DNA from: Trichococcus alkaliphilus
GTDB taxonomy: Bacteria; Bacillota; Bacilli; Lactobacillales; Aerococcaceae
Assembly (NCBI RefSeq): GCF_003008695.1
Contig: NZ_PXZT01000001.1
Span: 124,001 to 188,000, forward strand
Direction of reading: 5' to 3'
DNA length: 64,000 nt
In this document: positions 1-64,000 of the stretch, one piece after another
Layout of the letters: each line of letters opens with the position of its first letter
Numbering within the stretch: the first letter of the stretch is position 1
The notes under the pieces: generated by a model
Seen by the model: only the letters and a program-made list of their open reading frames with translations
Told to the model about the DNA's origin: nothing
The model's database searches: none
Position numbers and translations under genes: made by a program

Positions 1-252
1 GCTTTTCGGTCCGATTCCGGAGACGCTGATCAGTTTCAAGTACAACTGCTTTTCCGTGTAGTCCTTGAAACCGAACAGTGTGATCGCATCCTCGCGGACC
101 GCCTGATAGATGTAAAACGTCAGCTCTTGGTTTAGGCTTCCGGAAAACCGGAAAGGATTAGCCACCTGCAATTGGTAGCCGATGCCACCGTTCTCCAGCA
201 CCACATAAAGCGGCCCCACATAGACTAATTTACCTTTTATATATTCGTACAT
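1..252 (-). CDS. ruvA: Holliday junction branch migration protein RuvA, N-terminal part
   Basis: RuvA binds four-way junctions as a tetramer and loads the RuvB motor during recombination repair. Only the first 84 residues lie in the window; the gene runs off the left edge. The start [14 protein letters not shown], the DAITLFGF segment and the [16 protein letters not shown] segment are the RuvA OB-fold and the beginning of its first helix-hairpin-helix. Two ATG codons are adjacent. An AGGAG lies 7 bases before the second (252) and only 4 before the first (255), so 252 is preferred. It follows mutS and mutL on the same strand, a common Firmicutes order. Confidence 0.93.
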
Positions 253-378
253 CATTTGGCTCCTACTCTTCATTTCCTGATTGTCATTCATTTTCTATCA
301 TAACATAAAACGGAATGGAAATGACAGCCGTTGTGTCATCTTCTGTGCGGGAACATTCGTTTGGCAGGTGCAAGCAAC

Positions 379-410
379 AAAAAATCCCAGGACCGGTAGC
401 CATGGGACTT
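379..410 (-). terminator. Terminator after msrB
   Basis: A short stem (TCCCA pairing with TGGGA) is followed on the minus strand by a run of six T. It lies 12 bases beyond the msrB stop codon. The stem is short, so efficiency is uncertain. Confidence 0.6.
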
Positions 411-421
411 TCCTTTGCTGC

Positions 422-847
422 TTATTCGAATAATTGTTTGTATTCAGAGTAGCCTTCCGCGTCCAATTGGTCGTAAGGAACGAAGCGCATCGCTGCCGAA
501 TTGATGCAATAGCGCAGACCGCCCAACTCTGCAGGGCCGTCCTCAAAGACATGCCCCAGGTGGGAGTCGCCTTGAGGGCTGCGGACTTCTGTGCGTTTAC
601 GCATCAGTTTGCGGTCCTCCAACTCCTTCAGAGTGGAAATCGGTTTTGCAAAAGAAGGCCAACCGCAGCCGGCATCGTACTTGTCGGCAGAACTGAACAA
701 CGGCTCTCCGCTCACGACATCAACATAGATGCCTTTTTCATAAAAATCATCGTACTCGCCGGAAAAAGGTCTCTCCGTAGCTTCGTTCTGTGTCACTTCA
801 TATTGTAAAGGCGTCAAGCGCTTCAATTGTTCCTCTTTATTATCCAT
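422..847 (-). CDS. msrB: Peptide-methionine (R)-S-oxide reductase MsrB
   Basis: MsrB reduces the R form of methionine sulfoxide in oxidised proteins and is recycled by thioredoxin. The 141-residue protein carries the family signatures GCGWPSF (with the recycling cysteine), [13 protein letters not shown] and [11 protein letters not shown], whose cysteine is catalytic. The paired CxxC zinc motifs of some MsrB proteins are absent. I start at the ATG at 847 because an AGGGG stretch precedes it; an ATG nine codons upstream has no ribosome binding site. No msrA is adjacent, so this is a stand-alone MsrB, with a terminator behind it. Confidence 0.95.
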
Positions 848-890
848 CGTGATATCTGACCCCTTTCTTTTCATTGCTTCAGTATATCAA

Positions 891-930
891 AAAATACAAA
901 AAAGCAGAACAAAAAAGTCTTGTTCTGCTT
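891..930 (-). terminator. Terminator after the DUF937 gene
   Basis: The stem AAGCAGAAC / GTTCTGCTT is followed on the minus strand by a T-rich tail. It begins 24 bases beyond the DUF937 stop codon and separates that gene from msrB. Confidence 0.75.
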
Positions 931-954
931 CAACCATGTGTCATCAGGAGTGGA

Positions 955-1560
955 TCAGAATAGGTTCCCCAAAATGCTTCCCAGAATGCCGCCCAATCCG
1001 CCCGTTGCAGCTGGCGTCGTCGTTCCGGATTGCTTAGGGAAGAGGTCGGTGATGTCGAAATTTTTCGTGGCTGCTTCTTCAGCTTCTTTGGAGAAGATGT
1101 CGGTCTGTTTGGCCACACCGTCGGAATCCAATCCGTCAGCAGCCTTTTTGTCCGCCAGCATGCCCAGAATCATCGGCGCCATGGAAGCCAAAACCTTGGA
1201 AACCTCGGATTTGCTGATGCCTGTTTGGGCAGCAATCTGATCCACGACCTTATCTTTGTCACCGAAGGCATGATCCAATATTTTATCGCCATCATCCGTA
1301 TCGGCTTTCTTGACCACATCTTCGATCGAGGACACGTCTTTGGTTTGACCTTTGTGTTTTTCCAATGCATTTGATAAGGAATCTTTCCCTGCTTTTGACT
1401 CTGCGTTTTTACTTAATGCCCGAAGGATCAAGGGAATTGCAACGACAGCCAATTTCGGCAAAATGCTTGCATCAACGCCCGTCTTGCTGCCCAAGGCCTG
1501 GATTGAACTTTCTTTGTTCAGCTCGCCCATCATTTCGGAAATGTCATTGATTTGCACCAT
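955..1560 (-). CDS. DUF937 domain-containing protein
   Basis: A 201-residue protein of unknown function whose first 150 residues match the DUF937 pattern: helical repeats with conserved glycines, LGSKTGVDASILPKL near residue 25 and AAQTGISKSEVSKVLASMAP near residue 110. The C-terminus is a low-complexity glycine/threonine tail ending GGLGGILGSILGNLF, typical of this family. No signal peptide or membrane span is visible, so it is probably cytoplasmic. The ATG at 1560 is chosen because AGGAG sits 8-9 bases upstream; a GTG three codons earlier overlaps the ribosome binding site. It lies between mutL and msrB on the same strand and may be read through from mutL. Confidence 0.8.
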   Translation of the reverse strand: MVQINDISEMMGELNKESSIQALGSKTGVDASILPKLAVVAIPLILRALSKNAESKAGKDSLSNALEKHKGQTKDVSSIEDVVKKADTDDGDKILDHAFGDKDKVVDQIAAQTGISKSEVSKVLASMAPMILGMLADKKAADGLDSDGVAKQTDIFSKEAEEAATKNFDITDLFPKQSGTTTPAATGGLGGILGSILGNLF

Positions 1561-1634
1561 TTTTTCCACTCCTATCTGTTATTTAACTATCCTGATTTTA
1601 CAATAAATAAGCAGAAATAAGAAATGATACGCTC

Positions 1635-3665
1635 TCAGTGCGGGTCCTGGATCCGCTTGAACATCTTCTCCATATCCTGGTTGGAGAATTGGATCAGCAC
1701 CGGTCTGCCGTGCGGGCAATTGTAGGGATTATCCGTTTGGGCAAGATCGGCCAACAGTTGGCGCGCTTCTTTGTCGCTGAGGAAATGATTCGCCTTGATC
1801 GAGCGCTTGCAGCTCATCATGATGGCTGTTGCTTCCCGAAGTTTTTTGATGGAGATATCGCCTTCAGCCAAAAACATCTCCACCAGCTCCTTCAGAATGT
1901 CTTCCTCCTCACCCGGAGTGAACCAAGCAGGATGCTTTTCGACGATGAAACTGTTCTGGCCGAACGGTTCCAGGAACAAGCCCATCGATTCCAGCACCTC
2001 GCGGCTTTCCTGGATCAACTGGAATTCATTCGCCGGGTAATCCAGTATGATCGGTATCAACAAACCTTGGAGATCGGTGGAAACCTTGCCGATTTCCTCA
2101 CGGTAGTATTCATATTTGATGCGTTCCTGGGCAGCATGCTGATCGATGATATAGAGGCCATTTTCATTCTGCGCGAACAGGTAAGTGCCGTGCATCTGGC
2201 CGAAAAAGTGCAACTCCGGGAAAGGCCGCTTGCTAGCCGGACCCTTTTCTGCCTCCGCTTCGACTTTCTGGACGGTTTTCATGATCGGTTCTTCATGGGC
2301 AGCCGGATTTTTTTGTTCGCCGGACAAGTAAGGCGCGCTTGGTTCATTGCGGTCCTGTTTTGGCTGGCCACTGAACGGAACAACGTAAACTTCTTGTTCT
2401 TCACTTGGAATTGGAAGGCCCTCCGAAGGCGCGGTTTCTTCAGAACCCATATAATCTTGTTCGCGTTCTGCGTTTTCATTATGAACCGGCCCGTTGTCCC
2501 ATGCTGTCTCCAAAGAGCGGAAATCCTCATTTTCGCTTGTCGGCGGCAGCTTCGTTTCCGTTTCTTGCACGAGCTCTTGATCGAATGACCGGAAAGAGAC
2601 GCTCAATTGCTCGGTCCGAACCGGTTCAACAGGACTTTGGCGTTTGAATTTCAGATTTTCTATGCCGCTCGGGATGCGTTCTTCCGTCCGCAAAACAGCA
2701 GCGATTGCGTTTTCGATCAATTCGCCTAGCTCTTTTTCTTTGCTGATCCTGACTTCTTTTTTCGATGGGTGGACATTCACATCCAAAAGCAGGGAATCCG
2801 CATCCATCACAATGACGGCTAGCGGATAGCGCCCGACCATCAGCTTGGATCCATAGCCATCGATGATGGCTTTGTTCAAGGCGTAATTTTTTATGAAACG
2901 TCCGTTCAGTATCAAGGTGATGTAGTTGCGGCTTGCCCGCGTCGTGTCAGGCAAACTGATGTAGCCCTTCACTTTGAAGTCCAGATTTTCGTTCTCGATC
3001 AGTTTCATCTTCTTGGCCGTCAGTGTCCCGTAGACGCCCGCGATGGTCTGGCGCAGATCGCCATTCCCAGCCGTATGCAGAAGTTGGTTGCCTTCATGAT
3101 GCAAACGGAAAGCGATCTCCGGATGGCTCAAGGCGATCCGGTTCATGATGTCTGTGATGTTCGACAACTCAGCCTGCAGGGAACGGATGTATTTCAGCCG
3201 GGCTGGCGTGTTGTAGAAAAGGTCTTCGACGATGATTGTCGTCCCTTTACGGGATTTGTTCGGCCTTTCCTCTCCGATGACGCCGCCCTTTATCGACAAA
3301 TAGGTGCCGCTTTGATCAGCGACAGCCGTTTCGATCGAAACTTTGGCGACGGAAGCGATACTGGGCAAAGCTTCACCCCGAAACCCCAGCGAGTGGATGC
3401 GGAAAAGATCATCCTGCGTGTAGATTTTGCTGGTCGCGTGCCGCGTAAAGGCAAGTTTCACCTCGTCCGCCGCGATGCCGTCGCCGTTGTCGGTTACCTG
3501 CACCTTTTTTAATCCCGCCTCCTCGATGAAGACATCGATCTGCGTACTGTTCGCATCGATCGCATTCTCCACCAATTCCTTTACGACCGATGCCGGGCGT
3601 TCGATCACTTCACCGGCAGCGATTTGGTTCGTCAATATTTGGGAAAGTTCCCTGATTTTGGCCAT
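1635..3665 (-). CDS. mutL: DNA mismatch repair endonuclease MutL
   Basis: MutL couples mismatch recognition by MutS to strand incision. The 676-residue protein has the N-terminal GHKL ATPase motifs (LVENAIDAN, DNGDGI, GFRGEALPSIASV), a long variable linker (about residues 330-490) and a C-terminal endonuclease domain. The metal-binding motif DQHAAQERIKYE is near residue 508 and CPHGRPV near 650, so this is the nicking type of MutL found in bacteria without MutH. The ATG at 3665 is preceded by AGGTGAG. An upstream GTG in frame lies inside that ribosome binding site and is rejected. The start is nine bases after the mutS stop, so mutS and mutL form an operon. Confidence 0.97.
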   Translation of the reverse strand: MAKIRELSQILTNQIAAGEVIERPASVVKELVENAIDANSTQIDVFIEEAGLKKVQVTDNGDGIAADEVKLAFTRHATSKIYTQDDLFRIHSLGFRGEALPSIASVAKVSIETAVADQSGTYLSIKGGVIGEERPNKSRKGTTIIVEDLFYNTPARLKYIRSLQAELSNITDIMNRIALSHPEIAFRLHHEGNQLLHTAGNGDLRQTIAGVYGTLTAKKMKLIENENLDFKVKGYISLPDTTRASRNYITLILNGRFIKNYALNKAIIDGYGSKLMVGRYPLAVIVMDADSLLLDVNVHPSKKEVRISKEKELGELIENAIAAVLRTEERIPSGIENLKFKRQSPVEPVRTEQLSVSFRSFDQELVQETETKLPPTSENEDFRSLETAWDNGPVHNENAEREQDYMGSEETAPSEGLPIPSEEQEVYVVPFSGQPKQDRNEPSAPYLSGEQKNPAAHEEPIMKTVQKVEAEAEKGPASKRPFPELHFFGQMHGTYLFAQNENGLYIIDQHAAQERIKYEYYREEIGKVSTDLQGLLIPIILDYPANEFQLIQESREVLESMGLFLEPFGQNSFIVEKHPAWFTPGEEEDILKELVEMFLAEGDISIKKLREATAIMMSCKRSIKANHFLSDKEARQLLADLAQTDNPYNCPHGRPVLIQFSNQDMEKMFKRIQDPH

Positions 3666-3674
3666 CGTTCTCAC

Positions 3675-6266
3675 CTACTTTTTTTGCGATTTCAGCAACT
3701 TCTTCCAACTGTCTATCATCAGCATGGCTTGCATCGGTGTGCAATCCTCCAGCGCCAGGTCCGACAATTCATCCAGGACGTGCTTCTCGTTCGGAAGCAT
3801 CGCGCTTTCCTGGAACAGTGCCAATTGTTCGACCGTATCATCCGGAACAGGTATGCCCGTTCCCGCATGCAGCACGTGCTGTTCATTCAATGAATTGAGG
3901 ATGATCTGCGCCTCGGCGATCAATTCATGCGGCATGCCGGCCAACTTGGCCACATGCAGGCCATAGCTTTTGTCTGCTGGTCCCTGCATCAGTTTATGCA
4001 GAAACACCAATTCTCCGTCTTTTTCGATTGCCCCTACATGAACATTCTTCGTCCCCGCCAAATCGGCTTCGAGTTGGGTCAACTCATGGTAATGCGTCGA
4101 AAACAGTGTCTTGCCTTTGATTGTGCGATCGATGTAACGCAGGATCGCTTCGGCCAAGGCCATGCCGTCATACGTTGCCGTCCCCCTGCCGATTTCGTCG
4201 AATAAGATCAGGCTCTTATCGGTGGCGAATCGCAGCGCTTGGTTCGTTTCGACCATTTCGACCATGAATGTGCTCTGACCGGAATAGAGGTCATCAGCCG
4301 CGCCTATGCGGGTAAAGATTTGGTCAAAGATAGGCAAATGGGCTTTCTCGGCCGGTACAAAACAACCCATTTGGGCCAGGATGACAATCAGGGCAACCTG
4401 GCGCATGTAGGTGCTCTTGCCTGACATATTCGGCCCGGTGATCAGCAGGATATGGTTATCCTTGTCCATGGAAATGCTGTTTGGCACAAATTTATCTTTG
4501 CCGATGACGCGTTCCACAACCGGATGGCGCCCTTCTTTGATGGAAAGATTGCGGTCGCTGTTGCTCAATTCGGGCTTGGAAAAATGATAGGCTTCGCTGA
4601 CGTGGGCGAACGACTGCAGGACATCGATCTCCGCCACCAGTTTGGCAAGTGCCTGCAACTGTCGGCTGTATCCTTTTATCTCTTCCCGTAAAGCGACAAA
4701 CAGCTCATGCTCCAATTCGACAGACTTTTCCTCAGCCTCCAAAATAAGCGTCTCTTTCTCCTTCAATGCAGGCGTGACGAAACGTTCCGCATTGGCGAGC
4801 GTCTGTTTGCGCTCATACGTGCCTTCAGGCAGCGCCGCAAGGTTCGCCTTCGTCACTTCTATGTAATAGCCAAAAATGCGGTTGTAGCCGATTTTCAGCG
4901 TTTTGATGCCAGTCTTTTCTCTTTCCTCTTTTTGCAACATCGCTATCCAAAGCTTCCCGTTGTTCATCGCATCGCGGTAGCGATCCAATTGCTCATGGTA
5001 GCCATCGCGGATAATGTTGCCTTCCGTGATCTGGATAGGCGGATTATCCGTGATCGCCCGCTCGATCAGTTCGATGACATCGGGGTAAGCTTCCAACTTG
5101 TCGATGACATCCTGCCAAACATCCGGTTCGTCGATTGCAGCGATGGCTTGGACCAATCCTGGAATCTGCTGCAGAGAGGTTTTCAGCTGGATCAGATCGC
5201 GGCCGTTGACATTGCCTAGCGATACTCTGGCGACCAAACGTTCCAGATCATAAACCGATGTCAAAGCGTCGTTGATGTCCATTCGTTCAAAGTAGTGATT
5301 GACCAATGACTCCACTTTCCGTTGCCTTTCGAGTATGTCGCTCAGGTTGATCAGCGGCTTTTCAAGCCATTGTTTCAGCATGCGCCCGCCCATAGCCGTT
5401 TTTGTTTCATCCAGCGTCCACAACAGGCTGCCTTTCTTCTGCTGCGTCCGGATGGATGCGGACAACTCGAGGTTGCGCCGCGCATAGGTATCCATCTTCA
5501 GGAAAGCATCCGTTTGATAGGCGACGGCTTTCTGAAGGTGGGACAGGCTGCGCTTTTGGGTTTCCGAAAGATAGCTCAACAACAGAACAAGCACATCTTT
5601 TTCAGACTGTTGCGGCAATTCCGCAACCAGATCGTGGAAGTCCGTTTCCGGAATCAGCTTCGCCTGAATGGAAACCAGGATACCAAAATGTTTTTCCAAC
5701 TTTTCCGTCAGATCGTCAGCTGTTTTTGTGTCCAGGACGATTTCTTTGAAAGGCAATGTCTGGAGCTCGTTGAATACGGCGTCTTCGTTGGTCAGGAGGG
5801 TCACTTTCAGCTCCCCTGTTCCGATATCGACATATCCCAGCGCATACCCGCCTGCTTCGTTTTGGATGACACTGGCCAAGTAATTATTTGTTTTGCTTTC
5901 ACTGCCGTTCTCATTCAGAAATGTTCCGGGCGTTATGACCCGCACAACTTCCCGCCGCACCATGCCTTTCGTCAGGTTGGCATCCTCCATCTGTTCGCAA
6001 ACGGCGACCTTGTGCCCCATTTCCACGAGTCTCCGGATATATTCCGCTGCAGCATGATAGGGAACCCCGCACATGGGAATCGGCTCATCGGCATTTTTGT
6101 TGCGGCTCGTCAGCGTGATTTCCAGTAATTTTGCGGCCTTCATGGCATCATCATGGAACAATTCATAGAAATCGCCCAAGCGGTAGAACAAAAACGCATC
6201 CGGATACTGTTCTTTTATGGATAAGTATTGCTCCATCATGGGCGTATTTTTAGTCTTCTGTGGCAT
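3675..6266 (-). CDS. mutS: DNA mismatch repair protein MutS
   Basis: MutS dimers recognise base mismatches and small loops and then recruit MutL. The 863-residue protein has the mismatch-contacting motif FYRLGDFYELF near residue 28, the connector, lever and clamp regions, the Walker A motif GPNMSGKSTYMRQ, and the Walker B region DEIGRGTATYDG, where the usual STYDG reads ATYDG. The length is typical of Firmicutes MutS1. The ATG at 6266 follows a clear GAGGTGAAAGA ribosome binding site. It is downstream of ricA and directly upstream of mutL. Confidence 0.98.
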   Translation of the reverse strand: MPQKTKNTPMMEQYLSIKEQYPDAFLFYRLGDFYELFHDDAMKAAKLLEITLTSRNKNADEPIPMCGVPYHAAAEYIRRLVEMGHKVAVCEQMEDANLTKGMVRREVVRVITPGTFLNENGSESKTNNYLASVIQNEAGGYALGYVDIGTGELKVTLLTNEDAVFNELQTLPFKEIVLDTKTADDLTEKLEKHFGILVSIQAKLIPETDFHDLVAELPQQSEKDVLVLLLSYLSETQKRSLSHLQKAVAYQTDAFLKMDTYARRNLELSASIRTQQKKGSLLWTLDETKTAMGGRMLKQWLEKPLINLSDILERQRKVESLVNHYFERMDINDALTSVYDLERLVARVSLGNVNGRDLIQLKTSLQQIPGLVQAIAAIDEPDVWQDVIDKLEAYPDVIELIERAITDNPPIQITEGNIIRDGYHEQLDRYRDAMNNGKLWIAMLQKEEREKTGIKTLKIGYNRIFGYYIEVTKANLAALPEGTYERKQTLANAERFVTPALKEKETLILEAEEKSVELEHELFVALREEIKGYSRQLQALAKLVAEIDVLQSFAHVSEAYHFSKPELSNSDRNLSIKEGRHPVVERVIGKDKFVPNSISMDKDNHILLITGPNMSGKSTYMRQVALIVILAQMGCFVPAEKAHLPIFDQIFTRIGAADDLYSGQSTFMVEMVETNQALRFATDKSLILFDEIGRGTATYDGMALAEAILRYIDRTIKGKTLFSTHYHELTQLEADLAGTKNVHVGAIEKDGELVFLHKLMQGPADKSYGLHVAKLAGMPHELIAEAQIILNSLNEQHVLHAGTGIPVPDDTVEQLALFQESAMLPNEKHVLDELSDLALEDCTPMQAMLMIDSWKKLLKSQKK

Positions 6267-6299
6267 TCTTTCACCTCAATTAATATATCTCTTCAGTCC

Positions 6300-6674
6300 T
6301 CATGCTTCATCTTTTTCGATAGCGTCATCGACGCCGCGTTGGATGATGCTGATGACATTTTCCAATAGTTCGTTGGCATCCCATAAAGCTTCGCGGTATT
6401 GTTGGACCGCTATGCTGTCCTTCAATTGCTTGTTCAGCTCCGCTAGTTCAGCGGCTGTTTTTTCTGCCGCTGCCGGTTTAGCATAATGTTCAAAAGCCGC
6501 GGCTTCTTTTTGCTTGCTTTTGAGGGTTTCGACCAATTGCTCCAGCGCTCGATTGTCTTTTGTGTTTTCTTCGGCCTCTTGATAGCGGACAATCACTTCA
6601 TTTTTTTTCAGCATTTCGATCAGTCTGTTCAATTCTGCTTCTGCCGGGCCTTCGATAGGCAGTTCTTGGGTCAA
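6300..6674 (-). CDS. ricA: RicA (YmcA) family regulator of RNase Y
   Basis: A 124-residue helical protein of the YlbF/YmcA family. In Bacillus subtilis RicA works with RicF and RicT to direct RNase Y to selected transcripts and to promote competence and biofilm formation. Its position between ymdB/rny and mutS identifies it as RicA rather than RicF. The start codon is TTG at 6674: GGAGGGGA lies six bases upstream, and the codon overlaps the ymdB stop by four bases (TTGA), giving translational coupling. The protein contains no cysteine at all, unlike the B. subtilis Ric proteins, which are reported to ligate an iron-sulfur cluster; see findings. Confidence 0.85.
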   Translation of the reverse strand: MTQELPIEGPAEAELNRLIEMLKKNEVIVRYQEAEENTKDNRALEQLVETLKSKQKEAAAFEHYAKPAAAEKTAAELAELNKQLKDSIAVQQYREALWDANELLENVISIIQRGVDDAIEKDEA

Positions 6675-7477
6675 TAGAATTCCCCTCCAAATGGGCGATC
6701 TTCATTGATCACGATGTTCTCGATTTTTACGCACTTGCCGGTCTGATCATTGATTTCAATATAGCACCCGGAAAGCAATTTCCTGCCTTTTTCGGGCACT
6801 TCATGCCGAATCGGCATTTGCGTCAGAAATTTTTGGATGATGATTTCTTTTTCGACGCCTAAAATGCTGTCGTAAGCCCCGGTCATTCCGGCGTCCGTCA
6901 GATAGCCTGTCCCTTCCGGCAAGATACGCGCATCATTTGTCTGTACATGCGTATGCGTACCGACCACAGCAGAAACGCGCCCATCCAAATACCAGCCCAT
7001 CGCTTGTTTTTCACTGGTCGTTTCGGCATGGAAATCGACAAAGATGCAATTCGTTTCTTTCCGTACCTGCTCCAGTATTTCATCCGCTTTGCGGAAAGGG
7101 TCATCCAGACTGTTCATGAAGACACGGCCGTGCAGGTTCACCACAGCCAATTTCAGTTGGTTCACTTTTATGATCGTAAAGCCGATGCCAGGAGTCCCTT
7201 CCGGGAAATTAGCCGGACGGATCATCTTATTCGCTGTTCCGATGAATTCGAATATGTCACGGTTATCCCACGTATGGTTCCCCATGGTGATGACGTCGAC
7301 ACCGGTCTGCAAAAATTCTTTGTAAATTTTTTCCGTTATGCCTCTTCCGCCTGCAGCATTCTCTCCGTTCACGATCGTAACTTGCGGACGGTAATGTTTC
7401 TTCAGTTGTGGGAGTGTATCCTGCAGCATCTGTCTGCCGATTGAACCTACGACATCCCCAATAAATAATACTTTCAT
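6671..7477 (-). CDS. ymdB: YmdB-type metallophosphodiesterase (TIGR00282 family)
   Basis: A 268-residue calcineurin-like phosphodiesterase that in B. subtilis hydrolyses cyclic nucleotides and affects biofilm and motility choices. The metal-binding residues are visible: Asp8 in FIGDVVG, Glu39-Asn40 in VNGENAAGG, Asn67-His68 in MGNHTWD, and later VDFHAE and VVGTHTHVQT. AGAGG precedes the ATG. The gene lies after rny and its stop overlaps the TTG start of ricA, so rny, ymdB and ricA are adjacent, though a terminator follows rny. Confidence 0.93.
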   Translation of the reverse strand: MKVLFIGDVVGSIGRQMLQDTLPQLKKHYRPQVTIVNGENAAGGRGITEKIYKEFLQTGVDVITMGNHTWDNRDIFEFIGTANKMIRPANFPEGTPGIGFTIIKVNQLKLAVVNLHGRVFMNSLDDPFRKADEILEQVRKETNCIFVDFHAETTSEKQAMGWYLDGRVSAVVGTHTHVQTNDARILPEGTGYLTDAGMTGAYDSILGVEKEIIIQKFLTQMPIRHEVPEKGRKLLSGCYIEINDQTGKCVKIENIVINEDRPFGGEFY

Positions 7478-7576
7478 CTTCAGCCTCTTCTCTAAATTCT
7501 AGTCTTTTTATAGTAACATATTTTGTCTGTTTAGATAAGCCGTTGCACCCTTGCCCATCAACCGGGATATACATAA

Positions 7577-7613
7577 AAAAAGCAAAAAACGGGACAATAG
7601 GATGTCCCGTTTG
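7577..7613 (-). terminator. Terminator after rny
   Basis: The stem AACGGGAC / GTCCCGTT is followed on the minus strand by two T runs. It starts about ten bases beyond the rny stop and partly insulates rny from ymdB. Confidence 0.85.
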
Positions 7614-7621
7614 GTATTTCA

Positions 7622-9181
7622 TTATTTGGCATATTCAATTACTCTTGTTTCGCGTATAACCGTAACCTTGATGTGTCCCGGATAATCTAGTTCTTCTTCG
7701 ATTTTCTTTCTAATCTCACGAGCTACACGAATAGCTTGAGAATCGTCAAGTTGGTCTGGCTTGACCATGACGCGGATCTCTCTTCCTGCTTGGATAGCAA
7801 AACTGCTTGCTACGCCTTCGAAACTGTTCGCAATTCCTTCCAGTTTCTCCAAACGGCGGATGTAGTTTTCCAGAGATTCACTTCTTGCGCCCGGACGAGC
7901 AGCAGATAAAGCGTCAGCAGATGCGACCAATACTGATATGATTGAGTTTGCTTCAACATCGCCATGATGTGAGGCAATTGCATTGATGACAACCGGATTT
8001 TCTTTGTATTTCTGGGCGATTTCTGCGCCGATTTCAACGTGTGAACCCTCTATTTCATGATCGAGAGCTTTTCCGATGTCATGCAACAGACCTGCACGTT
8101 TGGCCAGATTGATGTCTTCGCCTAGTTCCCCAGCCATTACGCCGCAAAGTTTTGCGACTTCGATGCTGTGGTTCAGGACATTTTGTCCATAACTAGTGCG
8201 GAAATGCAGACGTCCCAAAATTTTAATCAGGTCAGGATGCAAAGAATGGATGCCAACTTCAAAAGTTGCTTGTTCGCCGATTTCTCTTATGCGTTCATCC
8301 ATATCCTTACGGGCTTTCTCAACTGCTTCCTCAATTCTCGCAGGATGGATACGTCCATCTTGAATTAATTTCTCCAAAGCCATTTTCGCAATTTCTCTTC
8401 GGATAGGATCAAATCCGCTTAACACGACAGCTTCTGGCGTATCATCGATGATCAGGTCAATACCTGTCAAGGTCTCCAAAGTCCGAATGTTTCTCCCTTC
8501 GCGGCCAATGATTCGGCCTTTCATGTCATCGTTAGGCAGTGTAACAACTGAAACCGTTGCTTCCGAAACTAAATCGGCTGCACTTCTTTGAATCGCCTGC
8601 AGGATAATGTTTTTCGCATTACGATCTGCTTCATCTTTCGCTTTTTGGTCGGATTCTCTGATCATGACCGCAATTTCATGCGAAAGTTGATTTTCCGTTT
8701 CGTCCATGATGATGTTTCTTGCATCTTCACGTGATAAGGTAGCGATTCTTTCCAGTTCATGTTGTTGCTCTTCCACCAATGCTTGAATGCGATTTTCCTC
8801 AGAAACTAAAGCGTTTTGTCTTTTGACAAGATTATCCTCTTTTGACTCGATAGATTGCTCACGTTTCGAAAGACTGGTATCTTTTCTATCCAAATTTTCT
8901 TCTCTTTGGATCAATCGATTTTCTTGTTTTTGAACCTCACCGCGTCGTTCGCGTAATTCATCTTCTATTTCTGAGCGGTATTTGTGGTTCTCATCCTTCG
9001 CCTCTAACATAGCTTCTCTTTTCGCTGTTTCTGCTTCTTTACGAGCATCTTCAAGAATTTGGGAAGCGGTATTTTTGGCACCAGCTATTTCTTTTTCGTG
9101 ATTCGATTTTCGATATAAATATCCGACAACGACACCAAAAATTAAAGCTATGATAGCGAAGGCTAAAGTCCATATATCCAT
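7622..9181 (-). CDS. rny: Ribonuclease Y
   Basis: RNase Y is the membrane-anchored endoribonuclease that starts mRNA decay in many Firmicutes. The 519-residue protein has an N-terminal membrane helix (residues 2-22), a long charged coiled coil (about 25-200), a KH domain with [15 protein letters not shown] near 220, and an HD domain with [10 protein letters not shown] near 365. Although the frame is open further upstream, the ATG at 9181 is preceded by GGAGGTGA five bases away and gives the family's usual start. The protein partner gene ricA lies two genes downstream. Confidence 0.97.
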
Positions 9182-9275
9182 AGTTTCACCTCCGTATCTA
9201 TTTAATTTTGTTGTCAAAAAAAATGAATAAAAATTAGTTTTACAATGTGCAGAATGAAGCGATACACATAAATTC

Positions 9276-9304
9276 ATTCTAAACGTAGAATACTGACATG
9301 TCAA
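9276..9304 (-). promoter_or_regulatory. Promoter of rny
   Basis: A consensus -35 box TTGACA at 9304-9299 and -10 box TAGAAT at 9281-9276 are separated by 17 bases on the minus strand. This leaves a leader of about 90 bases before the rny start. Confidence 0.75.
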
Positions 9305-9372
9305 CGATAAAACGGTAACATAACCAAAATACATTTAATCCTGTTTCGATATTGCCCTTTTTTCCGCTTTTG

Positions 9373-9410
9373 AAAAAAGAAAGAGGCCCGGATTTTGGTC
9401 CCGGCCTCTT
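9373..9410 (-). terminator. Terminator after recA
   Basis: A strong GC-rich stem (AAGAGGCC with GGCCTCTT plus inner pairs) is followed on the minus strand by TCTTTTTT, 12 bases beyond the recA stop codon. Confidence 0.9.
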
Positions 9411-9422
9411 GAAAAATATTTT

Positions 9423-10493
9423 TTACTCGTCCAACAGATCGACCGATTCAACGGGCTCGTCTTTTTCTTTTTCTTTTGCATCTACCGCTTTTTTATCGCC
9501 TATGCCGTATTCGTCACGGACAAGTTTCTCGATTTCAGCTCTCATCTCTGGATGATCAGTCAGGAATTTCTTGGCATTTTCGCGGCCTTGGCCGATGCGT
9601 TCCCCTTTGTAGGCATACCAAGCGCCACTCTTGTTGACGATATCCTTCTCTGAAGCCATATCGATGATTTCACCGACTTGGGAAATGCCTTCCCCGTACA
9701 TGATGTCCACTTCAGCTGTCCTGAATGGTGGCGCAACTTTATTTTTCACCACTTTGATTTTTGTGCGGTTACCCATGATCTCTGTTCCGCTCTTGATCTG
9801 TTCCGCTCTTCTGACTTCCAGACGGATAGTAGCGTAAAATTTAAGCGCTCTTCCTCCTGGAGTCGTTTCCGGATTTCCGAACATGATGCCGATTTTCTCA
9901 CGGACTTGATTGATGAAGATTGCGATCGTTTTTGTTTTGTTGATCGATCCGGACAGTTTCCGTAAAGCTTGGGACATCAGACGTGCTTGCAGACCCATAT
10001 GGGAGTCTCCCATTTCGCCTTCTATTTCAGCGCGCGGAACCAATGCGGCAACCGAGTCGATGACCACAATGTCGACAGCCCCTGATGAAACCAAAGCATC
10101 AGCGATTTCCAGGCCTTGCTCACCTGTATCCGGTTGGGAAAGCAACAATTCGTCGATATCCACACCCAAAGCTGCAGCATATTTTGGATCCAAAGCATGC
10201 TCAGCATCGATGAAGGCAGCAACGCCGCCCTTTTTTTGCACTTCGGCAATCGCATGCAGCGCAACGGTTGTTTTACCTGATGATTCAGGACCGTACACTT
10301 CGATGATACGGCCTCTCGGATAGCCGCCTACACCCAACGCAACGTCAAGAGCCAATGAACCACTTGGCACAGTGGATATTTGCGTGTCCACTTTTTCGCC
10401 GAGCTTCATGACGGAACCTTTACCATAATTTCTTTCTATCTTTTTCAGAGCCTCATCCAAGGCTTTTTGTCTATTTTCATTTAAATTAGCCAT
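9423..10493 (-). CDS. recA: Recombinase RecA
   Basis: RecA forms filaments on single-stranded DNA, catalyses strand exchange and triggers LexA self-cleavage. The 356-residue protein has the Walker A motif GPESSGKTT near residue 70, the L1/L2 DNA-binding loop region [20 protein letters not shown], and an acidic C-terminal tail rich in Lys/Glu/Asp. GGAGGAAACAATAG precedes the ATG. It has its own promoter with an SOS box between it and cinA, and a strong terminator behind it, so it can be transcribed alone or by read-through from cinA. Confidence 0.99.
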
Positions 10494-10542
10494 CTATTGT
10501 TTCCTCCAAGCTTTCATTTGCATGCATTAACACCACAACGTA

Positions 10543-10571
10543 ATACTATCCTTTTCCGGACAAAAAAGCAA
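10543..10571 (-). promoter_or_regulatory. Promoter of recA
   Basis: A -35 box TTGCTT (10571-10566) and a -10 box TAGTAT (10548-10543) are separated by 17 bases. The SOS box lies eight bases upstream of the -35 box, placing this promoter in the expected position. Confidence 0.6.
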
Positions 10572-10579
10572 GAATAAAG

Positions 10580-10593
10580 TGAACAGATGTTCG
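10580..10593 (-). promoter_or_regulatory. LexA (SOS) box upstream of recA
   Basis: On the minus strand the site reads CGAACATCTGTTCA. It has the perfect half-sites GAAC and GTTC four bases apart, matching the Gram-positive LexA consensus CGAACRNRYGTTCG at 12 of 14 positions. It sits 87 bases before the recA start codon and next to its -35 box. Confidence 0.75.
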
Positions 10594-10597
10594 TTTT

Positions 10598-11854
10598 TTA
10601 TTTTTCAAAATCAGGATCCAGCAAATACCGCCGAATCATATCAAAACCCTGCATGACTGCCTGTTCCCTGTTCCCGAGGCGATCGCGGGAAAATCGGAAG
10701 CCTTGGACGGCAGTCGGTCCCTGTTTTTGGCTTAAGGCAATCCATACCGTCCCGGCTGGCTTGTTCTCCAATTGGTCAGGCCCGGCAACGCCCGTGAAAG
10801 AAATGGCCAACTGAGTATCAAACAGTTCGCGCGCACGTTCCGCCATCGCAACCGCGCACTCCGGGCTGACCATTCCGTAAGTCTCGAGAATGTGTTCCGG
10901 AACGCCAAGGACCTGTTGCTTAGCGCCTTCTTGGTAAGAAACGACGCCGCCCGCGAAGACCTCGCTTATGCCGGGAACCTTGACAAGTTCAGCTTGAAAA
11001 AGCCCTCCGGTCAAGCTCTCAGCCGCGCTGATGGTTCTTTTGCCCTTCAACAATTTCTTCCCTACCACTTCGGCAAGGCTGGATTCGTCGCCGTCGCCGT
11101 AATAATATTCCCCGACGAGCGCCAATATTTCCGATTTTTTTTCATCCAATAGCTGCCCGCAGATCGCCTCTGTTGCAGCGTTTGCGGTGAGTCTCAAGGT
11201 CACTTCGTATTTCCCGGCATATGGGGCTACCGTCGGGTTGGTCTGATTGCGGATCAGTTCATCCAACACCGTTGTCAATGTAGATTCGCCGATTCCGAAA
11301 AAGCGGAGCGTCTTCGATGAGATGACTTGCTGATCTTCATACTTGCTGGAAAGGAACGGCTTCACAAATTGCAGGAACATCCGCTCAAGTTCCCTTGGCG
11401 GGCCCGGCAACAGCAAATAACCTTTCCCATCCTTTTCGGTATAGGTGCCGAGCGCTTGTCCGATCGGGTTCGGGAAGACAATACCGCCCATGAACACTAA
11501 AGCTTGAAGCTCATTGTTTTTTGTCATACTCCTTCCCGAACGATCGAACCATTGCCGAATGTGCGCCAATCCCGCTTCATCCATGACAAGCTCTTCCTCG
11601 AGGTGATCCGCCACTGTCTGTTTGGTCAAGTCATCCTGGGTGGGTCCGAGCCCTCCAGTGAAAATTAACAGGTCGCTTCGTGATTCAGCTATTTTGATCA
11701 CATCTTTTATTTTTCCCGGATTATCGCCGACAACCGTCTGAAAATAGGAGTCTATGCCCAAACCTGTCAGTTCCTTGGCGATGAATGCCGCATCCGAATT
11801 CACTATTTGCCCCATCAATAATTCCGTTCCGACTGAAATGATTTCTGCATTCAT
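10598..11854 (-). CDS. cinA: CinA, competence/damage-inducible protein (putative NMN deamidase)
   Basis: A 418-residue two-domain protein. The N-terminal half is a molybdopterin-binding-like (MoaB) domain with MNAEIISVGTELLMG and FTGGLGPTQDDLTKQTVA. The C-terminal half (from about 255) is the CinA domain with SAAESLTGG and FTGVAGPD, linked to nicotinamide mononucleotide deamidation. In naturally competent Firmicutes it is co-transcribed with recA. The ATG at 11854 follows GAGGGA eight bases upstream. It is downstream of pgsA, whose terminator separates them, and directly upstream of recA. Confidence 0.95.
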   Translation of the reverse strand: MNAEIISVGTELLMGQIVNSDAAFIAKELTGLGIDSYFQTVVGDNPGKIKDVIKIAESRSDLLIFTGGLGPTQDDLTKQTVADHLEEELVMDEAGLAHIRQWFDRSGRSMTKNNELQALVFMGGIVFPNPIGQALGTYTEKDGKGYLLLPGPPRELERMFLQFVKPFLSSKYEDQQVISSKTLRFFGIGESTLTTVLDELIRNQTNPTVAPYAGKYEVTLRLTANAATEAICGQLLDEKKSEILALVGEYYYGDGDESSLAEVVGKKLLKGKRTISAAESLTGGLFQAELVKVPGISEVFAGGVVSYQEGAKQQVLGVPEHILETYGMVSPECAVAMAERARELFDTQLAISFTGVAGPDQLENKPAGTVWIALSQKQGPTAVQGFRFSRDRLGNREQAVMQGFDMIRRYLLDPDFEK

Positions 11855-11918
11855 ATTTAATCCCTCACATCCATAGTATTCGCTCAAATAAAACAAAAGC
11901 TTCAATCACATAAAAAAG

Positions 11919-11997
11919 ATAAAGAAAAAAGAAGGGCACAAAAGAATCGCGTTTCCTTTTGTTCGGATTGCAACCTGATGCAACCCAGCCCTTCTTA
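11919..11997 (-). terminator. Terminator after pgsA
   Basis: The long hairpin has outer arms GAAGGGC / GCCCTTC, an inner TTGCA/TGCAA stem, and a T-rich minus-strand tail. It begins 12 bases after the pgsA stop. Confidence 0.7.
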
Positions 11998-12008
11998 TTT
12001 ATAAAAAA

Positions 12009-12587
12009 CTACATGGATCCGACAAAAACATGTTTATTCTTGACGAAATAATCCACCCCTGAGTAAATGGTGAAAATTAAGCAAAGATACAGCATGATGT
12101 CCGCGACCGGGATGCCGGTCGCCTGAAAAGGAAAATTATTCAGGAACAACAAAATGATGGCTACCATTTGCGTCACTGTTTTGATTTTCCCCGGCCATGC
12201 TGCTGCCATGACTTCGCCTTCCTTCACAAGCAAGAGGCGCAAGCCTGTGACCGCCAACTCACGGCTGATGATGATGCTGACGACCCACGATGGAGCCAGC
12301 CCTTGGCCGACAAGTACGATTAAGGCAGTGGCGACAAGCATCTTGTCCGCCAACGGATCAGCAAATTTCCCGAAGTTGGTGACCAAGCCGTCCCTTCTGG
12401 CGATATAACCATCCAGCCAATCCGTAAAACTGGCGATGGCAAAAATGATGGCTCCGACAAGTTGGTTGACGGCAATCTGTGATTGGGCAACCGCAAGCGT
12501 ACCCCAATCGAAAGGAACCAAAGTGATGATCATGAACAACGGAATCATAAAAATCCGCAACGCTGTCAATTTATTAGGTAAATTCAA
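12009..12587 (-). CDS. pgsA: CDP-diacylglycerol--glycerol-3-phosphate 3-phosphatidyltransferase
   Basis: PgsA makes phosphatidylglycerol phosphate, the committed step to phosphatidylglycerol and cardiolipin. The 192-residue membrane protein has the CDP-alcohol phosphotransferase signature DGYIARRDGLVTNFGKFAD continued by PLADK. Several membrane helices are visible. The start is placed at TTG 12587 because GGAG lies nine bases upstream and the resulting MNLPNKLTALRI is the family's usual beginning. A second TTG three codons upstream abuts the ribosome binding site and is unlikely. It follows rodZ by 29 bases. Confidence 0.94.
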   Translation of the reverse strand: MNLPNKLTALRIFMIPLFMIITLVPFDWGTLAVAQSQIAVNQLVGAIIFAIASFTDWLDGYIARRDGLVTNFGKFADPLADKMLVATALIVLVGQGLAPSWVVSIIISRELAVTGLRLLLVKEGEVMAAAWPGKIKTVTQMVAIILLFLNNFPFQATGIPVADIMLYLCLIFTIYSGVDYFVKNKHVFVGSM

Positions 12588-12616
12588 CTTCTGCAACTCC
12601 TTTAATGTTCCCTGAC

Positions 12617-13492
12617 TTATTCTACACCTTTTACGGTAAAGGATAAGGTTTGGGTCTGAATCTCTTGATGATCGGCTGGCATCGCGACAACTGTCCCATC
12701 CAGTTCGATGATTGTTGCCGGCATCACGCCGACTACCACTTCGATTTCGCTTGTGTTCAACGGTAGTGTGACCGTCAACGGGTTTTCACTGCCTACGATG
12801 CCGGAAGGCTCTTGGACGATTCCGTTCACGCTTACGCTGATCCAGGAACTTCCTCCTGCCACAGCCGAGATTTTCAACTCTGATGGCAACGACAAACTGG
12901 TGACGTCATATTCCGCATAACCATCGGCAGACGAGACCAAGGTCACCTGCGCAGTTTGTTCTGCGACAACGGCACTGTCTGCCTGCTCTGTGCCGCTAGA
13001 AACCGTCGCTTGCGATGCCATAGTTGTTTGGCTGATGTTCGAAGCCACTTCGATCTGAACCTGCTCATCATCATCGTTCAATGTAGCCCTCCAGACCACA
13101 AGCACGATGGCAATTACCGACACAGCCAACAGAAAAGTAGGCAACTGGCTCTGGACGGAGCCGCCATAATTAAAATTCGTCTTTTTTGAAGCTCTTTTAG
13201 TTTCGGAGCGACTGGGAGAAAAAGAACCGGAATCCTCCGCTTGGCTGCTCCCGTGTATTTCCGGAATCACACTTGCATGATCCCCCAACAAGCGATCGCC
13301 ATCCAAGCCCACAGTATCAGCATACTGCTTGATGAAGGCACGAACATAGAAATTGCCCGGCATAATCTCAAAATCGCCTTCTTCTATCGCAATCAGATAC
13401 CGCTTCTGTATTTTAGTCATCTGCTGTAGATCATCCAATGTGTATCCTTTGGAAAGTCTAGCACTTTTTAGGATTTCCCCAATTTGAACCAT
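12617..13492 (-). CDS. rodZ: RodZ-like helix-turn-helix membrane protein (YmfM)
   Basis: A 291-residue protein with the RodZ layout. It has an N-terminal Xre-type helix-turn-helix (residues 2-70, with [20 protein letters not shown] and [16 protein letters not shown]), a basic stretch, one membrane helix ([15 protein letters not shown], about 130-150), and an extracellular beta-rich DUF4115 domain (about 190-291). RodZ links MreB filaments to the elongation machinery. AGGTGAAGAA precedes the ATG at 13492. An extended -10 promoter lies just upstream, and pgsA follows closely. Confidence 0.88.
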
Positions 13493-13536
13493 TTCTTCAC
13501 CTGCCTTCACTTGCAAATCCTGAAGTTACCATGGAT

Positions 13537-13545
13537 ATTATACCA
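13537..13545 (-). promoter_or_regulatory. Extended -10 promoter of rodZ-pgsA
   Basis: The minus strand reads TGGTATAAT, a perfect extended -10 element, 45 bases upstream of the rodZ start. No good -35 box is seen, which extended -10 promoters can tolerate. Confidence 0.6.
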
Positions 13546-13578
13546 TAAAATTCCCTCACCAGAAGTTCCAATGCTGTT

Positions 13579-14304
13579 TTACCTGAGCCAGCCACCTGAT
13601 ACGTAAATGGCCTGTCCCGTCATATAGCGACTCTCTTCCTTCAGGAGTTGGGATACCCAGAAGCTGATTTCATCCGGTTTCCCCATCCTCCCCAGAGGGA
13701 TTTCCTCAAGAAGAGCCTCTTTTTCATCGTTTTCCAGATGAGCGTTCATTTGCGTATCGATTGCTCCCGGGCAGATGGCATTGACTGTTACTCCCAGTGA
13801 GGCTACTTCTTTACTATAGGCTTTAACGAAGGCGATCTGCGCCCCTTTGACGGTACTGTAGAGCACTTCGAGCCCGCTGCCTACTTCTCCATAGACGGAG
13901 CTGATGAAGACGATGCGGCCGTTGCGCGAGCGGGCGATTTTTTCCTGTAGCGCTTGGATGATCAAGATCGGCATTTTGACGTGCATTTCCCACAAGACGT
14001 CCATTTGCAGGGACGTCATATCCTGAAGCAACCCATATTCCGTCGTGCCGTGCGCAAAAACAATCGCTTGGAGCGAGAAAATATGGTCAGCAAGTGTCGA
14101 AACGCCAGCTTCTTTGGTAAAATCCAGGCAAATCGGATAAAATTCCTGTTCCGGATAGGCCGATTGCAGTTCTGACAGCAGCAGATTGATTTTTTCTTGA
14201 TTGGAATGATAATGCAGGTAAAGCGACCAGCCTGAACTGGCCAAATCCCTTGCGATGGAGGTCCCGATGTCACCGGAGGCCCCCGTCACCAAAGCAGCTT
14301 TCAT
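13579..14304 (-). CDS. ymfI: Short-chain dehydrogenase/reductase (YmfI-like)
   Basis: A 241-residue classical SDR enzyme. The nucleotide-binding motif TGASGDIG is at the N-terminus. The catalytic triad is Ser in VFISSVYGE and Tyr/Lys in YSTVKGA, followed by VNAICPGAIDTQMN and a final GGWLR. The NAG motif of most family members reads AHGTT here. The substrate is unknown; FabG-type acyl reductases are the closest class. Gene order between the M16 peptidase pair and rodZ matches B. subtilis ymfI. The ATG overlaps the ymfH stop by four bases. Confidence 0.85.
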   Translation of the reverse strand: MKAALVTGASGDIGTSIARDLASSGWSLYLHYHSNQEKINLLLSELQSAYPEQEFYPICLDFTKEAGVSTLADHIFSLQAIVFAHGTTEYGLLQDMTSLQMDVLWEMHVKMPILIIQALQEKIARSRNGRIVFISSVYGEVGSGLEVLYSTVKGAQIAFVKAYSKEVASLGVTVNAICPGAIDTQMNAHLENDEKEALLEEIPLGRMGKPDEISFWVSQLLKEESRYMTGQAIYVSGGWLR

Positions 14305-15602
14305 TGCTGTTTTGCTCCCTTCTGGAGGATCACATAGGTGCTCATGCTTTGTTCTTTGAGATAGCCCTCGGCGAACCTGCGGATGTCCTCCAGGCTGGTT
14401 TCTTCGATCAATGGAACGACTTCAAAAAGTTCCGCTCCAGAAAACAGCAGCGTGCTATAGTGATTTGCGATGTATTCCAGGGAATTGAAAGCCTGCAATT
14501 GTTCTCCGATCATGCTCTTCTTCAGCAAATCAAATTTCTCATTCGTCAGGTTAGCATCCGTTTTCCAATCCAAGAGAATCCGTTTCAGCTTATCTTCCAG
14601 CTGTTTCGGTTCTTCCGTATCCGATTCGACAGCCATAAAATGGAAGGAACGGTCCAAATTGAAGGAGTAGCCAAAGCTGTCATCGATCAAACCATTGTCA
14701 TAAAGCTCAATGAAATGCGTGGAGCTCCGGCCAAAAAGCAATTCCAGCAACAGCGAACCATAGATTTTGTATTTTTCGGCTTGGTTTCCGGTCACATCCG
14801 CATCCAAACCTTTCACACCAAGCATCACTTTCGGGCGCTGCACATCCATTTCGATTGCTTTGTACGGGATGATGTCCTGGATCGAGGCTGGCGGCAAAGT
14901 GCGCTGGATCGGTTTTGCGGGAAGAAATGTCTTGCCGGCTTGGTTTTGTCTGATCGTTTCCATCATTTCTTCGGGAGCGAAATTGCCGATCATCAATATA
15001 TTCATATTGGATGGATGGTAGAACGTGTCATAACAGATTTGGAGCAGTTCCGGCGAGATCGCTTGGATGCTGTCCACCGTTCCGGCTATATCGACGGAAA
15101 GCGGATGTTCGGGATAAAGATTACGCAACAGACCGTAAAATAGTTGCCATCCCGGATTATCTTCATACATGCGGATTTCTTGGGCGATGATGCCTTTTTC
15201 CTTTTCAGTGCCTTCTTCCGTGAAATGCGGATCTTGAACGAAGTCAAGCAGGCTGTTTGTGTTTTCTGTAATATTATCCGTGGCTGAAAAGAGATAGCTT
15301 GTCCGAGTGAAAGAAGTGAAAGCATTCGCTGAAGCGCCATACTTCGCGAAGTCTTCAAAAGCGTCATGATCCTCGCCTTCAAACAACTTATGTTCAAGGA
15401 AATGTGCGATGCCGTCCGGAATTTTGATTTCCTTGTCTCCGTTTATCGGAACAAACTGGTTGTCGATTGAGCCGAAATCGGTGGTGAAGATGCCATAGGT
15501 TTTGGAATACTTATTTTTCGGAATCAAAACTACCTGCAATCCGTTTTCCAATACTTCCGTATAGACTGTTTCGTTCAGTGCCTCATAGTGTACTTTATTC
15601 AT
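14301..15602 (-). CDS. ymfH: M16-family zinc metallopeptidase (YmfH-like)
   Basis: A 433-residue protein of the insulinase/mitochondrial processing peptidase family. The inverted zinc motif HFLEH (His67, Glu70, His71) is intact, so this is the catalytic member of the pair. GAGG lies six bases before the ATG. The ATG overlaps the ymfF stop by eight bases and the stop overlaps ymfI by four, so ymfF, ymfH and ymfI form one operon. By analogy with other M16 proteins the two M16 subunits probably act as a heterodimer on small peptides; no substrate can be read from the sequence. Confidence 0.88.
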   Translation of the reverse strand: MNKVHYEALNETVYTEVLENGLQVVLIPKNKYSKTYGIFTTDFGSIDNQFVPINGDKEIKIPDGIAHFLEHKLFEGEDHDAFEDFAKYGASANAFTSFTRTSYLFSATDNITENTNSLLDFVQDPHFTEEGTEKEKGIIAQEIRMYEDNPGWQLFYGLLRNLYPEHPLSVDIAGTVDSIQAISPELLQICYDTFYHPSNMNILMIGNFAPEEMMETIRQNQAGKTFLPAKPIQRTLPPASIQDIIPYKAIEMDVQRPKVMLGVKGLDADVTGNQAEKYKIYGSLLLELLFGRSSTHFIELYDNGLIDDSFGYSFNLDRSFHFMAVESDTEEPKQLEDKLKRILLDWKTDANLTNEKFDLLKKSMIGEQLQAFNSLEYIANHYSTLLFSGAELFEVVPLIEETSLEDIRRFAEGYLKEQSMSTYVILQKGAKQQ

Positions 15603-16863
15603 CTGTAGCCTCGCCTTTCAAGAAAAATATCGCCTGCAAAGTCATTTTTTCCGCAACAGCCATGATCTGTTCCTTCGTCACCGCATTCAAGCCAGCAATC
15701 CATTGCTCCTGCGAAAGAGGGTTTTCTATGATGAGGATATCCTGGTACTGTTTCGCCAAGCTTCTGCCTTGATAATCATCATTTTGTTTGTAGTGGTTGA
15801 TCAGCATGCTTTTGGTTTGAGCGATCAATGCATCCGAGAAATCCCCTGCTTGCATATCCTGCAGTTGAGCCAGAACGATATTCTCGACCTGCTCCCGTTT
15901 ATCAAACTCGATGCCGGTGCCGACAGTCATGACCCCACGCAAAAAGTCCAATCCGCTTGAAGCCGAGTAAGCCAAGCTTTCCTTTTCACGGACATTCTGA
16001 AACAATTTTGAATGAGGGAATCCCCCAAAAAGTCCATCAAAAACCAAGCCGGCAAAATAGTGGTCATTCATGTAATAGACGGGTGAAGAGAAGCCAAAAA
16101 ACAACTTGCCTTGATTGATGTCCTGGGATTCACTCGAAGTAACGGGTTCCGTGTTCTTTGCGCGGAAATAGAATACCTCTTTTTCGATTTCTTTCCTGTC
16201 CGAAAGCTTCTGGGCTGCCAATATTTTCAATATCCGTTCAGGTGCAACATCACCCGAGACGAGGATATCCAATTGATTCGATCCGATCATCTCTTCGTAG
16301 CATTCGAACAGGCTGCCCGCAGTGATATCCTCAAGGAACCCGGCATCACCGATGCCTTGATAAGCTTGATCCGTCCCCTCGAACAGCACTTGGTTCAAGC
16401 GATTGCGCGCATAAGCTGATTTGTCTTCGATCAGAGATTCGAAATAGTTGTTCAGATTTTCCTTTTCCCTCAGAAAAGTCTTCTCGTGGAACTTGCCGTC
16501 CTGAGCATTGGGCCTAAAGATGATTTCTTCCAGAAAAGCGAACGCCTCTTCCAAAAGTGTATCGTCGCCTCCGATGAATTTATCATTGACGACGGACAGG
16601 CTCATCGTCACCACATGCTGCTTGCCGAAGCGCTGGGATTGCGTATGCAGCGTCGCACCGTAAAGGCTGGCCATTTTCAGATCCATCTCGTTTTGGCTAG
16701 GGTACTGCTTGCTGTTCGTTTCAAGCATGTTCTTCACCAAAGAACGTTCCGTAGCAGTTTTCCCGCCGAAACTCGTCCTGAATTTGTACTGGATCATTAC
16801 GGTTTTGTATTTGTCGGAAGGCTCGATATAGGCCGTAACGCCTTGCTTTAATTTATATTCCAT
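15595..16863 (-). CDS. ymfF: M16-family peptidase-like protein, non-catalytic partner (YmfF-like)
   Basis: A 422-residue M16-fold protein. At the place where ymfH has HFLEH this protein reads NMLETNSKQY, so the zinc site is lost and it is probably a structural partner of YmfH. Later features such as FFGFSSPVYYMND and SREKESLAYSASSG-like segments follow the M16 pattern. The ATG at 16863 is used: AGGA lies ten bases upstream, while a GTG three codons earlier sits right on it. A good promoter lies 44 bases upstream. Confidence 0.85.
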   Translation of the reverse strand: MEYKLKQGVTAYIEPSDKYKTVMIQYKFRTSFGGKTATERSLVKNMLETNSKQYPSQNEMDLKMASLYGATLHTQSQRFGKQHVVTMSLSVVNDKFIGGDDTLLEEAFAFLEEIIFRPNAQDGKFHEKTFLREKENLNNYFESLIEDKSAYARNRLNQVLFEGTDQAYQGIGDAGFLEDITAGSLFECYEEMIGSNQLDILVSGDVAPERILKILAAQKLSDRKEIEKEVFYFRAKNTEPVTSSESQDINQGKLFFGFSSPVYYMNDHYFAGLVFDGLFGGFPHSKLFQNVREKESLAYSASSGLDFLRGVMTVGTGIEFDKREQVENIVLAQLQDMQAGDFSDALIAQTKSMLINHYKQNDDYQGRSLAKQYQDILIIENPLSQEQWIAGLNAVTKEQIMAVAEKMTLQAIFFLKGEATDE

Positions 16864-16906
16864 CCATTTCACGTCCTGTAAGCTATTTTATTTGTCGATA
16901 GGGAAA

Positions 16907-16935
16907 ACTATACTCTAGTTCAGACTATTTTTCAA
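16907..16935 (-). promoter_or_regulatory. Promoter of ymfF-ymfH-ymfI
   Basis: A -35 box TTGAAA (16935-16930) and a -10 box TATAGT (16912-16907) with a 17-base spacer lie on the minus strand just upstream of ymfF. Confidence 0.65.
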
Positions 16936-16975
16936 TTAAGCCATTCCTTGTCCACTCTGCTCCCATGCTTAGCGC

Positions 16976-17011
16976 AAAAAGAAAAGGCTGACTCGTCTTG
17001 AGCCAACCCTT
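16976..17011 (-). terminator. Terminator after nupQ
   Basis: The stem GGTTGGCTC / GAGTCAGCC (two wobble or mismatched pairs) is followed on the minus strand by TTTTCTTTTT. It ends the nucleoside transporter operon. Confidence 0.75.
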
Positions 17012-17025
17012 CTTGCTGTCAGAGA

Positions 17026-17985
17026 TTACTTTGATTTGATGTAAGTCGTACCGTTAGCGGCTGGGCCTCTGGATTTACCAATAAAACCTACAAGCACAAT
17101 GATCGTAATGACATAAGGCGCAATCTGGAGGTAGACGGAAGGGATATTCTGGATGATCGGAATATAGCTGCCGATGACCCCCAAGCTCTGGGCAAAACCG
17201 AAGAAAATTGCCGCACCCATAACACCGATCGGATTCCACTTGCCGAAAATCATTGCAGCCATGGCAATAAAGCCTTGACCGGCAATCGTTGATCCGGAAA
17301 AATTCAGACTGATCGACTGGGAGACGATGGCACCGCCCACACCGCCCAAAAATCCGGAAATCAAAACGCCAGCGTAGCGCATCACGTAGACATTGATCCC
17401 CAATGTATCTGCCGCTTGTGGGTGTTCCCCGACTGAACGCAGACGCAAGCCGAAAGTCGTCTTGAAGATGATGAAGTAGCAGACAAGCGCTGTTGCAATC
17501 GCTGCATAGGCTGGAGCTGATGTGTTCGTGAAAAATATCTGACCGATGATCGGGATATCCTTCAAGATAGGGAAACTGGTTTTCCCGAAGTTCTGGATGA
17601 TGAAGGCTGTTTGGCCTTTCCCTTCATAAAGAACCTTAGTCAAAAACACCGCCAGCGCAGGGGCAAGCATATTGATGACCGTTCCGGAAACGATGTGGTT
17701 CGCTCTTAAATTGATGGTCGCAACTGCATGGATGATCGAAAAGAAGATGCCGACTGCCCCAGCCACCAACAACGCAACCCAAGGAGTCATCTTGCCAAGA
17801 TTGTCGGCGTAGTTCAAATTAAAAACTATGGCTGAGAAGGCTCCCATGACCATCGTGCCTTCCAGTCCCACGTTGACGATACCGCTCCGTTCCGAGAATG
17901 TTCCGCCAAGGCCGGTGAAGATCAAAGGCGCTGAATAGATCAAAGCCGAGGATACGATAATAGATAGAATCGCTAGCAAGTCCAT
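17026..17985 (-). CDS. nupQ: Nucleoside ABC transporter, permease subunit NupQ
   Basis: A 319-residue membrane protein of the BPD_transp_2 family with about eight to ten hydrophobic helices. Characteristic segments are FSERSGIVNVGLEGTMVMGAF near residue 30 and LRLRSVGEHPQAADTLGINV near 200. It pairs with NupP to form the channel of a BMP-type (guanosine/purine nucleoside) importer. GGAGGTGG lies upstream of the ATG at 17985, which is one base after the nupP stop codon. Last gene of the operon, followed by a terminator. Confidence 0.92.
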   Translation of the reverse strand: MDLLAILSIIVSSALIYSAPLIFTGLGGTFSERSGIVNVGLEGTMVMGAFSAIVFNLNYADNLGKMTPWVALLVAGAVGIFFSIIHAVATINLRANHIVSGTVINMLAPALAVFLTKVLYEGKGQTAFIIQNFGKTSFPILKDIPIIGQIFFTNTSAPAYAAIATALVCYFIIFKTTFGLRLRSVGEHPQAADTLGINVYVMRYAGVLISGFLGGVGGAIVSQSISLNFSGSTIAGQGFIAMAAMIFGKWNPIGVMGAAIFFGFAQSLGVIGSYIPIIQNIPSVYLQIAPYVITIIVLVGFIGKSRGPAANGTTYIKSK

Positions 17986-17986
17986 C

Positions 17987-19060
17987 TCACGCCACCTCCT
18001 TTTTATTGACTTTGGACAGTTTGTTGACCAATAGTCGGATGATATAGCTCGCGCCGACGAAGAAGATGATTGACGCAATCACGATATCGACGATTTCCAC
18101 CGGTACGCCGGACATAAGCGGCATACTCGTTCCGCCGATTTTCAGCGTGCTGAACAGAAGTGCAGCAAAGAGGATGCCAACAGGACTGCCGATGCCCAAC
18201 AAGGCTACGGCCATGCCATCGAATCCGACTGCCGGCATCGCACCTTGAACAAACATGTTTTGGAAATTCCCCAAACCTTCCATTGCGCCTCCCAAACCAG
18301 CCAATCCGCCGCTGATCAACATGGCCAAAATGATGTTCTTTTTGGCGTTCATCCCTGCGTAATCGGCTGCATCAGGATTCAATCCGACTGAACGGAATTC
18401 GAAGCCATAAGTTGTTTTCTTCATCAGCACCCAAACTACCGCAATCATGATGAGGGCAATGAAGATACCGGCATGCAGCGTCGAATTGCGCGTCACTTCT
18501 GATAAGAATGGCACCCTTAGACTGGCATTTTCTGTGATTCTGGCTGTGGAGTCCCCGGAATCCGTCAAAACATTCCTGACGATGTGGTTGTTGATGTATA
18601 GAGCTGTATGATTCAGCATGATGGTGACAATCACTTCACTTGTATTGAAATAGGCACGCAAAACGCCGGCGATGCCCGCCCATAAAGCTCCGGCGGCAAC
18701 ACCCGCCAAAATACATAAAGGCAACAATACGATTTTCGGCAATTCAGGCAGCATCTGGGCGACGCTGACGGATGCCAGCCAGCCGAATAAGGTTTGGCCC
18801 GCTACACCGATATTGAAGAAACCCGCTGTATTGGCTACCGCAAAACCCAATGCGACCAGAATCAAAGGGGTAGCTTCACGCAGTAATTCGCCTATATAAA
18901 ACGGCGATCCGAATGCTCCCTTCAGCATGGCTGAATAACCCGCGATGGCATCATAACCGAAAGACCACATGACGATTGCGCCGATCAACAGACCTAATAC
19001 GACTGAAAGCAAAGGTACGATAATCCCCTGGATGCGATTCGCTCCTTGTTGATTACTCAT
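17987..19060 (-). CDS. nupP: Nucleoside ABC transporter, permease subunit NupP
   Basis: A 357-residue membrane permease of the BPD_transp_2 family, partner of NupQ. Multiple hydrophobic helices and the family segments FNIGVAGQTLFGWLASV and FEFRSVGLNPDAADYAGMN are visible. The ATG at 19060 has GAGGAGGG eight bases upstream and overlaps the nupO stop by eight bases, showing translational coupling. The frame is open for 14 more codons upstream but without a ribosome binding site. Confidence 0.92.
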   Translation of the reverse strand: MSNQQGANRIQGIIVPLLSVVLGLLIGAIVMWSFGYDAIAGYSAMLKGAFGSPFYIGELLREATPLILVALGFAVANTAGFFNIGVAGQTLFGWLASVSVAQMLPELPKIVLLPLCILAGVAAGALWAGIAGVLRAYFNTSEVIVTIMLNHTALYINNHIVRNVLTDSGDSTARITENASLRVPFLSEVTRNSTLHAGIFIALIMIAVVWVLMKKTTYGFEFRSVGLNPDAADYAGMNAKKNIILAMLISGGLAGLGGAMEGLGNFQNMFVQGAMPAVGFDGMAVALLGIGSPVGILFAALLFSTLKIGGTSMPLMSGVPVEIVDIVIASIIFFVGASYIIRLLVNKLSKVNKKEVA

Positions 19061-20627
19061 GAATGCTTCCCTCCTCTTCCTTGTTTTTTTCCAATTCTTC
19101 ACGGGCCTTTTCCAATGAAGAACCGGCCATCAGTAAGCCCAGTTCTTGTTCGGAGGTTTCCTCCGGCTTGACGTAGGCCACAATCTCGCCTTCAAACATC
19201 ACGGCGATGATATCGGAGAGATTCAGGATTTCATCCAACTCGAAGCTCATCAGGAGGATCGCCTTGTCCTTATCCCTTTGCTCGATCAAGCGTTTATGGA
19301 TAAATTCGATCGCCCCCACATCCAATCCTCGGGTTGGTTGGGCCGCGATCAACAACGAAGGATTCCGATCGACTTCCCTGGCGATGATCGCTTTTTGTTG
19401 GTTCCCGCCGGACAATGAACCTGCCGTCGATTTTTCACTTTGGGTTCGCACATCAAACTCTCTGATCAATTCAATCGCATGGCTCTCGATGGCTTTATCG
19501 TTCAGAAAGCTGTTTTTGCTGTAAGGTTCCTGATAATAAGTCTGCAGGGCGATGTTCTCATCCAGACGCATCGGTAGGATCAGACCGAACTTTTGTCGGT
19601 CCTCAGGGATATGCCCTAAACCTGATTCAGTGATTTTGCGCGGAGCCAAGTTCGTGATGGCTTCACCGTTCAGCTTGACGGTTCCGCTCTCGGCTTTCCG
19701 CAAGCCAGTGATGGCTTGGATCAGTTCGCTTTGGCCATTCCCGTCTATCCCGGCGATTCCGACGATTTCGCCGGCTCTTACCGTAAGATTCAAATTACGC
19801 ACGGCTTCCAGACCGCGGCTTTCCTTGACCGTCAATCCCTCAACTTCCAACACGGCCTGTTTCGGTTGGGATGGTTTTTTGACTGTGCGGAACAGGACGG
19901 AACGCCCCACCATCATATCGGCCAGTTCTTGCTGGGATGTCTGCTTCACGTCGACGGTGCCGATGCTCTTGCCCTTGCGGATTACCGTGCAACGGTCAGC
20001 CACAGCTTTGATTTCGTCCAGTTTATGCGTGATCAGGATGATTGACTTGCCTTCTTTTGTCAATTCCCGCATGATCGACATCAATTCGTCGATTTCTTGG
20101 GGTGTCAGCACTGCCGTTGGTTCGTCAAAAATGAGCACGTCCGCCCCGCGGTACAATGTTTTCAGGATTTCGACCCTTTGTTGCATCCCGACAGTGATGT
20201 CCTCGATTTTGGCGGAAGGATTGACTGCCAAACGATATTTATTGGACAGATCTGCAATCACGTCAGCGGCTGCCTTTTTATTCAAAACGCCGAGTCTGCT
20301 CGGCTCGCTGCCTAAGATGATGTTCTCCGTGACCGTGAAGTCCTTGACCAGCATAAAATGTTGGTGCACCATTCCGATCCCCAATTTATCGGCAACACCC
20401 GGGGAACTGATTTTGACTTCTTGCCCTTTGACTTTAATGGTTCCGCTGGTCGGTTCCAAAAGTCCAGAGAGAATATTCATCAAAGTCGACTTGCCCGCCC
20501 CATTTTCACCCAACAAAGCGTGAATTTCACCTTTTTTCAAGCTGAGAAAAATATCATCATTCGCTTTATAATTGCCGAAAGCTTTTGTTACGCCAATCAT
20601 CTCAATGACATAATTTTCTTCTGTCAT
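19053..20627 (-). CDS. nupO: Nucleoside ABC transporter, ATP-binding subunit NupO
   Basis: A 524-residue double ATPase in the style of sugar/nucleoside importers. The first domain has a full Walker A GENGAGKST and DVLIFDEPTAVLTP. The second has a degenerate P-loop (GIDGNGQSE) and the signature SGGNQQKAIIARE, as usual for this family, so one composite site is probably weak. The start at 20627 has GGGGTGG upstream. A promoter and a perfect palindrome lie between it and nupN, so the ATPase and permeases can be expressed apart from the binding protein. Confidence 0.93.
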   Translation of the reverse strand: MTEENYVIEMIGVTKAFGNYKANDDIFLSLKKGEIHALLGENGAGKSTLMNILSGLLEPTSGTIKVKGQEVKISSPGVADKLGIGMVHQHFMLVKDFTVTENIILGSEPSRLGVLNKKAAADVIADLSNKYRLAVNPSAKIEDITVGMQQRVEILKTLYRGADVLIFDEPTAVLTPQEIDELMSIMRELTKEGKSIILITHKLDEIKAVADRCTVIRKGKSIGTVDVKQTSQQELADMMVGRSVLFRTVKKPSQPKQAVLEVEGLTVKESRGLEAVRNLNLTVRAGEIVGIAGIDGNGQSELIQAITGLRKAESGTVKLNGEAITNLAPRKITESGLGHIPEDRQKFGLILPMRLDENIALQTYYQEPYSKNSFLNDKAIESHAIELIREFDVRTQSEKSTAGSLSGGNQQKAIIAREVDRNPSLLIAAQPTRGLDVGAIEFIHKRLIEQRDKDKAILLMSFELDEILNLSDIIAVMFEGEIVAYVKPEETSEQELGLLMAGSSLEKAREELEKNKEEEGSIHE

Positions 20628-20652
20628 GCTGATTCCACCCCTTACTAATATT

Positions 20653-20666
20653 GAATGCATGCATTC
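20653..20666. repeat. 14-bp perfect palindrome in the nupO leader
   Basis: GAATGCATGCATTC lies between the nupO promoter and its ribosome binding site. Its role is unknown; it could be an operator or chance. Confidence 0.35.
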
Positions 20667-20727
20667 CCTCATGCAGCAGTGAGACACGCTTATAAAATAT
20701 AATACCGTAAAACACCATTTCACACCT

Positions 20728-20756
20728 ATTATAGAGTATTTCCAAAATCCTATCCA
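20728..20756 (-). promoter_or_regulatory. Promoter of nupO-nupP-nupQ
   Basis: A consensus -10 box TATAAT (20733-20728) and a -35-like TGGATA (20756-20751), spaced 17 bases, are on the minus strand about 100 bases before nupO. Confidence 0.65.
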
Positions 20757-20769
20757 CTTTTGTTTATCA

Positions 20770-20797
20770 CGAAAACTAAACAATTGTTTAGTTTTCG
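20770..20797. promoter_or_regulatory. 28-bp perfect palindrome, candidate operator upstream of nupO
   Basis: Each 14-base arm reads CGAAAACTAAACAA, and the two arms meet without a spacer. The palindrome starts 13 bases upstream of the nupO -35 box. Neither strand has a T run directly after it, so it is not an obvious terminator; a dimeric regulator site is more likely. Confidence 0.5.
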
Positions 20798-20824
20798 GAA
20801 CGGTTTAAATTGGGGACTATGCGC

Positions 20825-20873
20825 GAAAAAAAGAGAAGCAACTCAATATCCTAACCGGAATCAAGTTGCTTCA
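20825..20873 (-). terminator. Terminator after nupN
   Basis: The stem GAAGCAACT / AGTTGCTTC is followed on the minus strand by CTCTTTTTTT, 19 bases beyond the nupN stop codon. It lies inside the transporter gene set, between binding protein and ATPase. Confidence 0.85.
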
Positions 20874-20891
20874 TAAAATTTTAAAACGTGA

Positions 20892-21983
20892 TTAGTTTTC
20901 TGGAGACTCCGGAACAGCAAGCGTTCCTTCCAAAATTTCTGCTTTCGCATCGTTGACAGCAGTCAAAGCTTCTTCGCTCAATTGGCCAGCAGTCAAATCG
21001 ACGCCTTCTTCAGCCAACCCGAAATTCAACACTTCTCCTGCCGGGAATTCGCCGTTCATCGTTAATGTAGCGATATCCTTGGCTGCAGTGCCTACGCCCT
21101 TCAATGTTGAAGTCAAAGTAAGGTTTCTTTCAGTGCCGTCATCAAGAGTCAGCAAGCCTTCTTCTGTTTGGTCACGGTCAACACCGATTACCCAGATTTC
21201 TTTTGATGGATCAGCTTTTACGATATCCTTAGCTTCCGAGAATACGCCATTGCCTGAATCTCCGGCAGCTTGATAAATGACATCGATTCCGCTTGCGTAC
21301 ATTGCGGCAGCTTTTGATTTTCCGCCGGCAGCATCGCCGAACGAGCCGACATATTCAACTTTTACATCTATATCAGGATTTACTGATTGTGCACCAGCTA
21401 CGAATCCAGCTTCAAAGCGATCGATTACTACACTCTCTTGTCCGCCGATGAAGCCTAATTGGTTGGTTTTGGTTGTTTTAGCAGCAGCGACACCAGCCAA
21501 GAAAGCAGCTTCATTGTCTTTGAATGATACAGAAACTGTATTTTCGCCTTCGATGACATCATCGATGATGGCGAACATTGTATCCGGGTTCTGTGTTGCC
21601 ACATCTTGCATCGCTGATTTCAACTTATATCCGATACCGAATACTAGATCAAAATTGCTGTTTACGGCAGTGTTCAAGTTCGTCACAAATTCCGAATCGG
21701 CGTTTGATTGGATATAATCATATCCATCGATTCCTTTTTCTTTGCCGTTCTCTTCGCCCCATGCAACAAGGCCTTCCCATGCGCTTTGGTTGAATGATTT
21801 GTCATCCACGCCGCCGATGTCGGTAACCATTGCGATAGTGAAGTTATCTTCCGTTCCCCCTGCTGTGCTGGAACCTGTTGCACTGCTGTCAGCCGTGTCG
21901 CCGTTGCCGCCGCAAGCTGCCAGGATTGTGCTGACACCTAACCCTAATGCCAATAAACTAACATATTTTTGCTTCTTCACCAT
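20892..21983 (-). CDS. nupN: BMP-family nucleoside-binding lipoprotein NupN
   Basis: A 363-residue substrate-binding lipoprotein with a signal peptide and lipobox LAAC (Cys24) followed by a Gly/Ser/Thr-rich linker. The BMP (basic membrane protein) fold is recognisable from AMVTDIGGVDDKSFNQSAWEG, VFGIGYKLKSAMQDVA and VIGVDRDQTEEG. Family members bind purine nucleosides. GGAGGGGTC precedes the ATG at 21983. It is the first gene of the importer set; the terminator behind it should keep its mRNA more abundant than that of the downstream subunits. Confidence 0.94.
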   Translation of the reverse strand: MVKKQKYVSLLALGLGVSTILAACGGNGDTADSSATGSSTAGGTEDNFTIAMVTDIGGVDDKSFNQSAWEGLVAWGEENGKEKGIDGYDYIQSNADSEFVTNLNTAVNSNFDLVFGIGYKLKSAMQDVATQNPDTMFAIIDDVIEGENTVSVSFKDNEAAFLAGVAAAKTTKTNQLGFIGGQESVVIDRFEAGFVAGAQSVNPDIDVKVEYVGSFGDAAGGKSKAAAMYASGIDVIYQAAGDSGNGVFSEAKDIVKADPSKEIWVIGVDRDQTEEGLLTLDDGTERNLTLTSTLKGVGTAAKDIATLTMNGEFPAGEVLNFGLAEEGVDLTAGQLSEEALTAVNDAKAEILEGTLAVPESPEN

Positions 21984-22039
21984 GACCCCTCCAATAAACT
22001 TCAATTTTTTGAACTTGTAAGTACAAGCTTCTTACAAAA

Positions 22040-22048
22040 AATATCATA
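22040..22048 (-). promoter_or_regulatory. Possible extended -10 promoter of nupN
   Basis: TGATATGAT on the minus strand resembles an extended -10 element, 57 bases before the nupN start. No convincing -35 box was found. Confidence 0.35.
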
Positions 22049-22137
22049 TCATGTATTCTTTAAAAAATAAATAATATTGACTTGTTTTGTAATCGTTTTT
22101 TCATTTAATATCCATATATTTGTCGGAATCGACCGGA

Positions 22138-24588
22138 TCAAACCTCGGAATCGTAAGGTATATCCGTATCATTTTCATATATCCCCTCGCTAATGTTCAC
22201 CTTTCTGGGCTTGCTTCCATCAGCCGGTCCGACGATCCCTCGCGCTTCCATCTCGTCGATCAGCCGCGCTGCCCGATTATAGCCTATCCGGAATCTCCGC
22301 TGCAATTTGGAAATGCTTGCCGTTTCATCCGATCTGATGAATTCTACAGCTTCCCCGAAGAGATCATCTTCCGGTTCCTCACTTGCAACCGCAACATTTT
22401 CAGTCGGCATCATCTCCTCGACATAGTTCGCTTCTTGCTGATTTTTGACGAAAGTGACAATGTGCTCCACTTCTTCGTCGGAAATGAACGCCCCTTGCAC
22501 ACGGATTGGTTTGTTCTCACCCATCGGACGGAAGAGCATATCGCCTCTGCCCAATAACTTCTCTGCTCCGGAGCCATCGATTATCGTTCTGGAATCGATC
22601 GAACTGGATACAGCAAACGCGATCCGGGAAGGAACGTTCGCTTTGATGATGCCGGTGATGACATCGACACTCGGCCGTTGCGTAGCCAAAATCATGTGAA
22701 TTCCTGCAGCCCGTGCCATCTGCGCCAATCGGGTGATCGCATCTTCGACTTCATTGCTGGCCACCATCATCAAGTCGGCCAACTCATCCACGATGACCAC
22801 GATGTATGGCAACGTAGGATTATTTTCCCCATTCTCCAGATTGTATTCCACAATCAGATTGTTGTAGCCGTCGATGTTACGCATGCCGGTACCGGCAAAC
22901 AATTCATATCTTCTTTCCATTTCCGTTACAACTTTATGGAGTGCTTGCGCCGCTTTGCGGGGATTCGTGACAACCGGCGTCAGCAAGTGGGGAATCCCGT
23001 TATAGACGTTCAATTCCACCATTTTCGGATCGATCATCATCATCTTCACTTCGTTCGGTTTGGCTTTCATCAAGATGCTTGTAATGATGCCGTTGATGCA
23101 GACGGATTTTCCGCTTCCGGTCGCACCCGCAATCAGGAGATGGGGCATCTTCGTCAGATTCGCGCTTTGCACGACGCCCGAGATGTCCCGGCCTAACGGT
23201 ACCTCCAACAGCTTGTCCGTGTGCTTTTGACCTTCCATGACATCACGGAAGGATACGACACTGACTTCACTGTTCGGCACTTCTATGCCGATGAAGGATT
23301 TCCCGGGTATCGGCGCTTCGATGCGGATGTCTTTCGCCGCCAACGCCAAGGCCAAATCATCACTCAGGCTCACAATTTTGCTGACCTTCACCCCGACGGC
23401 TGGTTGGATCTCGTATTTTGTCACGGCAGGTCCAAGGTTCGCTTTCGTGACTTTGGCATCCACACCGAAGCTAGCAAAGGTTTCTTCCAGCTTTTTGACA
23501 TTTTTTTCGATTGTTGCATATTCATTTGATTGATCGATCGCTTCGATTTCATTCAATAAGGTGACAGGAGGCAATTGGTAATCCCTGTTCTCCTGCTCGG
23601 CATTGATTTCGAACTCAAGATCGCCGCTGTTGTCTTCCTCGTTGCCTTCCGCCGTTGTTTTTGCTTGGGCGGAATGTTGGGCGGACACGCTCTTTTCATT
23701 GTCCGCATATTTGTGTTCGGCTGCTTTTTCAAGTTGCTGTTGGAAACTGTCGATTCTCAGCTGAACGGGTTCGCGCTCTTTTTCGGCGAGCGTTTCTTTT
23801 TCCGTTGCTTTCAAAGCTTCCGCTTCCTCCTTCATCAATTTCTTCGCTGCCGATTCGCTCTTGATCTGATTTTTGGCTTTTTCGACTATTGAAGGTTTCT
23901 TTTCAGCCGGAACACTGTTGGACCTGGTCGGTTTTTTCACTGTTTTCGACTCGATGATCGAGCTGGCCACTTTATCTTTCGTGAAAAGCACCGCTCGCTT
24001 GCTGTTGTGCCCGAAGATCAAGGCAACTTTTCGCACGACTTCCATGACGTCATGCGTCGTGAAGCCGAATATGACCGCCACACCAAAAAATACAAGCAGG
24101 CCGATGATGATGTAAGTGCCCCATTGCGAAACCAAAAAATGGGTTCCTGTATAAAAGGCTGCCCCGATCAACCCCCCGCCCATTTCTGAAGCCGTATCCG
24201 CTTGCCTGACGTCGACCAAAAAGCGGGCAAGCGTAACGGACACGACCGACGCGCCCTCCGTGACGACTGTCTCAAAAGCCAGTGAATGGAGATAAAGCAG
24301 CGCTGCTGAATAAAGTAGGATGCCACTGATCAGCCAGTTCTTTCTTATTTTTGGTTCTTTCCCTCTCAAAATCAGGTACAGACCATAGGCGCCGAACAGC
24401 GCCAGGCTGACCGGATAGGTTTCGCCGACAAAAAAACGGAAAAAATTCGCCAGCGCTATACCGGCAAAACCGAGTTGCCCGATCCCTAGGGCTGCACTGA
24501 AAAGAAACAGCACGCCGATAAGCTCGTAGGATATCTTCTGCCCGGTCGCCTTCTTTTTCTTTCTTGTTGTCGTCGTTCGTTTCGCCAA
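22138..24588 (-). CDS. ftsK: DNA translocase FtsK/SpoIIIE
   Basis: An 816-residue septal DNA pump that clears chromosomal DNA from the division site. Four N-terminal membrane helices (about residues 20-165) are followed by a charged linker rich in Lys/Glu. The RecA-like motor has Walker [10 protein letters not shown] and Walker [12 protein letters not shown], and the C-terminal winged-helix gamma domain contains [22 protein letters not shown]. The start is TTG at 24588: AAAGGAG lies nine bases upstream and gives [17 protein letters not shown] three codons earlier abuts the Shine-Dalgarno, and an ATG close by is out of frame. Monocistronic in appearance. Confidence 0.95.
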
Positions 24589-24740
24589 ACATGTCAACTC
24601 CTTTTTATCATTTACTCAAAACCACTGCCCGTCTGCATAAAACAGCGGCCCATAAATTGTTCGTTTGATTACCCGTATCGGTTCATTATACTACAAAACG
24701 AACCCTTTACGAGGCTATTTTTTAATCAATCCGCGCGGAC

Positions 24741-24784
24741 AAAAAGCTTCTGTTTCCCGTCAATGCAGGCAACAGAAGCTTTTT
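24741..24784. terminator. Terminator after the DUF1033 gene
   Basis: Perfect 14-base arms (AAAAAGCTTCTGTT and its complement) form a hairpin that can act in both directions. It lies 13 bases beyond the DUF1033 stop and upstream of ftsK. Confidence 0.85.
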
Positions 24785-24797
24785 GGAATTTGATCCG

Positions 24798-25094
24798 TCA
24801 TTCTTGAAGAAGTTTTTTCCTGTCCTGCAGAAGCATCAGTCCATGATATAATTGCACATCGTCATCGCAATTCTCACAAAACCGGATTTCTCCGTCTGAC
24901 CAGTAGGCAGTCAGATAGGTTTCCTTTGTTTTTTGGAATGGGTAAACTACCGATAGTTTTTCCGCTGCCCGCTCATAGGCAGCGACTGCCTCCTGGAAAT
25001 CGGCATAATCTGTCGATTCCACAATGAAATCCATCCAATCTTCAAAAAACCACCAAGGTTCATATTCTCCCTCGGTCCGTATCACCTGGTACAC
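24798..25094 (-). CDS. DUF1033 family protein
   Basis: A 98-residue acidic protein of unknown function. It is rich in aromatic residues (EPWWFFEDWMDFI near residue 12) and has a FCENCDDD motif near 73, the pattern of the DUF1033 family found in Lactobacillales. The start is GTG at 25094, with GAGGGTGA upstream. It has its own terminator and is divergent from acyP. No membrane segment or signal peptide is seen. Confidence 0.8.
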   Translation of the reverse strand: MYQVIRTEGEYEPWWFFEDWMDFIVESTDYADFQEAVAAYERAAEKLSVVYPFQKTKETYLTAYWSDGEIRFCENCDDDVQLYHGLMLLQDRKKLLQE

Positions 25095-25243
25095 GCTATC
25101 ACCCTCTTTGTTGTAAAAAGTATAGCATAGCCCGGAAAATTATTCCCGCGCAAGGTATCGGGATTGAAACTTCTTGACGAAGACGGTAAACTGAAATTAA
25201 AAGTTGCAGCGTATGCTCATCCTAGAATCTGGAGGTAATCTGA

Positions 25244-25519
25244 ATGAAAAAAATCAAGATGACCGTAAGTGGTCGGGTACAGGGCGTCGGGTTCCGTTAC
25301 ATGACAAAAATGGTGGCTGACCAGATCGGTATTGCCGGCATCGTCAGGAACGAGGATGACGGAAGCGTCTATATCGAAGCCGTCGGACCTAGCGATAAGA
25401 TTGACGCCTTCATCGCGGCAGTCAAACGCAGCCCTTCGCCAAGCGGAAGAGTCAATGCCTTTACTATCCATGAAGACGCTAACATTGAGAATTACATAAG
25501 TTTTCGCGTAACCAATTGA
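25244..25519 (+). CDS. acyP: Acylphosphatase
   Basis: A 91-residue enzyme that hydrolyses the carboxyl-phosphate bond of acyl phosphates. The phosphate-binding loop GRVQGVGFRYMT (with the catalytic Arg) and the second motif GIVRNEDDGSVYIEAVG (with the catalytic Asn) are intact. Length is typical. GGAGG lies eight bases before the ATG. yidC follows 62 bases downstream on the same strand, an arrangement also seen elsewhere in Firmicutes. Confidence 0.95.
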   Translation: MKKIKMTVSGRVQGVGFRYMTKMVADQIGIAGIVRNEDDGSVYIEAVGPSDKIDAFIAAVKRSPSPSGRVNAFTIHEDANIENYISFRVTN

Positions 25520-25581
25520 ATATATTTCCCCCTTCAGGTATAGTGGTAATGTTATCGAAAAATTGTAAAGGAACGTGAACG

Positions 25582-26514
25582 ATGAAACTTAAAAAGAAGT
25601 TATTGCTTTCCGCGGAAATGATGGCCTTATTAGTGGTCCTGACAGGCTGCATGCAATATGATGAGAATAAAAACCCAACCGGCTTCATATACGACTATTT
25701 AGTGGTGCCTACAGGCAATTTGATCGTTATGCTAGCGGAAATGCTTAACGGCAATTATGGGCTGGCCATCATCGCCATCACAATCATTGTCCGCTTGGCC
25801 ATCATGCCCTTGAACTTTAGCCAGATCAAAAAAACGATGGTGCAGCAAGAAAAAATGAAGTATATCAAACCAGAATTGGAAGATATCCAATTCCGTCAAA
25901 AAAATGCCCAGTCGCCTGAAGAAAAAGCGGCGGTTTCGCAAGAAATGATGGCCTTGTACAAAGAAAACAACATCAGCATGACAGGCGGCGTCGGTTGCTT
26001 ACCGATTCTGATCCAGATGCCGATCTTTACCGCCATGTACCAAGCCGTCAATTTGACGCCGGAAATTTCTGCAAGCACATTCCTTGGCATCAACCTTGGT
26101 GTCAGCAGTCCGTTGCTGGCAATCTTGGCAGGTGTGGCTTATGTGATCCAAGGCTATGTTTCCACAATCGGCATGCCGCAAGAAACCAAATCACAGATGA
26201 AATCAATGATGCTGATGAACCCGATCATGATTCTCATGTTCTCTTGGTCTTCACCAGCAGGGTTGGCACTTTATTGGCTGGCCGGCGGTATTTTCGCCGC
26301 AGCCCAGACCGCCCTTCAAAATCACATGATCAAACCTAAAATCCAGAAGCAAGTTGAAGAAGAAATGAAGGATCGTCCGGTCAAGAAGAACGTGAAAATG
26401 GCTAAGCCGGCTTCCTCTTCAGCACCTACGCAAGCCGTAAAAGCTTTGTCCTCCAAGAATCAACAAACGGACGGCAAAAAAGGCCGCAACGCAGGCAAAC
26501 AATCAAAATTTTAA
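25582..26514 (+). CDS. yidC: Membrane protein insertase YidC
   Basis: A 310-residue lipoprotein insertase that integrates membrane proteins alone or with SecYEG. The N-terminus has a lipobox LTGC (Cys23). The core has five membrane helices, the groove arginine in IIVRLAIMPL, and the conserved GGVGCLPILIQMPIF. The C-terminus is a basic tail of about 50 residues (KKGRNAGKQSKF at the end), suggestive of ribosome contact as in YidC2. AAAGGAACG precedes the ATG. A strong terminator follows. Confidence 0.95.
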   Translation: MKLKKKLLLSAEMMALLVVLTGCMQYDENKNPTGFIYDYLVVPTGNLIVMLAEMLNGNYGLAIIAITIIVRLAIMPLNFSQIKKTMVQQEKMKYIKPELEDIQFRQKNAQSPEEKAAVSQEMMALYKENNISMTGGVGCLPILIQMPIFTAMYQAVNLTPEISASTFLGINLGVSSPLLAILAGVAYVIQGYVSTIGMPQETKSQMKSMMLMNPIMILMFSWSSPAGLALYWLAGGIFAAAQTALQNHMIKPKIQKQVEEEMKDRPVKKNVKMAKPASSSAPTQAVKALSSKNQQTDGKKGRNAGKQSKF

Positions 26515-26525
26515 TCTTAGCTAAT

Positions 26526-26573
26526 TAAAAAGCAGGAAGCGGCTCACTTATGAGTTCGCTTCCTGCTTTTTTT
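26526..26573. terminator. Bidirectional terminator between yidC and the histidine kinase
   Basis: Arms AAAAAGCAGGAAGCG and its complement flank a 14-base loop, with T runs in both directions. It serves the convergent yidC and sensor-kinase genes. Confidence 0.9.
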
Positions 26574-26616
26574 ATTTCAGGCTTTTTTTGATAAATGGCG
26601 TTCTTCTGTCGGGATC

Positions 26617-28116
26617 CTATAACTCCTCATCCGGCACATAATTCTTCAGAATCGGCAGTTGGATACGGAAAACAGATCCGTGTCCCAATACGCTTTCGAC
26701 GGTGATGTCGCCTTTATAGCCTTCCAATAATTCTTTCGCAATCGACAGGCCCAAACCGTTCCCGCCTTTATTCCGCGATCTGGCTTTATCAACGCGGTAA
26801 AAACGCGAAAAAATCTTCTGTTGATCTTCCTGGGACATCCCCTCGCCAAAATCTTGGATGGCAATCTGGACATAGGACATGGATTCGGAAATCGAAAGAT
26901 GGATTTCATGCCGGTCAGTCGAATACTTAACGGCGTTGTCCATCAATATCACCAAGATTTGCTCAAAATGGTTGCGATAGATGTTCACATAGATTTCGCG
27001 GTTCAGATCATCATCCAGATTGAACACGAAATCCGGATACAGCATCTTAAAATTATGGAACGTATGCAGCACGACATTCCGGATCGGTGTCACTTCATTT
27101 TTATAATGGATTTCGACCTGTTCCGCACGGGAAAGATCCAGCATCTCCTGAACCAAAGTCTTCATTCTCTGGATTTCGGTCAAGGATGCGGCAAGCGATT
27201 CATCCAGTATTTGCGGATCTTCCTTGCCCCAACGGTTCAGCAATTTCAGATGCCCCTCGACAATGGCTGTGGGGGTCCGAAGTTCATGCGAAACGTCTTC
27301 CACAAACTGCTTTTGCTGGGTGACGTACAGCGCCATCTTATCCAGGAGGCCGTTGATGTGGACAGAAAGGTCAGTAAATTCGTCCTTGCTTTTCGATATT
27401 TTGATGCGGGTCTCCGACAGCGTGTCCTCCTCGATCGCATCCATCGTGTCAACCATCTGTTTGATGGGCTTGAAGAAGTAAATCGCGATGCCGTAGCCAG
27501 CAGCCGCCGACAAAACGAGCACGATTGCCGTGACTAACCAGAAATACCGCGTCATCTGTGAGACGATTTTATGATAATCATTCAATCGGAAAACGATCTG
27601 GACATACCCCAACAGGAAGGAGTCCTCTTGGCTGAGGATCGGACTGCCTGCGACAAATGCTTCAAGATCGTTCAGTTTTGTCTCGCGCAAATAAGTATCG
27701 GGATTTTTGATGAATGTCGTATAGCTCTTCTGCGTCTCATAGAGCAACTGTCCATCTGTATCGAATACGCGTATGTTCGCCCCTCTATCCTTGAGATCCT
27801 CCAAAAACGGGTAGTTCCCTACAGACTGGAGACCCTTCGTCACGGTGGAAACAGAAATTTTCTCGAACATGCTTTCGACGCTGTTGACCGAAAGCTTCGT
27901 ATCGATCTCAGACAGCGCGTTTTGGACCGAAGACAGCAGCTTCTCGGCATCGTCTTTTTGTTCGTCGTATTGATAGCCTTTGTAGACATTCAGCATCAGC
28001 ATGGCGGACAGAAAGTACAGCAGGAAGAAAGCTATACTTAAAAGAAAACCCCATTTCCACCGAATGGACTTGGGATTTCCTCTTTTTTTGGTTGGCATAT
28101 AATTGATTCTGCGCAT
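26617..28116 (-). CDS. Sensor histidine kinase, ArlS-like
   Basis: A 499-residue membrane kinase. Segments in order are a first membrane helix (FLLSIAFFLLYFLSAMLML, about 20-40), an extracellular sensor of about 140 residues, a second helix (WLVTAIVLVLSAAAGYGIAI), a HAMP linker, the HisKA box FVEDVSHELRTP, and the ATPase with LMDNAVKYS, DFGEGM and GNGLGLSIAKEL. The dimerisation-domain sequence resembles ArlS of staphylococci. The ATG at 28116 lies four bases after the regulator's stop codon and has no Shine-Dalgarno, so translation is probably coupled. An ATG six codons further in is an alternative start. Confidence 0.85.
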   Translation of the reverse strand: MRRINYMPTKKRGNPKSIRWKWGFLLSIAFFLLYFLSAMLMLNVYKGYQYDEQKDDAEKLLSSVQNALSEIDTKLSVNSVESMFEKISVSTVTKGLQSVGNYPFLEDLKDRGANIRVFDTDGQLLYETQKSYTTFIKNPDTYLRETKLNDLEAFVAGSPILSQEDSFLLGYVQIVFRLNDYHKIVSQMTRYFWLVTAIVLVLSAAAGYGIAIYFFKPIKQMVDTMDAIEEDTLSETRIKISKSKDEFTDLSVHINGLLDKMALYVTQQKQFVEDVSHELRTPTAIVEGHLKLLNRWGKEDPQILDESLAASLTEIQRMKTLVQEMLDLSRAEQVEIHYKNEVTPIRNVVLHTFHNFKMLYPDFVFNLDDDLNREIYVNIYRNHFEQILVILMDNAVKYSTDRHEIHLSISESMSYVQIAIQDFGEGMSQEDQQKIFSRFYRVDKARSRNKGGNGLGLSIAKELLEGYKGDITVESVLGHGSVFRIQLPILKNYVPDEEL

Positions 28117-28120
28117 AGTA

Positions 28121-28822
28121 TTATGAGCGCATGACGTATCCGGTGCCACGAACCGTTTGGATATAACTTTCTTGGCCGGCTACATCGATTTTGTTGCGCA
28201 GATATCGGATATATACATCCACTACGTTTGTTTCCACTTCTGTTTTGTATCCCCATACTTTATTCAGCAATACATCCCTTGAAAGGACAACGTTGATGTT
28301 TTCCATCAGGATCAACAATAATTCGTATTCGCGTTTGGTCAATTCGATGTGCTCGTCGCCACGGCGCACGACGCGGTTTTCTTTTTCGATCGTCAAATCA
28401 CGATAAGTGACTGTCGTCTGCTTCACTTTGCGTTGCTCTTCTTCGATGTCGATGCGGCGCAATAAAGCACGGACCCTTGCCAAAAGCTCTTCGATGGCAA
28501 ATGGTTTCACGATATAATCATCGGCTCCGTGGTCCAAACCGGATACACGATCGATGACGGAGTCGCGGGCGGTCATGATGATGATAGGCGTATCTTTGAC
28601 CGGGCGCAAACGACGGCAAACTTCGATGCCGTTCAATTCAGGAAGCATCAGATCCAACAGGATGACATCCCAGTCCTGGTTCATGGCAGCTTCAAGGCCG
28701 GCTCTGCCGTTGTAGCAAATTTCCGTTTCGTAGCCTTCGTGCTTTAACTCAAGCTCGATGAAACGCGCCAGATTTTTTTCATCTTCGATAATCAATATTC
28801 TTTGTTTGTCTCTATTTTCCAT
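28121..28822 (-). CDS. OmpR-family response regulator, ArlR-like
   Basis: A 233-residue two-domain regulator. The receiver has the acidic pocket IIEDEKN, the phosphorylated Asp in VILLDLMLPELNG and the Lys in IVKPFAIEELLARV. The C-terminal winged helix has VVRRGDEHIELTKREYELL and TVRGTGYVMRS. GGGGAGAATTCT precedes the ATG at 28822. It is followed immediately by the cognate kinase. The regulon cannot be told from this window; ArlRS-like systems elsewhere affect surface proteins and autolysis. Confidence 0.88.
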   Translation of the reverse strand: MENRDKQRILIIEDEKNLARFIELELKHEGYETEICYNGRAGLEAAMNQDWDVILLDLMLPELNGIEVCRRLRPVKDTPIIIMTARDSVIDRVSGLDHGADDYIVKPFAIEELLARVRALLRRIDIEEEQRKVKQTTVTYRDLTIEKENRVVRRGDEHIELTKREYELLLILMENINVVLSRDVLLNKVWGYKTEVETNVVDVYIRYLRNKIDVAGQESYIQTVRGTGYVMRS

Positions 28823-28881
28823 AGAATTCTCCCCTAATGTCTCATTTGAATAATAACAACATGCCATTACAATTTCATTTT

Positions 28882-28890
28882 ATTTTAACA
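28882..28890 (-). promoter_or_regulatory. Possible extended -10 promoter of the two-component operon
   Basis: The minus strand reads TGTTAAAAT, about 60 bases before the response-regulator start. The -35 region is poor. Confidence 0.4.
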
Positions 28891-28929
28891 TACTGTCGGG
28901 AATTAGTCTTAATTAAATGCTCCTGATAG

Positions 28930-28964
28930 TAAAATGTCATCCGAAGCACGGCTTCGGATGACAT
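28930..28964 (-). terminator. Terminator after gnd
   Basis: A hairpin with 14-base perfect arms (ATGTCATCCGAAGC) and a three-base loop is followed on the minus strand by a short TTTT run. It lies 30 bases beyond the gnd stop. Confidence 0.75.
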
Positions 28965-28994
28965 AAGTGTAGGCCAGAATGGCGCTATATCGCT

Positions 28995-30431
28995 TTAGTC
29001 TTGTGGAACTTCCACTTCTTTATCCCACTCGAAGTGATAAGAACCAGCTTTGTCTGTGCGTTCATACGTATGCGCTCCAAAGTAGTCGCGTTGCGCTTGA
29101 ATGATGTTTGCAGGCAATACAGCTGAACGGTAAGAATCGAAATAAGCTACTGCAGATGAGAATGTCGGTACAGGAACGCCTGCAACCACAGCCGTAGCAA
29201 CTACTTCACGTACAGCTCCCTGGTATTGTTTCGTGATTTCCACGAAATAGTCATCCAATAACAAGTTCTGCAGTTCAGGATTCTTCACGTAAGCATCGGT
29301 AATGTTCTGCAGGAATTGCGCACGGATGATGCAGCCAGCACGCCAAATTTTAGCGATTTCGCCATAATTCAGATCCCAATCATTTTCTTCGCTGGCAACG
29401 CGCATTTGAGCGAATCCTTGCGCGTAACTCATGATTTTGCTGAAGTACAGTGCCTTGCGGATACTCTCCACAAATGCTGCTTTATCAAGACCCTCTTTAG
29501 CTGTAACAGCAGGAGCAGTCAGAATTTCGCTGGCAGCGACACGTTCTGTCTTCAAAGCGGAAATGTAACGGGCAAAAACGGATTCGGTGATCAACGGCAA
29601 CGGAACACCCAAGTCCAACGCACTTTGGGAAGTCCATTTACCCGTGCCTTTATTGCCGGCGCGGTCCAAGATGATCTCGACCATTGGTTTCCCTGTTTCA
29701 GGATCGTATTTAGTCAAGATGTCAGCAGTGATGTCGATCAGGAAGCTGTCCAACTCGCCTTTGTTCCATTCGATGAAGACTGCAGCAATTTCTTCCACTG
29801 ACATGCCAAGGTACTTGTACATGATGTCATAGGCTTCTGCGATCAGTTGCATATCGCCGTACTCGATTCCGTTGTGGACCATCTTAACGAAGTGTCCGGC
29901 GCCACCTTTGCCGATGTAAGCTACACAGGGTTCGCCATCCGGAGCTTTAGCGGAAATCTGTTCCAAAATCGGTGCCACCAGATCGTATGCGTCGCGTTGT
30001 CCGCCCGGCATGATTGATGGGCCTTTCAATGCGCCTTCTTCACCACCGGAAACGCCTGTTCCGATGAAATTGATGCCTGAGTTTTCCAATTCTTTGCTGC
30101 GGCGGATTGTATCTTTGTAGAAAGTATTCCCTCCGTCGATCAGGATATCACCTTTATCCAAATGAGGCAGCAACGATTGGATCGTTTTGTCGGTTGCTTC
30201 CCCAGCTTTTACCATCATCATGATTTTTCTTGGTTTTTCCAAAGACTCGACAAATTCTTCAATCGTATAAGTAGGAACCAGTTTCTTTTCTGGATTTTCT
30301 GCGATTACTTGCTCAGTCTTCGAACCTGAACGGTTGAATACAGATACGGAATAACCTCTGCTTTCAATGTTCAATGCTAGATTTTTGCCCATTACGGCCA
30401 TACCGACAACGCCAATTTGCTGTTTTGACAT
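28995..30431 (-). CDS. gnd: 6-phosphogluconate dehydrogenase, decarboxylating
   Basis: A 478-residue enzyme of the oxidative pentose phosphate pathway that converts 6-phosphogluconate to ribulose 5-phosphate and yields NADPH. The cofactor motif [14 protein letters not shown] and the segments [15 protein letters not shown] and [12 protein letters not shown] are diagnostic. The C-terminal [18 protein letters not shown] is conserved. Length is normal. AAGGGAG precedes the ATG. It is not linked to zwf, which lies about 19 kb away on the other strand. Confidence 0.97.
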
Positions 30432-30615
30432 AAATAAATACTCCCTTCATGATGAACACATCATTTTATAATCTTAATCCTAACAAAAATTCGCCTAAAT
30501 GGAAAGCAAACAATTGAAAATAATGGCTTTCTTTTCTTTTGCCTGGTTCTCCAACGTTTACTTTTAGATGTTATTGTTGTAAACTATGCCATGTAAAAAA
30601 CAAAAGGTGGGAATA

Positions 30616-30750
30616 ATGTTGATAAAGAAAACTGGCGCTACCTCTTCAAAATTCAATAAATTCAGTAAATTCATCATCTGGGTCATGTTGCTGGCCATGG
30701 TCGGCGGAACGATCCTTTCTGTCTTGTACTCTTTGTTCATAAATATCTAA
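30616..30750 (+). CDS. DUF4044-type 44-residue membrane protein
   Basis: A very short gene with a good ribosome binding site (AGGTGGG, five bases before the ATG). The peptide has a basic, Ser/Lys/Phe-rich start (MLIKKTGATSSKFNKFSKF) followed by one hydrophobic helix of about 22 residues containing WVMLLAMVGGT. This layout matches the small DUF4044 proteins of Lactobacillales. Function is unknown; it is predicted to be a single-pass membrane peptide. A shared terminator follows it. It is isolated between gnd (divergent) and the rhodanese gene (convergent). Confidence 0.75.
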   Translation: MLIKKTGATSSKFNKFSKFIIWVMLLAMVGGTILSVLYSLFINI

Positions 30751-30763
30751 GAAGCACCATTCA

Positions 30764-30807
30764 AAAAGGTTCCCGGAATCCACTAGCTGATTCCGGGAAC
30801 CTTTTTA
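30764..30807. terminator. Bidirectional terminator after the DUF4044 and rhodanese genes
   Basis: Perfect 18-base arms (AAAAAGGTTCCCGGAATC) give T runs in both directions between the two convergent genes. Confidence 0.9.
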
Positions 30808-30813
30808 ATTGAC

Positions 30814-31215
30814 TCAGATGCCTTTTTTGACTTTTCCGTCCCAGCCGGCATAGCCGCCTTTCAGGATGAAAATATTTTTGTAGCCATTTTTTTTCAAAAT
30901 CGCTGCGCAGCGTCCGCTCAACATGGAATTTTGATCATACAGATAAATCGGTTGGTCTTTGCGGATTTCTTGATAGCGTTGCTTGAAAGCTGAATAAGCG
31001 ATATTTCTCGCTCCCAAAATGTGGCCTGCATCGAACTCCGTTCTTTCTCGGACATCGATCAATTGCGCTTTACGCAGATCTTTTCTGAATTCCTCTGCAG
31101 TCAGCGTTGTAGCTGCATTCTTTCTTTGGAAATAAAAATAAGCTTGATAAATGGCATATCCGATGATGAATATCCATAATGCGATATTAAAAATATCTAT
31201 TCCTGTTAAATTCAA
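30814..31215 (-). CDS. Membrane-anchored rhodanese-like protein, active-site cysteine missing
   Basis: A 133-residue protein with one N-terminal membrane helix (about residues 7-28) and a rhodanese domain (about 38-133) with LIDVRERTEFDAGHILGARN and LKGGYAGWDG. Where active rhodaneses have Cys-x-x-Gly-x-Arg, this protein reads LYDQNSMLSGRC, so the sulfur-carrying cysteine is absent and it is probably non-catalytic. The start is TTG at 31215 with AAAGGA nine bases upstream. YqhL of B. subtilis has the same layout. Last gene of the rpmG-gluP-glcK run. Confidence 0.78.
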   Translation of the reverse strand: MNLTGIDIFNIALWIFIIGYAIYQAYFYFQRKNAATTLTAEEFRKDLRKAQLIDVRERTEFDAGHILGARNIAYSAFKQRYQEIRKDQPIYLYDQNSMLSGRCAAILKKNGYKNIFILKGGYAGWDGKVKKGI

Positions 31216-31297
31216 ATAAATCCATCCTTTCGATACTCTTGCTCTCATATTTTACACTTGTAGAAGGCGCATTGCTACAGTTTTAACGACTTTTTTT

Positions 31298-32383
31298 CTA
31301 TTCCGCCAATTGTACCCAGCCATTGCGTTCCACATCGTACAGATACTCATAACGCTTTCCGTAAAGCACATAGGACCCATCCGGCGATGCCGAAATCGGA
31401 TCCATTCGCTCGACCTCTGTCAGCTCCTCTGAAGCGTTGCCTGAAAAATCGACCTTCGCAAGTTCGAAGCTGATGCCAGCAACACTCTCCGGCTCCTGTT
31501 TCGGGATGACAGCAAACATTTCATCCGAGTCATTCCCTTTTGTAAATTCCGGGATGACAAGTCCGGTTCCATCGGGGATGCGCGGCAGGGTAACATAGCC
31601 TTGGGTAATCAGAAGCGGATAGTAGGAAATGACAAGCAACTCTTCCTCATTGAAATCTGAAGGTGTCACTACCCATACGGATTCGCCTTCCAGTCCGTAA
31701 GCGAGTATTTCCCTATCAATGACCGTATCTTTGCCTGGAAAACGAATGTCACTCAATACCAGCACAGAAGCGCCATCATTCCCGTTTTTTTTGTGGAGGT
31801 ACATGTTTTCTGAATACCAAACCGGCATATCCTCTGTATCCAGCATTTCAATCCATTCGCTATTCGATATATCCCAAAGGTAATTGACGGGCCTTCCCAT
31901 TGTTTTTTGGACGGAAAGGAACAACTGCCCTTCGTTTGTCGGATTCCAGGAAACGCTCTTCAAAACACCTTCAGAAAAATGAAAATCAGCCAGTGATTTC
32001 CCTGACTTGTCGATCATCATGACGTTATTTCCTTGTTGCGTTGCGACTTGGACCAGCATCCGCTGGCCGTTTGCGGAAAGCGCAGCAAAAACAAGCCTAT
32101 CTGAAAAAGCCCGGATCAGCAGTTCTTCCCCCGTGAGCAGGTCATGGCTGTACAAACCGTATTCTCCATTTGATTCCAATGCGACAAGAATAGTTTTGTC
32201 GTCCAACCAGCCTACAGCATAAAGGAATTCATCCTTGGAAATCGTTGAAAGGCTGCTGCCGGAGGAAAGATCCGGCTCACTTGCGTCAGGCTGGTCGGGA
32301 TATGTCAACCGTTGGGTACAGGCCACCAGAATAAGAACACTTGAGAGTGAGAGAATAAACCATGCTAGTCCTCTTTTCCCCAT
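31298..32383 (-). CDS. Lipoprotein with beta-propeller-like repeats (YqgU-like)
   Basis: A 361-residue lipoprotein with a lipobox LVAC (Cys22) and a Ser/Asp/Pro-rich linker. The body is made of strand-rich repeats such as YAVGWLDDKTILVALESNG, LVFAALSANGQRMLVQVAT and LKSVSWNPTNEGQLFLSVQ, resembling TolB/WD40 propellers; YqgU of B. subtilis is a plausible relative. Function is unknown. The ATG at 32383 has GGAGGG five bases upstream; an ATG four codons earlier overlaps a Shine-Dalgarno. It follows glcK by 48 bases. Confidence 0.72.
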   Translation of the reverse strand: MGKRGLAWFILSLSSVLILVACTQRLTYPDQPDASEPDLSSGSSLSTISKDEFLYAVGWLDDKTILVALESNGEYGLYSHDLLTGEELLIRAFSDRLVFAALSANGQRMLVQVATQQGNNVMMIDKSGKSLADFHFSEGVLKSVSWNPTNEGQLFLSVQKTMGRPVNYLWDISNSEWIEMLDTEDMPVWYSENMYLHKKNGNDGASVLVLSDIRFPGKDTVIDREILAYGLEGESVWVVTPSDFNEEELLVISYYPLLITQGYVTLPRIPDGTGLVIPEFTKGNDSDEMFAVIPKQEPESVAGISFELAKVDFSGNASEELTEVERMDPISASPDGSYVLYGKRYEYLYDVERNGWVQLAE

Positions 32384-32431
32384 GCCACCCTCCATCCTCC
32401 CGCATTTTCTTTTTTCGAAAATGTTCAGGCT

Positions 32432-33400
32432 CTATTTGCTGATTTCAGTCAGTGCAAGATAAGCTGCTCCAACTATTCCGGCATCATTTCCAAGTGCGGC
32501 TAATTTGATATGCGTAGTCTTCTTGACGTTCGGAAATGAGAATTCAGCAAAATAGGTTCTTACTTGCTCCAAAAGGTATTCCCCGGCTGCGGATACACCG
32601 CCACCGATGACGATATAAGCCGGATTCAAAAGATTGCCGATATGGCTGCAGGCCAAACCAAGATAATAGGCAGCGCGATCGACTATAAGAACAGCCAACT
32701 CGTCTCCTTCTTTCGCCAAATCAAAAATCATTTTTGAAGTGATCTCCTGTCCATCGTCGATGATGAACTTTAGCTGCGAGTTGCCGGCATATTCTTCCGC
32801 ATGTTTGCGGGCCAATTTGACAACGCCTGTCGCGCTGGCGACAGTTTCCAAACAGCCTTTCTTCCCGCACGTACAGTCAAATCCGCCTGGTTCTACAGTC
32901 ATGTGGCCGATTTCGCCGCCGGAACCTGCAGTACCATGGATAAGATTACCTTCCGCAATGATTCCCCCGCCGACACCTGTGCCAAGTGTCACAAATACGA
33001 CGTCGCGATCATCCGCACCGGCGCCTCGCCATTTTTCCCCAAGCGCGGCAACGTTTGCATCATTATCAATAAAAATAGGGATGCCGATTTCCCGCACGAT
33101 TGCTTCACGGACAGGCTGCGGCGTTTTCCAGTTCAGGTTGAAGGCCCCCTCGACGGTACCCGCTTCACGGTCCACCGCTCCTGGCGAGCCCATGCCGATC
33201 GCCTGAAAGTCCTCAGCTGTCATTTGGTAGAGATCCAGATGGTGTTTGATCGAAGCAATGATATCAGGTACGATGTGCGTCCCCTCATCATTTATGTTCG
33301 TAGGGATGCTCCATTTTTGCTGGATATCGCCTTCTGCTGTTAAGATAGCTAATTTCACTGAAGTGCCGCCTAAATCAATACCGATAAATTTTTTATACAC
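32432..33400 (-). CDS. glcK: ROK-family glucokinase
   Basis: A 322-residue ATP-dependent glucokinase that makes glucose 6-phosphate from unphosphorylated glucose. The ATP motif IGIDLGGTSVKLAI, the glucose-binding FIDNDANVAALGE and GSGGEIGHMTVEPGG, and the ROK zinc motif CTCGKKGCLE are all present. The start is GTG at 33400 with GGAGGAAATGAC upstream. It is 29 bases downstream of gluP as in B. subtilis, but the small yqgQ gene usually lying between them is missing. Confidence 0.95.
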   Translation of the reverse strand: MYKKFIGIDLGGTSVKLAILTAEGDIQQKWSIPTNINDEGTHIVPDIIASIKHHLDLYQMTAEDFQAIGMGSPGAVDREAGTVEGAFNLNWKTPQPVREAIVREIGIPIFIDNDANVAALGEKWRGAGADDRDVVFVTLGTGVGGGIIAEGNLIHGTAGSGGEIGHMTVEPGGFDCTCGKKGCLETVASATGVVKLARKHAEEYAGNSQLKFIIDDGQEITSKMIFDLAKEGDELAVLIVDRAAYYLGLACSHIGNLLNPAYIVIGGGVSAAGEYLLEQVRTYFAEFSFPNVKKTTHIKLAALGNDAGIVGAAYLALTEISK

Positions 33401-33429
33401 GTCATTTCCTCCAATTGTTCAATTTGTAT

Positions 33430-34128
33430 CTAGTATAACGCAAAACCGGTCCGCATTAAACCCGAATAAGCAAAGAATATAGCGCTCACAAAATAAATGA
33501 TAAGAAAAAGAAGTCTTAGTCCATTTTGGCTTTTGGCAGTGCGCGGCATCGCGATGAACACGGCCGAAAGCGCTCCGCCCAGTGCCCCGCCAAGATGCCC
33601 GAAATTGTCGACTGCTGATGAAAAAAATCCGAAGAAGAAATTCAGGAAAATCAGCATCGTAAAATTCCGGGCCATAAGCTGGATCCCGGAGTTGTTCGGA
33701 AACTGACGGCCCAGAACGATGGCTGCGGCAAACAACCCGAATAAAGAGGTGCTTGCCCCGGCTGAAATCGAATCGTTGAAGGCGAAACTCATGAGATTAC
33801 CCATCAAGCCGCTCAGGAGATAGATCAGCGCAAAACGCAAAGAGCCGTAGAGAATCTCCATCTGCGTACCCAAATAATACAAGGTAATGCTGTTCACCAG
33901 AATGTGCGTGAAGCCTATATGGATGAACATAGGCGCAATCAAACGCCACCATTCCCCTTGCGCGATGGCTGGGTTGAATTTGGCGCCGAACAGGATAAGG
34001 GTCAGTACATTGGTGCTTCCCCCGTTCAGGGTCATCAAAAGGAAAATGAGGATCTGAATGGCCAAGAACAAGTGTGTTACAGAAAATTTATCCGGTAAAT
34101 AGGATCTTTTGGTATTATATGCCCGCAT
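33430..34128 (-). CDS. gluP: Rhomboid-family intramembrane serine protease
   Basis: A 232-residue integral membrane protease with six or seven helices. The catalytic serine lies in SAGASTSLFG and the histidine in NFGHLGGALGG; HILVNSITLYYLG supplies the conserved asparagine. GluP of B. subtilis is much longer because of extra N-terminal domains and TPR repeats, so this is a minimal-core version. The ATG at 34128 follows GGGAG; an upstream ATG (34146) overlaps this site. Its place between fthC and glcK supports the name. Confidence 0.88.
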   Translation of the reverse strand: MRAYNTKRSYLPDKFSVTHLFLAIQILIFLLMTLNGGSTNVLTLILFGAKFNPAIAQGEWWRLIAPMFIHIGFTHILVNSITLYYLGTQMEILYGSLRFALIYLLSGLMGNLMSFAFNDSISAGASTSLFGLFAAAIVLGRQFPNNSGIQLMARNFTMLIFLNFFFGFFSSAVDNFGHLGGALGGALSAVFIAMPRTAKSQNGLRLLFLIIYFVSAIFFAYSGLMRTGFALY

Positions 34129-34163
34129 CGTGACACTCCCTTCCATTATTATCCTATTTTATA

Positions 34164-34709
34164 CTAGAATGCTGTCGTCAACAACTTTTGGATCGGTACA
34201 TCAAACGCTTCGATTTCCCAATGAGGATCCTTGAACAATTGGAAAGGGAACAGCACCGACAAGGTATGACCGTTGTATGCAGCGAGATAGCGATCATAAT
34301 AACCGCCGCCGAACCCGATGCGGTAACCCATTTCCGAAAACGCCAATCCGGGAACAAGCAGCAGATCGATTGCTTCGGGCGGAACCGGGTTACGCTTGTC
34401 GACAGGTTCCATGATGCCGAATTTGCTCCTTGACATGGCAGTATCCGGCAAGTATTCATGAAAGGTCATCACGCGGTCCTTGCCGGAATAGGGAACGACA
34501 ATCCGCTTGCCTTCTTCAAGCCCCGTTTGGATGATTTTGTGCGTATCGATTTCCGGAAAATTGGACCATGTGACGCCGATCGTCTTTGCGTCATGCCACT
34601 CTTCGCTGGTGCAGACTGCTGTCGTCAGCTCTTGCTCCATCCGGATCCGATCTTGGGACGGCAAATCCCTCAATCTCCCCAACATCTCTTTTCTTATTTG
34701 TTCTTTCAT
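34164..34709 (-). CDS. fthC: 5-formyltetrahydrofolate cyclo-ligase
   Basis: A 181-residue enzyme that converts 5-formyltetrahydrofolate to 5,10-methenyltetrahydrofolate using ATP. The N-terminal basic start (KEQIRKEMLGRLRDL) and the C-terminal ATP-binding motif GYRIGFGGGYYDRYL are typical, as is LLLVPGLAF. AAGGAGGG precedes the ATG. It is the YqgN equivalent in the conserved rpmG-yqgN-gluP-glcK order, 35 bases upstream of gluP. Confidence 0.94.
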   Translation of the reverse strand: MKEQIRKEMLGRLRDLPSQDRIRMEQELTTAVCTSEEWHDAKTIGVTWSNFPEIDTHKIIQTGLEEGKRIVVPYSGKDRVMTFHEYLPDTAMSRSKFGIMEPVDKRNPVPPEAIDLLLVPGLAFSEMGYRIGFGGGYYDRYLAAYNGHTLSVLFPFQLFKDPHWEIEAFDVPIQKLLTTAF

Positions 34710-34783
34710 CAGAATCCCTCCTTAAGCGGTCTCTCACAAGCCGTTTTTACTGTATAAAACATCCTTCCGGATAAAATAAAAAA

Positions 34784-34803
34784 ACAACAGGATATCCTGT
34801 TGT
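34784..34803 (-). terminator. Terminator after rpmG
   Basis: ACAACAGGATATCCTGTTGT is a perfect 20-base palindrome followed on the minus strand by a run of seven or more T. It lies nine bases after the rpmG stop and separates rpmG from fthC. Confidence 0.75.
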
Positions 34804-34811
34804 CGTTTTAA

Positions 34812-34961
34812 TTATTTTGTTTCACGATGCAAAGTCACGCGTCTTTCACGTGGACAATATTTTTTCACTTCAAGACGGTCCGGGTTGTTACGTTTGTTTT
34901 TCTTTGATAAGTAATTACGTTCTTTACACTCCGTACATTCCAATGTAATATTTAACCGCAT
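34812..34961 (-). CDS. rpmG: 50S ribosomal protein L33
   Basis: A 49-residue ribosomal protein. The start [18 protein letters not shown] and the end TLHRETK are characteristic of bL33. The first zinc pair CTEC is present; the second reads CPRE, so one of the four cysteines is replaced by Glu and zinc binding is uncertain. The frame is open well upstream, but GGAGGG lies eight bases before the ATG at 34961. Paralogues probably exist elsewhere, as most Firmicutes carry more than one. Confidence 0.95.
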
Positions 34962-35016
34962 ATTCTTCCCTCCAAACATAAAAAAATTGAAGATCGAATC
35001 ATCTTCTGCGTTTCTC

Positions 35017-35025
35017 ATTGTATCA
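35017..35025 (-). promoter_or_regulatory. Extended -10 promoter of rpmG
   Basis: The minus strand reads TGATACAAT, an extended -10 element about 55 bases before the rpmG start. The -35 box is weak. Confidence 0.45.
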
Positions 35026-35115
35026 CTTATGGAAAAATTATGCCACTTTTTTTTGAACAACTTCTGCGCAAGTCCAATTTTTTTGAGCTTTAAGCCAATA
35101 AAATCCCAGATAAGG

Positions 35116-35144
35116 TTGCAGAAACAAGCGAATTTCATTAGAAT
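35116..35144 (+). promoter_or_regulatory. Promoter of the 121-residue membrane protein gene
   Basis: TTGCAG (35116-35121) and TAGAAT (35139-35144) are separated by 17 bases, 38 bases before the downstream ATG. Confidence 0.65.
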
Positions 35145-35182
35145 GTTATCAGGCGTCAAAAAGAAGAATTGAGGTGACAAAG

Positions 35183-35548
35183 ATGGAACAATGGACCATC
35201 GTGATTGTCTTACTGACAATCGCAATCATATTGCTGTTTGCATCATTTTTCGTTAAGGATAATGATCGCAAATTCGCCGATGAGATGAGTGAATACACTT
35301 TACAATTAACGGAAGAAATCCATGAATTGAAGCAACGACTCATCGCTGTGGAGGAAGAATTAGGAAAAGAAGTACCCGTTTCCGAAGATTCGCAGAACGT
35401 CAAAAAAGTACACAATCTGACTAAGCAACACATCATCACTTTGTATACAAGCGGAAGAACGTTTGATGAGATTGCAGAGCAACTGTCCGTCCCTATCACC
35501 ACCGTGCAACTCGTTGTCGATAACTACATAGAGCAATCAATCGTATAG
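35183..35548 (+). CDS. Membrane-anchored protein with coiled coil and helix-turn-helix-like tail
   Basis: A 121-residue protein I cannot name. It has an N-terminal membrane helix (residues 3-22, [20 protein letters not shown]), a charged coiled coil (about 30-65), and a C-terminal segment (about 82-121) reading [19 protein letters not shown], which looks like a sigma region 4 or resolvase-type helix-turn-helix. DUF6115-type proteins of Bacillales share this plan. The ATG at 35183 follows GAGGTGA; a GTG three codons earlier is inside that site. It is 13 bases upstream of the next gene, probably one operon. Confidence 0.7.
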
Positions 35549-35561
35549 AGGAGAAAATAAA

Positions 35562-36068
35562 GTGAACAAACAAAAGCTTCGTTTTATATCCATCGGTTTT
35601 TTGTTGTCTGCCGTACTGTTGGCCGGCTTCCAGCTCTTCTATCCGGAAGCTCTCCCTGGCAGCACCCTCAACGGAGAAGCAAATGCCGATTCAACGGATT
35701 ATCAAGAGAAATATGAAAGTACTTTGGCGGAATTGGAATTGCAGAAGCAACTTAATGAAGCAACAACAAGCAGCGCTCCTGCCGAGGGAGCTGAAGTGGC
35801 CTCCAGTGCTCCGGCTGAAACAGCGAGCATTGCCGAAAGCTCAGCTGCCCCTGCCGCAAACACACCCGTCACGTTTGTCATCACTTCCGGACAACCGACG
35901 TCCGTCGTCATCGACAATCTGGTCAGTGCGGGACTCATTACCGATCGGGCTGTCTTTGAACAGTACCTGAATGACCGGAATCTTGTCACGAAAATCAATA
36001 TCGGAGAGTACCAATTGTCCCAGGACATGGGCTATGAAGTCATCGCCGATATGATCACACTGGAATAA
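35562..36068 (+). CDS. Membrane protein with a MltG-like N-terminal subdomain but no catalytic domain
   Basis: A 168-residue protein with an N-terminal membrane helix, a Ser/Ala/Pro-rich spacer (about 65-100) and a C-terminal module (about 104-168). The module runs FVITSGQPTSVVIDNLVSAG, then RAVFEQYLND and INIGEYQLSQDMGYEVIADM. This is the LysM-like subdomain that precedes the catalytic part of endolytic transglycosylase MltG; the catalytic domain itself is absent. The start is GTG at 35562 with AGGAG eight bases upstream. It probably acts at the cell envelope as a binding or regulatory factor. Confidence 0.72.
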   Translation: MNKQKLRFISIGFLLSAVLLAGFQLFYPEALPGSTLNGEANADSTDYQEKYESTLAELELQKQLNEATTSSAPAEGAEVASSAPAETASIAESSAAPAANTPVTFVITSGQPTSVVIDNLVSAGLITDRAVFEQYLNDRNLVTKINIGEYQLSQDMGYEVIADMITLE

Positions 36069-36082
36069 TAACCCAGCCCACA

Positions 36083-36138
36083 AAAAAGAAGGTGCCGGAA
36101 CAAGGATTGCAATTTCCTTGTTCCGGCACCTTCTTTTT
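36083..36138. terminator. Bidirectional terminator between the MltG-like gene and pbp2b
   Basis: A hairpin with perfect 24-base arms around an eight-base loop, with T runs at both ends, lies between two convergent genes. Confidence 0.92.
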
Positions 36139-36183
36139 GTCCATTTGGTAGTCGTCAGCCGATGGTGCTTCCGAGCTGGCCGG

Positions 36184-38232
36184 TTACTCCGCTGGCGTTG
36201 CGTAATCCCCTGTATTGAAGTAGGCATCAAAAACTTTCTTGGCTATCGGTGTAGCCCTTCCCGTTTCCGTGCTGAGATAAGGGACCACAACGGTTACAGT
36301 GATTTCCGGATTGTCGAATGGCGCATAACCGACGAAGGTGGAGTTGAAGACACTTTCACCCTTCAGATTCTCGTTGTTGCCGTCATAGAAGGCCTCTGCC
36401 GTACCTGTCTTGGCGGCAACGTTGTTCGAGTCCTTCCCGAAGGTCGAATATGCCGTTCCGGTCGCGCTGTGGGTCACTTGGTAAAATCCTTGTTGGACAC
36501 GATCCATCGCTTCCGCGTCGACGTCGACCTGATTCATCACTTTAGTCTCCAGTGTCGTTTCCAAAGCCCCTAGCGATCCGTTCGCATCCGTGCTCCGGAT
36601 TTCCGAAACCAGTTGGGGAGCATAACGGGTGCCGCCGTTGGCAATAGTATTGACGTATTGCGACAATTGCAAGGTCGTGTACAGATCGTACTGTCCAAAT
36701 GATTGGTCGATTACGTTAACCGCGCCTTGACTGAACCCGGTAAGTCCGCTGCCTTCATTCGGCAGGTCGATCCCCGTCTTCACACCCAAACCGAACTGGG
36801 CAAAGTAGCTGCGCAGTTCGTCGATCAGATCCGCGGAAATATTCAAGGTACCTCCCGATTCATAGGAGGATTGTCCCCCCATCAGCATCGCCAATTTGAT
36901 CATGTAAACGTTCGATGAGCGGGCTAACGCGTCGATGTCGTTTATGGCCACTTGGCTGCCGACGCTCGGGTTGAAAACTGATTTTTTCAGATTTGAACCT
37001 TGGAATTGCAGCGGTTCATCGACGAGGACATTGTTGTCCGTACTGATGACACCGCTCATGTATCCAGTCAGCACCATAGCGCCCTTGACAACCGAACCCA
37101 TCCCGTAACTGGAATTGATGACGCCCAATGCATCATCCACAATTTCGTTGGATGTCGAAACTTGCTTCCCGGTCATGCCCAGAATTTCACCAGTATTCGG
37201 ATCCGATGCCACAATGTAAATCCGGTCGTTATAAGGATCGACATTGCTGTTCAGGAAATCCGTCGCGATCTGTTCGATTTCCTTCTGAAAATCGATATCG
37301 ATGGTCAGAACCAGGTTATCCCCGGCTTTTCCTTCGTAGGATTCCTCCCGCGTCACAACCTCGCCTGATTGATCCGTGATCGTTTCCCATTGTGATTTCG
37401 TGCCTGAGAGAACGGATTCGTATTCTTGCTCCAAATAGGAGTTGCCGACGCGATCGTTCCTAGCGTACCCTTTTGCCAAATAGGTGGCGACTTTGTCGCT
37501 CGGCAAACCGATTTTCTCGCTGGTCACCCCACCCAAAATACTCTTCAGCAAGTCGGATTCGGGATAAATCCTGACCCAATCGGTGGCGACATCCACTCCG
37601 GACAAACCGGACAGATTTTCGCTCACCTGTGCCAGTTCTTCATCCGAGACATCCTTGTTTTTGATGCTGGTGGTCGACAAGGCGTACGCGCTGTTCATCC
37701 GCTTGAAAATGGCGGCAATTTCTTTTTCTTCATCCGAATAGGCGATATCCTCCGCCGTTATTTTTGCGAGCTCCACTTCATACAAGTCGGAGCCCGGCAA
37801 CAACTTTTCATCATCCGACAGACGCTTCAACATGACCTCGTTATTTACGGCCATCCAATAATCCTTCAGATCACGCTCCGTCAGTTCATCAATGCTGACG
37901 TTTATCAGACCAGCCAATGAAGAGGCGACCTTCGCCATTTCCTCGGCTGTTGTGTTTGCTCCTCTGGTGTAGGTTATGGAATGCTGGGGTTCATTACCTA
38001 CAAGGATGTTGCCGTCTCTGTCATATATCAAACCGCGCGGCACTGATTCCGTCACAAGTGTCGTTTCTGTGCGTTTCACGATGGCTTCGAATTCATCTCC
38101 GCGAACGATCTGTAGGTATCCCAACCGGAATATCACCGCAGAAAACAGCGAGAACACGATAAAAAAGAGCAGGTTCAAGCGAAACGGGATATGCGATTTT
38201 CTCTTTCTTTTGCTTTGGGTATTATCTTCCAA
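36184..38232 (-). CDS. pbp2b: Class B penicillin-binding protein, PBP2B-like transpeptidase
   Basis: A 682-residue monofunctional transpeptidase for peripheral peptidoglycan synthesis. One membrane helix (about 20-41) is followed by the PBP dimerisation domain (VPRGLIYDRDGNIL, about 64-78) and the transpeptidase domain. Active-site motifs are Ser380-Val-Val-Lys383, Ser439-Ser-Asn441 and Lys608-Thr-Gly. SVVK instead of the common STFK is the streptococcal PBP2B pattern. The start is TTG at 38232 with AGGAAGGTG upstream. It is monocistronic and probably partners with a RodA elsewhere. Confidence 0.9.
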   Translation of the reverse strand: MEDNTQSKRKRKSHIPFRLNLLFFIVFSLFSAVIFRLGYLQIVRGDEFEAIVKRTETTLVTESVPRGLIYDRDGNILVGNEPQHSITYTRGANTTAEEMAKVASSLAGLINVSIDELTERDLKDYWMAVNNEVMLKRLSDDEKLLPGSDLYEVELAKITAEDIAYSDEEKEIAAIFKRMNSAYALSTTSIKNKDVSDEELAQVSENLSGLSGVDVATDWVRIYPESDLLKSILGGVTSEKIGLPSDKVATYLAKGYARNDRVGNSYLEQEYESVLSGTKSQWETITDQSGEVVTREESYEGKAGDNLVLTIDIDFQKEIEQIATDFLNSNVDPYNDRIYIVASDPNTGEILGMTGKQVSTSNEIVDDALGVINSSYGMGSVVKGAMVLTGYMSGVISTDNNVLVDEPLQFQGSNLKKSVFNPSVGSQVAINDIDALARSSNVYMIKLAMLMGGQSSYESGGTLNISADLIDELRSYFAQFGLGVKTGIDLPNEGSGLTGFSQGAVNVIDQSFGQYDLYTTLQLSQYVNTIANGGTRYAPQLVSEIRSTDANGSLGALETTLETKVMNQVDVDAEAMDRVQQGFYQVTHSATGTAYSTFGKDSNNVAAKTGTAEAFYDGNNENLKGESVFNSTFVGYAPFDNPEITVTVVVPYLSTETGRATPIAKKVFDAYFNTGDYATPAE

Positions 38233-38267
38233 TTTTACACCTTCCTAAAACCATAGTTCGACAACCT

Positions 38268-38295
38268 ATTATAGCAAAAAAAGCATGCATTACAA
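38268..38295 (-). promoter_or_regulatory. Promoter of pbp2b
   Basis: TTGTAA (38295-38290) and TATAAT (38273-38268) are separated by 16 bases, about 35 bases before the TTG start codon. Confidence 0.7.
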
Positions 38296-38356
38296 ACGAC
38301 GCAATAAATATTTAAAGATGTGCCTTTGTTGGATGTGCCCAGGCAACCTCGGATTC

Positions 38357-38385
38357 TTCATAAAACCAGCGGGATATGCTAAAAT
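38357..38385 (+). promoter_or_regulatory. Promoter of yfhO
   Basis: An extended -10 element TGCTAAAAT (38377-38385) and a weak -35 TTCATA (38357-38362) lie about 110 bases before the yfhO start, implying a long leader. Confidence 0.5.
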
Positions 38386-38495
38386 AGCAGAAGCACTTGT
38401 GAAATTTTCGATTCAACTATCCCGAGCGTCCACTCATTGTCAGGCGACTCTGCAGGAACGCCGCAAAAATTTCATTTTAAGGAGGAATGTGCAGC

Positions 38496-41156
38496 ATGCT
38501 GAAGCGTTTCACTTTCACAACCCTATCCCCGCAAAAAAATATGCTTTACCTTTCGTTCTTACTGCCCTTGTTTGTGATGATGGTCATTTATGCCACCATG
38601 GGCGTTTATCCTTTCAGCAACAGCACCTTGCTGACGGTCGATCTCGGCCAGCAATATGTGGATTTTTTCAGTTATTACCGTACTACCTTATTGTCTGATC
38701 CTTCCGCCCTTTTCTTTTCATTCACAAAATCATTCGGCGGCGAGATGTTGGGGCTGTGGGCTTACTATCTTATGAGTCCGTTCAATCTCATTTTTCTGCT
38801 TTTCCCGCAGTCCCAGTTGCCATTGGCGGTAACCATTTTGATTCTGATGAAGGTTTCGGCGTCAGGACTGACTTTTGCTCATCTGTTGATTTCCCGGTTC
38901 GAAGGCAAAGGCTTGTTGGTTCCATCCTTCGCCTTGAGTTATGCCTTGATGGGTTACGTCATCGTCAATCAATTGAACGTCATGTGGCTGGACGGGATCG
39001 TTTTCCTGCCTCTGATCATTCTTGGTTTTGAGAAACTGATGTCGGGTGAAAGCGGCCTGTACTATAGCCTACTTCTCGGAGTGATGCTGATTTCCAATTA
39101 TTATATCGGATTCATGATCTGTGTTTTCCTTGTCTTCTATTACCTTTTCGCATTTTCCAGACAAGAAGTTGTCGGCCCGAACAATCTGAAAGCGCAGCTG
39201 AAGCACTTCTTCACCCAAGCAGCCCGATTCATCGGTTATTCCTTGCTTGGAGCTGGCTTTGCCGCCGTCCTGCTGCTGCCCACCTTTTATTCGCTCTTGG
39301 GAAGCAAGGCAAGCTATGCCAACAACCTGATCGATTGGAGTTTCGCCTATGATCCTTTCGAAGTCGTTTCGAAGTTTTATATCGGAGCGTTCAATTTTGA
39401 CCAGATGCCCAGCGGACATCCCAATCTCTTTATCGGCACTGTCGCTCTGACTGCGTACATCTATTACTTTTTTCATCCCGCCTTCTCAAAAAAAGAACGG
39501 TTCACCTCATTTGCGCTGACCGCCCTCTTTTTTCTGGCGATGAACGTCCAGTTTCTGAATAAAATTTGGCATGCCGGACAATATCCGATCTGGTACCCTT
39601 ATCGTTTTTCGTTCACCGTTTGTTTCTTTTTCCTGCTGAACGGGTTTCGAGCATTGCGTTCCTATCGTCCTTTTCCCTTTTCGCTGGCCTGCTGTCTTTT
39701 GATCGCCAATGCAGTCACTGCCATCTATGTACTGAAAAAGGACTTTGAATTTCTGGAGCCTGTCCAGGTATTGATCAGTGCAATCGTTTCCGTCCTTGTC
39801 CTGGTGTTGCTGATGCTCAGGGACCAGCCCCGAAAATGGCTGACCTACGCTTTGCTTTTCGTGGTCACCGCAGAGATGACGGCAAATGCAGCCATCGACC
39901 TGTTTCGGTTGGGCTACGTCAAGCAGGACGAATTCTCCGATTATCAAGCGAATCTGAATACGATGTTGGCGGATGTGCGGACACCCGAAGACACATTCTA
40001 CCGGATCGAAAAAACGTTCCAACGCTCCAAAAACGACAGCTTCCAAGCCAATTATGCGGGAATCAATCATTTCAGCTCCACTTTCGAAAAGGAGATTCCC
40101 GGCTTGTTCGGATCATTGGGATTTCCGGACGGGAACGGATTTATCGTATACTCAACCGGGACTTTGTTTACGGATGCATTGTTCGGCATAAAATATTTCA
40201 TCCAGGACAAGAAGTTGCCGGAAACATTTTATGACCTCAATGACGGCGTGTACCGTTTGAAGCGCAACTCCACCCGCCCGGATTTGACCCAATACAATCT
40301 TTATTCCGAGACCGACCGAACCACCACCTTTGAGAATCCCTACGCGTTGTCATTGGCATTCGGGGTTTCCGAAAGTGTATTGGATCTCGAGTTGATCGAG
40401 GATCAGCCCATATTGATGCAGGAACAGCTGTTGGATGCCTTCAACAATCAGGAAAGCATCGAACCTTATTTCTCATTGCGTCCGTTCGATTCCAACGTCT
40501 TCCAGAATGTCACATCCGCTGCTGAGGATGCACAGAACACAACCTACTATCGGTCTGTGGATGGGGCAATCTCCAGGATCGAATTCCAGTTCACCCCTAC
40601 CAGCGACAATCCTTATTATCTGATACTGGATGCGGGCATCGACGACGATGACGCAACCCTTTATGTGAATAATGTGAAGTTGGATTATTATACGACCTTC
40701 CGGAACGATCAGGTCATCAACATCGCAAGCAACCAGCAGGGTGAAAACATCACCTTCACGATCGAACTGCGCGAGGACTCTATTCGGGTTCAGGACCTGA
40801 AACTTTACGAATTGAACAAAGCTCTGTTCGAGGAAACCATTTCAGATCGTCAGGCTGAAGCCATGACAATCACTTCTTTCAGCCAGACGCACATCACGGG
40901 TTCCGTCACGATCGAGGATGAAGATGAAATATTGTTGACGACGATTCCCTACAGCGAAGGCTGGGAAGTGACGGTCGATGGGGCAACTGCAGAAACAACC
41001 GCCGCTCTGAATGGCCTGCTGGCGGTGCCGATCAGCTCAGGCAAGCATACCATCGCGTTGACGTACCGCACCCCTTATCTTATGACCGGCTTGTCCATCA
41101 GCGGGGTTTCAATCGCAGGCGCCTTATTATTGAGAAAATATCGTAAAAATAAATAA
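38496..41156 (+). CDS. yfhO: YfhO-family membrane glycosyltransferase
   Basis: An 886-residue membrane protein with about 12-14 helices in the first 470 residues, a large extracellular beta-rich region (about 480-855) and a final helix followed by RKYRKNK. The N-terminal LLTVDLGQQYVDFFSYY and MWLDGIVFLPLIILGFEKL are typical of YfhO. In B. subtilis and Listeria, members glycosylate lipoteichoic or wall teichoic acid on the outer face using undecaprenyl-phosphate sugars. The ATG at 38496 lies ten bases after GGAGG; an ATG three codons earlier is only one base away. No cognate sugar-loading gene is adjacent. Confidence 0.87.
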   Translation: MLKRFTFTTLSPQKNMLYLSFLLPLFVMMVIYATMGVYPFSNSTLLTVDLGQQYVDFFSYYRTTLLSDPSALFFSFTKSFGGEMLGLWAYYLMSPFNLIFLLFPQSQLPLAVTILILMKVSASGLTFAHLLISRFEGKGLLVPSFALSYALMGYVIVNQLNVMWLDGIVFLPLIILGFEKLMSGESGLYYSLLLGVMLISNYYIGFMICVFLVFYYLFAFSRQEVVGPNNLKAQLKHFFTQAARFIGYSLLGAGFAAVLLLPTFYSLLGSKASYANNLIDWSFAYDPFEVVSKFYIGAFNFDQMPSGHPNLFIGTVALTAYIYYFFHPAFSKKERFTSFALTALFFLAMNVQFLNKIWHAGQYPIWYPYRFSFTVCFFFLLNGFRALRSYRPFPFSLACCLLIANAVTAIYVLKKDFEFLEPVQVLISAIVSVLVLVLLMLRDQPRKWLTYALLFVVTAEMTANAAIDLFRLGYVKQDEFSDYQANLNTMLADVRTPEDTFYRIEKTFQRSKNDSFQANYAGINHFSSTFEKEIPGLFGSLGFPDGNGFIVYSTGTLFTDALFGIKYFIQDKKLPETFYDLNDGVYRLKRNSTRPDLTQYNLYSETDRTTTFENPYALSLAFGVSESVLDLELIEDQPILMQEQLLDAFNNQESIEPYFSLRPFDSNVFQNVTSAAEDAQNTTYYRSVDGAISRIEFQFTPTSDNPYYLILDAGIDDDDATLYVNNVKLDYYTTFRNDQVINIASNQQGENITFTIELREDSIRVQDLKLYELNKALFEETISDRQAEAMTITSFSQTHITGSVTIEDEDEILLTTIPYSEGWEVTVDGATAETTAALNGLLAVPISSGKHTIALTYRTPYLMTGLSISGVSIAGALLLRKYRKNK

Positions 41157-41190
41157 GAAAAGCGGTTGGGACACAATCCCAGCCGCTTTT
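41157..41190. terminator. Bidirectional terminator between yfhO and the FakA/DegV gene
   Basis: The stem AAAAGCGG/CCGCTTTT with inner GGGA/TCCC pairs and T-rich flanks sits between convergent genes. Confidence 0.85.
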
Positions 41191-41231
41191 CTTATCTTTT
41201 GTTCGTCATTTTGGGAACCATGGGAAAAATC

Positions 41232-43025
41232 TTATAATTCCTCCTCACACATATATGAAATCGCCACAGTGCCGACACCGGCACTCATTCCGACGATTGT
41301 AGAAATGTTCATGATATATTCAGGTTCCTTGCCAAGTAAGGCGAAGCTGCGCTTACGATATTCTTCAGCTTTTTCGGGATTATTGGCATGCACAATCGCA
41401 TATCTCGAAATCTTCTCCTGTGCATCCACTTTTTCCAGCAATCGGAACAGCTTCTTTTCATTTCCTTTTTCGCTGAAAGCCTTCTCAGCTATTGAACCTT
41501 TGCCTTCTGCATCGATGGAAACGACAGGTTTGAGATTGATTGTCATCGCCGCCATCCCGGAAACTTTACTTAACCGTCCGGATCTCACCATGTATTTTAA
41601 GTTGTTCACGCTGACTAAGATATTTGTACGGTCCCTCAAGCGTTCAATCGCTCCAACGATTTCATCAAAAGGCGTTTCCGCCGCAATCATTTCTGCCGCT
41701 TTCATGACAAGCAACCCTTCCGCACCGGAATTCCGTTTCGAATCGATCACGGCAATTTTTTTGCCTGCGTGCAGTTTTTTCGAGACGGCATTCTGGAACA
41801 CACTGTTGGTTCCGCTCTGCTCTTTTGCGACAGTCAAAATGATGACTTTATCGTAATGGGAGAGCACCGTTTCCAGATATTTCTCGACAACGATCGGATT
41901 CGGCTGTGAACTTTTCGGATATTCGATGGCTTCTTCCAACAAAGGATAGAAAAGTTCAGGCGTCATCGTCACCTTATCGAGATAGGAAGTGTTGTCAAAA
42001 TTCAGGTTGAGCGGCAACATATGCACTTGATAGTGATCGAGCATTGCCTGCGGAATGTCCGCAATCGAGTCCGTGATCAATGCAGTGTCGTATTTCCGGT
42101 CAAAAGCGGATTCGTTCTGTCTGACCATATCATCCGCCTTCTGCTGCAGGATGATGCCTTTTTTGCGCAAAACCTGGAATACCTGTTCCGGCGCATTGGC
42201 GTGGATATGGATCCTGGCTTTGTGGTTGTTGCCAGCCACAATCAAGGAATCCCCGTAGAGTGCCAGTTCCGCTTTCAATGCTTCCAAATCAATCGAATCC
42301 CCTGACAATAGCGCTTCGGTACAGTAGCGATGGCGTATCTCCCCTTGGCTATGGATCAATTCCTCATTGAAAGAAAGATCTTCCGGTTCATCACTGACCT
42401 CCAAGTCCACTTTTCCGGTGCGTAAAAATGTCGCAAATCCTTGCAGAAAGTAGACAAACCCCTTTGCGCCGGAATCGACGACTTTGGAATCCTGGAGCAC
42501 TTTCAAACGGGAGGTCGTCGCTTCCAAAGATTTGTTGGCCGCGATCAGCGATTTTGAAAACAATTCGGAGAAGTTAGCCGAAAGGTCTTTATGGCTGTAG
42601 ACCGCATCCGCCCATTCCCGGATGACGGTGATGATTGTCCCTTCCACCGGATCGGAAATGGCCTGATAGGCATAAGGAACCGCATTTTTCACCGTTTCCG
42701 CAAATGAAGGGATGGTTATCGTCTCCTCATCCAACAGGCTGAGAAAGATCCCGTTGATGTATTGGGCAATGATGATGCCGGAATTCCCCCTGGCCCCCGT
42801 CAAAGCGGCATCGGCTATGCTGTTCATCGTTTCCTTGACGGATCCGGAAATTTTCGCCTCCAAGATGATCGCATGCATGGTTGAAGAAAGGTTGCTGCCG
42901 GTATCCCCGTCAGCAACCGGAAACACATTGATTTCATTCAGGCTATTTTTGTTTTTTATGACCTCCTGTGCACCCGACACAAAAGAATAGTAAAGCTTTT
43001 CGCTGTCCAATTTTGAAATGTCCAT
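41232..43025 (-). CDS. Fusion of FakA-type kinase (DAK2) and DegV fatty-acid-binding domains
   Basis: A 597-residue fusion. Residues 1 to about 200 are a DhaL/DAK2 domain with the Mg-ADP motif NVFPVADGDTGSNL (33-46) and LTGARGNSGIIIAQ. A middle domain (about 220-305) has YCTEALL and ARIHIHANAP, matching the FakA metal site of one Cys and two His. Residues 312-597 form a complete DegV domain (ALITDSIADIP, SGTNSVFQNA, VRSGRLSKVSG). In the fatty acid kinase system FakA phosphorylates fatty acids carried by separate FakB (DegV) proteins; here both are in one chain. GGGGGAAG precedes the ATG at 43025. Last gene of the OhrR-like cluster. Confidence 0.88.
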   Translation of the reverse strand: MDISKLDSEKLYYSFVSGAQEVIKNKNSLNEINVFPVADGDTGSNLSSTMHAIILEAKISGSVKETMNSIADAALTGARGNSGIIIAQYINGIFLSLLDEETITIPSFAETVKNAVPYAYQAISDPVEGTIITVIREWADAVYSHKDLSANFSELFSKSLIAANKSLEATTSRLKVLQDSKVVDSGAKGFVYFLQGFATFLRTGKVDLEVSDEPEDLSFNEELIHSQGEIRHRYCTEALLSGDSIDLEALKAELALYGDSLIVAGNNHKARIHIHANAPEQVFQVLRKKGIILQQKADDMVRQNESAFDRKYDTALITDSIADIPQAMLDHYQVHMLPLNLNFDNTSYLDKVTMTPELFYPLLEEAIEYPKSSQPNPIVVEKYLETVLSHYDKVIILTVAKEQSGTNSVFQNAVSKKLHAGKKIAVIDSKRNSGAEGLLVMKAAEMIAAETPFDEIVGAIERLRDRTNILVSVNNLKYMVRSGRLSKVSGMAAMTINLKPVVSIDAEGKGSIAEKAFSEKGNEKKLFRLLEKVDAQEKISRYAIVHANNPEKAEEYRKRSFALLGKEPEYIMNISTIVGMSAGVGTVAISYMCEEEL

Positions 43026-43063
43026 TAGTCTTCCCCCGTCCGCTCTTAGGCTTATTTGGTTGC

Positions 43064-43465
43064 TCAAAGAAATCTTTGTGCCGCAACATACGTGATGCCG
43101 GCAGTTGCCGCATTCAAAAAAGTTCCCCACGCCAAATCGATCAGGGTAATCGTGATCGGCCAATCCTTCAAAGTGGCCAAATTGGTCAAATCATACGTCG
43201 CGTACGCAACCAATCCGAAAAAACCGCCAGCCAAAATGGCATACTGCAGGCTTTCCTTCAAAAGGGCCGGATGGACCACAAAAAATACGAGACCGCCTAT
43301 GAACAACAGATAGAAGATTATTGCCGCCATCCAGTTGACATTCGGAGCCATGAGATGGCCCAAATACTTGCTGTAAATATTTTTGGATAGCACTCCTAGC
43401 CAGACAATATCCACTAAAAAGAACACAAAAAATGTCAAGAAATACAATTTGATGCTGTCCATCAT
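43064..43465 (-). CDS. DUF2177 family membrane protein
   Basis: A 133-residue integral membrane protein with four helices. YFLTFFVFFLVDIVWLGV at the start and GLVAYATYDLTNLATLKDWP near residue 85 are the DUF2177 signatures. Function is unknown. GGGAGG precedes two adjacent ATG codons (43465 and 43462); either may be used. It is 32 bases downstream of the ABC ATPase gene and 38 bases upstream of the FakA/DegV fusion, with no terminator on either side, so it is probably in the same transcript. Confidence 0.82.
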   Translation of the reverse strand: MMDSIKLYFLTFFVFFLVDIVWLGVLSKNIYSKYLGHLMAPNVNWMAAIIFYLLFIGGLVFFVVHPALLKESLQYAILAGGFFGLVAYATYDLTNLATLKDWPITITLIDLAWGTFLNAATAGITYVAAQRFL

Positions 43466-43497
43466 TTCTTCCTCCCTTTCCGTAATCCGATGTTGCT

Positions 43498-44175
43498 TCA
43501 GCTTCCGATTCTTTCCGTCAAAATGCCGTCTTTCATTACATAAACTTTATCACAATAGTCTATCAAACGTTCATCATGCGTCACCATGATCGTAGCCTTT
43601 TTCTTCATCTTTGTTTCCCTCGCCAAAATCTCCACCACTTCGAATGCCTTTTGCGTATCCAGACTGGCGGTCGGTTCATCCGCAAGAATGACAGCAGGGT
43701 CATGGTAGAGGGCACGGGCGATTGCGACACGTTGCCTCTGGCCGCCGGAGAGGTCACTCGGAAATTTATTTTTCAATTCGAAGATACCCAATTCTTTCAA
43801 TAATTCATCCCGTTTTTGTTTATCCACTTTGCTACGTTCGACTTTATTGGCTAAGTGTAGCTGATCCTGGACAGTCAGAAACGGGACCAGATTGGAGGCT
43901 TGGAGGATGAAGCCGATTTCCTCGAACCGCAATTTTGCCCGTTTTTTCTCGCTCACATCACTGAAGGGATTGCCGTTGATCAGTACCCGACCTTCGGAAG
44001 GGGACTGCAAACCACCCGTAATGGTCAAAAATGTACTTTTACCCGACCCACTCGGCCCGATGATTGCAACAAATTCTCCGGCTTCAACAGCAAGATTGGT
44101 TGACTTCAATGCGTCGATCCTTAATTCGCCTTCCCCGAATGAACGGGATACATCTATCAATTCGATTAATTTCAT
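43498..44175 (-). CDS. ABC transporter ATP-binding protein, MacB/HrtA-like
   Basis: A 225-residue ATPase with Walker A IIGPSGSGKST, Q-loop FILQASNLVPFLTV, signature LSGGQRQRVAIARAL, Walker B VILADEPTASLD and the switch His in VTHD. The LolD/MacB/HrtA subfamily works with a single-type FtsX-like permease to expel hydrophobic compounds or extract lipids. It lies ten bases after the permease gene. Heme export (HrtA) is one possibility, but the local regulator is not the usual heme sensor. Confidence 0.87.
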   Translation of the reverse strand: MKLIELIDVSRSFGEGELRIDALKSTNLAVEAGEFVAIIGPSGSGKSTFLTITGGLQSPSEGRVLINGNPFSDVSEKKRAKLRFEEIGFILQASNLVPFLTVQDQLHLANKVERSKVDKQKRDELLKELGIFELKNKFPSDLSGGQRQRVAIARALYHDPAVILADEPTASLDTQKAFEVVEILARETKMKKKATIMVTHDERLIDYCDKVYVMKDGILTERIGS

Positions 44176-44185
44176 ATGCTCACTC

Positions 44186-45277
44186 CTATCCGATTGCTTT
44201 CAATGGATCGATTTTGACTACTGCCCGTACTGAAAATGCACCGCCGACCATAGCCATGATGACCAACAAGGCCGCGATGATGCCCAGGAAATTCAGGTTC
44301 GTTTGGTAAGGTACGGCTGCTGGCAAGACCATTGCCGTTGCGCCCGTCAACAATAACCCGATGCCTACTCCGATAGCAGCCAATAAAAACGTTTGGATGA
44401 CGACCGATTTTGCGATATAGCCGCTCGAAATCCCTTGCGCTTTCATCACACCGAACATGCTGGTTTTCTGCATAGTCAGCACATAGATGAAGATGCCGAT
44501 CACCACGGCAGCGATGACGATCAGAAAGCCGATCATCAGTCCGAACGTCAACACTTGCGCAGTGTAGCCCGGAATTTCACTGATGTAGTCCGCTATCGAA
44601 TAAATTTTCAAGTCCGCACTTCCAGTGTCCACCTCTGCGATGGCATCACCATTGTCCCTAACGACAATGGCACTGACACGCCCTTCATCCGATTCGTCGA
44701 TTTGCTCGAAGCGGACTTCCTGATAAGAACTGACTGTTGTATAAAGCACTGGTGCGACGCTGAATCTGGCATCTTCCGTGAATCCGACAACCGTCACTTC
44801 TTTGTCGGAACCCGCGAGCTGCAGGATATCGCCCAATTCGATGCCCTCCTCTTCTTTCAAGCTGATGTCGGCGACGACCTCATCATCGTTTTGGAAGGAA
44901 TCCCCTTCAATCACTTCAGGCATCAGGAATTGATCCGCTTCGATTCCGAAGAAAGTCGTATCGATTTTGGCATCATCACCTGATGTTCCTTTTTTGTTGA
45001 CGACACTCGGTGCTATCCCGATTACTGCAGCCTCATCCGCCGCAACTTCATCGATCGCGCCTTTCGGAAGCATCGACATGTTGATGTTTGTATTCGATTC
45101 GTCCGTCAGAATGATGCCGTCCGCATCCCATTTATCTACGCTGGTCCGGTTGTCCTGGGCCAAACCATAGGCAAGACCCACCAAAAAGAACACCAAGTAG
45201 GACACCAGCACCATGACGCCGATGATCAGCGAAAACCTTGTTTTTGCATGCTTAATTTCTTTCCAAGCTAAGAACAT
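44186..45277 (-). CDS. ABC transporter permease, HrtB/FtsX-like
   Basis: A 363-residue permease with one N-terminal helix (residues 16-40, containing VMVLVSYLVFFLVGLAYGL), a large extracellular domain (about 45-230) and three C-terminal helices ending in VRAVVKIDPLKAIG. This is the MacB/FtsX type VII exporter plan. The start MFLAWKEIKHAKTRFSLI resembles HrtB heme exporters. GGAG lies eight bases before the ATG. The gene follows the OhrR-like regulator by 86 bases, in which no terminator is seen. Confidence 0.85.
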   Translation of the reverse strand: MFLAWKEIKHAKTRFSLIIGVMVLVSYLVFFLVGLAYGLAQDNRTSVDKWDADGIILTDESNTNINMSMLPKGAIDEVAADEAAVIGIAPSVVNKKGTSGDDAKIDTTFFGIEADQFLMPEVIEGDSFQNDDEVVADISLKEEEGIELGDILQLAGSDKEVTVVGFTEDARFSVAPVLYTTVSSYQEVRFEQIDESDEGRVSAIVVRDNGDAIAEVDTGSADLKIYSIADYISEIPGYTAQVLTFGLMIGFLIVIAAVVIGIFIYVLTMQKTSMFGVMKAQGISSGYIAKSVVIQTFLLAAIGVGIGLLLTGATAMVLPAAVPYQTNLNFLGIIAALLVIMAMVGGAFSVRAVVKIDPLKAIG

Positions 45278-45363
45278 TTTTGCAACTCCTTCATTTCTTC
45301 TGTTATTTTATCTATCGTTGACGAAAAATAGATTGATTCCGCAAGTAGGATGCCTACACACTC

Positions 45364-45819
45364 CTAGCTTGCACCGGCATCTCCCTGATTCATCGCGCTG
45401 TTCAGCATTTTCAACTGCTTCATCAAAAACAAGCCATCGATGCCTTCAAGGTTGCAGGCATTCACTTCGGACAAAATAGCCAAATTGATCGCCTTCTTAG
45501 AAGTGACCCCTTTTTCACTCAATGAAATGATCGTAGCGCGCTTATCCAAAAGAGACGGTTCCTTCGTGAGCCAACCCTGTTTTTCGAGACGGTTCAATAT
45601 GGGGTTCAACGTCCCGATCCCCATCCCTAACCGCTCTCCGATGTGTTTGATCAATATATTGTCCTCATCCCATAGAGCAAGCAAAACGAGGTATTGCGGG
45701 AATGTCAAATGGAAATCTTTCAATGCACGATTATATATTTTGCCGAAACCATTTGAAGCCCGATAGACTTCGAAACAAAGCTGATCCTCAAGCGGCCATT
45801 CAAAAATAGATTCATCCAT
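45364..45819 (-). CDS. MarR-family regulator, OhrR-like with conserved Cys15
   Basis: A 151-residue winged-helix dimeric repressor. DQLCFEVYRAS puts a cysteine exactly at residue 15, the peroxide-sensing position of B. subtilis OhrR. Tyr29 is also conserved, while position 40 is Phe (LTFPQYLVLLALW) instead of Tyr. The DNA-binding wing region is LEKQGWLTKEPSLLDKRAT. Together this suggests sensing of organic or lipid hydroperoxides, although no ohr gene is near. AGGAGG precedes the ATG. A long inverted repeat overlapping the promoter is the probable autoregulatory operator. Confidence 0.85.
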   Translation of the reverse strand: MDESIFEWPLEDQLCFEVYRASNGFGKIYNRALKDFHLTFPQYLVLLALWDEDNILIKHIGERLGMGIGTLNPILNRLEKQGWLTKEPSLLDKRATIISLSEKGVTSKKAINLAILSEVNACNLEGIDGLFLMKQLKMLNSAMNQGDAGAS

Positions 45820-45852
45820 CCTGATACCGCCTCCTTTCCAAATTTATCTCAA

Positions 45853-45888
45853 CGATCAATATACATCTTACAAGATATATATTAATCG
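45853..45888. promoter_or_regulatory. 36-bp inverted repeat, candidate operator of the OhrR-like regulator
   Basis: The left arm is CGATCAATATACATCTT; the right arm is its complement at 15 of 17 positions, around a two-base centre. It covers the -10 box of the regulator promoter and lies 33 bases before its start codon. Confidence 0.72.
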
Positions 45889-45907
45889 ATAAAATCTGGA
45901 AAGTAAA
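45879..45907 (-). promoter_or_regulatory. Promoter of the OhrR-like gene cluster
   Basis: TTTACT (45907-45902) and TAATAT (45884-45879) are 17 bases apart on the minus strand; the -10 box falls inside the inverted repeat. Confidence 0.6.
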
Positions 45908-45971
45908 ACAATCGCACTTGGAAGTGCCGCAAACTAAAAAAATTCCGAAAAAGCAATTTTACGATAGCAAG

Positions 45972-46007
45972 AAAAAAAGGATTCAGAGCGGGTGCCCTGA
46001 ATCCTTT
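45972..46007 (-). terminator. Terminator after sodA
   Basis: The stem AAAGGATTCAG / CTGAATCCTTT (one bulge) is followed on the minus strand by a run of seven T. Confidence 0.88.
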
Positions 46008-46032
46008 AAGTGGATTGCAATAACTTTGTTGC

Positions 46033-46641
46033 TTATTTTGCTGCAGCTAAACGGCTGTTGACTTCATCCCAGTTCACAAGGTTCCAGAATGCTTTGATGT
46101 ACTCAGGACGCACGTTCTTGTAGTTCAAGTAATATGCATGTTCCCATACATCAAGGCCCAAAATCGGCGTTTTGCCTTCGCTGATCGGCGAATCTTGGTT
46201 TGGTGTGGAGGTGATTTCCAATTTACCATCGGAAACTACCAGCCAAGCCCATCCGGATCCGAAACGGCCTACTGCTGCCGCAGCGAATTTTTCTTTCATG
46301 GCATCAAAGCTGCCGAATGCTTCTTCGATTCCGTCCTTGACAGCTCCTGTAGGTTCTCCGCCTGCATTAGGCGCCAAAACTGTCCAGAATAAGCTGTGGT
46401 TTGCATGTCCGCCACCGTTGTTGCGGACAGCCGTACGGATGTCTTCCGGAACGCTGTTCAAGTCAGCCAATAATTCCTCAATCGTTTTTTCAGCCAACTC
46501 AGGGTGTTTCTCCAATGCTGCGTTCACATTCGTAATGTAGGTATTATGATGTTTCTCATGATGCAAATGCATCGTTTCCTCATCGATGTATGGTGTCAAA
46601 GCGTCGTACGCGTAAGGTAATGCTGGTAATGTAAAAGCCAT
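46033..46641 (-). CDS. sodA: Superoxide dismutase, Mn/Fe family
   Basis: A 202-residue dismutase that converts superoxide to hydrogen peroxide and oxygen. Metal ligands are His27 (in HLHHEKHH), the His of [11 protein letters not shown], and Asp and His of [12 protein letters not shown]. The GGGHANH signature suggests the manganese-preferring type, as expected for Lactobacillales. AGGAGGAATTTATC precedes the ATG. It has its own promoter and terminator. It sits next to the OhrR-like cluster but is transcribed separately. Confidence 0.97.
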
Positions 46642-46685
46642 GATAAATTCCTCCTAAAATAGTTTAGTGATTTCTGACTGATTTC

Positions 46686-46714
46686 ACTGTATCATCAATT
46701 GCTCACTTTATCAA
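46686..46714 (-). promoter_or_regulatory. Promoter of sodA
   Basis: TTGATA (46714-46709) and TACAGT (46691-46686) are separated by 17 bases, 44 bases before the sodA start. Confidence 0.6.
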
Positions 46715-46753
46715 AAATAAAGCCTCGAAGCCGTAGCAATTTTTGATTGCTAA

Positions 46754-47572
46754 ATGAATCCATTTTCGATAGACTGGACAAGTATGATGCAGAAAGCGGT
46801 GATCACAATCTCAATCGTTAGTTTAGTCAAAGACAGTTTTATGGATCCAAAGCAATTGTTGGGTGCCAAGACATTAAAAAAAGGCCCTGCCTTTTTGCTC
46901 TTCATCTTGCTCTCACTGACCGTCAGCATCCCCCTGTTTCTGGATGGGTATGCCACGCTGCAAAAATTTTCGGCAGATGCGGGCGTGATAGCAGACAAAA
47001 TACCTTCATTCACTATTTCGGACAGCGAATTGCAGTTGGAGAATCCCTCGGAAAGAGGTTTCATTTATAAAACCGACACAGTCCTGTTGGCTTTCGATAG
47101 TCAGGAAGTTTACACACAGAGAGAAATCGAAAAAGAAATGTCATCCCCTATTTTGATTTTGAGTCTCGTATTTTCAAAGGATGCCTTCACTCTCTACGCT
47201 CAAGATGTCCCATTCAGGTTGCCCTATGAGCAGTCAGATGACCTTACGGACCAGTCGTTCAAAAAGTTGCTGGGAAATTTTTCCAGCGATCAGCTCTTTT
47301 CCGGCGTAATCATGCTCTTGTTCAGTCTTTTCATTTCTTCGTTCAGTGTGCTTCTGACGCTGTTGATTATCGCGCTGTTCGCGAATGTATTGACAGGATT
47401 CATGCGGAAAAAACTCCCGTTCCGCGAAATACTAAGGATGGCGCTGATAGCCTCCGTCGTCCCGGTGGTTTTCTTCAGCCTATTGAACGGATTCGGCCTC
47501 TACCCTATGATTCAGGATGAAGCGATTGCGCTCATCGGTATTTTCTATTTCTACAGAGCCCTTAAAGAATAG
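46754..47572 (+). CDS. DUF1189 family membrane protein
   Basis: A 272-residue membrane protein with one helix near residues 45-65 (AFLLFILLSLTVSIPLFL), an extracellular domain of about 100 residues containing IPSFTISDSELQLENP, and three or four C-terminal helices. This is the layout of DUF1189 proteins such as YvdJ of maltodextrin loci, but no sugar genes are nearby. The ATG at 46754 has no clear Shine-Dalgarno; ATG codons 11 and 12 are alternatives. A seven-base inverted repeat (46734-46752) lies directly before the start. Confidence 0.7.
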   Translation: MNPFSIDWTSMMQKAVITISIVSLVKDSFMDPKQLLGAKTLKKGPAFLLFILLSLTVSIPLFLDGYATLQKFSADAGVIADKIPSFTISDSELQLENPSERGFIYKTDTVLLAFDSQEVYTQREIEKEMSSPILILSLVFSKDAFTLYAQDVPFRLPYEQSDDLTDQSFKKLLGNFSSDQLFSGVIMLLFSLFISSFSVLLTLLIIALFANVLTGFMRKKLPFREILRMALIASVVPVVFFSLLNGFGLYPMIQDEAIALIGIFYFYRALKE

Positions 47573-47613
47573 CAGGAAAGCCGCAATTTTTCGGCAACGT
47601 CCGGTTCCACCCC

Positions 47614-47665
47614 AAAAAGAGGCCGCAGCAAATGATCTTTCGATCATCTGCTGCGGCCTCTTTTC
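47614..47665. terminator. Bidirectional terminator between the DUF1189 gene and cshB
   Basis: A long hairpin with outer arms AAAAGAGGCCGCAGCA and inner ATGATC/GATCAT pairs lies between convergent genes, with T runs on both strands. Confidence 0.92.
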
Positions 47666-47672
47666 TTATTTT

Positions 47673-48989
47673 TTACCCGTGGTTGCGGGTTTTGCTTGCT
47701 CTTCGTTTGCGTTTCTGTTGGCTGGCGATATTTTCTTTCAATTTGCGTTTGTAGCCAGGCTTCACTTGTTTCTTAGCCTTGTTTACCATTCCGCGGATGC
47801 GGTGATCGGGTTCCAATTGACTCGGAGCGTTTCTCATCTCACGGCGTTTTCTTTCGTAAGTTTCAACAAGTTGATCTTTTTCGATAGCGACTGGTTTGAA
47901 AACAACACCATACTTCTCCAGATCATCGATTGCCTTTTCTTCACCCGGTGCGTACAAAGTGATCGCAGTTCCTTTTAAGTTGCTGCGTCCCGTTCTGCCC
48001 GTACGGTGTACGAAGAATTCCATATCCTTCGGCAATTCATAGTTGATGACGTGTGAAACGCCTTCGATATCGATGCCGCGTGCCGCCAAATCAGTAGCCA
48101 CCATGAATTGGTACTCCAGATTATGGACTCTTCTCATGATGCGTTTGCGTTCACGAGCCGGCACATCGCCATGCAAGACAGCCGGCTGGATGCCACGTTG
48201 TCTCAGTCCATCAGCGATTTCCTCGACATTTTGTTTTGTATTGGCAAAAATCAATGCCAGATACGGTTCTCCCATCGTCAACACTTGATACAGAACATCA
48301 ATTTTTGCTTGTCCTTTAGTGGACAGCAACAGATTATCGATTGCCGGTGCAATGATATGTTCCGGTTTCAATTGGACAACGACAGGGTTTTCGACGTATT
48401 TCTTCAAGAAGCCCTTCAGTTTTTCTGGGATCGTAGCGGAGAATACAAGCATCTGGAGTTTCTCCGGCAAGCGGCCGGCAATCTGATCGACATCATGCAG
48501 GAAGCCCAGATCCAGCGTCATATCAGCCTCGTCAATGACCATCTTTTTAGCTGTATGGATCTTCAGTGCTTGCTCATTGATCAGGTCAAGGATCCTGCCG
48601 GGAGTTCCGATGACGATATGCGGTTGGTTGTTGACCAGTTTCGACATTTGACGTTTTTTGTCTGTGCCGCCTACGTAGCTGACGATACGGATTTCCTCGG
48701 GAGCATTTGAGACCAGCTGACTGGCTGTTTGATACAGTTGCTCAGCTAGCTCACGGCTAGGTGAAGTGATGACAACTTGGACTTCATTTTTTGTTGGATC
48801 GATGTCATCTATCAGTGGCAGCAAAAAGCTATGGCTTTTCCCTGTTCCTGTCTGCGATTGACCAATCACGCTCTTGCCTGTTCGAATGATCGGGATAATT
48901 TGTTTTTGGATATCGGTCGGTTCTTTGAAATTCAATTTGCTGATTGCCTCCAGCAAAAATGGCTTCAATTGAAAGTCTTTAAATTCCAC
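47673..48989 (-). CDS. cshB: DEAD-box RNA helicase CshB
   Basis: A 438-residue ATP-dependent RNA helicase. Motifs in order are the Q motif (FKEPTDIQKQIIP), Walker A SQTGTGKS, TPGRILD, the DEAD box VIDEADMTLD, SAT and HRTGRTGR. The C-terminal tail is strongly basic (KKQVKPGYKRKLKEN). CshB of B. subtilis helps growth in the cold. The start is GTG at 48989 with GAGGTG upstream and gives MEFKDFQLKPFLLEAI, matching the family; the frame stays open further upstream without support. Confidence 0.9.
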   Translation of the reverse strand: MEFKDFQLKPFLLEAISKLNFKEPTDIQKQIIPIIRTGKSVIGQSQTGTGKSHSFLLPLIDDIDPTKNEVQVVITSPSRELAEQLYQTASQLVSNAPEEIRIVSYVGGTDKKRQMSKLVNNQPHIVIGTPGRILDLINEQALKIHTAKKMVIDEADMTLDLGFLHDVDQIAGRLPEKLQMLVFSATIPEKLKGFLKKYVENPVVVQLKPEHIIAPAIDNLLLSTKGQAKIDVLYQVLTMGEPYLALIFANTKQNVEEIADGLRQRGIQPAVLHGDVPARERKRIMRRVHNLEYQFMVATDLAARGIDIEGVSHVINYELPKDMEFFVHRTGRTGRSNLKGTAITLYAPGEEKAIDDLEKYGVVFKPVAIEKDQLVETYERKRREMRNAPSQLEPDHRIRGMVNKAKKQVKPGYKRKLKENIASQQKRKRRASKTRNHG

Positions 48990-49180
48990 GTTTACACCTC
49001 TTGTTTTTCTTCTGCGTATTTTATGCCTTACCATTATAACACATGCGCAAGGTTTAAACCTTAATTTCAAATAAGAATTTGAAAACCAAGCGCGTAAATT
49101 TATTCGCAATATGTTTATACACACTGACGAAAGCACCCCGGCAAAGATACAGTTAACATGAAAACAGACGCTTTCTTTCA

Positions 49181-49209
49181 TTGCCAACAGTAAATGATAA
49201 TAGTATAAT
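49181..49209 (+). promoter_or_regulatory. Promoter of zwf
   Basis: TTGCCA (49181-49186) and TATAAT (49204-49209) are separated by 17 bases, 44 bases before the zwf start codon. Confidence 0.78.
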
Positions 49210-49253
49210 GATATAATGAATAGAATCTAATCACAATAAAAGGGGGGCATGTA

Positions 49254-50774
49254 ATGATTACCCAAAATACTGCTCTGTTCACTATTTTCGGAGCAACAGG
49301 TGATTTGGCTCACCGAAAACTGTATCCATCATTATTTCGCTTATACAAAAAAGGATTCATCAAAGATAATTTTGCCGTTATCGGAACAGCGCGACGGGAT
49401 TGGTCCGATGAACATTTCCGTGATGTGGTCTTGGATTCCATCAAAGATTTGACTGAGGATAAGGCAGACGCTGTTTCTTTTGCAGCCCATTTCTATTACA
49501 TCGCCCACAACGTCAACGACTCGGAACACTACGTCAAATTGAAGGTCTTGTCCGAGTCCTTGGACGCCAAGTATTCGCTGTCAGGAAACCGCATTTTCTA
49601 TCTGGCTATGTCTCCTGAGTTTTTCGGCATCATTGCCGAAAAACTGAAGGAACAAAAACTGATCACAGAAGACGGCTTCAACCGTTTGATCATCGAGAAG
49701 CCTTTCGGGCGCGATTTCGAATCCGCAGATGCGCTGAACACTAAGCTGCGCAAATCGTTTGACGAGAACCAAATCTTCCGTATCGATCATTATTTGGGCA
49801 AAGAAATGGTGCAGAACATCTCTGCCGTACGATTCTCCAATATGATTTTCGAATCGTTGTGGAACAACAAGTACATCGACAATGTTCAGATCACCCTCTC
49901 CGAGACTGTAGGCGTTGAGGAACGCGGTGCTTATTACGACAACAATGGCGCTTTGCGCGATATGGTGCAAAATCATATCCTTCAAATCGTTGCCTTGTTG
50001 GTTATGGAACCGCCGCTGTCTTTGCAAGGCGAAGATGTCCGTTCCGAGAAAATTAAAGCACTTCGTTCCCTGCGTCTGTACAACACACCCGAAGAGGTCA
50101 ACCGCAACTTTATCCGGGCCCAGTACGCCGGAAACCCGGCAAAAGCGTTGCAAGCCTACCGGGAAGAACCTAACGTCAATCCTGCTTCATCAACCGAAAC
50201 CTTTGTTGCCGGCAAAATATTAGTCGATAATTTCCGTTGGAAAGGCGTTCCTTTCTACATCCGGACCGGCAAACAAATGGCTTCAAAAGAAACATACATC
50301 CATATCCAGTTCAAACACGTATCGATGAATATCTTCCCTACAGAAGGCGTCGACGAAATTGCTGAACCAAACGTATTGACCATCCATGTTTCTCCGCTGG
50401 AAGGCTTCTCCTTACGCCTGAACGCCAAACGGGTCGGCCAAGGAACTGAGATGAAAAATATTCGCATGCACCACATCTATGATGAGGAAACGCAGGCAAA
50501 CAGCCCTGAAGCCTATGAACGCCTCTTATTGGATTGCCTGAACGGCGATCCGACAAACTTTTCCCACTGGGATGAAGTCGCACAATCTTGGCACTTCGTT
50601 GATGAAATCCGCAAAGTTTGGGACGCCCAAGAAGATTGCACGGATACCCTTTTCGCGTATGAGAGCCACTCGATGGGACCAAAAGAAAGCGAAGCTTTGC
50701 TTGAGCAGGACGGATTCCACTGGACTGAATTCAACTGGAGTCAAAGTTATAAAGAAAAACAGGAAAACGAATAA
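49254..50774 (+). CDS. zwf: Glucose-6-phosphate 1-dehydrogenase
   Basis: A 506-residue enzyme that opens the oxidative pentose phosphate pathway and yields NADPH. The dinucleotide motif IFGATGDLAHRKLYPSLF and the substrate signature RIDHYLGKE are intact. GGGGGG lies six bases before the ATG. It has a strong promoter and terminator and is transcribed alone. The next enzyme gene (phosphogluconolactonase) is not in this window; gnd is at 29-30 kb. Confidence 0.97.
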   Translation: MITQNTALFTIFGATGDLAHRKLYPSLFRLYKKGFIKDNFAVIGTARRDWSDEHFRDVVLDSIKDLTEDKADAVSFAAHFYYIAHNVNDSEHYVKLKVLSESLDAKYSLSGNRIFYLAMSPEFFGIIAEKLKEQKLITEDGFNRLIIEKPFGRDFESADALNTKLRKSFDENQIFRIDHYLGKEMVQNISAVRFSNMIFESLWNNKYIDNVQITLSETVGVEERGAYYDNNGALRDMVQNHILQIVALLVMEPPLSLQGEDVRSEKIKALRSLRLYNTPEEVNRNFIRAQYAGNPAKALQAYREEPNVNPASSTETFVAGKILVDNFRWKGVPFYIRTGKQMASKETYIHIQFKHVSMNIFPTEGVDEIAEPNVLTIHVSPLEGFSLRLNAKRVGQGTEMKNIRMHHIYDEETQANSPEAYERLLLDCLNGDPTNFSHWDEVAQSWHFVDEIRKVWDAQEDCTDTLFAYESHSMGPKESEALLEQDGFHWTEFNWSQSYKEKQENE

Positions 50775-50777
50775 ACT

Positions 50778-50821
50778 AAAGGCCGGACAAAAGCGTCGTT
50801 TCGCTTTTGTCCGGCCTTTTT
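50778..50821. terminator. Bidirectional terminator between zwf and nrnA
   Basis: Perfect 18-base arms (AAAGGCCGGACAAAAGCG) around a six-base loop with flanking T runs. Confidence 0.92.
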
Positions 50822-50839
50822 CGGTTCAAATCTGCTACA

Positions 50840-51802
50840 TCAATGCGTATTCTGCCATTCGATCGCCAATTCTTCCAATTCCAAAATGATGTCGTTTATT
50901 TCCGCCTCATCCTTAGCATTCGCTCCGCTCGCAAGCGGGTGGCCGCCTCCGCCATGCCGTTTGGCTACTTCATTGATGATCGGACCTTTTGAGCGCAATC
51001 GGCAACGATAGGTACCGTTCGGTTGCTCCACAAAAATTCCCCAGCATAAAACGCCCTCTACTGTGCCCGGCAAAGGGACAACCGGTGCGGTGTCGCTGTC
51101 GATTGCGCCGAATTTCCCAAGGATTTCTTGGGAGAGGATGATGCTGGCGACCCCGACGTCATTGATCGTCAAACTCTGCAGGACGAACCCTGATAAATTG
51201 GCCGTTTTCAAAGAATTTGTGTTCATCATTTGACTGATGTCCGAAGCGGAAAAATCAAACTGCATCAATTTCGAGGCAATCTCCATAGTCACTGCCGTAG
51301 TCGCCGGATAGAGGAATCTGCCCGTATCGCCGACGATGCCGGCATATAAAAGCCTCGCCGCTGCATCATTCATCGGCAGCGTATCCTCAGTTGAAAAGGA
51401 AATCTTTGCGATGATTTCGCTGCAGCTGCTGGCATGCGTCTCCACAAGGCAAATATCTCCGTAGGGGTCTTCATTCGGATGGTGATCGATTTTGATCAGA
51501 TAATCACCTTTAACAAAACGTTTGTCGCTGACTCTTGGCTGATTCGCTGTGTCCGTGACAATCACCAAGGCACCTTCATAGGCCTCATCCGGAATGCTGT
51601 CCATGCTGCCGAGGTAGGAAAGGCTGTCTTCATTTTCGCCGGCAACGAATACTTTTTTCTCAGGATAGGCTTGCTTGATCAGGCTGGCAAGGCCGTTCTG
51701 CGAACCCAAAGCATCCGGATCCGGACGCAGGTGCCGGTGGATGATGATGGTTGCGTACTCTTGAATTTTACTGACTATGTCTGCATAAATCGGATTTTCC
51801 AC
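50840..51802 (-). CDS. nrnA: DHH/DHHA1 phosphoesterase NrnA-like (nano-RNase, pAp phosphatase)
   Basis: A 320-residue bifunctional enzyme that degrades very short RNAs and dephosphorylates pAp. Metal motifs are HLRPDPDALGS, VIVTDTANQPR and IDHHPNED, and the DHHA1 substrate motif is RHGGGGHPLASGA. The start is GTG at 51802 with AGGAGG seven bases upstream. It is 11 bases after ytoI; ytkL-ytoI-nrnA(ytqI) is the same order as in B. subtilis. Confidence 0.93.
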   Translation of the reverse strand: MENPIYADIVSKIQEYATIIIHRHLRPDPDALGSQNGLASLIKQAYPEKKVFVAGENEDSLSYLGSMDSIPDEAYEGALVIVTDTANQPRVSDKRFVKGDYLIKIDHHPNEDPYGDICLVETHASSCSEIIAKISFSTEDTLPMNDAAARLLYAGIVGDTGRFLYPATTAVTMEIASKLMQFDFSASDISQMMNTNSLKTANLSGFVLQSLTINDVGVASIILSQEILGKFGAIDSDTAPVVPLPGTVEGVLCWGIFVEQPNGTYRCRLRSKGPIINEVAKRHGGGGHPLASGANAKDEAEINDIILELEELAIEWQNTH

Positions 51803-51813
51803 TTGCTGACCTC

Positions 51814-53136
51814 CTACGATTTTTCCATCAGTTGGCAAATGACGATTGCTTTGCTGACCAGTGAATTTTCTAAATAGACCTCGACATCCAATTTGGATGA
51901 TCTTCTGCCCAATTCCAATATTTTTGAACGTATCTCGATGACGCTGTCTATCTGGATCATCTTCAATTGATAGATGTCCATCTGCTCGATGACAGCATTC
52001 CGTTTCTGTAAGGTATACAAGATTTTTTTGGTAGTGCTCGCTAACACCTCGCTCAGCACTCCGAACGACACAGTCCCGAGACTGTTCGTCATTTGCGGTG
52101 TGATCCGGAAGCGATAAGCAGGTAGGCTGTCGCCTTCTTCCGAGCTGGTCAAGGATAGGTTTTCTACGACTTGGTCCTCAATCGTGTTGCCGACTTGCGG
52201 CTGCCGCTGCGCAAGCTGCATGGCCTTCATGACATCCTGACGCGAAATGATGCCTAGCAGCTGCAGGTTATCTTTCACGACAGGCATCACTTCCAAGCCA
52301 TCCCAGATCATCCGGTGCGCTACGCTCGCCACACTCATGTGCGTTTTTGCGACTATCGGATCCCGGGTCATTACCCGTTCCAGCGAAAGAGTATCTGCTT
52401 TTCCAAGGATGTCCTTCGCCGTGATGATGCCCACAAGACGCATATTATGATTGACGATTGGGAAACGCGAGTGGGTGGTTTCGGTATTGAGATTGCGGTA
52501 TTGGAAAACGGTGTCGTCCAATGAGAGAAATTTCGTCTCATCAATCGGGGTGTAGATGTCCTCCACCAGCATAATTTCCTTTTTGATCAGTTGATCCGTC
52601 ATGGCACGGTTGATCATTGTCGCTACGGTAAAGGTGTCATAGGTCGTGCGCAGTATCGGCATTTCGACCTGATCCGCCAAATGGACGATGCTCTCATCCG
52701 TATCGAATCCCCCCGTAATCAGGACTGCTGCGCCTTTCTCCAATGCGAATTCCTGGATGTCATTCCGGTTACCGACGATCATAAGTGATCCGGGTGAAAT
52801 GTATCGCTCCATCGCTTCGCGTTGCATCGCGCCGATGATGAATTTGCTCAAAGTCTTGTCCAGGCCTTTCTTGCCGCCCAAAATATCCCCATCGATGATT
52901 TTGCAGATCTGACCGAAAGTCAGCGTTTCGATGTTTTCTTTCGACTTGCGTTCGATCCTGATGGTGCCTACACGCTCGATGGTTGAAACCAATCCGATGT
53001 TCTCTGCATCCTTGATGGCTCGGTAAGCTGTGCCTTCAGACATGTTCAAATTCTTTGCTATCGTGCGGACGGAAAGTTTTTCCCCGACCGGCAGCGTTTC
53101 GATGTATTGAATGATTTGCTCGTGTTTCGTTGCCAT
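51814..53136 (-). CDS. ytoI: YtoI-like regulator: HTH, DRTGG, two CBS and hotdog domains
   Basis: A 440-residue cytoplasmic protein with four modules. Residues 1-65 form a GntR-like winged helix (SVRTIAKNLNMSEGTAYRAI), about 75-190 a DRTGG domain, about 195-315 two CBS domains (PIVNHNMRLVGIITAKDIL and PVVKDNLQLLGIISRQDVM), and about 330-440 a hotdog/thioesterase-like fold. CBS pairs usually bind adenine nucleotides, so it may sense energy state or a second messenger; the targets are unknown. It lies 23 bases after ytkL and 11 before nrnA. Confidence 0.88.
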   Translation of the reverse strand: MATKHEQIIQYIETLPVGEKLSVRTIAKNLNMSEGTAYRAIKDAENIGLVSTIERVGTIRIERKSKENIETLTFGQICKIIDGDILGGKKGLDKTLSKFIIGAMQREAMERYISPGSLMIVGNRNDIQEFALEKGAAVLITGGFDTDESIVHLADQVEMPILRTTYDTFTVATMINRAMTDQLIKKEIMLVEDIYTPIDETKFLSLDDTVFQYRNLNTETTHSRFPIVNHNMRLVGIITAKDILGKADTLSLERVMTRDPIVAKTHMSVASVAHRMIWDGLEVMPVVKDNLQLLGIISRQDVMKAMQLAQRQPQVGNTIEDQVVENLSLTSSEEGDSLPAYRFRITPQMTNSLGTVSFGVLSEVLASTTKKILYTLQKRNAVIEQMDIYQLKMIQIDSVIEIRSKILELGRRSSKLDVEVYLENSLVSKAIVICQLMEKS

Positions 53137-53159
53137 AGTGTACTCCCTTGCTTTCTCTA

Positions 53160-53840
53160 TTATAATGAAATGAAATCTCCCGGTTGCATGATGAGTCCGA
53201 CGCCATCATCCAGCAGGGATAGAAAATCATTCGGATCCTGCTTGATCAACGGAAACGTGTTGTAGTGGATTGGAACTGCAATTCGGGGTTCCAAAAACGT
53301 AACCGCTTTGGCGGCATCTTTTGGCCCCATTGTGTAGTTGTCCCCGATCGGCAGAAATGCCACATCAATCGGATAATCTTCCCCTATCAATTTCATATCG
53401 GAAAACAGCGCTGTATCGCCAGCATGATAGATCGTTTTCCCTTCAGCGTTCAGGAGGATGCCGGTTGCCAACCCCAATGTATAAGGCAGGCCATCGACAG
53501 TCATTGCCGACCCATGGATAGCCTGTGTCAGTTTCACATATCCGAAGTCGAACTGGTGACCACCACCCGGTTGCATGCCATGTGTACGGAATCCCTTCGA
53601 GGCAAAATAGCCAGTTAGTTCAACCGTCGATATGATCAGCGGATTTGTTCTGCGCGCGATCCTTTCTGTATCACCGACATGATCGCCGTGTCCATGTGTC
53701 AACAAGATCACATCACAAGGAACCGTTTCCGGATCCAAGTCGCTCAATGGGTTTCCTGTTATGAATGGATCGATCAGCAGATGCTTTTGTTCCGCTGTTT
53801 CAATGCATAAGCAGGATTGCCCGTGAAAAGATATCCTCAT
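53160..53840 (-). CDS. ytkL: UPF0173 metal-dependent hydrolase (YtkL-like)
   Basis: A 226-residue metallo-beta-lactamase-fold hydrolase. The metal-binding motif [12 protein letters not shown] is complete, with [21 protein letters not shown] and [11 protein letters not shown] supplying further ligands. Substrate unknown. The ATG at 53840 follows GAGG by six bases; an ATG nine codons earlier lacks a ribosome binding site. First gene of the ytkL-ytoI-nrnA operon. Confidence 0.92.
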
Positions 53841-53889
53841 GCGGTTCCTCACCTTTCTCTGTGACAAAAAACTGTATTATTCAGTGTCC

Positions 53890-53919
53890 ATCGTATCATG
53901 AAACAGTTTATTAGTACAA
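53890..53919 (-). promoter_or_regulatory. Promoter of ytkL-ytoI-nrnA
   Basis: TTGTAC (53919-53914) and the extended -10 TGATACGAT are spaced 18 bases, 50 bases before ytkL. Confidence 0.5.
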
Positions 53920-53956
53920 CGAAAAGCGAGCGATAATATTTTGTTCTGCATACATT

Positions 53957-53984
53957 AAAAGGCCTTCCGCACAGAAGGCCTTTT
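53957..53984 (-). terminator. Terminator after the ZIP transporter gene
   Basis: Arms AAAAGGCCTTC and complement (one mismatch near the loop) end in TTTT on both sides, 14 bases after the ZIP stop codon. Confidence 0.75.
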
Positions 53985-53997
53985 AACTGACTATTCA

Positions 53998-54819
53998 TCA
54001 TCCTAAAGCGACGTCAAGGATCATCATGACTGTGAAGCCGACCATAAGACCCATCGTGGCAATGTCGCTGTTGCCGTTCGTTTGCGACTCCGGTATCAGT
54101 TCCTCGACGACAACAAAGATCATGGCACCGGCAGCGAATGCGAGCGCGTATGGTAGAATCGCACTCATCGAAATGACGGCGGCTGCCCCGATGACGGCTG
54201 CGATCGGCTCAACGATGGCAGAAAGCTGGCCGTAATTGAAAGCCTTCAGCCTGCTGTTCCCATCAGCCCGTATCGGCATGGACAAGGCTGATCCTTCAGG
54301 AATGTTCTGGATGCCGATACCTATAGCCAGACCGATGGCACTCAATAGCGTATTATCCTCGGATATGCCGGCTGCGACCGCTCCAAAACCGACTCCGACA
54401 GCCAAGCCTTCGGGAATGTTATGGATCGTGATCGCAAGGAACAACAACAAGTTGCGGGAAGCTTGTGTCTGCGGACCTTCCCTGTGTTCCATCGGTTCAC
54501 CCAAGTGCAGATGGGGAACGATTTTATCCGTCATGCGCAGGAACACGCCACCCAACAAAAAACCGATCGATGCCGGAACCCACGACAAGACGCCGTAGCC
54601 GTTCTCTTCGGCATGGGAAATGGATGGAGCCAATAATGACCAAAATGATGCCGCTATCATGACCCCGGCAGCGAAGCCGCTCATGACGTCAAGAACTTTG
54701 CGATTGACGGATTTGAAGAAAAATACAAATGAGGCACCTATGATGGTACAACCCCAAGTGAACAATCCCGCTATGAATGCTTGCATAATTGGATTTAATT
54801 GACTGAATGACTCTAACAT
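53998..54819 (-). CDS. ZIP-family metal transporter (ZupT/GufA-like)
   Basis: A 273-residue transporter with eight membrane helices that takes up divalent metals such as zinc, iron or manganese. The central metal path motif [14 protein letters not shown] and the second helix-5 motif [15 protein letters not shown] are intact. A short His/Glu-containing loop ([14 protein letters not shown]) precedes helix 4. GGGGAG precedes the ATG at 54819. It follows dinB by 43 bases without a terminator and is probably in the mntR-dinB transcript. Confidence 0.88.
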
Positions 54820-54862
54820 GATTTTTATCTCCCCTTTATAATGGAATAATGAATGATTTCTG

Positions 54863-55993
54863 TTACAGATGCGTCGTGTCCCATAATGGCAACTGAATGT
54901 TCTCGTAGTGGATCGGGTCAAGCTGTGTTACGGTTATCCCCAATAAACGCACGTGCCGTTCGATCTTGCCGTTGTCCAACCAAAGTTCCCAAGCATGACG
55001 GAAAATATCCTCCGCTTGGGAAAAATGATCGACCCGGGTTTTTCTGCGCGTTATGGTATCGAAATCGGCGTAGCGGATCTTCAGCACAATCGACCGACCG
55101 TGCAACTTGTTGGTGTGCAGCGCTCCTTGGACAGCCAGAGCGATTTGTTTCAGTTCCACCCTGACCTGTTCCTCATCCGTCAGGAAAAGGGTAAAGGTGT
55201 GTTCTTTCCCAATCGATTTCCTTTCCCGCTCGGGCTCCACCGCTCGGTTGTCGATGCCTCTGACCCGTTGATAGAGGATATATCCGTGCTTCCCGAATTG
55301 CGAAAGCAATTCACTTTGATCAAAAAGATAGAGATCCTCTCCGGAATGGATGCCCAACAGTTTCATCTTTTCGACGGTCTTCTTGCCGACGCCATAAAAC
55401 TTTTCGATTGGCAGTCCCCGCAAAAAGCGGGCTGCATCATTTGGTGTGATCACAGTCATGCCAGCCGGTTTCTGGAAGTCGGAAGCAATCTTTGCAATGA
55501 ACTTATTGTAGGAAACACCGGCCGAGCAAGTCAGACCCGTTTCCTGCCAGACTTCCCTTTGGATTCTTCGGGCAATCATTGTCGCACTCGACAGATTCTG
55601 TTTGTTCTTGGTGACATCCAGATAGGCTTCATCCAACGACAACGGTTCTATCAAATCGGTGTAGCGCGCGAATATTCCCCTGATCTGTTGGGAAACGGTC
55701 TTGTAATGGCTCATCCGCGGAGCAATGAAGATGGCTTCCGGGCAGATTTCAAAAGCCTTCTGCGCACTCATCGCCGAATGGATGCCGAATTTCCTGGCGG
55801 CATAATTGGCTGTAGTCACGACCCCTTTGCGCCCGGTATCTCTCGGATGATTCGCAATGACGATAGGTTTGCCGCGATGTTCCGGATGATCCCTTTCCTC
55901 GATTGAAGCGTAGAAGGCATCCATATCCACGTGGATGATTTTTCTGCTTTTATCATTTTCGGGTTCCTTAAATGTCAAGATCCCAATCTGCAT
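54863..55993 (-). CDS. dinB: DNA polymerase IV
   Basis: A 376-residue Y-family translesion polymerase. Catalytic acidic motifs are [12 protein letters not shown] and [12 protein letters not shown]; the helix-hairpin-helix [17 protein letters not shown] and the little-finger domain follow. No beta-clamp motif could be located with certainty. AAGGAG precedes the ATG at 55993; the frame is open upstream but unsupported. It lies 25 bases after the DtxR-family regulator gene. No SOS box was found in front of it. Confidence 0.94.
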
Positions 55994-56018
55994 ACTGTTC
56001 TCCTTGTTTTGAACTGCT

Positions 56019-56663
56019 TTATTGAACGTGAATTTTGCTTGCCGCTTTGAAACTGATTTGGTAAGACTGATGATTCTGGGACTCAAAAGTATATGGGCCT
56101 TCGTACGGCTCCACGTTTGTCAACAGATATGGGACGCTCAACTTTACGTCCTTGTTAAGCAGATAAGCCAGAAATTCCTGATCGTCATCAACTTCCCGGA
56201 TGATGAAGCGGCTGCCGATTTCCAGCTCGATCAATGGTTTGCTCTCATGAACTTCGATCCGGCCCTCTTTGTCGGGGATCACGCCCCCATGCGGATCATA
56301 TTTGGGAAAACCTAGATAGGCATCCAGCCTATCGATCAATCGATCCGATGAGACATGCTCCAACAGTTCCGCCTCTTCATGTACTTCGTCCCAGTTGAAA
56401 TCCAATTTTTCCGAGAGGAACACTTCCCAAAGTCGATGTTTCCGGATCAGTTTATTTGCGATCAATTGGCCTTTGTCGGTGATCTGCACCCCTTGGTACG
56501 GGATGTGGCTGATCAGGCCGTCCTTAAGCAATTTGACGGACATTTCGGTGACAGAAGCGGCAGATACTGATAAAGCCTGCCCGATCTGTTTATTATTGAC
56601 AAGCTGTTTGTCTCCACCCAATTCCATGATTACTTTCAGATAATCCTCTTTGTGCGGCGTCAT
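56019..56663 (-). CDS. mntR: DtxR-family metalloregulator (MntR/SirR-like)
   Basis: A 214-residue metal-dependent repressor. It has an N-terminal winged helix (HKEDYLKVIMELGG and LSVSAASVTEMSVKLL), a dimerisation/metal-binding domain (HRLWEVFLSEKL, HEEAELLEHVSSDRLIDRLD) and a C-terminal SH3-like FeoA domain (about 145-214), so it is the long three-domain form. GAGGAGGG precedes the ATG. A perfect 16-bp palindrome of DtxR type lies in its own promoter, indicating autoregulation. Whether it senses manganese or iron cannot be decided from the sequence. Confidence 0.88.
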   Translation of the reverse strand: MTPHKEDYLKVIMELGGDKQLVNNKQIGQALSVSAASVTEMSVKLLKDGLISHIPYQGVQITDKGQLIANKLIRKHRLWEVFLSEKLDFNWDEVHEEAELLEHVSSDRLIDRLDAYLGFPKYDPHGGVIPDKEGRIEVHESKPLIELEIGSRFIIREVDDDQEFLAYLLNKDVKLSVPYLLTNVEPYEGPYTFESQNHQSYQISFKAASKIHVQ

Positions 56664-56678
56664 GCGCTCCCTCCTCTT

Positions 56679-56694
56679 TTTAGGTTAACCTAAA
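56679..56694. promoter_or_regulatory. DtxR/MntR-type operator
   Basis: TTTAGGTTAACCTAAA is a perfect 16-bp palindrome of the DtxR-family type. It lies about 12 bases downstream of the -10 box and 15 bases before the regulator start, so a bound repressor would block the transcription start. Confidence 0.85.
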
Positions 56695-56705
56695 CTATAT
56701 TTTAT

Positions 56706-56733
56706 ATTATACGGCAAATTCGCTTGATTACAA
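56706..56733 (-). promoter_or_regulatory. Promoter of mntR-dinB-zip
   Basis: TTGTAA (56733-56728) and TATAAT (56711-56706) with a 16-base spacer. Confidence 0.7.
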
Positions 56734-56798
56734 GCCTAAAACCCACATTTTACCGTAGTCTTCGTCTGTTATTGGATCGTAAAAATTTTTTTGAACAA

Positions 56799-56829
56799 CA
56801 AAAAAAGCCGGGAACTTGTCCCGGCTTTT
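56799..56829 (-). terminator. Terminator after adhE
   Basis: The stem AAAAGCCGGG / CCCGGCTTTT is followed on the minus strand by a run of T, 12 bases after the adhE stop codon. Confidence 0.92.
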
Positions 56830-56841
56830 CCTTATCAACTA

Positions 56842-59445
56842 TTAACCTTTGTAGGCTGCGTAGATGATTTCTTTCAATTCTGAGATTAACGGTTGTTTAG
56901 GGTTAGCAGTCGTACATTGGTCTTCGAATGCCAATTCAGCTAAGCGGTCCGCATCGCGATCAAGCATTTCATCAGTGATGCCTTGATCCTTGAAGTTCAT
57001 CTTGATGCCGATATCTTGACCTAATTTAGTGATTTCAGTAGCCAAAGCTTCTACCAATTCAGCAGTCGTGTTGCCTTTGAAGCCTAGGTAACGAGCGATT
57101 TCAGCGTAGTCTTCGTCTGCACGGAAGTACTCGTATTTAGCCCACAATGCATGTTTTTGCGGATCGAGCGCATTGTAGCGGACGATATGCGGCAACAGGA
57201 TAGCGTTCGTACGGCCGTGGATCAGATCCCATTGTCCGCCGATTTTGTGTGCGATCGAGTGGGAAATACCCAGGAACGCATTCGCGAAGGCCATACCAGC
57301 GATTGTTGAAGCGTTGTGCATTTTTTCGCGTGATTCTTGGTCGCCGTAGTTGTATGAATTTCTCAAGTTTTCGAATACCAGTTTGATGGCTTGCAAGCTC
57401 AAACCTTTAGTGTAGTCGTTTGCCAATACGGAAACAAAAGATTCGATGGCATGCGTCAATACGTCCATACCAGTATCTGCAGTTACAGATTTAGGAACAC
57501 TGTATACGAATTGTGGATCCACGATGGCAACATCCGGAGTCAATGCGTAGTCAGCCAATGGGTACTTGATGTGTGTTTCGCTGTCTGTGATAACCGCGAA
57601 TGGCGTTACTTCCGAACCAGTACCTGATGTGGTAGGGATGCAGACAAGTTTCGCTTTTTCCATGTCCTTGATCTTGTAAGTACGTTTGCGGATATCCAAG
57701 AATTTTTGTTTAGCGCCGAAGAAGTCGCTTTCTGGGTGCTCATAGAACAACCACATAGCTTTGGCAGCATCCATAGGGGAACCTCCGCCGATTGCGATGA
57801 TTGTATCCGGTTTGAAGTCGCGCATTTTTTCAGTACCACGGTTTACAGTGTTTGTTGTCGGGTTAGGTTCAACATCTGAGAAGATTGCGTAAGATACTTT
57901 GTTGTTGCGTTGTTTCAATTGTTCGATGACTACATCCACATAGCCGAATTTGACCATGCCGTCGTCGCAGACGATGAAGACTCTTTCGACATCTTTCATG
58001 TCACGTAAGTATCTAACTGAATTTTCTTCGAAGTAAACCTTCTCTGGCAATTTAATCCACTGCATATTATTTCTCCTTTTAGCAACAGTTTTCACGTTCA
58101 ATAAATCTAATGCAGAAACGTTATGAGAAACTGAGTTTCTGCCGTAAGATCCGCAACCCAAAGTTAATGAAGCGATATTATTGTTGTACAAGTCACCGAT
58201 ACCAGCTTGAGAAGATGGAGAGTTGATCAGAACGCGGCAAGCTTTCATTTCTTTTCCGAATTGCTCAATCAAATCATTGCGGCGAGTATGCAGTGCAGCC
58301 GAGTGACCCAAACCACCCAAATCCAGCATTTGTTTGCATAGTTCGAAGCCATGCTCTGTGCTGTCTGATTTCATCATAGCCAATACTGGAGATAATTTTT
58401 CTCTTGACATTGGGTATTCTGCTCCGACGCCCGGTAATTCAGCGATCAACAATTTAGTGTTTGCAGGAACGTTCAATCCAGCCAATTCAGCGATTTTACG
58501 AGCGTGCATGCCGACAACATTCGGTCTCACGCCAGTTTTGGCGTCATTCATCACGACGTCTTCCAATTGTTGGATTTCTTCAGGTTTAGCGAAGTATACA
58601 TTGTGCAATTGGAATTCTTTTTTGACTTCATCATAGATTTCGCTGTCGACGATTGCAGCTTGTTCTGAAGCACAGATCATACCGTTGTCGAACGTTTTTG
58701 AAACGATGATGTCGTTTACAGCGCGTTTAACGTTTGCTGATTTTTCGATGTAAGCCGGAACGTTACCAGGACCAACTCCCAATGCTGGTTTACCAGTAGA
58801 ATAAGCAGCTTTAACCATTGCAGCTCCACCTGTAGCCAATACGACAGCAACTTCTGGATGGTTGATCAATTCAGCTGTTTTTTCCATTGATACGCCTTCT
58901 ACCCATTGGATACAGTCAGCAGGTGCGCCTGCTTTGATGGCAGCATCGTAAACAACTTTTGCAGTTGCAGCCGAACATTTTTCTGCGCTTGGGTGGAAAG
59001 AGAAGATGATCGGGTTTCTTGTTTTCATACAGATCATCGCTTTGAAGATTGTTGTCGAAGTTGGGTTGGTTGTTGGGATGATACCGGCAACAACGCCTAC
59101 AGGAGCGGCAACCTTCATGATTTGATCAACTTTATTGTCTTCGATGATTCCGACTGTTTTATTTTTTCTGATTGAATGCCAAATGTTTTCAGCGGCATAC
59201 ATGTTTTTGATACATTTATCTTCATAAACGCCTCGGCCTGTTTCTTCAACTGCCATTTTTGCAAGTGGCATATGTTGCTCCATTGCAGCTAATGCCATTT
59301 CGTGGACGATGTGGTCGACTTGTTCTTGGGTATAATCTTCAAATAGAGTCAAAGCTTTTTGGGCTTTTCCAGTGTAGTTGCTGATTTCTTCTTTTGCAGT
59401 CATCATGGGTTTTTTCTCCTCTAAAACTACTTTTTCTTTACTCAT
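56842..59445 (-). CDS. adhE: Bifunctional acetaldehyde-CoA/alcohol dehydrogenase AdhE
   Basis: An 867-residue fermentation enzyme that reduces acetyl-CoA to acetaldehyde and then ethanol, re-oxidising two NADH. The N-terminal aldehyde dehydrogenase half has the catalytic Cys in NGMICASEQAAIVDS. The C-terminal iron-dependent alcohol dehydrogenase half (from about 460) has GGGSPMDAAK, TSGTGSEVTPFAV and the metal histidines in HSIAHKIGGQWDLIHG. AdhE forms filaments called spirosomes. AGGAGGATCTCAC precedes the ATG. A strong promoter and a Rex-like operator lie upstream. Confidence 0.97.
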   Translation of the reverse strand: MSKEKVVLEEKKPMMTAKEEISNYTGKAQKALTLFEDYTQEQVDHIVHEMALAAMEQHMPLAKMAVEETGRGVYEDKCIKNMYAAENIWHSIRKNKTVGIIEDNKVDQIMKVAAPVGVVAGIIPTTNPTSTTIFKAMICMKTRNPIIFSFHPSAEKCSAATAKVVYDAAIKAGAPADCIQWVEGVSMEKTAELINHPEVAVVLATGGAAMVKAAYSTGKPALGVGPGNVPAYIEKSANVKRAVNDIIVSKTFDNGMICASEQAAIVDSEIYDEVKKEFQLHNVYFAKPEEIQQLEDVVMNDAKTGVRPNVVGMHARKIAELAGLNVPANTKLLIAELPGVGAEYPMSREKLSPVLAMMKSDSTEHGFELCKQMLDLGGLGHSAALHTRRNDLIEQFGKEMKACRVLINSPSSQAGIGDLYNNNIASLTLGCGSYGRNSVSHNVSALDLLNVKTVAKRRNNMQWIKLPEKVYFEENSVRYLRDMKDVERVFIVCDDGMVKFGYVDVVIEQLKQRNNKVSYAIFSDVEPNPTTNTVNRGTEKMRDFKPDTIIAIGGGSPMDAAKAMWLFYEHPESDFFGAKQKFLDIRKRTYKIKDMEKAKLVCIPTTSGTGSEVTPFAVITDSETHIKYPLADYALTPDVAIVDPQFVYSVPKSVTADTGMDVLTHAIESFVSVLANDYTKGLSLQAIKLVFENLRNSYNYGDQESREKMHNASTIAGMAFANAFLGISHSIAHKIGGQWDLIHGRTNAILLPHIVRYNALDPQKHALWAKYEYFRADEDYAEIARYLGFKGNTTAELVEALATEITKLGQDIGIKMNFKDQGITDEMLDRDADRLAELAFEDQCTTANPKQPLISELKEIIYAAYKG

Positions 59446-59488
59446 GTGAGATCCTCCTAAAAATGTATGTTATCCTTTTCACATGCTT

Positions 59489-59517
59489 ATTATATTTCAT
59501 GGAATTTCGTTTGTAAA
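59489..59517 (-). promoter_or_regulatory. Promoter of adhE
   Basis: TTTACA (59517-59512) and TATAAT (59494-59489) are separated by exactly 17 bases; 43 bases separate the -10 box from the start codon. Confidence 0.82.
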
Positions 59518-59525
59518 GCGAATAA

Positions 59526-59543
59526 ATGTGATATTCTTCACTT
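59526..59543. promoter_or_regulatory. Candidate Rex operator upstream of adhE
   Basis: ATGTGATATTCTTCACTT matches the Rex consensus TTGTGAAATTTTTCACAA at 13 of 18 positions, including TGTGA and TTCAC. It lies eight bases upstream of the -35 box. Rex represses adhE at low NADH in many Firmicutes. A second, weaker site may overlap the -10 region (59474-59491). Confidence 0.6.
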
Positions 59544-59954
59544 ATTTCCCATACAGGCCCTGTAAGCGTGTTCAGCCGAGCTTTTTGTCACTGTTTGTTT
59601 TCACAAATAGTTATTGGAAACATTCTGTTTCTCAACCTTTTGATTGTGAAATTATTATCATTGTTCGGAATCAGTGCCTTTAAAAAGTTTTTTTGGAATA
59701 TTTTTTATGGCGGAAATATATATGGTCGTCCAACGTCCCTCTTCGATTGATTTCCGCATTATCACGCTGATCAATCTGCATAAATCCGCTTACTAATTGT
59801 CGAATCCGACTGAATCAGCGATTAACTTTGAATATTCACGCGATAAGAATATTTCGCTCGATTTCCAGGGCTAAAATTGTCCCGGTTAAATGACGACATT
59901 TCAAAAATGGATTATCACGGCACTGCTTGCACCGCAAACTCAGATTTACTTTTA
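59544..59954. other. 411-bp intergenic region with no recognised gene
   Basis: The stretch between the adhE control region and the comN terminator is AT-rich. It holds no open frame with a ribosome binding site and no tRNA-like or other known RNA fold that I could recognise. A TTGTGAAATTATTATCAT element (59643-59660) has one good Rex half-site. It may be an enlarged regulatory region, an unrecognised small RNA, or decayed sequence. Confidence 0.5.
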
Positions 59955-59955
59955 C

Positions 59956-59990
59956 AAAAAAAGCACAATACTCTGAAGTATTGTACTTTT
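59956..59990 (-). terminator. Terminator after comN
   Basis: The stem ACAATACT / AGTATTGT with flanking AAAAG/CTTTT ends in a run of seven T on the minus strand, 13 bases after the comN stop. Confidence 0.88.
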
Positions 59991-60003
59991 CGCGTGTAAC
60001 GTT

Positions 60004-60285
60004 TCATAGGAAATCATCAAAATTCATTTCATCCAATGAGGACACCTTATAGACTTGGGCTTCCAAAGCAACAAAGTCGAAGTAGTGGTTTACCGTCGTC
60101 TTCATGATATCCCGGATCTGTTGGTAATAATGCGGAGGGACTGTATGCTTCCAAGAAAATTCCTTGAAATAGCGATAGATATCGTCGACTTGGATGTTCT
60201 CGTAGCCCAGTTGATTGAACTCAGTTGCTTTCAGTTTGAACCAAGGCTCCAATTGATCATATTGCTTCTCTGATATATTCGGCAA
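60004..60285 (-). CDS. comN: ComN-family post-transcriptional regulator
   Basis: A 93-residue helical protein of the family that includes B. subtilis ComN, which promotes accumulation of comE operon mRNA during competence. Typical segments are LKATEFNQLGYENIQVDDIY and HYYQQIRDIMKTTVNHYFDFV. Its place downstream of tgt and yajC matches B. subtilis. An AGGGAGGG ribosome binding site is followed by ATG CCG. No DNA-binding motif is visible. Confidence 0.82.
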   Translation of the reverse strand: MPNISEKQYDQLEPWFKLKATEFNQLGYENIQVDDIYRYFKEFSWKHTVPPHYYQQIRDIMKTTVNHYFDFVALEAQVYKVSSLDEMNFDDFL

Positions 60286-60319
60286 ATGCCGTCCCTCCTT
60301 TCCGATGAATCAAATCGCT

Positions 60320-60667
60320 TTACTCTTCGCTTTTATCTTCTTGTTCTTGCTCTGATTCGGTTGCTGAATAATCTTCGACAATCGCATCATCAGTTGTGAT
60401 TGTGGCAACCTTTGAAATACGTGAAATAGAACGTTTTTCAAAAGTCAGGAAGATCCCTTCACAATCCAATACGACTGTGTTATCAGCGGAATTGATTTCT
60501 TCGACAATTCCGTGCAGGCCGCCGATGGTGACTACTTTATCCCCTGGCTTGATTTGACTCAGCATATCTTGCGTTTTTTGCGCTTGTTTCTTTTGTGGTC
60601 TGATCAGGATGAAATACATTACGCCGAACAGCACCCCATAAAAGGCAATCATGATTACTGTATCCAT
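60320..60667 (-). CDS. yajC: Preprotein translocase subunit YajC
   Basis: A 115-residue single-pass membrane protein that associates with SecDF and the Sec translocon. The N-terminal helix (MIAFYGVLFGVMYFILIRPQ) followed by KKQAQKTQDML and KPGDKVVTIGGLHGIVEEI is diagnostic. The C-terminus is acidic. GGAGGAAAATGT precedes the ATG. It lies between tgt and comN; secDF is not in the window. Confidence 0.95.
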   Translation of the reverse strand: MDTVIMIAFYGVLFGVMYFILIRPQKKQAQKTQDMLSQIKPGDKVVTIGGLHGIVEEINSADNTVVLDCEGIFLTFEKRSISRISKVATITTDDAIVEDYSATESEQEQEDKSEE

Positions 60668-60744
60668 ACATTTTCCTCCATCTGTGGATTATTTTTATCT
60701 ATCATCCACTTTACCAAACTTTAGGATAGACTACCACCCAAAAC

Positions 60745-61923
<1,179 letters not shown>

Positions 61924-61965
61924 TCAGTATACCACAGTCGCACACTATTTTCTTGTATTCGCTAC

Positions 61966-62002
61966 TAAAAAAATGCAATCCGGATGCTTCGGATTGCATT
62001 TC
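61966..62002 (-). terminator. Terminator after the TIM-barrel gene
   Basis: The stem AAATGCAATCCG / CGGATTGCATTT is followed on the minus strand by TTTT, 30 bases beyond the stop codon. Confidence 0.88.
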
Positions 62003-62032
62003 TGATTCATAAGGATATAGTCAAAAGCATGT

Positions 62033-62788
62033 TCACCAAGATTGGATCTTTTTGTGATCAGCGCTGATGGTTTTTGTTACTTCGTCCCCAACGCCGCACG
62101 GATATTCGATGCTGGCGGGCACAGAGTCCGGGAACAACGACAAAAGACGGCGCATATCCACTACCCCTGATTCCAGCCCGGATAAAACAATTCCTTTGTC
62201 AGTAATGGCAACGTTCTTGATGTGGATGTAGGTTACCGCTTCGCGCATTTGCTCTGCCGCTGCGAAGGGATCACTTTCGATGTAAACGAAATTGCCCGTG
62301 TCAAAAGTCAACCCGATGTCCAATGAGGCTTTGCGGACTTCAGCAATGAAACCCATCAGGACAGCCGGGCTACCCTTCTCTGTGCTCTGGTCATTTTCGA
62401 TAGTCAAATGGATGGAATAGGCCGTCAACAATTCGCGTAATTCTTCAGCCAACTTAGCTGTGAATCCCCGAAATTCCCCTAAGGTCAGTTTCAGCTGGAC
62501 TGCGTTCAATAGGGCGGCTTCCTCAAAATAACTGCCTAGTTGTCCATTCAACACACCTGCTGTAAACAGTTCTGCCGGAACGGAATAGAACACCTTCAAG
62601 CCAGACTCCGAGGCTTGCTGGGCTATTTCCTTCATTTCCGTTTTGCCGGACAGGATGTATTCTCTTCTGACTTCCACTATCGGGAAGCCCATTTCCTTGA
62701 TTTCCTTCAATATTTCTTTTTGTTCCACTTTATTGTCCGTAGCTTTGTGCATGTACGCTAAAGTGTTCAATCCAATCTCTCTGGGCAT
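62033..62788 (-). CDS. Sugar phosphate isomerase/epimerase-like TIM-barrel protein
   Basis: A 251-residue protein of the xylose isomerase-like (AP endonuclease 2) superfamily. Segments at barrel strand ends include FPIVEVRREYIL, IHLTIENDQST, IGLTFDTGNFVYIESDP, YIHIKNVA and ASIEYPCG, giving Glu, Asp, His and Glu residues suited to bind a divalent metal. Substrate unknown. AGGAG lies eight bases before the ATG. It follows the unknown membrane-protein gene by 21 bases and ends the floA operon. Confidence 0.78.
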   Translation of the reverse strand: MPREIGLNTLAYMHKATDNKVEQKEILKEIKEMGFPIVEVRREYILSGKTEMKEIAQQASESGLKVFYSVPAELFTAGVLNGQLGSYFEEAALLNAVQLKLTLGEFRGFTAKLAEELRELLTAYSIHLTIENDQSTEKGSPAVLMGFIAEVRKASLDIGLTFDTGNFVYIESDPFAAAEQMREAVTYIHIKNVAITDKGIVLSGLESGVVDMRRLLSLFPDSVPASIEYPCGVGDEVTKTISADHKKIQSW

Positions 62789-62809
62789 CCATCTGTCTCC
62801 TTCAGTTTC

Positions 62810-63463
62810 CTATTTGCGGTCAAAGTCCGGCCTATCGAGTATTTCTTTGGCAATGATGGCTCGCATCAATGCTTTTTGATTGCCGGAATATTTTTTCTTG
62901 TTATGAATGGTGGATTTCTCCATTCTTTTGGCAGTCTTCAATTCCTTTTTGTCTTCAGAAAAGACGGTGAAGTCATCGGCCAACCCCACGGCAGGATCCA
63001 TATTATAGTCCGTAAACACCGGTACTTCAACCGTTTCATCCGCAGGTTCCGTGTCCTTTTGGTCGCTGCCTGTTTTTGGCGGATTCGCGCGCAACAGCAA
63101 CTGCCATAAATTCTCGCGGTTAACGAAAATCAGGATTTCCCTCCGCCAATTTCTGTTGGTCAAAATCCGGCTGACTTCCCTCAGATATTTTTCAGGCAAG
63201 CGATCTTGGAAAAATCCATAGACCTGTTCAGGCTTCAATGTAGCCAGTTTTTTGATCAGTTGTTTCGCATTCTCATTTCCGGCACCGTCCAACGACTGGC
63301 GAAATGTCTGCTGCAGGGCAGCTGCTTGGGCTGTGCCCACTCGAAGTCTGGCGTTCTCCGATAGCCGATTAATTCTCTTGACTATCGATACGAGCACAGA
63401 GAGAAAGAACACCAGGAAAAGGATCGGCAACAGGATCGGCAATAGAAAGGCTAGGCTAGTCAT
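62810..63463 (-). CDS. Unknown membrane-anchored protein downstream of floA
   Basis: A 217-residue protein I do not recognise. It has one long N-terminal membrane helix (about residues 3-30, very rich in Leu/Pro/Phe), a helical region with ALKP-like and [18 protein letters not shown] segments (about 70-120), an acidic Thr/Glu/Asp stretch (about 130-165) and a strongly basic C-terminus ([16 protein letters not shown] and on). The ATG overlaps the floA stop by four bases, so it is co-translated with floA. In B. subtilis the floA neighbour is the unrelated small gene yqfB. Confidence 0.65.
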
Positions 63464-64000
63464 TCCGGTTCGCTTCTATCTGTCGGAAACTCCGAAATGC
63501 TGCTCCTCATTTCAGTATCCGCTATGATATTTTTCATTTTATAATAATTCATCACGCCTAGATTTCCGTTGCGCAGCGCTTCAGCCAACGCCAACGGCAC
63601 CTGCGCTTCGGCTTCGACCACTCTCGCCCGCATCCTTTGCACCTCAGCGATCATTTCCTGTTCTTCTGCGACCGCAAAAGCACGGCGCTCTTCCGCTTTC
63701 GCTTGGGCCACACGCTTATCCGCCTCCGCTTGTTCGGCCTGCAGTTTGGCGCCCACGTTACGGCCGACATCAACATCGGCGATATCGATGGACAGTATCT
63801 CAAAGGCGGTACCCGAATCCAGTCCTTTTTTCAGGATTGTTTGGGAAATGGAGTCCGGATTTTCCAGGACGGAAGTGTGCATCTTGGCAGAGCCGACGGT
63901 TGTGACGATCCCCTCGCCGACACGGGCGATGATCGTTTCTTCGCCAGCACCACCGACCAACCGTTCTATGTTGGCACGTACCGTTACTTTTGCTTTGGCT
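63460..64000 (-). CDS. floA: Flotillin-like protein FloA, C-terminal part
   Basis: The gene enters from the right edge; 179 C-terminal residues are present. The sequence [19 protein letters not shown] and [12 protein letters not shown] belongs to the SPFH domain, and the Glu/Ala-rich stretch [20 protein letters not shown] forms the flotillin coiled coil. FloA organises membrane microdomains in Bacillus. The start lies outside the window. The stop overlaps the following gene's ATG by four bases. A partner nfeD gene would be expected further right. Confidence 0.92.

Follow-up and report, generated by a model that had tools for sequence, protein, structure and literature searches.

A carrier-fused, predicted fatty acid kinase paired with DUF2177 in a five-gene cluster of Trichococcus, with a possible role in photo-oxidative stress

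Layout and control region of the cluster

The window analyzed here, a stretch of 64,000 nucleotides from Trichococcus alkaliphilus, carries five co-directional genes, all on the minus strand and separated by intergenic gaps of 86, 10, 32 and 38 bp (Table 1). The first-pass annotation, made from the letters and their open reading frames, had described five leftward genes with these spacings and no terminator between them, and this was found to be exact by coordinates, terminator scan and folding: in the scan all four gaps were free of minus-strand terminator-like sites (some lie inside genes), and no stable hairpin was obtained when the two gaps flanking DUF2177 in the window were folded. The start of the fusion was taken as the ATG at 43025; the alternative in the ORF list is a 643 aa product starting from a TTG inside DUF2177.

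Table 1. Genes and putative regulatory features of the cluster, in positions of the window
Feature	Coordinates	Strand	Details
MarR-family OhrR-like regulator (Cys15, Cys122)	45364..45819	-	151 aa; Pfam MarR 46 bits
HrtB-like FtsX-type ABC permease	44186..45277	-	363 aa; PF02687
ABC ATPase, DevA/LolD/MacB type	43498..44175	-	225 aa; Pfam ABC_tran, NCBIfam
DUF2177 four-helix membrane protein	43064..43465	-	133 aa; PF09945 157 bits
Dak2 + FakA-middle + DegV fusion, predicted single-chain fatty acid kinase	41232..43025	-	597 aa; Pfam, NCBIfam
Inverted repeat with probable operator core ATATCTTGTAAGATGTA (45862-45878), overlapping promoter-like site	45846..45895	-	
Terminator-like hairpin closing the cluster, shared with convergent gene	41153..41195	.	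Scan and folding
Terminator-like hairpin of upstream SOD gene, setting SOD apart from the cluster	45976..46007	-	Scan and folding

A promoter buried in a long inverted repeat had also been proposed, and this too held: two arms of 24 nt each (45846-45869 and 45872-45895; complementarity 79%) overlap a weak promoter-like match at 45885-45858, a type of match that is not more frequent in the window than in shuffled sequence (8 found, mean 7.6 after shuffling), and the palindrome core is kept, with small changes, in 12/12 aligned Trichococcus promoters. At loci L202 and L203 the permease is likewise preceded by a similar palindrome. Searching the genome with the operator returned a single site with ≤1 mismatch and 12 matches in total, compared with 3 for a backward control, and no wider regulon is therefore claimed.

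We infer that the five genes are co-transcribed. The five genes of locus L041 were also scanned, and forward terminators were absent between them. A terminator-like hairpin was recognized by eye in T. palustris, and then folded, between the genes for the regulator and exporter (the MarR-ABC module) and those for DUF2177 and the fusion (the kinase module); it was overlooked by the scan, presumably owing to a loop longer than the scan allows. The single transcript proposed earlier thus agrees with the gaps of the window but is not universal in the genus.

A predicted fatty acid kinase fused to its carrier, and its probable membrane partners

Fatty acid kinase is otherwise known as a pair of separate proteins. 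The Pfam domains of the fusion (Dak2, FakA-like_M and DegV) correspond to the kinase and catalytic domains of FakA, with a FakB/DegV domain at the place where FakA has its FakB-docking domain. DegV covers the C-terminal half with a full-length match (210.8 bits, profile positions 2-278 of 280); the related family FakA-like_C matches the same half at 35.9 bits (cut-off 23), far below DegV. Because DegV stands in place of the FakA_C docking domain, the fusion was not classed as a canonical FakA. In the AlphaFold2 model (pLDDT 90.1, pTM 0.86), the N-terminal half matched FakA_N by Foldseek at TM 0.89-0.95 and the DegV half matched FakB/DegV structures, many of them titled as fatty-acid-loaded, at TM 0.80-0.91 (target-normalized); matches of the fusion included FakA-FakB2, FakA_N and FakB.

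Eleven residues (N33, D39, D41, T42, N81, D184, C235, H273, H275, S404 and R484) are identical in 19/19 and in 35/35 aligned fusions, the larger alignment adding 34 of the 80 named loci to the window protein. By alignment, N33/D39/D41/T42/N81/D184 correspond to the Mg/ATP residues Asn32/Asp38/Asp40/Thr41/Asn82/Asp185 of FakA, C235/H273/H275 to its catalytic Cys240/His282/His284, and R484 to FakB1 Arg173; S404 is the sole invariant residue of the set without a listed FakA or FakB1 counterpart. Sections of the work on FakA and FakB1 (PMC9136124) give all of these counterparts as ligands or as essential for activity, state that FakB1 Arg173 is required for phosphotransfer, and describe FakA_NL, without the C domain, as active with an apparent KM for FakB1 of 0.99 versus 0.09 μM. 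By analogy, a covalently joined FakB would bypass the weak KM of a FakA lacking its C domain. The first-pass call of a FakA/DegV fusion was therefore well founded, being backed by the Pfam domains, these residues and the predicted fold. Compared with FakA/FakB of Staphylococcus aureus and Streptococcus, as covered by the same sections (PMC9136124), the Dak2 ATP site, the Cys-His-His set, the DegV carrier fold and the essential Arg are common to both, whereas the fusion is one chain with FakB in place of the docking domain, has usually replaced the C-terminal His of FakB, and is constantly accompanied by DUF2177 (within the window's order) and frequently by DUF1295.

The His in question belongs to the HxGxG loop, is found at that position in five DegV/FakB alignments, and corresponds to Ser581 in the window protein. 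In FakB it has a role in carboxylate binding, and with the residue mostly replaced the carboxylate site of the fusion may differ. A His-to-Ser change as a family-wide signature was rejected when the wider alignment showed His in 9/35 fusions and a replacement in 26/35, and it is retained as a caution only.

The fusion is a widespread, undescribed form of predicted fatty acid kinase: no description of a DegV-DAK2 fusion fatty acid kinase was found in the open-licence literature, which does not imply absence from print. Its closest relatives outside Trichococcus are clostridial, and relatives range from Firmicutes to Spirochaetes, Bacteroidales and Legionella, with DUF2177 present in only part of this range. 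Within the window's order the fusion was found in 84/395 genomes, 82 of which also have DUF2177, and 82 of the 83 genomes with a strong DUF2177 match have the fusion; for 83/85 fusion copies in these genomes, DUF2177 lies on the same strand at ≤481 bp. DUF1295 (5-alpha-reductase-like) occurs within 1.5 kb and on the same strand at 58/80 named loci. It adjoins the fusion in 5/13 Trichococcus genomes and is missing from the window locus, so that this third partner could not have been seen by the earlier reader. The AlphaFold2 model of DUF2177 has four helices (pLDDT 93.4); its fold search gave no Foldseek match at E ≤0.001, and the best VIA match (Z 6.3, to WbaP) lay at the noise level of helical bundles. 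The pairing of a carrier-fused kinase with DUF2177, almost invariable within the window's order, and its frequent pairing with DUF1295 place two families of unknown function in a biochemical setting. Both are among the SAK1-dependent singlet-oxygen genes in the relevant portion of a Chlamydomonas study (PMC4067076).

The OhrR-like regulator and exporter as a separate module

Co-occurrence of the five families in related genomes held within the genus, the block, with its gene order kept, being present in 11/12 other Trichococcus genomes (the remaining one has a contig that begins just ahead of the permease), and did not extend beyond it, the combination of MarR-ABC and kinase module as one block being seen in no other genus examined. 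The five-gene set was accordingly rejected as a widespread system. The composition proposed as a unit is instead divisible: order-wide the unit is DUF2177 with the fusion, and MarR-ABC stands separately, without the kinase, in other genera. The Trichococcus cluster joins these two older modules.

In the regulator, Cys15 (the peroxidatic Cys in Bacillus subtilis OhrR numbering), Tyr29 and Cys122 are identical in 17/17 orthologues (12 from Trichococcus and 5 crtN-linked), and Tyr43 is also conserved in this alignment; we take Tyr29 and Tyr43 to be the partner tyrosines of an OhrR-type Cys. With 95.3 bits against the NCBIfam OhrR model NF052638 (TransRegOhrRVib), the cut-off of 200 is not reached and the protein is termed only OhrR-like, so that of the sensor identified in the first pass the cysteine signature stands and full membership of the family does not. 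Its Cys15/Cys122 spacing is close to that of the 2-Cys OhrR pairs Cys22/Cys127 and Cys21/Cys126 given in part of PMC3469484, with which it shares the N-terminal reactive Cys, a second Cys ~105 residues on and the organic-hydroperoxide sensor motif; it differs in heading exporter and lipid genes and in its score. Visual inspection of the ORFs surrounding the cluster turned up no ohr (OsmC-type) gene.

The permease is HrtB-like, as first annotated: it has a full-length phmmer match (E 1.6e-16) to PDB 7w78, presumably the HrtBA heme exporter, and its partner ATPase lies alongside, but it belongs to a very common family (336/395 genomes of the window's order) and the likeness is one of sequence. 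Several related genera have MarR-ABC near carotenoid-type genes; of 12 permease loci picked, MarR-ABC adjoins crtN/crtM-type genes at 5, and 6 have no crt gene. Squalene/phytoene synthase was found above the cut-off in 0/13 Trichococcus genomes, 5 of which have weak partial matches, while 7/14 control genomes were positive; the carotenoid link thus fails in the window's own genus, and an exporter serving carotenoids in Trichococcus was rejected.

Neighboring genes and competing interpretations

Neighbors were compared with 40 control regions, which were drawn from the window's order only while most test loci came from wider taxa; the profiles for photolyase, PlsY and the regulators were built from some of the same test loci, the fusion loci are not independent, and four contigs (L078/L110, L079/L115, L084/L158 and L096/L146) are present twice among the 107. 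On these terms, photolyase was found at 14/107 fusion loci (0/40 controls), B12-binding HTH or MerR regulators (light-sensor-like) at 7/80 named loci (0/40), PlsY at 9/80 (0/40) and, less tellingly, MsrA/B at 7/80 (1/40). In three of the clostridial near relatives (L103, L104 and L106; not L105), DUF2177 has photolyase upstream of it. PlsY, an acyl-phosphate acyltransferase, is directly upstream of the fusion on the same strand at L154 and L163 and on the opposite strand in 7/9 cases; neither it nor the B12 regulators were found at the 27 order fusion loci. The whole kinase module lies next to crtN/crtM in one lineage. No report of DegV with carotenoid genes and photolyase in Enterococcus was found in the open-licence literature.

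Heliorhodopsin is present in 13/13 Trichococcus genomes, and that of Trichococcus has already been studied (PMC9769723, PMC11109279). The heliorhodopsin operons treated in parts of these papers resemble the cluster in their recurrent photolyase, MerR regulators, ABC transporters and DUF2177; they differ in that heliorhodopsin lies elsewhere in the window genome and that no kinase is reported in those parts (PMC9769723, PMC11109279). Rhodobacter RSP1087-1091 (UfaM/UfaD/UfaO; PMC7380195) and the Chlamydomonas SAK1 genes (PMC4067076) likewise combine lipid-modification families of unknown function with photo-oxidative stress, but the portions concerned report no fatty acid kinase, and the window cluster has no furan-pathway or cyclopropane-synthase gene.

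The interpretation that we favor, at slightly better than even probability, is that the cluster produces acyl-phosphate for membrane upkeep in photo-oxidative stress and is controlled by an OhrR-like repressor with two cysteines. The fusion would be a self-contained fatty acid kinase, with Dak2 and the middle domain providing ATP binding and Cys-His-His, and, as the FakB/DegV domain replaces the docking domain in sequence and predicted fold, its fatty-acid carrier would be tethered in cis. It would make acyl-phosphate, from which PlsY would return the acyl chain to phospholipid, a step supported by the PlsY neighbors in several phyla; DUF2177 and DUF1295 may act with it at the membrane, the probable substrates being acyl chains freed or altered by light and oxygen damage. 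In Trichococcus, the kinase module would have been placed under an OhrR-like repressor bound to the palindromic promoter and released when lipid hydroperoxides oxidize Cys15, and the HrtB-like exporter would remove a hydrophobic photosensitizer or oxidized lipid. The photolyase, B12-binding regulators, crtN/crtM, MsrA/B and heliorhodopsin favor light-driven oxidation over exogenous lipids, so that of the earlier suggestion of a response to oxidized or foreign lipids the first part fits and the second is not supported. The fusion and its ties to DUF2177 and DUF1295 also suggest that a dedicated lipid module, perhaps connected with light and oxidation damage, is maintained in many non-phototrophic bacteria, including Listeria, Enterococcus and Lactococcus species. 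A more specific and doubtful extension would make DUF2177, the fusion and DUF1295 an undescribed pathway that repairs membrane lipids after photo-oxidative damage. Acyl chains damaged by singlet oxygen would be set free, undergo reduction by DUF1295 and phosphorylation by the fusion, and be re-inserted by PlsY; Trichococcus would have added a lipid-hydroperoxide sensor and an exporter.

Domains and fold that are those of FakA and FakB, together with the PlsY neighbors and the absence of photolyase from 93/107 fusion loci (within the sequence stretches examined), are what would be expected of an ordinary salvage kinase, equipped with a carrier of its own and acting on fatty acids of exogenous or turnover origin, whose neighbors reflect coincidence or lifestyle. 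We regard this as unlikely: a canonical FakA-like match is already present in the genome along with several DegV matches, DUF2177 and DUF1295 are regular companions of the fusion, and the photolyase and B12-binding regulators found at fusion loci were seen at 0/40 controls. The frequent loss of the FakB His, the reductase-like DUF1295, and crtN/crtM beside MarR-ABC and, once, the whole module would also suit a kinase for an uncommon substrate (e.g. an apo-carotenoid, polyprenoid or branched acid) that, together with DUF1295 and DUF2177, leads to an unusual membrane lipid; against the close match of the predicted carrier domain to fatty-acid-loaded DegV structures, PlsY neighbors that imply acyl-phosphate, and crtM at 0/80 named and 2/27 order fusion loci, this is rather improbable.

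Photo-oxidative membrane upkeep as a shared task of all five genes must also be weighed against mere adjacency, in Trichococcus, of an unrelated MarR-ABC module for drug or heme export and a DUF2177-kinase module without common function. The occurrence of MarR-ABC without the kinase, the ubiquity of the permease family and the T. palustris hairpin are consistent with this, but we consider it very unlikely: the ATPase-DUF2177 gap in the window is short and hairpin-free, both modules have photolyase, UV-repair or crt neighbors at some loci, and an exporter of this type also lies beside the kinase module in Sporosarcina (L108) and in five genomes of the window's order (G041, G137, G246, G269 and G365).

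Layout of the cluster and its conservation in Trichococcus

The first-pass annotation's description of five leftward genes with gaps of 86, 10, 32 and 38 bp matches the ORF coordinates. Domain calls with Pfam and NCBIfam gave a MarR regulator, an FtsX-type permease, an ABC ATPase and a 597-residue Dak2 + FakA-middle + DegV protein (hereafter the fusion); the fourth gene was assigned to DUF2177 with Pfam, and its product was without any NCBIfam match. The fusion starts at an ATG, and a longer 643-residue ORF starts at an upstream TTG within DUF2177. Terminators had been described as lacking between the genes, and in a scan of the window minus-strand terminator-like sites were absent from all four gaps; folding of the two gaps flanking DUF2177 gave no stable hairpin. 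Strong hairpins terminate the cluster and the upstream superoxide dismutase (SOD) gene, and the predicted promoter lies, as had been proposed, inside a long inverted repeat. We infer that the five genes form a single transcript in the window. The SOD gene, directly upstream of the cluster, has its own terminator, and SOD is also upstream in loci L098, L099, L101 and L102.

Coordinates of features in the window (bare numbers) and in other loci or contigs
Feature	Location	Remark
Five-gene cluster	41232-45819	minus strand
Hairpin terminating cluster	41153-41195	strong
Start codon of fusion	43025	ATG
Inverted repeat with predicted promoter	45846-45895	
Hairpin terminating SOD gene	45976-46007	strong
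SOD gene	46033-46641	
T. palustris hairpin	L042:8412-8462	followed by U run
Heliorhodopsin gene, window genome	G000:C19:161669-162427	
Longer DUF1295 gene, window genome	L178:7340-8215	291 aa
PlsY gene, Spirochaetales	L154:6233-6967	same strand as fusion
PlsY gene, Spirochaetales	L163:6261-6995	same strand as fusion

The window genome belongs to Trichococcus, species of which gave the closest named hits. The fusion was found in 12 other Trichococcus genomes, and the neighbourhood proved conserved within the genus: the five genes occur in identical order in 11 of the 12, and in the twelfth (G010) the contig begins 339 bp before the permease, with no MarR gene visible. The permease-ATPase and DUF2177-fusion junctions were near-constant across the genus; measured between aligned ends, the MarR-permease gap ranged from 29 to 208 nt. 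The spacing from ATPase to DUF2177 was 32 to 48 nt except in T. palustris, the most divergent species (193 nt). The latter gap contains a hairpin (-14.7 kcal/mol; equally stable in 0/200 shuffles) that suggests two transcription units there, so the predicted single transcript of the window need not apply genus-wide.

A tree built from 50 fusions placed Trichococcus in one group (support 1.0) with a Tissierellia genome and the genera Proteiniclasticum and Youngiibacter, apart from other Lactobacillales. Horizontal transfer is likely. A photolyase gene lies upstream of DUF2177 in three clostridial relatives (L103, L104 and L106) and not in a fourth (L105).

The predicted kinase fusion and its partner genes

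Residues of the fusion were compared with FakA and FakB reference residues from PMC9136124. In alignments of 19 and 35 fusions, the Mg-ATP-binding residues of FakA and its catalytic Cys-His-His residues never varied, and neither did the essential FakB Arg. In the PDB, the confident AlphaFold2 model (mean pLDDT 90.1, pTM 0.86) best matched a FakA-FakB2 complex, FakA_N and FakB/DegV chains, of which many bear titles describing a fatty-acid-loaded state. According to excerpts of PMC9136124, FakA_NL without the third domain is active, with an apparent KM for FakB about tenfold higher. The fusion differs from FakA in carrying FakB itself in place of that domain, and on this basis it was labelled a single-chain fatty acid kinase; it very probably has fatty acid kinase activity. 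One feature argues against simply equating this part with FakB: in the last loop, the window fusion has Ser (residue 581) where FakB has a conserved His. Across 35 fusions this column held Ser in 15, His in 9, Asn in 8, Gly in 2 and Phe in 1, variation that may, judging from the alignment, mark different ligands. The window genome also encodes a canonical FakA-like match and several further DegV matches, so the fusion adds to these rather than replacing them.

Among 395 genomes of the order, 84 carried the fusion (E up to 1e-50) and 83 a strong DUF2177 match (85 counting two weak ones), with both in 82 (hypergeometric 1e-81, genomes treated as unrelated). The fusion occurred without DUF2177 in G074 and G219, the latter 71% complete; among strong-match genomes only G233 had DUF2177 without the fusion, and its match is broken by stops. 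The G233 copy (contig C38) looks as if the pair had been lost together. For 83 of 85 fusion copies, a DUF2177 gene of the same orientation was no more than 481 bp away (72 upstream, 11 downstream).

The five-part composition first described holds in Trichococcus, but it is the part list of one genus and overlooked a third partner. This partner, DUF1295, is a membrane protein with matches to the 5-alpha-reductase family as well, and its gene usually comes directly after the fusion. Among 80 named loci from wider taxa, the best 80 of at least 564 relatives, DUF1295 was on the same strand within 1.5 kb in 58, DUF2177 in 43, both in 38 and neither in 17, some of these 17 being short contigs (L169 was counted via an overlapping ORF). 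Gene order within this trio differs among loci, which points to function over frozen synteny. DUF1295 is retained behind the fusion in 5 of 13 Trichococcus genomes, the window species being without it; a second, longer DUF1295 lies elsewhere in 11 of the 13, window species included (of the two without it, G007 is 51% complete). That DUF1295 is a reductase working on the same lipid is a tentative assignment.

A long-type DUF1295 precedes the fusion in L092, where, as in L178, SGNH- and ABC-2-like neighbours were seen by eye. Genome G246 has two distinct fusion modules (L093 and L094), the second with an ABC exporter on both sides. A DUF1475-like and DUF3159 gene pair recurs beside the fusion in L146, L165, L116 and L120.

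Regulator, exporter and proposed light-stress context

In Trichococcus, two modules for photo-oxidative stress appear to have come together in one cluster: one would comprise an OhrR-like sensor and exporter, the other a lipid module around the single-chain fatty acid kinase. The earlier idea of a response to oxidised lipids was judged sound. We lean towards a photo-oxidative role; the reading that combines it with kinase activity and, as a probable point only, a DUF1295 reductase is favoured by a narrow measure.

Two cysteines of the MarR protein, Cys15 (placed as in OhrR) and Cys122, are unchanged in 12 Trichococcus and 5 other orthologues. They are spaced much as in the 2-Cys OhrR proteins of PMC3469484. 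The window protein scores under the OhrR model cut-off. The permease's nearest solved structure was PDB 7w78 (E 1.6e-16), and relatives occur in 336 of 395 order genomes, so the exporter on its own is ordinary. Of 12 permease loci hand-picked from the order-wide matches, five had MarR and crtN/crtM-type genes alongside, one had a crtN-type gene without MarR, and crt genes were absent from six; Pfam confirmed the MarR/crt families at L203 and UvdE at L205 and L209. A palindrome resembling the window's putative operator immediately precedes the permease in L202 and L203. In at least 5 of 73 non-Trichococcus fusion genomes (G041, G137, G246, G269 and G365) and in Sporosarcina (L108), an exporter of this type is found next to the kinase module (DUF2177 and fusion, often with DUF1295). 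At two loci with exporter and kinase module (L214 and L215) crtN/crtM come next, and photolyase is nearby in L214, L216, L094 and L108.

Neighbour families were clustered, named with Pfam and counted with one profile set over all loci, the profiles being seeded from some of the loci counted. Loci are not independent: the two test sets share four contigs, recognised by equal length (L078/L110, L079/L115, L084/L158, L096/L146). In addition, L103, L104 and L106 belong to a single clade, as do L094, L214 and L216 to another.

Neighbour families at 80 named loci (best 80 of at least 564 relatives), at 27 order loci and in 40 control regions. Controls come from fusion-carrying order genomes, at a distance of about 40-66 kb on the same contigs; they do not match the wide taxa of the named loci
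Family	Named (80)	Order (27)	Control (40)
Photolyase	9	5	0
PlsY	9	0	0
B12-binding HTH or MerR regulators	7	0	0
MsrA/B	7	0	1
crtN-type	0	2	1
crtM	0	2	0
UvdE	1	0	0
SOD	4 (all Trichococcus)	0	0

Photolyase genes ran in the same direction as the fusion in 11 of 14 cases, and PlsY genes in the opposite direction in 7 of 9. Heliorhodopsin was present in all 13 Trichococcus genomes searched, and carotenoid synthase passed the cut-off in 0/13. In Listeria, lmo0591 may be the DUF1295 gene of the kinase module. PMC2248587 places lmo0591 among sigma-B regulon genes, and PMC6737072 lists it with the three-gene span LMRG_00271 to LMRG_00273. Heliorhodopsin of T. flocculiformis binds class 2 photolyase (PMC9769723, in extract), and heliorhodopsin neighbours include photolyase, MerR regulators, ABC transporters and DUF2177 (PMC11109279, likewise in extract). 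For Chlamydomonas, a portion of PMC4067076 reports that singlet-oxygen induction of a DUF2177 and a DUF1295 gene requires SAK1.

At two Spirochaetales loci (L154 and L163) PlsY lies directly upstream of the fusion, with DUF1295 further upstream.
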